Assembly: GCA_030426785.1 (NCBI GenBank)
Contig: JAUHXY010000015.1
Location: 1-33,475, forward strand
Reading direction: 5' to 3'
Origin: a bacterium
GTDB taxonomy: Bacteria > Planctomycetota > UBA1135 > GCA-002686595
DNA length: 33,475 nucleotides
Positions 1-33,475 of this stretch are shown here, piece after piece (position 1 is the first letter of the stretch; every line of letters starts with the position of its first letter). Under the pieces are notes generated by a model that worked only from the letters and a program-made list of their open reading frames with translations, was not told the DNA's origin and searched no databases. A program made the translations under genes and the position numbers.

Positions 1-2
1 GC

Positions 3-1826
3 GTGCAAGCGGCCTTGGAAGAAGAGCTGCAAGACGTCGTGGATCTCACCCACGGTTGGGCCAACTGGGACGCATTGTTCCACTTCACCGCAGACCGCGA
101 TCCGGCTTTTGTGCTCGGCAACCTCTCGCCGGCGCGCCTCGAGAAGCAGAAGATCGACCTGCTCCTCATCGTCGGACCGCCGTCGGATGACATCAGCGCG
201 CGCGGACCCGACGAAGCGGTCGTCATCACCGACCTTCCCGGCTATTTGCCCGTCCTGTGGAGTCGCGTGGATTTGGGTTCGGAATCGGGCTCGAACGATC
301 TGGCACTCTTCCCGCGAGAAGCCCTCTCCCCCGGGCACCCGCTCGCTTCGGCCCAAAATCCAGACACCAAACACGCGGGGATTCTGCTGACCGAACATCG
401 TCCGTTGATCGTAGCCAGCCAGCCGATTCGACGCAGCTCGGGGGACGGCGAAGGGCGTGGCACGCTGATCCTCGGCCGCTTCATCGATGCCGACCTGGGA
501 GCGACCTTGAGTGCACAAACCCACGTCAACTTCGAGGTCTTCCAAGCGGATGGCCGGCACCCGCTTCCGCCCAGCGTGGAACAGCGCCTAGCCGCCATCA
601 CGTCGTCCCCGCAGCCGATCGTCGAGGTGGGCAGCGACGGCTTCTTGGACGCATTTGGCACGTTCAACGACATCCGTCAACGGCCCGACCTCATCCTGCA
701 CGCGCGCATTCCGGCCGACGTGTTGGGCACCGGTCAAACGGCGCTGCACTCGGGCATGCTTTCGAGCATCACCGGCGGCGCGATCCTGCTATTCGTGCTC
801 TTGGCATTGTTGCGCCGCATCGTGTTGGCGCCACTCATGAAGCTCACGCGCCACGCCGAGTGGATCGGTAGCCAAGATGACTTCCGCGCGAAGCTGAGCA
901 TGGAGCGGGATGATGAGTTCGGCGTGTTGTCGCGCGAATTCGACCGCATGATGGAACAACTGGACGACGCGCGCGCCGCCTACGTGGAAACCGCGCGCTC
1001 GGCCGGTATGTCCCAGGTCGCGACCGGCATTCTGCACAACGTCGGCAACGTGTTGAGCAGCGTCAACGTGGCGACCGACCTCGTGGCCCAGCGTCTCCAA
1101 GAGCTTTCGATCGATGACCTGCAGCGCTTGACCCGTATCGTGGAGGAAAACGCGGACGACCTCGCTACGTTCGTGCGCGAGGACAAGCGAGGTAAACACC
1201 TGCAGCCTTTCCTGTCGGCTCTGACCGAACAACTAGCCGGGCAGCGAGCCGCAGCCCTGGAAGAAGTCAAGAGCCTTGCCCAAGGGGTGGAACACATCTG
1301 TGAGTTGGTCAAGTCCCAACAAAGCTACTCCACCACCAAGGACCTGCGCGAACCCACCGACCTGTCCAAAGTCATCGATCAAGCGGTGCATATCGCGGAC
1401 AAAGCCATGTTCCACGACAAGGCTTTGGTCATCACGCGGCAATTCGAAGACCTTCCCGACGTCGAAATCGACCGTCATCGGGTGTTGGAAATCTTGATCA
1501 ACCTCGTCACCAACGCTCGCCAAGCCATGACGAACAGCCCCGAGCGAGAACTGACCTTGCGGCTCTTCCGAGACGGCGATTGGGTCAAGATCCAGGTTTC
1601 CGATACCGGCATCGGTCTCGACACCGACCAAATCACTCAAGTGTTCAACCCCGGCTACACCACCAAGAAGACGGGGATGGGCTACGGCCTGCACAGCTCT
1701 GCCAACGCGGCTACGGAGTTCCAAGGCAAGCTGTACGCCGAATCCGAAGGCCCCGGCCATGGCGCCACCTTCATCCTCGAAATCCCCTTCGCTTCCCGTC
1801 CAACCCAACCCCAACTGCAAGCCTAA
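3..1826 (+). CDS. CHASE4-type sensor histidine kinase (5' end outside window)
   Basis: This is an inner-membrane sensor kinase that probably phosphorylates the response regulator encoded 3 nt downstream. The visible part starts inside a CHASE4-like extracytoplasmic domain (W19 to about 245, with the typical W-x-x-WD near its start). A membrane helix follows at about 252-270, then HAMP at about 271-325. The phosphoacceptor box is ILHNVGNVLSS with His at nt 1035-1037, a variant H-box. The ATPase domain carries the N-box Asn (codon 504, in LINLVTNARQAM), the G1 box DTGIGLD and a glycine-rich GMGYGLH loop. A GTG lies at nt 3, but CHASE4 proteins normally begin with a membrane helix that is missing here, so the true start lies upstream. 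The ligand is unknown. The class is certain; the CHASE4 assignment is likely. Confidence 0.9.
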   Translation: MQAALEEELQDVVDLTHGWANWDALFHFTADRDPAFVLGNLSPARLEKQKIDLLLIVGPPSDDISARGPDEAVVITDLPGYLPVLWSRVDLGSESGSNDLALFPREALSPGHPLASAQNPDTKHAGILLTEHRPLIVASQPIRRSSGDGEGRGTLILGRFIDADLGATLSAQTHVNFEVFQADGRHPLPPSVEQRLAAITSSPQPIVEVGSDGFLDAFGTFNDIRQRPDLILHARIPADVLGTGQTALHSGMLSSITGGAILLFVLLALLRRIVLAPLMKLTRHAEWIGSQDDFRAKLSMERDDEFGVLSREFDRMMEQLDDARAAYVETARSAGMSQVATGILHNVGNVLSSVNVATDLVAQRLQELSIDDLQRLTRIVEENADDLATFVREDKRGKHLQPFLSALTEQLAGQRAAALEEVKSLAQGVEHICELVKSQQSYSTTKDLREPTDLSKVIDQAVHIADKAMFHDKALVITRQFEDLPDVEIDRHRVLEILINLVTNARQAMTNSPERELTLRLFRDGDWVKIQVSDTGIGLDTDQITQVFNPGYTTKKTGMGYGLHSSANAATEFQGKLYAESEGPGHGATFILEIPFASRPTQPQLQA

Positions 1827-1829
1827 GCC

Positions 1830-3113
1830 ATGCAACACCGCATCTTGATCGTGGACGACAACCAAGCCATCCACGAAGACTTCAAGAAGATCCTCGCGAC
1901 GCCCGCCTCCCAAACCTCGGCGGGACTGCAGGATGCTCGCGCCGCGTTCTTCGGCGATGACGAGGTCGAAGAGGCCATTCCGAACTATCGCCTCGACTCG
2001 GCGTTCCAAGGCCAACAGGCTTTGGAAATGGTCCAGCAGGCGATCGAAGAAGGGGATCCATACCTGATGGCCTTCGTCGATGTGCGCATGCCCCCCGGCT
2101 GGGACGGTGTGCAGACCATCGTCGAGCTGTGGAAGGCCGCTCCCGACCTGGAGTGCGTCATCTGTACCGCGTTTGCGGACTACACCTGGTCGGAAATGGC
2201 CGCAGCCCTGGGTCAATCGGACAAACTCTTGATCCTCAAGAAGCCCTTCGATCCGGTGGAAGCGCGTCAATTCGCCTCGACTCTGACCACCAAGTCGGTC
2301 ATCCGCACCGAGCAAACCCGCATGACGCAAGCCTTGATCGCCGCGGAAGCGCAGGCGAAGGCTTACGCTGCCTCCCTCGAGACCGTCAACCAAGCCCTGC
2401 GCACGTCCAAAGCGAGCGCGGACAAAGCAGCCGAAATGCGTGGCCAATTCCTGCAACGCCTGTCCGGGCAGGTTTCCGAAGACCTTTCCGAATTGCTGCA
2501 GGTGGCCGACCAGGCCGAGGACCTGGGCCCCGCTATGGAACGCTGCTTGGAACAGAGTCGCACGCTTTTGAACACGGTCACCGGCGTGGTCGACTTCACG
2601 CAACTGGAGAACGGTTCATATACGGTCCAGCAAGAACAGGTCGACCTAGCCAGCCTGATGACGTCGGCCCTCGGCCCATTCCAAGCGCGCGCCCAACACG
2701 AGTCCATCGACCTGCAACTCGACCTGGGTTCCGGCACCGAAAACCAGTACATGGTTGACGCCACCTCGGTGTCGAAGCTCGTGCAACTGCTCGTGGACAA
2801 CGCCATGCGCCACGGCGGCGGCCAAGTGACGGCCAAAGCTTGGGTGGAGCGTAGCGGAGACTGGTCCAAGCCCAATCTCATGGTGCAGGTCACGGACGCA
2901 GGTCCTGGCTTGCCGGCCAGCTTCCAAGGCCAGCTCTACGAACCGTTGAGCGGCGCGCGGGAAGGCTCCCGCTTCGGCATCGGTTTGGCGTTGGCCAAAC
3001 AGCTCGTCCAGATCCTGGGCGGAGACTTGAGCTACGAGCCCGTCGACCCCACCGGCACGCGCTTCACCTTCAGTGTGCGCTTGGCCGAACCGAGTGCGAA
3101 GCGTGCCGCCTAG
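1830..3113 (+). CDS. Receiver domain fused to a pseudo-histidine kinase
   Basis: This is a soluble protein of 427 aa and the probable partner of the kinase just upstream. Residues 1-155 form a receiver domain: the acidic pocket is in ILIVDDN, the phosphoacceptor Asp84 is in FVDVRMPPGWDG, and the conserved Lys is in LILKKPFD. A helical linker (about 160-205) leads to a region that aligns with a HisKA dimerisation helix. Where the family has S-H-E, this protein reads S-G-Q, with Gly213 (nt 2466-2468) in place of the phospho-His. A well-preserved HATPase domain follows (N-box LLVDNAMRHG, G1 VTDAGPGLP, G2 GIGLALAK). The output may therefore be allosteric or by phosphatase action, not autophosphorylation. 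No Shine-Dalgarno is visible, so translation is probably coupled to the upstream gene. A terminator follows. Confidence 0.88.
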   Translation: MQHRILIVDDNQAIHEDFKKILATPASQTSAGLQDARAAFFGDDEVEEAIPNYRLDSAFQGQQALEMVQQAIEEGDPYLMAFVDVRMPPGWDGVQTIVELWKAAPDLECVICTAFADYTWSEMAAALGQSDKLLILKKPFDPVEARQFASTLTTKSVIRTEQTRMTQALIAAEAQAKAYAASLETVNQALRTSKASADKAAEMRGQFLQRLSGQVSEDLSELLQVADQAEDLGPAMERCLEQSRTLLNTVTGVVDFTQLENGSYTVQQEQVDLASLMTSALGPFQARAQHESIDLQLDLGSGTENQYMVDATSVSKLVQLLVDNAMRHGGGQVTAKAWVERSGDWSKPNLMVQVTDAGPGLPASFQGQLYEPLSGAREGSRFGIGLALAKQLVQILGGDLSYEPVDPTGTRFTFSVRLAEPSAKRAA

Positions 3114-3135
3114 CCCTCCTGTCGGGCTACCAAAC

Positions 3136-3173
3136 AGACCCCGACCCGCCGCGTAGCAGGTCGGGGTCTTTTT
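3136..3173 (+). terminator. Rho-independent terminator
   Basis: An 11-bp perfect stem (3136-3146 with 3159-3169, AGACCCCGACC arm) and a 12-nt loop run straight into TTTTT. It lies 22 nt after the stop of the receiver/pseudokinase gene and insulates it from the convergent EAL gene. Confidence 0.93.
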
Positions 3174-3187
3174 GTTTCGACGCCTCT

Positions 3188-4909
3188 TTAGAACGTCTTG
3201 GTCGCGCCCACTTTGGGCAACATGGTTTCGAGCTTGTCCGCTGGAACGGGCGGACTGAAGTAGTAGCCCTGGATTTCGTTGCACTGCAGGACTTGCAGGA
3301 ACGCGAGTTGATTTTCGTTTTCCACGCCTTCGGCCACCACGTTGAGCTTGAGGCTGTGCCCCATCAGGATCACGGCGGTGGTGATGGCGGCGTCGTCCGC
3401 GTTGGTGGTCACGTCGCGGATGAACGACCGATCGATCTTGAGAGAGTCGATCGGGAACTGCTTGAGGTAGCTCAAGGACGAGTAACCCGTCCCAAAGTCG
3501 TCGATCGAGATCTTCAGGCCGCGCGATTTGAGCTGCTGCAACGCCGAGATGGTCTGATCGGGATCGTTCATCAACATGCTCTCGGTCACCTCGAGCTCAA
3601 GCCCGTCGGTGCTCAGACCGGATTCCTCCAGGGCGGAGTCCACCACGTCGGTCAAAGCCGCATCACGGAATTGGACGGGCGAAAGGTTGACCGACACGCG
3701 AATCGGCTGGAACCCGGCGTCGCGCCAGGCTTGGTTTTGCTTGCAGGCTTGTCGCAGCACCCACTCCCCGATCGGAACGATCAAGCCGGTCTCTTCCGCC
3801 AAGGGGATGAACTGGGCCGGCGAAACCATGCCGAGTTGCGGGTGCACCCAGCGCACCAAAGCCTCGACACCCACGATCGAGCGGGTCTTGGCATCGACGC
3901 GCGGCTGATAAAACACCCGGAACTCCTCGTTCATCAAGGCGTTGTGCAGGCTGTCCTCCAAGGTCAGGCGTTCAAAGGCCCACAAACCCATGGATTGCGT
4001 GTGGAAAGCCAACGAGGTCACTCCCTCGGTGCGTCCGCGATCGGTGGCCCGCATGGCGCAATCGATCAGGGTCGAGCCGTTCGTCGCATCCCCAGGGCAC
4101 ATGGCGGCCCCTTGCGCTACGTTTTGGAACCAGCGCTCTACCCCTTCGCCGCCAGACGTTTGGAACGCGACCTGCAAGCCCGCGCCCAGCTTGGCCACGT
4201 CTTGCACCCGAGCGAGCCCAGGCACCAAAATCGCAATGCGATCGGGCCGCACCCAGGTCCAGTAGAGATCCGCCGAGGTGACACCGATGACCGATGACTG
4301 TCCCTCGCGCGGCCGCAGGGCTTCTTCCATCTGCATCTGCAACCAGCGTTCCACCTCGCGGCGATCTTCGGGCTCCATGCCCACCCAGTTTTGGCTGCTC
4401 TGTTCGCTGCCGAAGCCGAGGCACAAAACGGCTACGTGGCGTTCTTTCGCGCGCGCTTCGGTGATCGAACGGTCGGCTTGGCGCTGGAAGGCGTCCTGGG
4501 ACATGAATCCGCGCGTATTGGCTTCTTCGCTGTCCATGGCGCCTGGATCGAGCTCGAGCAGGCACAGAACGAGATCGGCAGGCGCCGGCCAGGCGACGAA
4601 GCCCCGAGCCCCGGCGCGGCGGGCGCCGCGGAAGTCCAAGGTCCCTTTAGGCTCGTAGAAGCAGCGAATGCCGCCCTCCAGCCGTTGGTTGAGATCCCCG
4701 ATCGTTCCGAGCGCTTGGGCTAACGGCTGATCGAGGCAATCCTCGTCGAGGAGCAGGCTCCAGATCGAACCGCCGCGCAGTTCGTCCAGACACTCCTCCA
4801 AGTCGCTCGCGCGCTTGACGGAGTAGCCCGCCCGCTGCAGGGCGAGAGTCAGTTCCGCCACCCGGGCTTCATGGGCGGTGGCGATCAGGATGGTTTTAGG
4901 CGTTTGCAT
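3188..4909 (-). CDS. EAL-domain cyclic-di-GMP phosphodiesterase with degenerate GGDEF and receiver-like N-terminus
   Basis: This protein of 573 aa is predicted to hydrolyse cyclic-di-GMP to pGpG in the cytoplasm. The C-terminal EAL domain (about 325-565) keeps the full metal and catalytic set: Glu349 in EALVRW, Asn in SVNLSPVQF, Glu in LEVTES, DDFGTGYSSLSYL, Lys in LKIDRSFI, and AEGVE. It should be active. The central part (about 130-315) has the length and position of a GGDEF domain, but the signature reads VRPDRI, so it cannot be a normal diguanylate cyclase and may be regulatory. Residues 1-120 look like a receiver domain (ILIATAHEARV at the first strand, LLLDEDCLD around the acceptor strand) of uncertain activity. 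It converges on the two-component pair at 1-3113. I see no Shine-Dalgarno before the ATG. Confidence 0.93.
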   Translation of the reverse strand: MQTPKTILIATAHEARVAELTLALQRAGYSVKRASDLEECLDELRGGSIWSLLLDEDCLDQPLAQALGTIGDLNQRLEGGIRCFYEPKGTLDFRGARRAGARGFVAWPAPADLVLCLLELDPGAMDSEEANTRGFMSQDAFQRQADRSITEARAKERHVAVLCLGFGSEQSSQNWVGMEPEDRREVERWLQMQMEEALRPREGQSSVIGVTSADLYWTWVRPDRIAILVPGLARVQDVAKLGAGLQVAFQTSGGEGVERWFQNVAQGAAMCPGDATNGSTLIDCAMRATDRGRTEGVTSLAFHTQSMGLWAFERLTLEDSLHNALMNEEFRVFYQPRVDAKTRSIVGVEALVRWVHPQLGMVSPAQFIPLAEETGLIVPIGEWVLRQACKQNQAWRDAGFQPIRVSVNLSPVQFRDAALTDVVDSALEESGLSTDGLELEVTESMLMNDPDQTISALQQLKSRGLKISIDDFGTGYSSLSYLKQFPIDSLKIDRSFIRDVTTNADDAAITTAVILMGHSLKLNVVAEGVENENQLAFLQVLQCNEIQGYYFSPPVPADKLETMLPKVGATKTF

Positions 4910-5077
4910 GGGTCGACCGCGGAAAAAAGTTCATCCGCACGATCCCTTTCGGAGATCCGTCCCCCTAGCTAAATGCCCATCTGCTACCCGAAAGCGACTT
5001 CCTGCCAGGGGCGGGAATTCCTACGCCTGGGCGAAACGGACCGTACAGCGCGCCGACCGGCTAGCGCTGGCCCCCGG

Positions 5078-5461
5078 CTAGCCCCATTGGGCAATCTTGC
5101 GGCGCAGGCGACGCAGGTGCTTCTTCTTGGTCCCCCGCACGCGCGGCTTGGCTTCGCTCAGGAAGGACTGGTTCTCCTTCCTCTCCGCCCGCAGAGCGAC
5201 GAGGTGCGCTTCCGCCTTGAGGTAGTGCTGCAAGGCCTTCTCGGGCTTGCCAGCAAGCTCCGCCCGGATGGCCCGGAAGCGAATTCCTTCGAGCGACTCC
5301 GAAGTCAGCAGAGGCTTCCAGTCTTGCTCGAGGATGGCCCGCACCAGCTTGCGAGCCTGTCGGCGGTCGCCGTCTCGGAGCCAGGCCTTTTCCAATGCGC
5401 GAGCCGCGGCCTGGATCCGCATGGCCTCGCTGCGCTGATCAACGTTCCCCATGGCGAGCAT
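5078..5461 (-). CDS. Small basic helical protein, function unknown
   Basis: This is a 127-aa protein I do not recognise. It is mostly alpha-helical and charged. The middle part has alternating small and large residues that resemble a single TPR-like helical hairpin (around ELAGKPEKALQHYLKAEAHL), and the C-terminus is strongly basic (TKKKHLRRLRRK). I place the start at the ATG at 5461; a second ATG at 5452 is possible. The open frame continues upstream, but that extension is Arg/Pro/Ala-rich and looks non-coding. It has no signal peptide or membrane segment. It stands alone between the EAL gene and aconitase on the same strand. It is probably a real gene, judged by codon pattern only. Confidence 0.55.
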   Translation of the reverse strand: MLAMGNVDQRSEAMRIQAAARALEKAWLRDGDRRQARKLVRAILEQDWKPLLTSESLEGIRFRAIRAELAGKPEKALQHYLKAEAHLVALRAERKENQSFLSEAKPRVRGTKKKHLRRLRRKIAQWG

Positions 5462-5516
5462 TTTAGACCATCGGGGAGCCGCTTGGCGCGACCAAGGGAG
5501 CAACCTCCAACGACTC

Positions 5517-5580
5517 CGCCCCCCGTACCTGGCTGGAGCCGCGGTACGGGGGGCGGGGGCGGACCGGCTCCATGCCGGTC
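5517..5580. terminator. Two adjacent strong hairpins after acnA
   Basis: A 13-bp perfect stem (5517-5529 with 5543-5555) and a 7-bp stem (GACCGGC, 5562-5568 with 5574-5580) sit 17-80 nt beyond the acnA stop. Neither is followed by a T-run on the minus strand. They may end transcription with Rho, or protect the acnA mRNA 3' end. Confidence 0.45.
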
Positions 5581-5596
5581 TTAACATTCGGGGGCT

Positions 5597-8287
<2,691 letters not shown>

Positions 8288-8380
8288 AAGGCTTCCTCAG
8301 TCCTTCGGGGCGGGGCTCGCGGGGCGCTTAGCGGGCAGCCCGGCCAACCTCTAGGAAATCGGCCAGCCAGGATACCCGCA

Positions 8381-8411
8381 TCCCCCTTGGGGATCGATCC
8401 CCACCGGGGGG
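8381..8411. repeat. Long imperfect palindrome
   Basis: The 14-bp perfect palindrome GGGGATCGATCCCC (8389-8402) is flanked by matching C-rich and G-rich arms, giving a near-continuous hairpin over 31 bp. A second, shorter inverted repeat (TGCAGCG, 8436-8442 with 8449-8455) lies next to it. Both sit between the exported 1005-aa protein gene and acnA, so they may end transcription of the former. There is no T-run. Confidence 0.5.
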
Positions 8412-8474
8412 AAAAGGAGCGCGCGAAACCCTCCATGCAGCGGAATCACGCTGCAGGCAGCACGTCCGCGACGA

Positions 8475-11400
8475 CTAGCGGTCCGAAGCGATCGGGCAGT
8501 ACGTGCGGACCTCGACGCCCGGCCCCTCCGACCAAGACTCCCAGGGCTCCCAGGCATGCACGTGCTCTGCACACAGGTACACCCGGTCGTTTTGGGAGCC
8601 GATCGTTTGCTGACGCAGGGTGCTGAGCACCCCTTCGAGCTGCACGGTCTGCACCCCTTGGAATCCGACCGCGGCCTCCAGAATCGCGCAGTCGAGCAGA
8701 CCCACGTACCCGCCGCGCTGGCCTTGGAACAAGGTGCGCTCTCCGCTGTCCAACGTGCAGCGCTCGAGCACCGCGTAGCCTTGGTCCCCGAGCAACAGGC
8801 TGCCCGCGCGCCAGCGCGTCCCACGAGCCAGGAGCAGGCTCGGACCCATCAAGCGCGCCGCAAAAGACGAGGGTTTGCCCGCCCCCATCTCCACGCGGCA
8901 AGCCTCCAACTCCACGATCGAATCCTGCAAGGACAACACGGTTTGCGCGCCGCTCAACGTCACGTTGCGCAGGCTCGCGGTCGCACCCGTCAAACTGAGC
9001 GCGCTGCCGGTGGCATGGTCCAAGGCTAAGTCGGCGAGCACCAAATCCCGCACACCGGTGACGCGCAAGCCTGCACGCAGTTGCACGCCCCCTTCCCCGA
9101 TCAACGCGAGGCCCGGGATTCCGACCTCGATCCAGGTGTCCTGCTCGCTCTCCGCGCCGTAAAGACCGCTCGGCAAGATCAAGGTCTTGTTCTTGGCCCC
9201 TGCCACCTCCCACTCCGCCAAGGTCTGTTGCAGCGCGGTCAAGCTGGGTTCCTCCAACCGCACCACCTCTCGGTCCAGCTCGGCCGGGTCGCTATCGTCC
9301 TGCGTGCGAACGTCCATCCAATCGCGCCAGGCCAACAGCGAGGCGCCCGGCGAGACCACGCTGGAGCGCAGCGCTTCGAGCAGGATGGCGCGCCGCTCCT
9401 CGCGGTGCAGCCCGACCAGCCCCAATCCGAGCAACGTGCGTTCGTCGGTTTCTAGCGCACCGGCGGGACGAGCGTTCTCCGCCTCGCGCGCGAGAGCTAG
9501 TAGCGCGTGTCCGGCCCACGCATCCCCCCCGTCGACTTGCCGGCGAATCGTCGCGCCGGCATCGCCGGGCGGCAACCCATCCAACTCCCAACGCCAGTCC
9601 GGCCAAGGCCCCGGCGACGAGGCCTCGGTGCCGCGCAAGGCCCACCAACCGGCGACGCCGGACGGTACGATCGGTGCGGGTCGCTCGGGGGTCGCCAGAA
9701 GCAACTTAGCCATCGCGCGCACGCGTTCATCGGGATCGAGGCGGGCCATCAACGGCAACCAGGAAGTTCCCTCCGGTCGACCGTGGTCGAGCAGGATTTG
9801 GTAGAGGCGCCAGGTGGGATCTGGGTGGGCCCACAGGCTTGGTACGCTTTCGGTCAGCCCCTCCCGTTCGCCCGCTGCTTGTAGCACGCGCTGCCATTGA
9901 CCTCCGGCGAGGCCTTCAGGGGATAACAAGATCTGACGAGCCGCATCCGCCGCGACGCCCTCTCCGCTGCGGTACATCGCGAGCAACGCGTCCCACGCCA
10001 AAGGTCCCAAGCTGCGCAGCACGCGCTCGCCCAAAACACGCTGTTCGAACCGTTCGGAAGCCAACGCTTCCAGGGCGGCTGCGCGCACGCGGGCGGCCTG
10101 CTGCGGGTCCGATCCATCCAAGGCCAGCACCGCGATCGGTTCGCTCGGCAAAGAAAGCGCCTGACCGCGGTAGCGGTGGCGGAAGCGCAGCGGCACTACG
10201 GGCAAGTCTGCGTGCAGAACGGTCAAAGCGACCGAACTCGGGTTGGGGTCCAGGGGCGTGATCGCGAGCACTTCCCAGCGCCCGCTGCCGGGTTCGGGTT
10301 CGAACTCCACGATCCGCTCGAGATCTTTGAGCTCGACCTGGGCACGTTCAGAAACGGCTTCGAAGGTCAAATCCACTTGGGATTCCGAGCTGGACCAGTG
10401 GGCCAAGCGCGGGGGCAATGGCAACACCCGTCCACTGTGACCGGCCAACTGGCGGGTCAGTTGTAAGCGACCTTGTTCGTCACGATCGATGCGCAAGCGG
10501 CCGTACAAGCCGGACGAGCGCAGATAGAAGTACGCCGTCGATCCCACATCGACCGGTCGCATGTTGGGGGCGTAACTGCGCTCTTCGAAGACCGGTGCCC
10601 GCCAGGAGTCGTCCCAACCGGGCCCTGACGTCGGCAGCACCCAGCAGTCGTCGGCGCAGCGCAAGAACACCCGCGCACCGGAAATGGTCTGCACCACGAT
10701 GTGCGGATCGAGGCCGTGCAACTCGCCGGTGACGAGGTGCAAGCCGAGCCCCGGTTCCACTTCGACGGGCCACTCGGGAGGGTGCTCTTGCCGCACGAGA
10801 CGCACGCGGCTCGGCAAACTCGCCACGGGACCCAACGCCGTCACGGCGTACTCCAACAGCATGCCGCGCGGGGCTTCCCCGTCGAAGAAGTGACTCCCTT
10901 CGATGCGCGCGACCTCTTCCGGCGGCTCGGTAGAACCGACCACCCAGCGACGCAGCAAGTAAGTCGTCCCGGGCTCGGCGTTCCACTGCAAGTGGTAGCC
11001 GCCCGGTTCGGACGCCCCGCGCAAATCGAGGGCGTCCGCCAAGATCAGTTCCTGATCCGACCCCAGGGGCAGGAATTCCAGCGCCACCGCTGCGGGGGTT
11101 TTGTGGAGCAAACGGACATGTCCCCATGCGCCTCCCGGCCAGCGCACGACCCACGCATCGCCCGCTTCGGTCCCCGGGTGGCCGGGGCCCTCCCAACGCG
11201 CCACCTGCGCACTGCGCAGCAACGGCGGTTCAGGTCGCTGAACGGGGCCCCATTCAATCTCTTCCCCTTGGGGAGCCTCGGGGGACCAGGCCTTGCCGAA
11301 CCAGCGCATGGCGTAGCCCTGATCGGGGTCTAGGGTCAAAGCTTCCCCTACCGGCAGCCAAGCCCAACGCGGGATCGCGGCGACCGGGACTTCAGGTCCC

Positions 11401-11492
11401 TGCAACGCGGCCGAAACGGGCTGCGCCGCTACGGGGCGCGTCCACCCTCCCGCGAGCAGCGCGAGGGCGATAGGAAGGAACGAGATAGGCAT
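8475..11492 (-). CDS. Exported protein with HEAT-like region and C-terminal beta-helix
   Basis: This 1005-aa protein is of unknown function. The N-terminus is a Sec signal peptide ending about VAAQP, so it is exported or surface-located. The first half contains beta-rich segments, one reminiscent of a fibronectin-type fold (around the TYLLRRWVVGSTEPPEEVARI stretch). Residues about 460-600 form helical pairs like HEAT repeats (for example DPDERVRAMAKLLLATPER). Residues about 790-990 have the short alternating hydrophobic strands of a right-handed parallel beta-helix (LVLADLALDHATGSALSL, then repeated L-x-D/L-E-x-C turns). I see no catalytic motif. It is encoded alone on the minus strand. A TAGGAT hexamer lies 15 nt before the ATG and there is no Shine-Dalgarno. 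The reading frame is certain; the domain names are structural guesses. Confidence 0.85.
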   Translation of the reverse strand: MPISFLPIALALLAGGWTRPVAAQPVSAALQGPEVPVAAIPRWAWLPVGEALTLDPDQGYAMRWFGKAWSPEAPQGEEIEWGPVQRPEPPLLRSAQVARWEGPGHPGTEAGDAWVVRWPGGAWGHVRLLHKTPAAVALEFLPLGSDQELILADALDLRGASEPGGYHLQWNAEPGTTYLLRRWVVGSTEPPEEVARIEGSHFFDGEAPRGMLLEYAVTALGPVASLPSRVRLVRQEHPPEWPVEVEPGLGLHLVTGELHGLDPHIVVQTISGARVFLRCADDCWVLPTSGPGWDDSWRAPVFEERSYAPNMRPVDVGSTAYFYLRSSGLYGRLRIDRDEQGRLQLTRQLAGHSGRVLPLPPRLAHWSSSESQVDLTFEAVSERAQVELKDLERIVEFEPEPGSGRWEVLAITPLDPNPSSVALTVLHADLPVVPLRFRHRYRGQALSLPSEPIAVLALDGSDPQQAARVRAAALEALASERFEQRVLGERVLRSLGPLAWDALLAMYRSGEGVAADAARQILLSPEGLAGGQWQRVLQAAGEREGLTESVPSLWAHPDPTWRLYQILLDHGRPEGTSWLPLMARLDPDERVRAMAKLLLATPERPAPIVPSGVAGWWALRGTEASSPGPWPDWRWELDGLPPGDAGATIRRQVDGGDAWAGHALLALAREAENARPAGALETDERTLLGLGLVGLHREERRAILLEALRSSVVSPGASLLAWRDWMDVRTQDDSDPAELDREVVRLEEPSLTALQQTLAEWEVAGAKNKTLILPSGLYGAESEQDTWIEVGIPGLALIGEGGVQLRAGLRVTGVRDLVLADLALDHATGSALSLTGATASLRNVTLSGAQTVLSLQDSIVELEACRVEMGAGKPSSFAARLMGPSLLLARGTRWRAGSLLLGDQGYAVLERCTLDSGERTLFQGQRGGYVGLLDCAILEAAVGFQGVQTVQLEGVLSTLRQQTIGSQNDRVYLCAEHVHAWEPWESWSEGPGVEVRTYCPIASDR

Positions 11493-11619
11493 AGGGGAAC
11501 CCCTCGAATCCTATCCGGTTCTGCGGGTCGGGGTCGGTGGGGCCCGCCCCGATCGTTTCCAGCCTCCTGCCGGCGCCCCGCAGGCCGCATTTCAGCGGAG
11601 GATTCACGCCATCCGCCCC

Positions 11620-11647
11620 TTGCAGTGGCTTGTCCCAAAACTACAAT
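11620..11647 (+). promoter_or_regulatory. Promoter of tRNA-Ala
   Basis: A -10 box TACAAT (11642-11647) lies 12 nt before the tRNA 5' end. A weak -35 TTGCAG (11620-11625) is spaced 16 bp from it. The predicted leader is only about 6 nt. Confidence 0.6.
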
Positions 11648-11659
11648 CCCTGCCCCGGC

Positions 11660-11735
11660 GGGGAAGTAGCTCAGTTGGTAGAGCGTCGCGTTCGCAATGC
11701 GAAGGTCGAGGGTTCAAGTCCCTTCTTCTCCACCA
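11660..11735 (+). tRNA. tRNA-Ala (anticodon CGC)
   Basis: This 76-nt cloverleaf reads GCG codons. The acceptor stem GGGGAAG/CTTCTCC contains the G3:U70 wobble pair that specifies alanine. The D-arm is GCTC/GAGC. The anticodon arm is TCGCG-TTCGCAA-TGCGA, with CGC at 11693-11695. The T-arm carries TTCAAGT. The discriminator base is A, and CCA is encoded (11733-11735). It converges on rnd. Confidence 0.97.
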
Positions 11736-11776
11736 TTTCCACTTCGGCATTTCCTCTTCGGCATTTCCCCTTCGGC
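11735..11776 (+). repeat. Three tandem 14-bp repeats abutting tRNA-Ala
   Basis: The unit ATTTCCNCTTCGGC occurs three times head to tail (11735-11748, 11749-11762, 11763-11776). Only the seventh base differs (A, T, C). The first copy begins at the last base of the tRNA CCA end. A terminator follows. Confidence 0.9.
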
Positions 11777-11803
11777 CATTTGGCCGGGTGAGCCCCGCAG
11801 CAG

Positions 11804-11828
11804 CCCCGATCCTCCTCGGGGTTTTTTT
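11804..11828 (+). terminator. Rho-independent terminator of tRNA-Ala
   Basis: The 6-bp stem CCCCGA/TCGGGG (11804-11809 with 11816-11821) has a 6-nt loop and is followed by seven T. It lies 35 nt before the end of the convergent rnd gene. Confidence 0.92.
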
Positions 11829-11862
11829 GTGCCCGGCGCGACCGTTCCGCCCGACCGGCGCT

Positions 11863-13080
11863 TTAGCGGCTGCGCCGACGCCGTCCGCCCGAACGCTGGA
11901 TGGCGGTGCCGTTCGCCAGATCCCGTTCGAAGCGGTCGATGCAGCGCAGGAGGTCGTCAGCGAACCACTCCATCTGCCAATCTTCCAGGCCGGCGACCCG
12001 TTGCAGGTCCGACTCGCTGGACGGCCGCTCGATCGCGGTGCGCGCCAAGGCGGTGCGGTGGAGCAGATAGGCCGCCTCGATGTTGCGCGCCTCCGCTGCT
12101 TTCTTACGCACCTGCTTCAAGCGGTCGTGCAGCTCGGAAGCCTCCTCGTCCATCGGCTCGACCCCCGCCTTGCGCGGAGGCGCGGGCATGCGCTGGATCG
12201 GTTGGGCATCCAGACCATCTTCGATGGCGTCCAAAATGTCATCGCCGTAGCGCGAACGCACTAGCCCCGAACAACCTTTGATCTTGCCGAGGGCGGCCAG
12301 GGACAAGGGGCGTTGCTGGGCCAAGTCGATGAGCGTGTGGTTGCTGATCACGCGGAACGGCGGCACATCGCGTTCCTGGGCGAGGCGATCGCGCAAGATG
12401 AACAGTTCGCGCAAAATGGCGCGCGCTTGCGGTCGCAGGTGGCGCGCGCCTTTGACGCGCACCCAATCATCCGGGCGAAAGGCATGGGACGGCGGTTCGA
12501 TGCCCTCCAAGCGGCGGCACTCGGTGTCCAACACCATGGTCAAACCTTGGGCCTCCAGCTCTTCGGCTTGCCGTTCGTACAGCTCAACCAAGTAGTGCGT
12601 GTCGAGGCGCGCGTAGGAGATTTGCTCGGGGCTGAGGGGTCGTTTGGACCAATCGGAGCGCTGCATCGACTTGTCCAGCTCCACGCCGAAATGGTCGTGC
12701 AACACCGACGCGAGCCCCGGTGACTTGCTGCCTAAAATGGCCGCAGCGACGCGCGTGTCGAACAAAGCGGCAAACGAAAACCCGAAGTCGCGCTTGAGGA
12801 TCAAGACGTCGAACTCGGAGTCGTGGAACAGCTTGATGCGCTTCGGATCGGCCAGAACTTCGCCCAACCCGTGCAAATCTACCTCAGCGAGCGGGTCGAT
12901 GATGTAGTCGCGCTCACCCGCCGTCACCTGCACGAGGCAAACGTTTTCGCGATAGCTGTGGAAGCCGTCGGCTTCCGTATCGATCGCCACCACGCGCTCC
13001 CCGTCCAGATCCTCCAACAGACGCTCCAAGGCGCGATCGTCTTCGATCAGCGTGGGGGGAGCGAGGTTGCGCTGGGTCAT
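11863..13080 (-). CDS. rnd: Ribonuclease D
   Basis: This is a 3'-5' exoribonuclease that trims tRNA precursors and other stable RNAs in the cytoplasm. The length of 405 aa fits the family. The DEDDy catalytic set is complete: Asp34 and Glu36 in IDTEADG, Asp91 in HDSEFD, Tyr156 and Asp160 in SYARLDTHYL. An HRDC domain follows (about 215-295), and a second helical region with an Arg-rich tail (GGRRRRSR) ends the protein. It lies downstream of tRNA-Asp on the same strand and faces tRNA-Ala, so it sits between two possible substrates. Both tRNAs encode CCA, so maturation needs exact 3' trimming. Confidence 0.95.
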   Translation of the reverse strand: MTQRNLAPPTLIEDDRALERLLEDLDGERVVAIDTEADGFHSYRENVCLVQVTAGERDYIIDPLAEVDLHGLGEVLADPKRIKLFHDSEFDVLILKRDFGFSFAALFDTRVAAAILGSKSPGLASVLHDHFGVELDKSMQRSDWSKRPLSPEQISYARLDTHYLVELYERQAEELEAQGLTMVLDTECRRLEGIEPPSHAFRPDDWVRVKGARHLRPQARAILRELFILRDRLAQERDVPPFRVISNHTLIDLAQQRPLSLAALGKIKGCSGLVRSRYGDDILDAIEDGLDAQPIQRMPAPPRKAGVEPMDEEASELHDRLKQVRKKAAEARNIEAAYLLHRTALARTAIERPSSESDLQRVAGLEDWQMEWFADDLLRCIDRFERDLANGTAIQRSGGRRRRSR

Positions 13081-13461
13081 GGGCAGGGTTTTGGAAGTGG
13101 CGGGAAAGGGGAAAGTCCGAGGTAGAAACGAGAGGAGCCCAAGGGGACAGGAAACGCCGCCTTGGGGCCTTTGCGCGCCAGTGTAGCACCCACGTGTGCT
13201 TCGAGCTGCTCAGGAGTTCTCACCAGGGGGCGAGAGGAGCCCCACAGGGCAAAGGGCCCTAGCAAGCGTCCCTTTTTGGGTGTAGCCCAACCACACGAGG
13301 AGTCCCAGTGGAGCGACACGAGCCTGAGCACGGGCATCCTTCGACCTGGCATTCCCGGCTTGGAAGGCAGTGCGATTCCTGCGGAACGCTGGCTTAGGTC
13401 GCCACAAACGATTTCGCGGAAGACCCGATCCGTGGCGGGGAACTCCTGGGAGAGACAGGAG
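13081..13461. other. 381-bp spacer between tRNA-Asp and rnd
   Basis: I see no convincing gene here; open frames on both strands lack coding character. It holds a 7-bp hairpin (ACTCCTG 13442-13448 with 13456-13462) directly after the tRNA 3' end, the hairpin AGCAC/GTGCT (13185-13189 with 13196-13200), and a 12-bp direct repeat CGAGAGGAGCCC (13129-13140 and 13231-13242). The rnd promoter or a processed leader may lie here. Confidence 0.4.
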
Positions 13462-13462
13462 T
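13442..13462 (-). terminator. Hairpin directly after tRNA-Asp
   Basis: A perfect 7-bp stem with a 7-nt loop starts at the last base of the encoded CCA on the minus strand. Only two T follow, so it is a weak terminator or a 3' processing signal, and some transcription may continue into rnd. Confidence 0.4.
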
Positions 13463-13538
13463 GGCGAGGGCGACGGGACTTGAACCCGCAACCTCCGGCG
13501 TGACAGGCCGGCACTCTAACCAATTGAGCTACGCCCCC
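13462..13538 (-). tRNA. tRNA-Asp (anticodon GUC)
   Basis: This is a 77-nt cloverleaf on the minus strand. The acceptor stem GGGGGCG/CGCCCTC has one G:U pair. The D-arm is GCTC/GAGT. The anticodon arm CCGGC-CTGTCAC-GCCGG has GUC at 13504-13502. The T-arm is GCGGG-TTCAAGT-CCCGT. The discriminator is G73, as aspartate tRNAs require, and CCA is encoded. G34 makes it a substrate for queuosine modification, whose precursor is made by QueC encoded upstream on this strand. Confidence 0.97.
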
Positions 13539-13567
13539 GCACGGGGACCCCCATTTGGGGGACGCGG

Positions 13568-13595
13568 AGTATAGCCAGGGACCGGGGGCTGTCCA
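13568..13595 (-). promoter_or_regulatory. Sigma-70-type promoter of tRNA-Asp
   Basis: On the minus strand, -35 TGGACA (13595-13590) and -10 TATACT (13573-13568) are separated by 16 bp. Each matches five of six consensus bases. It lies about 30 nt upstream of the tRNA 5' end, so the tRNA need not depend on transcription from queC-mazG. Confidence 0.75.
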
Positions 13596-13685
13596 GGGCC
13601 AACCGGTGGCTTTTTCGGGTCGAGCCGGCGTGGGCTGCGCTCCCCGACGGGCGTGCCAGGGGGGTTCCGTGCCCTGCCGGGGACC

Positions 13686-14567
13686 CTAGCGAGTCTGGCG
13701 CTTGGCGGCCTTCCAAGCGGCTTCGAGTTCGGGAACCGAAGCCCCTTGTAGACGCTCTCCGAGCGTCTCTTCCACCACGCGGAAGCGCGTTTCAAAGCGG
13801 CGGGCGGCTTCGCGGCAGGCCCGCTCAGGGTCGAGGCCCATGTAGTTCGCAAAGATGGCGGTCGCGGAGAGCAAGTCCCCTAACTCCGCTTCGATGCGTT
13901 CGCGCGCGCCCGCATCGAGCTCCGGTTTGCGTTCAGCGGCCAAAGCTTCCGGGGGCAAAACTTCGCGTAGTTCGCGCCACTCCTCCTCCACCTTGTCCCA
14001 AGCGCCCTGCACGTTGGACCAACGAAAGCCCGCCGAAGTGGTCTTCGAAACGATGCGCGCCATGCGCGTCAGGGCCGACAAACCCTTGGGCAGTCCACTC
14101 AAAACGCTTTGGTCCTGTTGCCCTTGGGCTTCCCGCTCCGCGCGCTTGATGTCCTCCCATTGACTGAGGACCTGTTCCGATTCGGTTTGCACCTCGTCCC
14201 CGAACACGTGGGGATGGCGATGCACCAGTTTCTGCGCCGAGCGCAAGGCCGCCTTCCCCAGGTCATACCGGCCTTCGTCCTGGGCGATGCGACACATCAA
14301 CAAGGTGCACATCAACACGTCCCCCGCTTCGACGGTCGCCTCGTCCCGGTCACCCGTTTCGATGGCTTCGATCCACTCGCAGGCTTCTTCCACCAGGGAA
14401 GGGCCCAAACTCGTTTCGGTCTGCTTGAGGTCCCAGGGACAGCCGTCCGCGGGCCGCCGCAAGCGATCGATGACCGCGAGCAGCATGCGAAACGAGGTGA
14501 TGCGCTCGTCGTCCGGGGCGACCGGTTCGAGGGGCCAATCGGCGAAAGCGTCGTCGGGAGAACTCAT
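13686..14567 (-). CDS. mazG: Nucleoside triphosphate pyrophosphohydrolase MazG
   Basis: This 293-aa enzyme hydrolyses NTPs and dNTPs to monophosphates and pyrophosphate and is thought to clear aberrant nucleotides or lower ppGpp. It has the tandem MazG layout. The first domain contains the entry motif CPWDLKQT and the metal ligands in LVEEACEWIEAI followed by EAGDVLM. The second domain carries KVEEEWREL and EAELGDLL. The ATG at 14567 overlaps the queC stop (ATGA at 14567-14564), so translation is probably coupled. The same frame stays open upstream across queC, but that part is out of register with the real gene there. N-terminal residues 1-20 (SSPDDAFADWPLEP) are a lineage-specific extension. 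Confidence 0.95.
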   Translation of the reverse strand: MSSPDDAFADWPLEPVAPDDERITSFRMLLAVIDRLRRPADGCPWDLKQTETSLGPSLVEEACEWIEAIETGDRDEATVEAGDVLMCTLLMCRIAQDEGRYDLGKAALRSAQKLVHRHPHVFGDEVQTESEQVLSQWEDIKRAEREAQGQQDQSVLSGLPKGLSALTRMARIVSKTTSAGFRWSNVQGAWDKVEEEWRELREVLPPEALAAERKPELDAGARERIEAELGDLLSATAIFANYMGLDPERACREAARRFETRFRVVEETLGERLQGASVPELEAAWKAAKRQTR

Positions 14568-15277
14568 GCGGGGCGCGTTTGGTAAGGAATCGGGTCGGTC
14601 CGGCCCGCCTCGGCAAAGCCTTTCAGGCGCAGCAAACAAGCATCGCAAGCGCCGCAGGCCAGCACGCGATCGCCCTCGACCAACGGGTCGTAACAGGTGT
14701 GCGTCAAGCCGAGGTCCACGTTGAGTTGCTCGGCGCGGCGCACGATGTCGGCTTTGCTCATGGTCAAGAGCGGGGCTTCGACGTGAAAACGTTGCCCGTG
14801 CTCGGTGCCGGCGGCGGTGGCCTTGTTGGCCAGGGCTTCGAAGGCGCGCAAAAACTCCGGCCGGCAGTCGGGGTAGCCCGAATAGTCCACTTGGTTCGCA
14901 CCCAAAAAGAGGTGTCGCGCACCGAGCACCTCGGCCCAACCGAGCGCGATGGCCAGGAAGATTGTGTTGCGAGCTGGAACGTAGGTGGAGGGCACACCTT
15001 GGCCGATGCTTTCGGGGGAGCGCGCCTTGGGAACCTCCAGATCGGCGGTCAGGGCGGAGCCTCCGATGGCGGACAAGTCCACCCGCACGCGGCGCAGGTC
15101 GGCTACCCCCTGGGCCTTGGCGACCCGTTCCGCGGCCGTCAGCTCGACCCGGTGACGTTGTCCGTAATCGATCACCAAGGCGACACACTGGAAGCCCCGC
15201 GCCCGGGCCTCAGCCAGGGTGACAGCGCTGTCCATGCCACCGGACACCAAACAGACGGCCAAGGGGGCGTCGCTCAT
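14564..15277 (-). CDS. queC: 7-cyano-7-deazaguanine (preQ0) synthase QueC
   Basis: This 237-aa enzyme converts 7-carboxy-7-deazaguanine to preQ0 with ATP and ammonia, in the queuosine pathway. The N-terminal PP-loop is clear (LVSGGMDSAVT). STYVPARNTIFL and GANQVDYSGYPDCRPEF are family signatures. The zinc site is built from the Cys in HTCYDP and the three in ACGACDAC. The stop overlaps the mazG start. tRNA-Asp(GUC), a queuosine acceptor, lies 1 kb downstream on the same strand. No preQ1 riboswitch is visible upstream. A TAGGCT hexamer 9 nt before the ATG and the absence of a Shine-Dalgarno hint at a very short leader. Confidence 0.97.
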   Translation of the reverse strand: MSDAPLAVCLVSGGMDSAVTLAEARARGFQCVALVIDYGQRHRVELTAAERVAKAQGVADLRRVRVDLSAIGGSALTADLEVPKARSPESIGQGVPSTYVPARNTIFLAIALGWAEVLGARHLFLGANQVDYSGYPDCRPEFLRAFEALANKATAAGTEHGQRFHVEAPLLTMSKADIVRRAEQLNVDLGLTHTCYDPLVEGDRVLACGACDACLLRLKGFAEAGRTDPIPYQTRPA

Positions 15278-15362
15278 AGGAGCAGCAGCCTACGGGGGGC
15301 TTTTTGGGGTCGCTAGCGCCCCTCAGGTCATTTTCTGCCTGATTTTTGGGGAGATAGGCCCC

Positions 15363-15399
15363 TTGACTGTTCTGCCTGCACCGATACAGTTAGAACAGT
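15363..15399 (+). promoter_or_regulatory. Promoter and probable operator of the GntR/ABC operon
   Basis: The -35 TTGACT (15363-15368) and -10 TACAGT (15385-15390) are separated by 16 bp. A perfect 8-bp inverted repeat, ACTGTTCT (15366-15373) and AGAACAGT (15392-15399), overlaps the -35 and flanks the -10, with 26 bp between half-site starts. This suits a dimeric GntR repressor. ACAGTT also occurs twice in tandem (15386-15391, 15395-15400). The predicted transcript starts about 9 nt before the ATG. Confidence 0.65.
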
Positions 15400-15405
15400 T
15401 CCGCC

Positions 15406-15786
15406 ATGTTCCGCATCCAGCCGCAAGACCCCGAGCCCCTGTTCCAGCAGTTGGCTGGCCAGGTGAAAGAAGCCGTCGGACAAGGCCTCCTGCAGGAGGG
15501 CGACAAGCTGCCCTCGGTGCGGGAATTGGCCCGCCAAGTCACCGTCAACCCGAACACGGTGGTCAAGGCCTACGACCTGCTCGAGCAGGAAGGGGTCATC
15601 TACCGGCGCCAAGGTGCGGGCTGCTTCGTGACCGGCAAAACCACCAACCTGGGCCTGCCGGAGCGCCGCAAACGCCTGGGGCAAATCATGGCGCAGGCTG
15701 CAGCCGAAGGCGGCCTGCTGGGGTTTGACGGCCCGGCCATGCAGGACGCCCTCGCCGAACAGATTCGCAAGTTGCACAAGGAGTAG
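15406..15786 (+). CDS. GntR-family regulator, YtrA subfamily
   Basis: This is a 126-aa DNA-binding repressor of the short YtrA type, which lacks a large effector domain. The winged helix-turn-helix spans about 10-75 (LFQQLAGQVKEAV, then DKLPSVRELARQVTVNPNTV as the recognition region, then the wing GVIYRRQGAGCFV). A short helical tail (about 85-126) serves dimerisation. YtrA-type genes usually precede and control an ABC transporter, as here, where the ATPase starts 7 nt after this stop. The inverted repeat over the promoter suggests autoregulation. No Shine-Dalgarno precedes the ATG. Confidence 0.93.
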   Translation: MFRIQPQDPEPLFQQLAGQVKEAVGQGLLQEGDKLPSVRELARQVTVNPNTVVKAYDLLEQEGVIYRRQGAGCFVTGKTTNLGLPERRKRLGQIMAQAAAEGGLLGFDGPAMQDALAEQIRKLHKE

Positions 15787-15793
15787 GAAACCC

Positions 15794-16738
15794 ATGCAAG
15801 TCGTCACCCAGACGCCCGCTATCGAATTCGACAACGTCTATCGCCATTTCGACGAGGAAGAAGTCCTGCGAGGACTGAGCTTCCAAGTTCAGGAGGGCGA
15901 GATCTTTGCTTTCCTCGGGCGCAACGGGACGGGCAAGACGACGGCCTTGCGCATCTTGATGGGCCGCTTGGCCGCCCACCACGGAGAGACGCGCGCCTTG
16001 GGGAAACCGAGCTCCCGCTTCGGCCCGGCCGATCGCGCGCAAATCGGTTACGTGACCGAAGGGCACCAACTGCTTCCCGAGCTCGACCTAAAGAGCACGT
16101 TGGCATTCGAAGCGGGCACTCGCCGCAATTTCCAGCGCCGCTTCGCCGAAGAGGCCTTCGGCCGCCTCGGTCTGAAGCTCAACAAGAACATCTTCAAGCT
16201 CTCCCGCGGTCAACGGGCGCAGGTTTCCCTCATCCTGACGGTGGCCAGCGGACCGCGGGTGTTGGTGCTCGACGACCCGGCGTTGGGGCTGGACGTGGTG
16301 CTGCGGCGCGAGTTCCTCGACGCCATGATCGACTTCTTGTCTGGCCAAGGCACGACGGTCCTGTTTTCGTCGCACATTTTGACGGACGTGGAGCGCATTG
16401 CGGATCGCGTTGGCATCTTGCACGCGGGCCGATTGTGCGTCGATGCGCCTTTGGCCGAGCTCAAGCAACGGGTGCGGCTCTTCGAGTGGCAACACCGTAA
16501 CGGCGCCGAACCGCCCGCCTTGCCCGAGGTCCTGCGCAGCGAGCGCACCCCCAGCGGCTTCGCGGTGAGCCTCTTGGACCCCACGCCGGAGATCCTCCAG
16601 CGCTTAACCGTGGATGGCGCGCGGCTGTCCGAAGGAACGACGCCGACGCTCGAGGAACTGTTCCTGCACCTGACCATCGACGAGCGGCACACCGGACTGC
16701 TCTCCCCCCTCCACGCGGCCTCCGAATCCCACGCCTAG
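15794..16738 (+). CDS. ABC transporter ATP-binding protein (YtrB-like)
   Basis: This 314-aa nucleotide-binding subunit powers the permease encoded next. Walker A is GRNGTGKTT (about residues 43-51), the signature is LSRGQRAQV, the D-loop is GLD, and the switch His is in SSHIL. Walker B reads VLVLDDPALGLD: the usual catalytic Glu is Asp161 (nt 16274-16276), which may slow hydrolysis. About 90 C-terminal residues form an extra domain, as in YtrB/CcmA-type exporters. The ATG at 15794 has AGGA about 7 nt upstream and is preferred over upstream in-frame codons that overlap the regulator. It is the second gene of the regulator-ATPase-permease operon. The substrate is unknown. Confidence 0.92.
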   Translation: MQVVTQTPAIEFDNVYRHFDEEEVLRGLSFQVQEGEIFAFLGRNGTGKTTALRILMGRLAAHHGETRALGKPSSRFGPADRAQIGYVTEGHQLLPELDLKSTLAFEAGTRRNFQRRFAEEAFGRLGLKLNKNIFKLSRGQRAQVSLILTVASGPRVLVLDDPALGLDVVLRREFLDAMIDFLSGQGTTVLFSSHILTDVERIADRVGILHAGRLCVDAPLAELKQRVRLFEWQHRNGAEPPALPEVLRSERTPSGFAVSLLDPTPEILQRLTVDGARLSEGTTPTLEELFLHLTIDERHTGLLSPLHAASESHA

Positions 16739-16761
16739 GCCCAGAATTCTAGGAGTCTCCC

Positions 16762-18762
16762 ATGCGCGCCCTCTATCTCAAGAACTGCATCGTCGTGCTC
16801 TTCTTCGTGCCGGCCGGTCTGGCCATCCTGACCGCGCTCGTCTTCGAACAAGGTTTTCACGACACCTTCGTGACGCCCGATCCGCGCTACTTCAACTCGC
16901 TTGCGTTTGCGATTCCGATTTGGGCGGTGCTCTACGGCTTAGCGGCCGGGGTGCAAGACGAGCTGCGCGGCAAACAGGACTACCTGTACCATCGCGGATG
17001 GTCGGCCGCCCGTATCTTCTGGGGCCAGATCGGGGTGTACGCGACGAGCCTCTTGCTGTGCATGCTCTTCCCGTTCCTCTTGATGGCAGTGATCGGCGAC
17101 TCGCCGTTCCCGGCGGATTACTGGGGCGAGGGTCTCGTACGACTCGCTGGCATGTCCTTGCTCTTGCCGTGTTTTGCCGCGGGCTTCTTCGTGACCCAGT
17201 TGCCGCTGCCCGCCGTCGTGCGAGGAATCCTGTTGATTCCGATGGTCTATTGGGTGATCGGCCCGGAAATCGATAAGACTTTGGGGCACCAGATCGTCTC
17301 GGACCCCGCAGGGCTCTTCCTGGGCCACCTCGGTGTGACTTTGCTTTTGTTTGGCGGTGCATGGCTGGGGTTCTCAGGGGGTCGGGATCGCGACTTGCCG
17401 ATCGCACGCTGCGCCTCAGGACCATTGATCCTCGTGCTGATCGCCGTCGGTTGGTCCGTGCATTCGTGGGCCAACATCGGTACCGAGGAGATTCTGTCCG
17501 AGGCCAATCGGGTGCACCTTTCGGTTGCTGCGGACGGCAGCGTGCATCCCACGCAGCGGGTGTATGACCGTAAAGCGCAAGTGATCCGGCGCTATCGGTT
17601 GGATCCGAAAACCCACGCGGTGTTGCAGGAAGATCCTGATCTGCAACCCATCGATCGGTACAGCGATCCGAATCGGTTGAACGCGCTCGCCACCCGCCAG
17701 AGGGTCTACTCGGGTGCCCTTGAGGTGGAACACGCGCAATACGTCGAGTCGTTTGCTCACGATCCGCAAGGGTCCGTGACCCACCTGGTACAACATGCCC
17801 GCGGCGAAGGAACCAAGCTGGTGCTCACCCGCCCCGACGGTCCGTTTTCTCCCCAAGCCTCGATCGTCAACAAAGACCGACGCTCATGGGACGCAACCGT
17901 GTTCGTCGGCGATCCGGCCGATGGCACCCTCTGGTTCGTCGACTTCGCAGATCGCGACCCCGCCTATCAACAGTTCGCACTTCCCGAGGGCGAGTCGTTC
18001 CAATCCTGGAGCCATTTGCGTAGCTCCCTGGAAAAGGAGGCCGTAGCGCTAGCTGGCTTGGCTCCGGAAGATGCGGATCCGGAAACGGAGGGGCAGCGGC
18101 GCTCGGTGGCTTTCCTGTTGACCGACGCTGGTCTGCGGGGCCTAGACCTGCGCACGCGCCAACTCTGGAACGTGCACGAGTCCGTGGTGCAACCATGGCG
18201 CGAGGCCGGCTACCGCACCGACGCGCACCTGTTGGTGCATCGTGTCGACGACAACCTGCTCACGCCTACCGACGAAGTACGCGATCAGCAAGGCGAGGTG
18301 GTGTTCCGCTACACCTACGCCCCACGCGCCAAAGCGGAGGTCGGCTCCGCTGCCGTGGTGTGGGGCCTGAGCGTGTTGCGTTCTCCCCTCCTGCACCCCA
18401 AAGCCTTCGGCAACACCCGCACGATGTACGCGGGTAGCGCACAGGACTCGGAAGGCATTCAGCCCCTTCGAGCGCTGTCGGTGCGGCCGCTCACGACGGG
18501 CGTCCTTCGCTGGGAGGGCTGGAGCCGATCGGCTTGGCCGGCTTGGGGTCTGCTGGGCCTTGGCATCGTCGGCGCTGCGCTGGTTTTGCGTCGCCGGGGC
18601 GTGCCCGTCACGCGGTTAGCTTGTTGGGGTGCGGCCGTGCTCCTATTCGGATGGCCGGCCGTGCTCCTCGCCCTGCTCGTGGAAACGCGGCGCGCCTATC
18701 GGCCGGTCCACCTTCTGTCGCCAGAAGAGATCCCCAAGGCTTGGATTCGAGCCGCCGGGTAG
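16762..18762 (+). CDS. Large ABC-2-like permease with an extracytoplasmic domain
   Basis: This 666-aa membrane subunit pairs with the ATPase encoded 23 nt upstream. A clear Shine-Dalgarno AGGAG (16751-16755) sets the start. The N-terminal part (to about 235) contains around six hydrophobic helices, beginning IVVLFFVPAGLAILTALVF. The middle (about 240-585) is soluble and polar, with beta-strand repeats (TLWFVDFADRDPAYQQF, GLRGLDLRTRQLW) suggesting a propeller-like domain outside the membrane. Two further helices (about 593-612, 621-642) and a short cytoplasmic tail end the protein. This is longer than typical YtrC/D permeases, with the large domain inserted between helix groups. The role could be export of a lipid or peptide, or sensing envelope stress. 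Confidence 0.85.
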   Translation: MRALYLKNCIVVLFFVPAGLAILTALVFEQGFHDTFVTPDPRYFNSLAFAIPIWAVLYGLAAGVQDELRGKQDYLYHRGWSAARIFWGQIGVYATSLLLCMLFPFLLMAVIGDSPFPADYWGEGLVRLAGMSLLLPCFAAGFFVTQLPLPAVVRGILLIPMVYWVIGPEIDKTLGHQIVSDPAGLFLGHLGVTLLLFGGAWLGFSGGRDRDLPIARCASGPLILVLIAVGWSVHSWANIGTEEILSEANRVHLSVAADGSVHPTQRVYDRKAQVIRRYRLDPKTHAVLQEDPDLQPIDRYSDPNRLNALATRQRVYSGALEVEHAQYVESFAHDPQGSVTHLVQHARGEGTKLVLTRPDGPFSPQASIVNKDRRSWDATVFVGDPADGTLWFVDFADRDPAYQQFALPEGESFQSWSHLRSSLEKEAVALAGLAPEDADPETEGQRRSVAFLLTDAGLRGLDLRTRQLWNVHESVVQPWREAGYRTDAHLLVHRVDDNLLTPTDEVRDQQGEVVFRYTYAPRAKAEVGSAAVVWGLSVLRSPLLHPKAFGNTRTMYAGSAQDSEGIQPLRALSVRPLTTGVLRWEGWSRSAWPAWGLLGLGIVGAALVLRRRGVPVTRLACWGAAVLLFGWPAVLLALLVETRRAYRPVHLLSPEEIPKAWIRAAG

Positions 18763-18787
18763 GGCCTTCCGACAGCCCAAAAAACGC

Positions 18788-18813
18788 GGGGGCGGCCGTT
18801 CCAAGCCGCCCCC
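18788..18813. terminator. 9-bp GC hairpin with an A-run on its 5' side
   Basis: The stem GGGGGCGGC/GCCGCCCCC (18788-18796 with 18805-18813) has an 8-nt loop and follows the permease stop by 25 nt. Six A (18779-18784) precede it, so the T-tract that makes an intrinsic terminator exists only on the minus strand. Confidence 0.5.
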
Positions 18814-18820
18814 CATGGCC

Positions 18821-18826
18821 TACCCT
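18821..18826 (+). promoter_or_regulatory. Possible -10 box of a leaderless mrp transcript
   Basis: TACCCT fits TANNNT and ends 7 nt before the mrp ATG. No Shine-Dalgarno is present. Transcription would begin at or next to the start codon. Confidence 0.35.
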
Positions 18827-18833
18827 ACCCACC

Positions 18834-19991
18834 ATGAGCCAGCCCACCGAAGCCGCCGTTCTCGACGCCCTGCGCCAGGTCATCGACCCGGATCTGCACA
18901 AGGACATCGTCACCCTCGGATTCGTCACGCGCACCGAGATCGACGGGGGCCGCGTCGCGGTGACCATCAACCTGACCACCCCCGCGTGCCCGGTGAAGGA
19001 TCAATTGCGCGATCAGGCGCGCGGCTTGCTCGAAGCCCTGCCCGGCGTAACCGACGTGGAAGTCGAGATGACCGCCGTCGCGCCCCCCGAGCAGAAGCGC
19101 CCCGAACTGCCCGGCATCCGTCACGTCATCGCGATCTCCTCCGGCAAGGGCGGCGTGGGCAAATCCACCGTCTCGGTCAACCTAGCCTGCGCCCTGGCCC
19201 AGACCGGCGCCAAGGTTGGGCTGCTCGACTGCGACGTCTACGGCCCCGACATCCCGATGATGATGGGCTTGTCGGGCGCTCCCGACCAAATCGCTCGGGA
19301 GGGCGGCGTCGTGCTGGCACCTAAAGAGCGCTTCGGCATCAAAACCATGTCGATCGGCTACCTCATCCCGGCCGACAAACCCGCCATTTGGCGCGGGCCC
19401 ATGGTGCACAAGCTCATGCAACAGTTCTTGTCGGACGTGCAGTGGGGCGAACTCGACTACCTGTTGGTGGACATGCCGCCGGGCACGGGCGATGCGCAAC
19501 TCAGCTTGGCCAACCTGGTGCCCGTCACCGGCGCGGTGCTCGTGACGACCCCGCAAAACGTTTCGTCCTTTGACGTGGGCAAAGCGGTCACCATGTTCCG
19601 GGAAGTGAAGATCGATCTGCTCGGGATCGTCGAGAACATGTCAGGGCTCGTGATCGAAGGGCAAGTCGACCCGCAAGCAGCCGGTTCGAAGGTGCGCCTC
19701 AACGTGGGCTTGCGCGAAGAGGAGCTTGCGGTGGACGCCGAAGGGCGCTTCCAAACCACCGTGGATCTTTTCGGGCACGGCGGTGCGCACGATCTGTGCG
19801 AACGCTTCCAACTCAAGCACTTGGGGGCGATCCCTTTGCACCCCGACGTGCTGCTGGGCGGCGACGGCGGCTCCCCCATCGTGCTGTCGGCCCCCGATTC
19901 GGCGCCGGCCAAAGCCTTGAAGGAGATCGCCGGGCGCGTAGCTCAGCGCGTGGCCATCAAGGCGTTTGGGGATCTGCCGGTGCTGCAGTAG
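18834..19991 (+). CDS. mrp: Mrp/ApbC-type P-loop ATPase lacking the CxxC motif
   Basis: This 385-aa protein belongs to the Mrp/NBP35 family, which delivers iron-sulfur clusters to apoproteins. An N-terminal MIP18/DUF59 domain (1-80) contains TTPACPVKDQL. The deviant Walker A SSGKGGVGKST starts near residue 100. DCDVYGPDIP and LLVDMPPGTGDAQL are the switch and Walker B regions. After VENMSG, most members have the bridging-cluster cysteines C-x-x-C. Here about 50 residues follow without any Cys until DLFGHGGAHDLC, so the usual cluster site is missing and a lineage-specific insertion takes its place. The ATG at 18834 begins a start typical of DUF59. The 3' end overlaps the convergent hydrolase gene by 35 nt. 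Confidence 0.92.
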   Translation: MSQPTEAAVLDALRQVIDPDLHKDIVTLGFVTRTEIDGGRVAVTINLTTPACPVKDQLRDQARGLLEALPGVTDVEVEMTAVAPPEQKRPELPGIRHVIAISSGKGGVGKSTVSVNLACALAQTGAKVGLLDCDVYGPDIPMMMGLSGAPDQIAREGGVVLAPKERFGIKTMSIGYLIPADKPAIWRGPMVHKLMQQFLSDVQWGELDYLLVDMPPGTGDAQLSLANLVPVTGAVLVTTPQNVSSFDVGKAVTMFREVKIDLLGIVENMSGLVIEGQVDPQAAGSKVRLNVGLREEELAVDAEGRFQTTVDLFGHGGAHDLCERFQLKHLGAIPLHPDVLLGGDGGSPIVLSAPDSAPAKALKEIAGRVAQRVAIKAFGDLPVLQ

Positions 19992-20940
19992 CGGCGTTCA
20001 CTTCGTCCCGGAAGGCTCGCGCGTACGCGACCAAAGCCGCACAGCTGGCGGCCGGGTCGTGGATCATGGGTGCGAATCCCGGACCGGGCAGGTCGGGTAA
20101 CACCGTCACGTCAAAGTCTTGCACGAAGGCCTGTGCGGACGTCTTGCGCGTCGGGCGGAACGCTCCGTTGATGGCGCGCACCGGCATGCGCAGCTCCTTG
20201 AGCGCGGGTCGCAGGTCAAAACCGCCTAAGCCGCGCAACAAAGCCACGGCGGGCCTCGGTTGCGCCGCGCCCATTTGTTCCTGCACAAAGCGTCGCACCG
20301 GCGCTGTGGCTTGCTCGGAGAGCATCGCGCTGGAAAACGCGCCCATCTCGTGGGAGAAGTTTGCTTCTAGGGCGCGCGCAAACGGCTCAAGAGCCGAAGG
20401 CTCGTACGCTTGGCTCGGATCGTAAAGGGCGTGGAACACCACGACGCCCTGCACTTCCCGATCGTCCTGCAGTTCCCTAGCCATCTCCACCGCCACGGTC
20501 GCGCCGTAGTTGTGGCCGACGAGCACGATCGATTCGAGTCCCTGCGCCCGCACCCACGCACTCAATCCTTGTGCGATGGCTTCCGGGTCCATGGCTCCGC
20601 CATGCGCCTCCGAATCCCCGTGCCCCGGCAAGTCGACGACCCACGCCTGCGCTTCGGGCTGCGCCGTTTCGAGTTCGTGCAACAGGGGACTCCAAAAGCG
20701 CCGGTTCTCGCACCAACCGTGCACGAACACGTAGGTAGGCCCGCCTCCCGGCTCGCCGCGCACATCGAAGGCCAAAGATGGCCACTGCCCGCCGACGGGC
20801 ACCCAAAACTGAGGCCCCGCAGCCACTTCGGTGTGGAACTCCTGCGCAGGATGGGAAGAACTCTGGCAAGCGCCGAGCGCCACGCTGCCGCACAAGATCA
20901 GTCCGGCCCAAAGGCCTCGATACGAGGAGAGCGGTTGCAT
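19957..20940 (-). CDS. Alpha/beta-hydrolase-fold lipoprotein, probably catalytically dead
   Basis: This is a 327-aa lipoprotein. The signal ends in the lipobox LGAC (Cys about residue 24). The fold is clear: oxyanion strand VFVHGWCENRRFW, then LPGHGDSEAHGG, then the nucleophile elbow. The elbow reads VGHNYGA, with Asn144 (nt 20511-20509) where the family has Ser, Asp or Cys. The usual acid strand reads INGAFRPT with no Asp. The C-terminal segment PGPGFAPMIHDP has Phe289 where the catalytic His is expected; a His three residues before the Pro is displaced. All three triad positions are therefore lost or moved. I chose the ATG at 20940 for the signal peptide; upstream codons look non-coding. 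A TACAAT hexamer lies 6 nt before it. Confidence 0.88.
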   Translation of the reverse strand: MQPLSSYRGLWAGLILCGSVALGACQSSSHPAQEFHTEVAAGPQFWVPVGGQWPSLAFDVRGEPGGGPTYVFVHGWCENRRFWSPLLHELETAQPEAQAWVVDLPGHGDSEAHGGAMDPEAIAQGLSAWVRAQGLESIVLVGHNYGATVAVEMARELQDDREVQGVVVFHALYDPSQAYEPSALEPFARALEANFSHEMGAFSSAMLSEQATAPVRRFVQEQMGAAQPRPAVALLRGLGGFDLRPALKELRMPVRAINGAFRPTRKTSAQAFVQDFDVTVLPDLPGPGFAPMIHDPAASCAALVAYARAFRDEVNAATAAPADPQTP

Positions 20941-20946
20941 GGCCGG

Positions 20947-20952
20947 ATTGTA
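20947..20952 (-). promoter_or_regulatory. Possible -10 box of a leaderless transcript
   Basis: TACAAT on the minus strand ends 6 nt before the hydrolase-fold lipoprotein ATG. No convincing -35 and no Shine-Dalgarno. Confidence 0.4.
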
Positions 20953-21143
20953 GCGCACTCGCCCGCTGCTACGCGCGAGTCCTTGCAAGCGCGTTTCCAT
21001 GCGGCTTGGGCGCGCATACCCGGAGGCCTCCAGGACCGGCAGAGGCATGCCAAGCGTCCGAACCTCAGCCTGCGGTACTTTTCCGGCGCGAAGCGAGCGC
21101 CCCCCAACGAGCTTGCTTATCATCCGCGTTCATCCAGTACCCC

Positions 21144-21149
21144 TACATT
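21144..21149 (+). promoter_or_regulatory. Possible -10 box of a leaderless transcript
   Basis: TACATT ends 8 nt before the ATG of the acidic exported protein. No Shine-Dalgarno is present. The rest of the divergent 217-bp spacer (20941-21157) shows nothing clear. Confidence 0.35.
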
Positions 21150-21157
21150 GCTCCCCT

Positions 21158-22828
21158 ATGTGGACCCACACCCTACTCGGCCTTGCGCCCCTTGCCCTGC
21201 TATCCGCTTCAAGCCAGATCGCACCGCAGCCTCCCGCTGCCGCGAGCACCAGCCTTCAGCAAGAGCGGCAGCAGCGCTTGGTAGACCTAGTCCCCGCCGA
21301 GGCCTTTATGGCATTCCACTGGAACGATCCGGCCGCAATGATCTCCGAGGGAGAAGATAGCGCGTTCGTCAAGATCTTGGTGGACCCACGCTGGGCCGAT
21401 GCTTTCGGATTCGCCACCGACGAGCAAGAGACCGCCGAGGAAGACCTTGAGTCGCTGCATACGGCACTTTCCGGCATTTCTGAGGTCGTGGTTTGGCTCA
21501 ACGTCCAGGATTGGGAGTCCGTGGAGGATCCCGTTTTCTTCGGGATGATGGTAGGTGAGCCGAGCGCTTTGGACGCCTTGCAAGGACTCCACCTTGGGTT
21601 GGAAGAGGTGGAATCCTGGGATGGCATGACCCTCTACCGTTACGAAGAAGGCATGCTCCTCCGGGAGGGTTCGTGGATCGGAATTCTGTCGAGCACCGAA
21701 GCCGAAGGGGCTCGGGCAACCCTGGAAGCTTTGCGCGACCTCGCTTACCAAGATGAGGTACCAGCGGGGTTCTTCCAGCAACCCGGATTGAGCTCCGAAC
21801 GCTCGGGTGCCCACTTCGAACTTGGGATCCATCTCGAACCTTTGTGGGACGAGTTGATGGCGGAGTCCGGCGGAGAAATGCCGCAGTTTTTGCAACACGA
21901 CTTGCAGGCCATGTCTTGGATGTACGGCTCGGCCAACTTTGGGTCAGGCAACCAGTCGGATTGGGAACTGATCTTCCCTTTGGCCAAGGACGGATTCTTT
22001 TCGAGCTTGCTCGCCACCGTGGACGCGCCTACGCGCGAAGACCTCGCACGCATCCCGAAGGCGGCGATGACCTACAGCGCCGGCTCCTTGGATCTCCAAG
22101 GCGCCATCGATGTCATCATCGAAGCCATCAGTGAGATCGTCCCGGACCCCGAATCCGAATGGGAAGCTGTGTTGGAACAAGGGTCGCAAATGCTTGGGGT
22201 CGATTTGCAAGGGGATTTCATCGATCAGATCGAGGGCACGATGATCGCATTCGGTCTGGAAGATCCCTCGATCGAATTCGATGGATTGGTTGCTTATGGC
22301 ATGACGTATGTTTTGGATGTCCATGATGCTACGGCGGTGGGCAAGACCCTCGACGGCGTGTTTGGATTCCTGGGCATGATGGGACTGGGCGAAGATGTCG
22401 TGGAAGAAGAGGAAGCGGCATGGGGCCGCTCTTGGCTGGTCAATATCGAAGACATGATGGAAATTGTGGTGGGCTGCGACAGCTCCGCCATGATCTTCAG
22501 CATGGACGCTGCCGGAGTGGACGCCTATCAGGCCCTCAAGAAGGAACCGAATCCCGAGCATTCCATCCTCGCCCATGAGGGCTTGCAGTCGATCCTGAAC
22601 GCGTTTGATGAACTCCCCATGAGCGTGGGAAACACCGATTGGACATTACGCGCCGGACTGGAATCGATCGAGAGCGCTGCCGAGCTCGAAGAGGACCCGG
22701 ACTTCGAAGAGATTGCGGAGTTCATGACCATCGGCTTTGACATCGCGACCGACCATCTCAGTGGCTGGACCGGCTACACGATGGAAACCAGCAGCGACCG
22801 TCTGCGAATCTTGCTGAAGACTCGCTAG
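21158..22828 (+). CDS. Exported acidic protein, function unknown
   Basis: This 556-aa protein is not one I recognise with confidence. The N-terminus is a short signal peptide (WTHTLLGLAPLALLSASS). The mature part is very rich in Glu and Asp, with repeated D/E-rich turns (EDVVEEEEAAWG, ELEEDPDFEEIAEF). The layout, with repeated beta-hairpin and helix blocks and phrases such as AFMAFHWNDP near the start and several GLEEVESWDGMTLYRYEEG-like segments, recalls large secreted DUF3352-type proteins, but this is only a resemblance. I chose the ATG at 21158 because the signal peptide follows it; the open frame continues upstream without coding character. It is divergent from the hydrolase gene, and the Uup gene starts 11 nt after its stop. 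Confidence 0.82.
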   Translation: MWTHTLLGLAPLALLSASSQIAPQPPAAASTSLQQERQQRLVDLVPAEAFMAFHWNDPAAMISEGEDSAFVKILVDPRWADAFGFATDEQETAEEDLESLHTALSGISEVVVWLNVQDWESVEDPVFFGMMVGEPSALDALQGLHLGLEEVESWDGMTLYRYEEGMLLREGSWIGILSSTEAEGARATLEALRDLAYQDEVPAGFFQQPGLSSERSGAHFELGIHLEPLWDELMAESGGEMPQFLQHDLQAMSWMYGSANFGSGNQSDWELIFPLAKDGFFSSLLATVDAPTREDLARIPKAAMTYSAGSLDLQGAIDVIIEAISEIVPDPESEWEAVLEQGSQMLGVDLQGDFIDQIEGTMIAFGLEDPSIEFDGLVAYGMTYVLDVHDATAVGKTLDGVFGFLGMMGLGEDVVEEEEAAWGRSWLVNIEDMMEIVVGCDSSAMIFSMDAAGVDAYQALKKEPNPEHSILAHEGLQSILNAFDELPMSVGNTDWTLRAGLESIESAAELEEDPDFEEIAEFMTIGFDIATDHLSGWTGYTMETSSDRLRILLKTR

Positions 22829-22831
22829 AGT
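22826..22831 (+). promoter_or_regulatory. Possible -10 box before uup
   Basis: TAGAGT includes the stop codon of the upstream gene and ends 8 nt before the uup ATG, which has no Shine-Dalgarno. It is compatible with a leaderless transcript, or else uup is read by coupling. Confidence 0.25.
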
Positions 22832-22839
22832 CCTGCGCC

Positions 22840-24639
22840 ATGGCTGAATGGATCGGCTCAGGCCTCGGCATGAGCTTCGGAGCGGCACCGCTGCTCGACA
22901 ACGCGAAACTGATCATCGACCAGGGCGAGCGCATCGCCCTGGTCGGTCGCAATGGGTCGGGCAAGTCGACCTTGCTGAAGATCATCGCGGGGCTGCAGGA
23001 GCCGGACGCTGGGGAGATCTCGGTGCGACCGGGGTTGACGATCGCGGGCCTCGCCCAGGACGTGCCCGCCGACCTCGCGGGCACGGCGGCGCAATACCTC
23101 GCTACCACCCTGCGCGAACACGGCGTGCACGAGGACTGGGAGATCGAGAAGCGCAGCGAGCAGAGCCTCGCCGCCGTCGGCATCGCCCCCGAAACCTCTA
23201 TCGCGCATCTTTCGGCGGGCAACGCGCGCCGGGTCTTGCTGGCGCGCTCCTTGGTGCTTGAGCCGGATCTGTTGCTGCTCGATGAGCCCACCAACCACCT
23301 GGATTTGGAGACGATCCTGCGGCTGGAAGCCTTGCTCGCCCGTCGCCAAGGCGCCTTGGTCTTGGTCACCCACGACCGCATGTTTCTGCGCAAGGTGGCC
23401 ACGCGCATCGTGGACCTGGATCGCGGTCAGCTCGAAAGCTACGACTGCGATTACGACACCTACTTGGATCGGAAGGAAGCCAAGCTAGAGGAAGAACAGC
23501 GCCAAAACGCCCTGTTCGACAAGAAACTCGCCCAAGAGGAGGCCTGGATTCGGCGCGGCATCAAAGCCCGCCGCACCCGCAACCAAGGCCGCGTGCGCGC
23601 CCTGCAGGCCATGCGCAAGGAGCGTGCGGCCCGGCGCGAGAAAGTCGGGCTCGTGCAAGCCGAACTGCAAGAGGCCGACCGCGGCGGCGAAATCGTCCTG
23701 CGCGGACAAGGCCTGACCCACGCATTCGGCGACGGCCCGCCCCTGTTCCAAAAACTCGACTTTACGCTCTGGCGCGGCGATCGCATCGGTGTGCTCGGTC
23801 CGAATGGCTGCGGCAAGTCGACGCTCTTGCGCATCCTGCTGGGCGAGTTGGTGCCCGACTCCGGCACGGTGAAACGCGGCACGAGCGTGGCTCTAGGCCG
23901 CTTCGACCAGCTGCACGGCCAACTCGACCCGGGCAAAACCGTGCAGGAAAACGTGTGCGACGACGGGGATCAGATCACCGTGGCGGGTCGTTCGCGCCAC
24001 ATCATGGGGTACTTGCAGGAGTTCCTGTTCACCCCCGATCAGATCCGCGGCCCCATCACGCACCTCTCGGGCGGCGAACGCAATCGCTTGCAACTGGCCA
24101 AAATCCTGGCGACGCCCTGCAACCTTCTGGTGCTCGACGAGCCCACCAACGACTTGGACGTGGAGACCTTGGAGCTGCTCGAAGAGATCCTGCTCGGCTT
24201 CCAGGGAACCCTCCTGATCGTCAGCCACGACCGCGAATTCCTCAGCAACGTGGCCACGGGCGCGTTGATCTTCGACGGCCAAGGCGGCGTGCGCGAGTAC
24301 GCGGGTGGATTCGACGATTGGTCGCAACTCTCGGCCGAAGCCGCGCCCGCCAAGCCCAAAAAGGCTCCCGCATCCAAACCCAAGACAGATCGCCCCCGCC
24401 GACTGACCTACAAAGAAACCGAGGAGCTCAAGGGCCTGCCCGCACACATCGAAGCCCTCGAAACCCAAATCGGCGACCTCAACACCTTCTTGGCCGACCC
24501 CGAGACCTACCAAAACGCGGGCGACCAAGTCGCGGACGCCACCAGCCAACTGCAAACCCTGCAAGCCGACCTCGAATCCGCCTACGAGCGCTGGCAGGAG
24601 CTCGAGGCCATCCTCGAGGCTTCGGGACGTACCCTATAG
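22840..24639 (+). CDS. uup: ABC-F ATPase, Uup type
   Basis: This is a cytoplasmic 599-aa ABC-F protein with two nucleotide-binding domains and no membrane part. Members act on the ribosome; Uup also has a DNA-binding C-terminal coiled coil. Domain 1 has GRNGSGKST and LLLLDEPTNHLDLET. The linker (about 205-275) contains the charged helices RKEAKLEEEQRQN and the RRTRNQGRVRAL signature. Domain 2 has GPNGCGKST, LSGGERNRLQLA and LVLDEPTNDLDVET. After a Lys/Pro/Ala hinge (AKPKKAPASKPK), a coiled coil (about 525-597) ends the protein, which supports Uup over EttA. The first signature is LSAGNARRV, not LSGGQ. It lies 11 nt after the acidic protein gene. Confidence 0.92.
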   Translation: MAEWIGSGLGMSFGAAPLLDNAKLIIDQGERIALVGRNGSGKSTLLKIIAGLQEPDAGEISVRPGLTIAGLAQDVPADLAGTAAQYLATTLREHGVHEDWEIEKRSEQSLAAVGIAPETSIAHLSAGNARRVLLARSLVLEPDLLLLDEPTNHLDLETILRLEALLARRQGALVLVTHDRMFLRKVATRIVDLDRGQLESYDCDYDTYLDRKEAKLEEEQRQNALFDKKLAQEEAWIRRGIKARRTRNQGRVRALQAMRKERAARREKVGLVQAELQEADRGGEIVLRGQGLTHAFGDGPPLFQKLDFTLWRGDRIGVLGPNGCGKSTLLRILLGELVPDSGTVKRGTSVALGRFDQLHGQLDPGKTVQENVCDDGDQITVAGRSRHIMGYLQEFLFTPDQIRGPITHLSGGERNRLQLAKILATPCNLLVLDEPTNDLDVETLELLEEILLGFQGTLLIVSHDREFLSNVATGALIFDGQGGVREYAGGFDDWSQLSAEAAPAKPKKAPASKPKTDRPRRLTYKETEELKGLPAHIEALETQIGDLNTFLADPETYQNAGDQVADATSQLQTLQADLESAYERWQELEAILEASGRTL

Positions 24640-24688
24640 TCCCACGCGATGGCTGCGCGTGCCTGAGCTACACTCCCCAGGAATACCC

Positions 24689-27013
24689 ATGCGCCACTCT
24701 TGCATTCTGGCCACCGTCTTTGCCTTGGCCCTGGTTCCCTCGGTCGAGGCGCAAGGATCCGCGCAGGACTACGCACGGGCCGCAAGCCTCAGCGAACGCT
24801 ACCGCAACAAGGTGCGCGCATTCCGGCCCGAGGTGCGTTGGCTGGAGGATGGGTCTGGGGCTTGGTGGGTGCAACGGGAAGAGGATCGATCGCTGCGTTA
24901 CGTGCGCATCGATTTGCCCTCGGGGAAGAGGCGCAGTTCCGCGCAGCCCCAGGAGCTGGGGCTGCCCGTCGCCGACTTGCTCCTGACCCCGCAGCGGGGT
25001 TGGAAGCCTTCGCGCAATGGGGGTGAACCCTCCTCGATCGAGTTTGTCAACCGCTTCGATCGACCGGTGCGGCTCTTTTGGGTGGCGAACGACGGTCGCC
25101 TCGTGGCGTACGGCGAGATCCCGGCCCAAGGCCGCCGCGACATGAGCACCTACGACCAGCACGTCTTCGTGCTCGACTTTGCCGCCAACGATTTAGCGGG
25201 TGTCTTCACCGCCCAAGCGGAACCTCGCCAAGCCATCCTCGACGAAGAATCGCGCCGCATCGCGATGTCGCCCGCGGAAGAGTCCACGACTCCCCCGCCA
25301 CCCGTGCACCTTGAGATTCGCGACCACAACGTCGTGGCCGTGCAGTCCGGTGGCAGCACCCAAGCTTGGACAGAGGATGGGTCCGCCGACGATGCCTACG
25401 AAAGCACGTTTCACTGGTCGCCGGATGGGCGCCGGGTCTTGGGTTTTCAGACAACCCGGGTCGAAACGCGCGAAATCCCGCTGATCGACTCGCGGCCAGA
25501 CGACCAAGTTCAGCCGCGGCTGAGCATGACGCGCTACCGCAAACCGGGGGACCGCATTCCGCAGCGCCGCCCGCGGCTCTTCGACGTGGCCCAAGGCCGA
25601 GCGATCCCGGTGGACGACACGCCCTTCCAGGATTCGTTTTCGGTGGGTCGCGTGCACTGGTTGCCCGACAGCTCGGAGGTGACCTGTCTCACGAACCAGC
25701 GCGGGCACCAACGCGTCTCCCTGCACGCCATTCACGCGGAAACCGGCGCCGTGCGCACGATCGTCGAGGAACGCAGCAAAACGTTCGTCGACTACAGCCA
25801 GAAGCTGCGCTGGCATTGGTTGAAGGGCGGCAAGCAGCTCCTGTGGGCCAGCGAGCGCAGCGGCCACAACCACTTGTACCTGGTCGATGCGAAGCGCGGC
25901 CAAGTGCTGCGCGCCTTGACCCAGGGTCCCTGGCAAGTACGCGGTATCGAAGCGGTTGATGAGGAACGCGGGGTGGTGTTCTTTCGGGCCCTGGGAGTGC
26001 ACGCGGGGCAGGATCCCTACTTCGTGCACGGCGCGCGGGTGGATTTGGATGGTTCCAACCTGCGCTTCTTGACCGAGGCCAACGGGTCCCACCGTTGGAC
26101 CTTGAGCCCCGATCATCGCTGGTTCCTCGACCGCTGGTCGCGCATCGATCAGCCTTCTGTGACCGAACTGCGCAGCGCTGAGACGGGGAAACTCGTGGCC
26201 GAACTCGGTCGCGATGACGCGAGCGAACTCTTGGCCGCCGGCTATGTCCCCCCCGAAGCGTTCGTGGCCAAGGGCCGCGACGGAGAGACCGACATCTACG
26301 GGATCATCACGCGTCCTTCGAACTTTGATCCCAAGCGACGCTATCCCGTCATCGAACAGATCTATGCAGGGCCTCACGATCACTTCGTGCCCAAGACCTG
26401 GGGTTTGCAACTCAGCCAACGCCGGCTCGCCGATCTGGGGTTCCTGGTCGTGCAAATCGACGGCATGGGCACCAATTGGCGTGGCAAGGCCTTTCACGAC
26501 GTTTGTTGGCAGAACCTCCAAGACGCCGGCCTGCCCGATCGCATCGCTTGGATGCAAACGGCCGCCAAAGTGAAGCCCGAAATGGACTTGGAGCGTGTCG
26601 GCATTTACGGCGGCAGCGCGGGAGGCCAGAGCGCCTTGGCCGCGCTGTTGCACCACGGCGACTTTTACGACGCCGCGGCGGCTGACTGCGGTTGTCACGA
26701 CAACCGCATGGACAAAATTTGGTGGAACGAGGCGTGGATGGGTCGCATGGGCCCCCATTACGCGGACAACTCCAATGTGACCCACGCGCATCAGCTGCAA
26801 GGCGATCTCCTGCTGACCGTGGGCGAGTTGGATCGCAACGTGGATCCCGCTTCCACTCTGCAGGTGGTCGATGCCTTGATCGCCGCGGACAAGGACTTTG
26901 AGTTCGTTTGGGTGCCCGGCGCAGGCCATGGAGTCGGCGAAAGCCCCTACCTGTTCCGCCGCCGGCAGGACTTCTTCGTGCGCGCGCTCTACGGCCTCGA
27001 GCCGCGCCATTGA
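24689..27013 (+). CDS. Exported S9 family peptidase (dipeptidyl-peptidase IV type)
   Basis: This 774-aa serine peptidase is probably periplasmic and removes dipeptides from the N-termini of peptides. A signal peptide ends at SVEAQG. An N-terminal beta-propeller domain (about 30-500) has the family's STFHWSPDGRRVLGF-like blades. The C-terminal alpha/beta-hydrolase domain keeps the full triad: Ser643 in GGSAGGQS, Asp715 in GELDRNVDP, His747 in GAGHGVGES. The start is the ATG at 24689, with AGGA (24679-24682) at a good distance; a GTG at 24659 would spoil the signal peptide. A TACACT hexamer (24669-24674) lies upstream. It stands between uup and the candidate selenoprotein gene and looks intact. 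Confidence 0.95.
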   Translation: MRHSCILATVFALALVPSVEAQGSAQDYARAASLSERYRNKVRAFRPEVRWLEDGSGAWWVQREEDRSLRYVRIDLPSGKRRSSAQPQELGLPVADLLLTPQRGWKPSRNGGEPSSIEFVNRFDRPVRLFWVANDGRLVAYGEIPAQGRRDMSTYDQHVFVLDFAANDLAGVFTAQAEPRQAILDEESRRIAMSPAEESTTPPPPVHLEIRDHNVVAVQSGGSTQAWTEDGSADDAYESTFHWSPDGRRVLGFQTTRVETREIPLIDSRPDDQVQPRLSMTRYRKPGDRIPQRRPRLFDVAQGRAIPVDDTPFQDSFSVGRVHWLPDSSEVTCLTNQRGHQRVSLHAIHAETGAVRTIVEERSKTFVDYSQKLRWHWLKGGKQLLWASERSGHNHLYLVDAKRGQVLRALTQGPWQVRGIEAVDEERGVVFFRALGVHAGQDPYFVHGARVDLDGSNLRFLTEANGSHRWTLSPDHRWFLDRWSRIDQPSVTELRSAETGKLVAELGRDDASELLAAGYVPPEAFVAKGRDGETDIYGIITRPSNFDPKRRYPVIEQIYAGPHDHFVPKTWGLQLSQRRLADLGFLVVQIDGMGTNWRGKAFHDVCWQNLQDAGLPDRIAWMQTAAKVKPEMDLERVGIYGGSAGGQSALAALLHHGDFYDAAAADCGCHDNRMDKIWWNEAWMGRMGPHYADNSNVTHAHQLQGDLLLTVGELDRNVDPASTLQVVDALIAADKDFEFVWVPGAGHGVGESPYLFRRRQDFFVRALYGLEPRH

Positions 27014-27155
27014 CCCCTACGGTTCCAGCCTCGGACCGGCTTTGTAAAACCGCTCGGCTCACCGAGTTTGGTTCCTAACATGGAGGGGCGGGGCCCGTAA
27101 GGCCTCAAGACCCAGTGGGAAGCGCCAGCACCTCCCACGCAACCCCCTTTCCCTC

Positions 27156-28247
27156 ATGAAGATCGCCTCTCCGCTCCCCTGGGCCGCTACGGTAGCCCTG
27201 ATCGCGGCTTGTTCGAATCCGCAACAATCCGAACCCGTCGATCCGTTCGCAGACTTTCGGGGCGATGCGGGTGTCGCTCGAGCGGCGGTCACCCAGTGGG
27301 TGGAACGCGGGGAAGCCGCGATCCCCGAGCTGCAGGCCGGATTGCGCGAAGACAGCGCGAAAGTACAACGCTACTGCACCGAAGCGTTGGCCAAGATCAC
27401 CGGCCAATGGGGTTGGAACGACGGTTTGCTTTGGCAGCGCAGCGTGGAAGACGCCAAGGCGCTCGGCAAACCGATGATGGTCTTGCACCTGTTCGGCAAC
27501 TTCGACGAGGAGTTCTGCTGAGCCAACGGGAAACTCGCGAGAACCGTGACGTTCTCCACCCGCTCCGTCTGCGACGCCGTGCGCGAAACCTTCACCCCGG
27601 TTTGGGAAACGGTCTCCCCTACCACCGTGGCGGAGTTTCAACTCGATGAGGGCGAGTCGATCACCGGCACCATCGGCGGCGAGATCATGTTGTACTTCTG
27701 CCGTCCCGACGGAGTGGTCTTCGACGCGCTGCCCGCCTTGCAATCTCCCGGGGTGGTCAAACAAGCCATCGCACGCGCGTCGCGCTTTTGGAACGAATCC
27801 AACGGTGCGCCGGACGAAGCCATCCGCGAGTACAACGAGCGGCGCGTCGAACAAATCGGCTTGTCCCAAGGTTTGACGCCGGAGCGGGCGAAAGAACGCG
27901 TAGCCCGCGCGCACCGCGAGATGAATCGGCGCCTAGGTTCCGGCCCGCCGGCCACCGACGCGTTGACGACTTCCGCGTTTTCGAAGACCTTGATGGTCGC
28001 TCCGGCGGAAGACATCACCGTGGTAGAGCCGGGCGGGCTGTGGCTCTACGGCATGCAAGTGCACGACCAGTTGGCCAAAGGTGCGCTGCAAACCCCCATG
28101 CAGTGGAAGCACGTCATGTTCGAGGGCATCCTCGACCAGAAGCTGGGTGGTGGCCATCAGGTTTACGACCCCGATTCCCTGCAGCCCATGCAGGTGTTTC
28201 CGCCTTCGACTGGGGTGCAGGAAGCCGACTTAGGCGGCCACCGCTGA
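27156..28247 (+). CDS. Candidate selenoprotein: lipoprotein with thioredoxin-like core and in-frame TGA (Cys-Sec)
   Basis: I annotate one gene of 363 codons with TGA (27519-27521) at codon 122 read as selenocysteine. Upstream: a lipoprotein signal with lipobox IAAC (Cys19), a helical HEAT-like part (about 35-85), then KPMMVLHLFGNFDEEFC, which resembles the first strand and active-site loop of a thioredoxin fold. The TGA follows Cys121 directly, giving Cys-Sec. Downstream: ANGKLARTVTFSTRSVC and 200 more codons in the same frame, with the local codon style and no further stop until TGA at 28245. The only start in the second half, GTG at 27546, lies inside the hairpin loop and has no ribosome site. 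Alternatives are a pseudogene with a nonsense change, a sequencing error, or two genes. I do not recognise the family. Confidence 0.6.
27519..27562 (+). promoter_or_regulatory. bSECIS-like element after the in-frame TGA
   Basis: After the TGA, GAGAAC (27539-27544) pairs perfectly with GTTCTC (27551-27556) around the 6-nt loop CGUGAC. There are 23 nt between the TGA and the loop, inside the range reported for bacterial SECIS elements (16-37). The loop has G at its second base and contains GU, as SelB recognition needs. A lower stem CGGG/CCCG (27527-27530 with 27559-27562) could extend it across an internal loop. I folded it by eye, without energy values. Confidence 0.5.
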
Positions 28248-28390
28248 CTCGCTTCCCCCTTTCCCGATGGCACCGGCGGGTCGTTTCGGCTTAGCCGTCC
28301 CCGCGACAAAACTCCGAGCCTACGGCCTTCCCCCCCGGTGTGCGACGTTGGTGGGCTCGATGGCCACAAGCATCCTTGCCAAGGGGACCG

Positions 28391-29032
28391 TCAGCGCAGG
28401 TTCCCTAGCAAGATCGCGGGCCCATCGTGCGGAGCCAGTCCCTCGGCATGATCGACCATCCAGCGGGCCACCGACCGGCGGTGGATCGTGCTCCATGGGC
28501 GGTAGCGGGGCACCTCCCCAACGACTTGGTCCTTGGTTCCGCGAGTCAACGTCACCGGGCGCACCGCAAGGCTCGGGAAATCGGCTTGCGCGAGGACCTT
28601 TTCGGCCTCCTCCAAGTCGGCATAGGCTACCCCCACGTTGCCTGCGCGCACCATCCATCCGAGCGGGAACGCAAGCTGCTCGCGACTCGAACCAACCCCA
28701 CCCGCGCTGATCCAAATCAGTTGCCGCAAGTTCTGACCTACGAGATGGCGTGCCACGGTTTGCACCAAATCAGGCGGGGACAGTCGCTTTGACCAAGGCA
28801 GCAAGCTCGCCCGGCGCTGGCCGAGGCAGCTCAAAACCACGTCCTCGCGCAGGTCGAGCGAGGCGACAAACTCGGGGTCCGTTACCTCGCCGCGCAACAC
28901 GTTTACGCCTGGTGGCGGCTCGTAGGTCGTGGTCGGTCGCACGATCGCTCTGACCTCATGACCCCGCTGCGCTGCGCATTGCACCGCCCAACGTCCGCAG
29001 CCTCCCGAGGCCCCTAAGACCGTGACTTTCAT
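28391..29032 (-). CDS. NAD(P)-binding Rossmann protein (NmrA/atypical SDR type)
   Basis: This 213-aa cytoplasmic protein binds a dinucleotide through the N-terminal motif VTVLGASGGCGRWAV (G-x-x-G-x-x-G variant). It then follows the atypical short-chain dehydrogenase pattern: VRAIVRPTT after the second strand, VLRGEVTDPEFVAS, ISAGGVGSS, and LAVRPVTLTRGTKDQ near the end. There is no Tyr-x3-Lys pair, so it resembles NmrA or TMR-type proteins, often reductases or redox sensors; the substrate is unknown. The ATG at 29032 has AAGGGG upstream; an upstream extension to 29128 looks non-coding. It lies 88 nt after the glycosyltransferase gene and converges on the candidate selenoprotein. The 143-bp spacer 28248-28390 shows nothing clear. 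Confidence 0.85.
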   Translation of the reverse strand: MKVTVLGASGGCGRWAVQCAAQRGHEVRAIVRPTTTYEPPPGVNVLRGEVTDPEFVASLDLREDVVLSCLGQRRASLLPWSKRLSPPDLVQTVARHLVGQNLRQLIWISAGGVGSSREQLAFPLGWMVRAGNVGVAYADLEEAEKVLAQADFPSLAVRPVTLTRGTKDQVVGEVPRYRPWSTIHRRSVARWMVDHAEGLAPHDGPAILLGNLR

Positions 29033-29120
29033 GTTCGAACCCCTTCGATCCCGAGCCGACGGGTCGCCAAACCCCAGGGACCTGGCAGAAGGGCCCCGCA
29101 GGCCATCGAACCGCTCGGTA

Positions 29121-30290
29121 TCACCCACCCAAGTTTTGGGCGCGCTTGGCGGGCTCTTCGACGGTGCGAGCCGGACGGGCGAGCTGCAGCGGGTGGCGCA
29201 CGGCGCGCTGGTAAACCTCGAGGGTCTCGCGAGCCGTCCGTTCCCAGGTGAAACCGGCGGCGTGCCGCTTGGCGGCCGCGAGTTGCTCTCGGCTGCGATC
29301 GAGAGACCGCGAGATGGCGAACGCGATGCCGTCCACGTCCAGAGGATTCGCCAGGTCCGCGTGGCCGTCCGAGATCTCGGGAACGGCTCCCACGGAGCCC
29401 CCCACCACCGCCGTACCGCAAGCCATGGCCTCGAGCACCGGCAGGCCGAAGCCCTCGTAGAGGGTCGGGAAGCAAAACGCGTCGGCCCCGGTGTAGAGCG
29501 CGGGCAAATGCCGGTCCTCCACGAACCCGGGCAGCAGGATCTTTTCCTGCAGTCGGTGGCGACGAATCTCTTCGAAAACGATTTCGCTCTTGAAGCTCGC
29601 CTTGCCCGCCAACACCAATTGGTGTGTCTTGTGGAATCCGCCGGCAGCGTAGGCTTGGATCAATCGCACCAAGTTCTTGCGCGCCGAAAGTTCGCCCACG
29701 TACAGCAGATAGGGCCGCTTGACGCCGAGTTGCAGTTGCACTTCGCCGATGGCCCGTTCGCTGGCGGGCTGAAATTGCGGCTCGACCCCTTCGTAGACCA
29801 CGTCCACGCAATCTTCGGGAAAGTCGGTGAAGCGCAGCAGGTCCGCCTTCGTGCGCCGGCTGACCGTGATGACGCGCGTACAGCGCTGCAGCACGTCCTG
29901 ATAGACGGCGATGCGGCGCGCGCGGAATCCCTCATCGGAGAAGTCGGGGCTGACGTGCGCGAACAGGTCGTGCAAGGTGGCCACCTGGGTGATGCCCTTC
30001 CAATTGGGCACGCGCACATCGGTGCCGTGCACCAAGTCCACGCCTTTGACGAGTGGCCACCAGGACTTCTCGATCCAGCGCAAGCGCGTTCCGGGCACAC
30101 GCGGCAACATGCTGCGGCTCCTCCAACGGGAGCGCCGACAGAGCACGTCGAGCCGGCCACCACGCTCGGCGATCAAATCCGACATCCCGCACGCCAACTG
30201 ATGGGCATAGCGCGCCACCCCGCCCTGAATCGGGTTGCACAGCGGGGTCAAGTCGAGCGCGACTCGCAGAGGTGATGCGGCAGAAGCCAT
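29121..30290 (-). CDS. Glycosyltransferase family 4
   Basis: This 389-aa enzyme has a GT-B fold and probably adds a sugar to a cell-surface polysaccharide or lipid. The N-terminal domain contains the acceptor-side glycine loop NPIQGGVARYA. The linker strand YLLYVGELSARKNL and the C-terminal donor site with the E-x7-E motif (EGFGLPVLE, then MACGTAVVGGSVGAVPE) are typical of GT4. The start at 30290 has AGGA 6 nt upstream. The frame is open further upstream, but that part is Arg/Pro-rich. It follows metF on the same strand with a 167-bp gap (30291-30457) in which I see only GC-rich sequence and no clear terminator, so it may be its own unit. Confidence 0.92.
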   Translation of the reverse strand: MASAASPLRVALDLTPLCNPIQGGVARYAHQLACGMSDLIAERGGRLDVLCRRSRWRSRSMLPRVPGTRLRWIEKSWWPLVKGVDLVHGTDVRVPNWKGITQVATLHDLFAHVSPDFSDEGFRARRIAVYQDVLQRCTRVITVSRRTKADLLRFTDFPEDCVDVVYEGVEPQFQPASERAIGEVQLQLGVKRPYLLYVGELSARKNLVRLIQAYAAGGFHKTHQLVLAGKASFKSEIVFEEIRRHRLQEKILLPGFVEDRHLPALYTGADAFCFPTLYEGFGLPVLEAMACGTAVVGGSVGAVPEISDGHADLANPLDVDGIAFAISRSLDRSREQLAAAKRHAAGFTWERTARETLEVYQRAVRHPLQLARPARTVEEPAKRAQNLGG

Positions 30291-30457
30291 TGCGGTCCTA
30301 TCCCAAGAGCCCGAACTGGATCGCGGCCGCTCCGCCGCCTCCGATCGTGGGGCGCAGCGATCGCCCGGGTCGGAAACTCCAACCGGAAGGGATCGCGAGG
30401 CCGCGACGGAGGGTCGAAGACAAAAACATGTCCTGTTCGAGGTGGTGGGGCAGGTTT

Positions 30458-31336
30458 TTAGGTCAGGCTCCGCAAGGCTGCCAAGATGCCTCGTGTCGCG
30501 TGACTGCGGTTGAGAGTGTAGAAGTGCAGGCCGGGGGCGCCCCCCTCGAGGAGCTTGCGGCACTGGTCGATGGCATGTTCGATCCCGATGGCCATGACGG
30601 CCCCGGGGTCGTCCTGGCTGCGGTGCAGCCGGTCCAGCAGGGGTTCGGGGATGGTGGCCCCACACATCTGGGTGAAGCGTTCCACCTGGCCCACGTTGGT
30701 TATGGGCATGATGCCGGGCACGATAGGGACTTCAATGCCCAAAGCCCGGACCTTGGCCAGATAGTCGAAGTACTGGGAAGAATCGAAGAAAAGCTGGGTG
30801 ATTAGAAAGCGAGCCCCCCTCCGGACCTTCTCGGCCGTCCAATGCAAGTCCGCGATCTCGTCGCTCGATTCGGGGTGGCTCTCGGGGTAGCAGGCCGCTC
30901 CGATGGAGAAATCGAACTCCTCGGCCAGGAGGTCGATCAAGTCGGTGGCGTTGCGGAAGCCGCCCGCGGCGCTCACTTCGCCGTCCTGCGGCTTGTCGCC
31001 TCGCAGAGCCAGCACGTTTTGCACGCCGCCATCGGCCAAGCGACGCATGTTGCCGCGGATGCCCTCCTGTGTGTCGGCCACGCAGGTTTGGTGGGCCATC
31101 GCCGTCACCGCTAACTCCTTCTGCAGGCGCACGACGACGTTGTGGGTGCGCTCTCGGGTCGAACCGCCGGCCCCGTAGGTCACCGAAACGAAATCCGGTT
31201 CCACGGACTCCTTCAGCTCGGCGACCGTCTGCATGAGATTGTTTTCGCCTTGCGGCGTCTTCGGCGGGAAGAACTCGAAGCTAAAAACAGGAGCTCCGGC
31301 GTGGTAGCAGTCGTGAATCTTCAAACGCGGTGTCAC
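30458..31336 (-). CDS. metF: 5,10-methylenetetrahydrofolate reductase
   Basis: This is a 292-aa FAD enzyme, close to the E. coli length, which reduces methylene-THF to methyl-THF for methionine synthesis. The barrel starts with FSFEFFPPKTPQGE, where the Glu is catalytic. DFVSVTYGAGGS, LALRGDKP, GAACYPESHPES and ARFLITQLFFDS are family signatures for folate and flavin binding. The start is a GTG at 31336 that overlaps the stop of the thioesterase gene (GTGA at 31336-31333), so translation is very likely coupled. It is the last gene of a tightly packed four-gene run. No other methionine gene is in the window, so the reason for its partners is unclear. Confidence 0.97.
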   Translation of the reverse strand: MTPRLKIHDCYHAGAPVFSFEFFPPKTPQGENNLMQTVAELKESVEPDFVSVTYGAGGSTRERTHNVVVRLQKELAVTAMAHQTCVADTQEGIRGNMRRLADGGVQNVLALRGDKPQDGEVSAAGGFRNATDLIDLLAEEFDFSIGAACYPESHPESSDEIADLHWTAEKVRRGARFLITQLFFDSSQYFDYLAKVRALGIEVPIVPGIMPITNVGQVERFTQMCGATIPEPLLDRLHRSQDDPGAVMAIGIEHAIDQCRKLLEGGAPGLHFYTLNRSHATRGILAALRSLT

Positions 31337-31764
31337 TCGGTGGTGTCCGAGCGTTCCTCCAAGAGAGCCTCCAGGGCGGTGCGATAGGCCTGAGGCAGCG
31401 CACAGCTTTTCATGCGGTCCATATCAATGCAAGCCGTGGTCATACGGGCGTCGAGGGCTACCTCGCCTGCGAGAAGGAAGCGGTAGCGCAGCCGGATCGA
31501 GGATCGGCCCAGATGCTGGCAGGTCACCCGGATGAGCGGGCGGTCCCCGAAGTGCAGGGGCCGGTAGAAGTCCACCTCCGAGCGAACCAGGGGAAATCCA
31601 AGCCGCTGCTTCATCATCAGTTCGGCGTAGGGCACCCCCACGTAGTGGGTCCACAGGTCTTCGAACACGTCGTGGATCATGTTGTAGATGCTGGGGAAAT
31701 ACGCGATGCCAGCGGCATCCACATCCCCGAAGCGCACCAGTACCTCGACCTCAAACACGCTCAT
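31333..31764 (-). CDS. Hotdog-fold acyl-CoA thioesterase (4-hydroxybenzoyl-CoA type)
   Basis: This 143-aa protein hydrolyses acyl-CoA thioesters in the cytoplasm. The motif RFGDVDAAGIAYFP matches the active-site segment of 4-hydroxybenzoyl-CoA thioesterases, with Asp16 in the catalytic position. The rest follows the hotdog pattern (EVDFYRPLHFGDRPLIRV, RYRFLLAGEVALDARM). I chose the ATG at 31764 because it overlaps the upstream stop (ATGA at 31764-31761) and removes an odd six-residue prefix. The far end overlaps the metF GTG start. With a benzoate-CoA-ligase-type enzyme two genes upstream, an aromatic acyl-CoA is a plausible substrate, but YbgC-like activity on short acyl-CoAs is also possible. 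Confidence 0.9.
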   Translation of the reverse strand: MSVFEVEVLVRFGDVDAAGIAYFPSIYNMIHDVFEDLWTHYVGVPYAELMMKQRLGFPLVRSEVDFYRPLHFGDRPLIRVTCQHLGRSSIRLRYRFLLAGEVALDARMTTACIDMDRMKSCALPQAYRTALEALLEERSDTTE

Positions 31765-32525
31765 CGGGCCAGCTCCGGCCAAGTTTCAAGCACGGTATCC
31801 GCAAGCATCGTGCCCAAGCGCTCGATCAGATCGGCGCCTTCGTCCGAGGTCGCGGCGGCCGGGTCCCCGCAGTAGGCCTCGTCGGCGCCGCACTGTTTGA
31901 AGTTGCGCGCGCCGGCCTGGATTTTTTGCACCAAGTCGATGCGCTTGGCCGGCAAAGCCTGCGCCGCGTCGCGCCGCACCCCTTCCGGGTCGGCCTGCAA
32001 CACGATCGACGTTTCGTAGCGACCGGCGTGGCAATCGCCGCTCGCGAACTCTTCCCCCAAGGTCTGCGCCCATTTTCGGCGCGTGTTGTCGGGGAAGATC
32101 GCATGGGCTTTTTCGAAGCCGCGTTCGGCATGGTCCAGGATCACCCCGCGTAACACCTGCACGTGTTCGGGTTCCAAGTGGCCGTTGGAAAACACGACCT
32201 GCTTGACGCCGTTTTCCGCGAGACCGTTGATGATGTCGTCCAAGACGGCCCACAGAGTGCCCGGACGCAAACTGACCGTCCCGGCAAAACCATCGGTGAA
32301 TTGGGTCAGACCGTAGGCGAGCGGCGGCAGCAGCAAACAAGGAATACCGCGGGCTTCGAGGAGCCGCGCGCCAGCTTCCGCTTGCGCTTGAGCGATCGTC
32401 ACGTCGGTGTCGAGCGGCAGATGCGGGCCATGGGGCTCCGTGCTGCCGATCGGAAGGATCGCGACGGTGCGGTCGGTCAGGAAGGCTTGGACTTCAGGCC
32501 AAGTGCTTTTGGCGAGATGCAGCAT
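31761..32525 (-). CDS. Creatininase-family amidohydrolase
   Basis: This 254-aa metal-dependent amidohydrolase belongs to the creatininase family, which also includes the mycofactocin peptidase MftE and the riboflavin-pathway enzyme ArfB. The metal ligands are visible in PIGSTEPHGPHLPLDTD (Glu, His, Asp), in SNGHLEPEH and in DCHAGRYETS. Length and motifs are intact. Which amide is cut cannot be told from the sequence; no mycofactocin genes are nearby. It starts 21 nt after the CoA ligase stop and shares four bases with the thioesterase gene, so it is part of one transcription unit. Confidence 0.92.
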   Translation of the reverse strand: MLHLAKSTWPEVQAFLTDRTVAILPIGSTEPHGPHLPLDTDVTIAQAQAEAGARLLEARGIPCLLLPPLAYGLTQFTDGFAGTVSLRPGTLWAVLDDIINGLAENGVKQVVFSNGHLEPEHVQVLRGVILDHAERGFEKAHAIFPDNTRRKWAQTLGEEFASGDCHAGRYETSIVLQADPEGVRRDAAQALPAKRIDLVQKIQAGARNFKQCGADEAYCGDPAAATSDEGADLIERLGTMLADTVLETWPELAR

Positions 32526-32546
32526 GTTTCGGAAGGGGTTCGGACC

Positions 32547-33475
32547 CTACAGGGGCACGGTCAGGGCCTCCTCGCGTAAGCGAGCGCGGGCGACTTTGCC
32601 ACGATCGTTTTTGGGCAAATCGGTGCGCCACGCGAAGAAGCGCGGGTACTTGTAGGGGGCCAAATGGGCTTTTGCGTGGGTTTTGAGGTCTGCCGCCAGC
32701 GCCTCGCCCTCCTGATGCCCTTGGGCGGGCACGATGAAGGCCAACGGTTTGACCAACCCGTCGGAGTCCTCCTTGCCCACGACGCAAACCTGTTCGACGG
32801 CGGGGTGCGCTAGCAGGCAGTTCTCGATCTCGAGGGGCGAAACCCAAATGCCGCTGACCTTGAGCAGGTCGTCCGTGCGGCCTTCGTAGTAGAAGTAGCC
32901 GTCTTCGTCCTGGCGAAAGATGTCCGCGGTCGTGCAAGCAGTGCCCTGAAAAGTTTCGTTCGACGAAGCCTTGTTCGCCCAATAACACAGGGCTGTCGAG
33001 CCCCCGTGAATGCGCAGACGCCCTGAGGAACCCACCGGGAGCACCTCCCCATCGGGCCCCAGGATCTCGGCCCAGTACCCGGGCACCAGCTTGCCCAAAC
33101 TGCCCAGCTTCACGTCGCCCGGGTAATTGGAGATGTAGATGTGGAACATCTCGGCCGAGCCGATGCCGTCGAGCACTTCGACCCCGGTACGCGCCATCCA
33201 CGCCTCGTAGACCTCTTGCGGCAGCGCCTCTCCAGCGGACAGACACACCCGCAAGCTCGACAGGTCCGCGCCATCGATGCGTTCCGATGCGAGCATGTTG
33301 TTGAGCAGCGTGGGCACCCCCGTCATGAAAGTCGGCCGGTGTTGCTCGATCTGGTCGAGCAGCGCCTCCGCGGTAGAACGCCCCTCGAAGAGCACCACCG
33401 TCGCCCCCACCCGGAAGGGAAACATCAGGTTGGTGCCCGTCGCGTACCCGAAGAATAGTTTGGGGACGGAAACGC
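32547..33475 (-). CDS. Acyl-CoA ligase, benzoate-CoA ligase type (5' part outside window)
   Basis: This is the C-terminal part of an ANL-superfamily ligase, which activates a carboxylic acid with ATP and joins it to CoA. The frame runs open to the window edge (VPKLFFGYATGTNLM precedes the first ATG at 33425), so the start is outside. LDGIGSAEMFHIYISN is the benzoate-CoA-ligase form of the A5 motif. YYEGRTDDLLKVSGIWVSP is the A8 hinge, and the adenylation Lys is in LPKNDRGKVARARL. The P-loop motif is not in the window. It heads the run with creatininase, thioesterase and metF. An aromatic acid is the likely substrate, but related short-chain acids cannot be excluded. Confidence 0.93.
   Translation of the reverse strand, partial: VSVPKLFFGYATGTNLMFPFRVGATVVLFEGRSTAEALLDQIEQHRPTFMTGVPTLLNNMLASERIDGADLSSLRVCLSAGEALPQEVYEAWMARTGVEVLDGIGSAEMFHIYISNYPGDVKLGSLGKLVPGYWAEILGPDGEVLPVGSSGRLRIHGGSTALCYWANKASSNETFQGTACTTADIFRQDEDGYFYYEGRTDDLLKVSGIWVSPLEIENCLLAHPAVEQVCVVGKEDSDGLVKPLAFIVPAQGHQEGEALAADLKTHAKAHLAPYKYPRFFAWRTDLPKNDRGKVARARLREEALTVPL

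Follow-up and report, generated by a model that had tools for sequence, protein, structure and literature searches.

The window analysed here, a 33,475-nucleotide stretch of planctomycete DNA, contains on its forward strand a single frame of 363 residues at positions 27156–28247. The frame opens with an ATG, is interrupted at codon 122 by one TGA that directly follows a TGC codon (Cys121), and ends at a second TGA at positions 28245–28247 (Table 1). A preliminary description of the window had pointed out two same-phase frames split by one TGA, the second of them having coding character, and both points were upheld; GC content by codon position was 0.65/0.48/0.75 in the first half and 0.64/0.47/0.80 in the second, which amounts to the same coding profile. 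TGA was also found in normal use as a stop, ending 6 of 18 chosen genes of the window including the present one, in agreement with the earlier statement that the code is unchanged. The open second half by itself is weak evidence for one gene; at least 241 open codons follow 26 of the 609 TGA triplets in this GC-rich window. Two tRNA genes were located in the window using Rfam, at 11660–11732 (+) and 13465–13538 (−).

Table 1. Features of the selenoprotein locus, with the basis on which each was assigned.
Feature	Position	Strand	Description and basis
Whole gene, very probably of a selenoprotein	27156–28247	+	ATG, 121 codons, UGA (Sec122), 241 codons, TGA stop; homologues span the TGA
In-frame UGA, very probably read as selenocysteine (codon 122)	27519–27521	+	sel machinery, homologue column, covariance model
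Predicted N-terminal export signal	27156–27215	+	Lipobox-like IAA-C (Cys19 at 27210–27212); by eye
Helical N-terminal region, possibly HEAT-like	27267–27407	+	Residues 38–84; AlphaFold2 (AF2) helices, low pLDDT
Predicted thioredoxin-like domain	27417–27800	+	Residues 88–215, Sec122 starting the active-site helix; AF2 core model, Foldseek
Predicted bacterial SECIS	27539–27556	+	Stem GAGAAC (27539–27544) with GTTCTC (27551–27556), apical loop CGTGAC (27545–27550); rules, covariation, covariance model
C-terminal region	27816–28244	+	Aligns weakly with the (D)DPYLGLAP tail seen in relatives; A4 alignment, much of it at low pLDDT

Homology searches were performed with the protein joined across the TGA in order to evaluate the conservation of codon 122. 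The joined protein matched 10 of 61 related genomes, its own included, at 14 places, while the three further genomes of its genus (64–89% complete) gave no match. Exactly one TGA was present at 12 of the 14 places; the remaining two had no TGA, one being a Cys form and the other having Ile aligned at the column. A profile scan of genome contigs resulted in 18 confirmed loci, several of them lying on contigs from which loci had already been counted, and all 18 had a TGA at the equivalent codon. Because homology in this manner runs across the TGA, the reading as one gene is raised above chance. A profile built from eight members was then matched to 117 of 392 Planctomycetota genomes, not every match having a TGA, with up to five candidates scored per genome and 80 further stretches taken from among the matches listed.

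A six-frame search of all collected loci with a core profile gave 132 domain rows, in which the U fell on model column 38 in 88 rows and on column 37, beside a one-column gap, in 19. Removal of identical 60-nt surroundings left 103 distinct members whose domain holds a single TGA, the window included, versus 11 distinct Cys members that form one subfamily with the motif SCAN. Where the end of the gene was included, a median of 234 open codons followed the TGA. Of the 18 leftover rows, five duplicated others and three were second fragments. Asp or Arg stood at the Sec column in three paralogues, three rows were CxxC thioredoxins, three were other weak matches, and one (L112, from genome G396, which had no SelA match) was a further Cys form. 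The Asp/Arg paralogues (L067, L088 and L097) belong to one family, f69, and seem to have lost the chalcogen; they are the exceptions to the pattern of TGA or Cys in homologues, for which the preliminary description had proposed looking. That description had also treated the gene as a single unfamiliar protein. Its reading as a selenoprotein stands, but the protein is one member of a large multi-paralogue family and not a lone oddity.

Seven of the fetched stretches (L065, L073, L081, L087, L089, L171 and L175) hold two TGA-bearing domains or genes of the superfamily each, which suggests tandem paralogues. A short xVExP(V/I)-like motif was observed in the linkers flanking the thioredoxin core in L135–L140, L145, L147 and L149–L152, with up to four copies per protein (L137); it was not found in the window protein, L141–L144 or L146. 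All-against-all comparison of the open reading frames around the 18 loci and the window showed no recognisable neighbour in common with the window among the clusters listed, which span three or more loci and include some antisense shadows. One cluster of reading frames lies upstream in 6 of the 19 loci compared. As many forks are open in the quick tree, no claim is made on the direction of change between Sec and Cys.

The same superfamily was encountered in what is probably a second phylum, where 5 of 149 genomes matched (G427, G560, G561, G563 and G565; L170–L179). Among the matches listed, 10 of 11 places held one TGA and one held TAA, and a hairpin similar to that described below was present at the TGA sites that were read. 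Genome G427 (L149) probably belongs to a phylum other than that of the window, because all listed genomes of its phylum were new.

The motif around the TGA in the window is EEFCUANG, so that Sec122 is followed by A-N-G with Gly125 at position +3. Across the 103 members the residue preceding Sec was C in 41, T in 33, L in 20, A in 3, S in 3, I in 2 and V in 1. At position +3 there were 59 G, 43 A and one unreadable residue, that is, Gly or Ala in all 102 readable members. A CxxC or UxxC redox pair, which is usual though not universal in the thioredoxin-like superfamily, was thus found neither in the window (U-A-N-G) nor in any of these 102. The Cys-Sec dipeptide to which attention had been drawn is real in the window gene but is not the conserved unit; since the preceding Cys is not conserved and there is no resolving Cys at +3, that unit is a lone Sec.

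The genome from which the window derives is a metagenome-grade assembly of 4.02 Mb in 366 contigs, estimated at 85% completeness. All four components proposed as a check on recoding, selA, selB, selC and selD, were present in it. SelA was matched at 406.6 bits, the SelB wing domain at 61.2 bits within a frame of 636 residues, and tRNA-Sec at 75.4 bits versus a gathering score of 47, with a tca (UCA) anticodon according to ARAGORN. SelD was matched at 334.9 bits versus a cut-off of 125, and one contig carries tRNA-Sec, SelD and SelA together. As the SelD gene (G000:C143:14596-15531; L161, L167) has one in-frame TGA, it is probably itself a selenoprotein. The host genome also encodes a VPGUxxT protein (G000:C131:6173-7024; L155, L168), matched by NF041383 at 352.8 bits versus a cut-off of 275, with two in-frame TGA codons that read as VPGUSTC and MTUYWEG, the latter presumably an MsrA-like motif. 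SelA was found in 57 of the 61 genomes of the relatives set, host included, and, among the 59 genomes with TGA members that were tested, in 54. The five of these 59 in which it was not found were G219, G227, G266, G312 and G375, four of them less than 85% complete and one 91% complete. SelA was also matched, in some cases weakly, in 15 of 21 other tested genomes.

The region following the TGA was analysed for a SECIS hairpin. According to published rules for bacteria, as set out in a 2026 review (PMC13188914), such a hairpin lies 16–37 nt past the UGA and carries a G in the first two loop positions. The window hairpin falls within these rules, with 23 nt from the UGA to the loop, a CGUGAC loop and an MFE of −11.4. 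By simple folding the same was true of 90 of 102 Sec members, the other 12 failing, versus 1 of 11 Cys members. Stability was evaluated in 45-nt windows at 14 offsets from the UGA as z-scores against synonymous, protein-preserving codon shuffles. The clearest excess stability in Sec members was at offset 0 (mean z −0.53, se 0.08, n=101) and at +15 (−0.44, se 0.09, n=102), where the Cys members (n=11) gave +0.65 and +0.51. Among the other 12 offsets, +120 leaned towards stability (−0.26, se 0.10), while −15, +30 and +45 went in the opposite direction (+0.28 to +0.49).

Pairing of nucleotides 18–23 with 30–35 showed the largest excess over independence among 595 six-pair helices in 101 sequences. 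In 99 members, the window excluded, 83.0% of the cells in this helix were paired versus 71.3 (sd 0.9) after shuffling and covariation was 0.365 versus 0.192, neither value being reached in any of 500 shuffles; slid versions of the helix reached at most 63.6% paired and 0.252 covariation. Of the five covariation measures, two were no higher in these 99 members than in the shuffles, and RNAalifold returned no consensus structure for their alignment. The hairpin is accompanied by a rare Arg codon. Where codon +7 encodes Arg it was AGA or AGG in 75 of 97 Sec members, versus 57 of the 631 Arg codons in the vicinity within these genes; AGR occupied codon +7 in 1 of 11 Cys members.

A covariance model from which the window had been left out matched positions 27519–27569 at 41.3 bits (E 7e-8), the next best match in the window having 13.2 bits. 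Genome-wide, the window TGA was the best of 150 candidates scored out of 3909 over 4.0 Mb (E 8.8e-6), followed by a candidate at E 0.26. The two weak hits in the host genome (E 0.26 and 0.45) were translated and rejected, as they did not look like credible genes. Outside the training set, all 20 loci were hit at the TGA of the domain with E 0.076 or below; these loci represent at least 19 distinct 51-mers (L147 and L148 are alike) and have at most 45 of 51 letters in common with a training row. The model gave no hit at the Cys codon in any of 10 Cys loci, L037 having an unrelated hit at 0.057.

The product is probably exported and lipid-anchored, as predicted from its N-terminus, in which IAA-C19 resembles a lipobox by eye; several homologues likewise start with a hydrophobic or RRRFLQTS-type stretch. 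Modelling with AF2 from 18 sequences gave a pLDDT of 65.2 and a pTM of 0.61 for the whole protein, and 87.8 and 0.81 for the core alone. The HEAT repeat suggested in the preliminary description was not borne out; residues 38–84 are mostly helices in the model at block pLDDT 42–53, and a Pfam search at E 10 returned no HEAT family for the window protein. The placement of the TGA in a loop like the active site of thioredoxin agreed with the core model. Its best Foldseek match was DsbD-gamma (1vrs; E 4.5e-4, probability 1.00, TM by query 0.54), one of four at E ≤0.001, and SCO1-type copper chaperones were among the weaker ones. The whole-protein model had no Foldseek match at E 0.001 or below; its matches included 3f9u (E 2.2e-3), AGR2 (9i3u; E 2.9e-3) and 1sen (E 1.6e-2), with entries of AGR2, AGR3 and TXNDC12 type. 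In the model, Sec122 directly precedes a helix that starts at residue 123. Profile searches of the PDB gave weak thioredoxin-like matches with the A2 profile (2lst, E 0.067) and no useful match with the A4 profile, and Pfam Thioredoxin_7 matched 3 of 10 diverse members (best E 0.015). The domain is accordingly modelled as a thioredoxin-like fold resembling DsbD-gamma and AGR2, with Sec predicted where the nucleophilic Cys would stand.

The nearest known family appears to be that of the VPGUxxT thioredoxin-like selenoproteins (NF041382/NF041383, hypothetical protein OS_HP5), to which the window protein is only distantly related as judged by sequence profiles. In these, too, Sec fills the first active-site position of a thioredoxin-like domain. 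Alignment by hhalign to six VPGUxxT-type N-domains, drawn from strong and weak NF041383 matches, gave E 2.9e-7 (probability 93) and E 8.5e-9 (probability 96), and placed Sec122 on their U or Cys and Gly125 on their +3 Cys. VPGUSTC of the host protein, however, keeps the +3 Cys and runs on to a second TGA, whereas the family of the window has Gly or Ala at +3; the window protein also lacks VPG, has an insertion before Sec (LLGRLDEEFC) and differs in its flanking regions. NF041383 did not match the window protein at E 10, matched 2 of 10 diverse members (best E 0.0052) and gave 25 bits, versus its cut-off of 275, at the place of one member in G104. Thioredoxin_7, DsbD-gamma and the AGR2-AGR3-TXNDC12 proteins are alike in fold, but the family of the window is without the Cys pair, with Sec standing where the first Cys would be.

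Selenoproteins with a CU motif listed in the review, namely Csac_0668, SaoL, HgcA, SaoC, MbdU and KCU-star (PMC13188914), share Cys-Sec as written but are other families by the domain assignments given there. None of the NCBIfam models of these families matched the window protein or ten diverse members, and in NCBIfam 20.0 as a whole the window protein had no match at E 10 and the ten members nothing better than E 0.005. None of the 119 families in Table 1 of the review was recognisable as the present one by name, motif or domain (PMC13188914). The section on Planctomycetes selenoproteins in the main text of PMC4807772 does not list the family, and no paper recognisably about it was met among those listed, as judged by titles or opening lines of abstracts. 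The window gene hence belongs to a large, apparently uncatalogued family of predicted exported, Sec-containing thioredoxin-like proteins.

The gene at 27156–28247 is very probably a single selenoprotein gene whose exported thioredoxin-like product would receive Sec at codon 122 through SelB and Sec-tRNA(UCA), directed by a SECIS stem that starts 18 nt after the UGA. Were the TGA instead a true stop, a 121-residue product or a decaying pseudogene would be left. TGA is indeed an ordinary stop in the host genome, and open stretches like the second half are not rare in DNA of this GC content (26 of 609), but 103 diverged members share the place of the TGA and keep the frame open beyond it (median 234 codons where the end of the gene was included), the SECIS hairpin is present and one subfamily has Cys, all of which makes termination highly improbable. 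An error of sequencing or assembly could be suspected in a metagenome-grade assembly of 366 contigs; the equivalent TGA recurs, however, in loci from many assemblies, and with more than 100 distinct loci having it at the same place the likelihood of a base error is negligible. The chance that the UGA is read as Trp or by a near-cognate tRNA through a changed code or a suppressor, for which no evidence was found, is just as minute, given that TGA terminates 6 of 18 chosen genes of the window, that the close subfamily has Cys as its sense residue and that both the sel machinery and a SECIS are at hand.

The role of Sec122 is a separate matter. A Sec that serves as a metal or metalloid ligand or as a structural residue, and not as a redox nucleophile, would fit the lack of a resolving Cys at +3 in all 102 readable members and the SCO1-type copper chaperones among the weaker fold matches, and the review raises metal binding as a possible role of Sec in some newly discovered families (PMC13188914). 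The start of the active-site helix is nevertheless the classical place of the nucleophile, and no conserved second ligand was noticed in the course of the analysis, so that a ligand or structural role is considered unlikely. A redox role for Sec122 is predicted as the likelier function; one-selenol redox chemistry is suggested because the thioredoxin fold is combined with a missing second Cys. Judging from sequence, profile alignment and model, Sec122 would stand where CxxC has its first Cys, at the N-terminal end of the active-site helix, with Gly instead of the second Cys. The product would then be an extracytoplasmic one-selenol oxidoreductase in which Sec attacks a peroxide or disulfide, giving a selenenyl intermediate. 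In C-U members, including that of the window, this intermediate would be resolved by the preceding Cys, making Cys121 a possible resolving partner, while in T-U and L-U members an external thiol or a partner protein would resolve it.

On balance we favour a wider interpretation in which the gene belongs to a superfamily of exported proteins that extends across the phylum, comprises multiple paralogues and combines a thioredoxin fold with a lone Sec, mostly in the form [C/T/L]-U-x-x-[G/A] and with five or more genes in some genomes. These would constitute a hidden selenoproteome of many Planctomycetota, split at the UGA by gene finders, and a distinct one-selenol extracytoplasmic redox system that is also present in a second phylum. 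According to the review, selenoprotein searches depend for the most part on Cys/Sec pairs within families already known (PMC13188914). As most of the collected members carry a TGA, annotation pipelines would probably see them as truncated fragments. If this interpretation is correct, the SECIS model may be used to find further members, and the superfamily would offer a testable case for the role of Sec in the absence of a resolving Cys. The Planctomycetota, better known for their odd cell biology, would then own a large, uncatalogued Sec-dependent extracytoplasmic system built on a thioredoxin fold without the second thiol.
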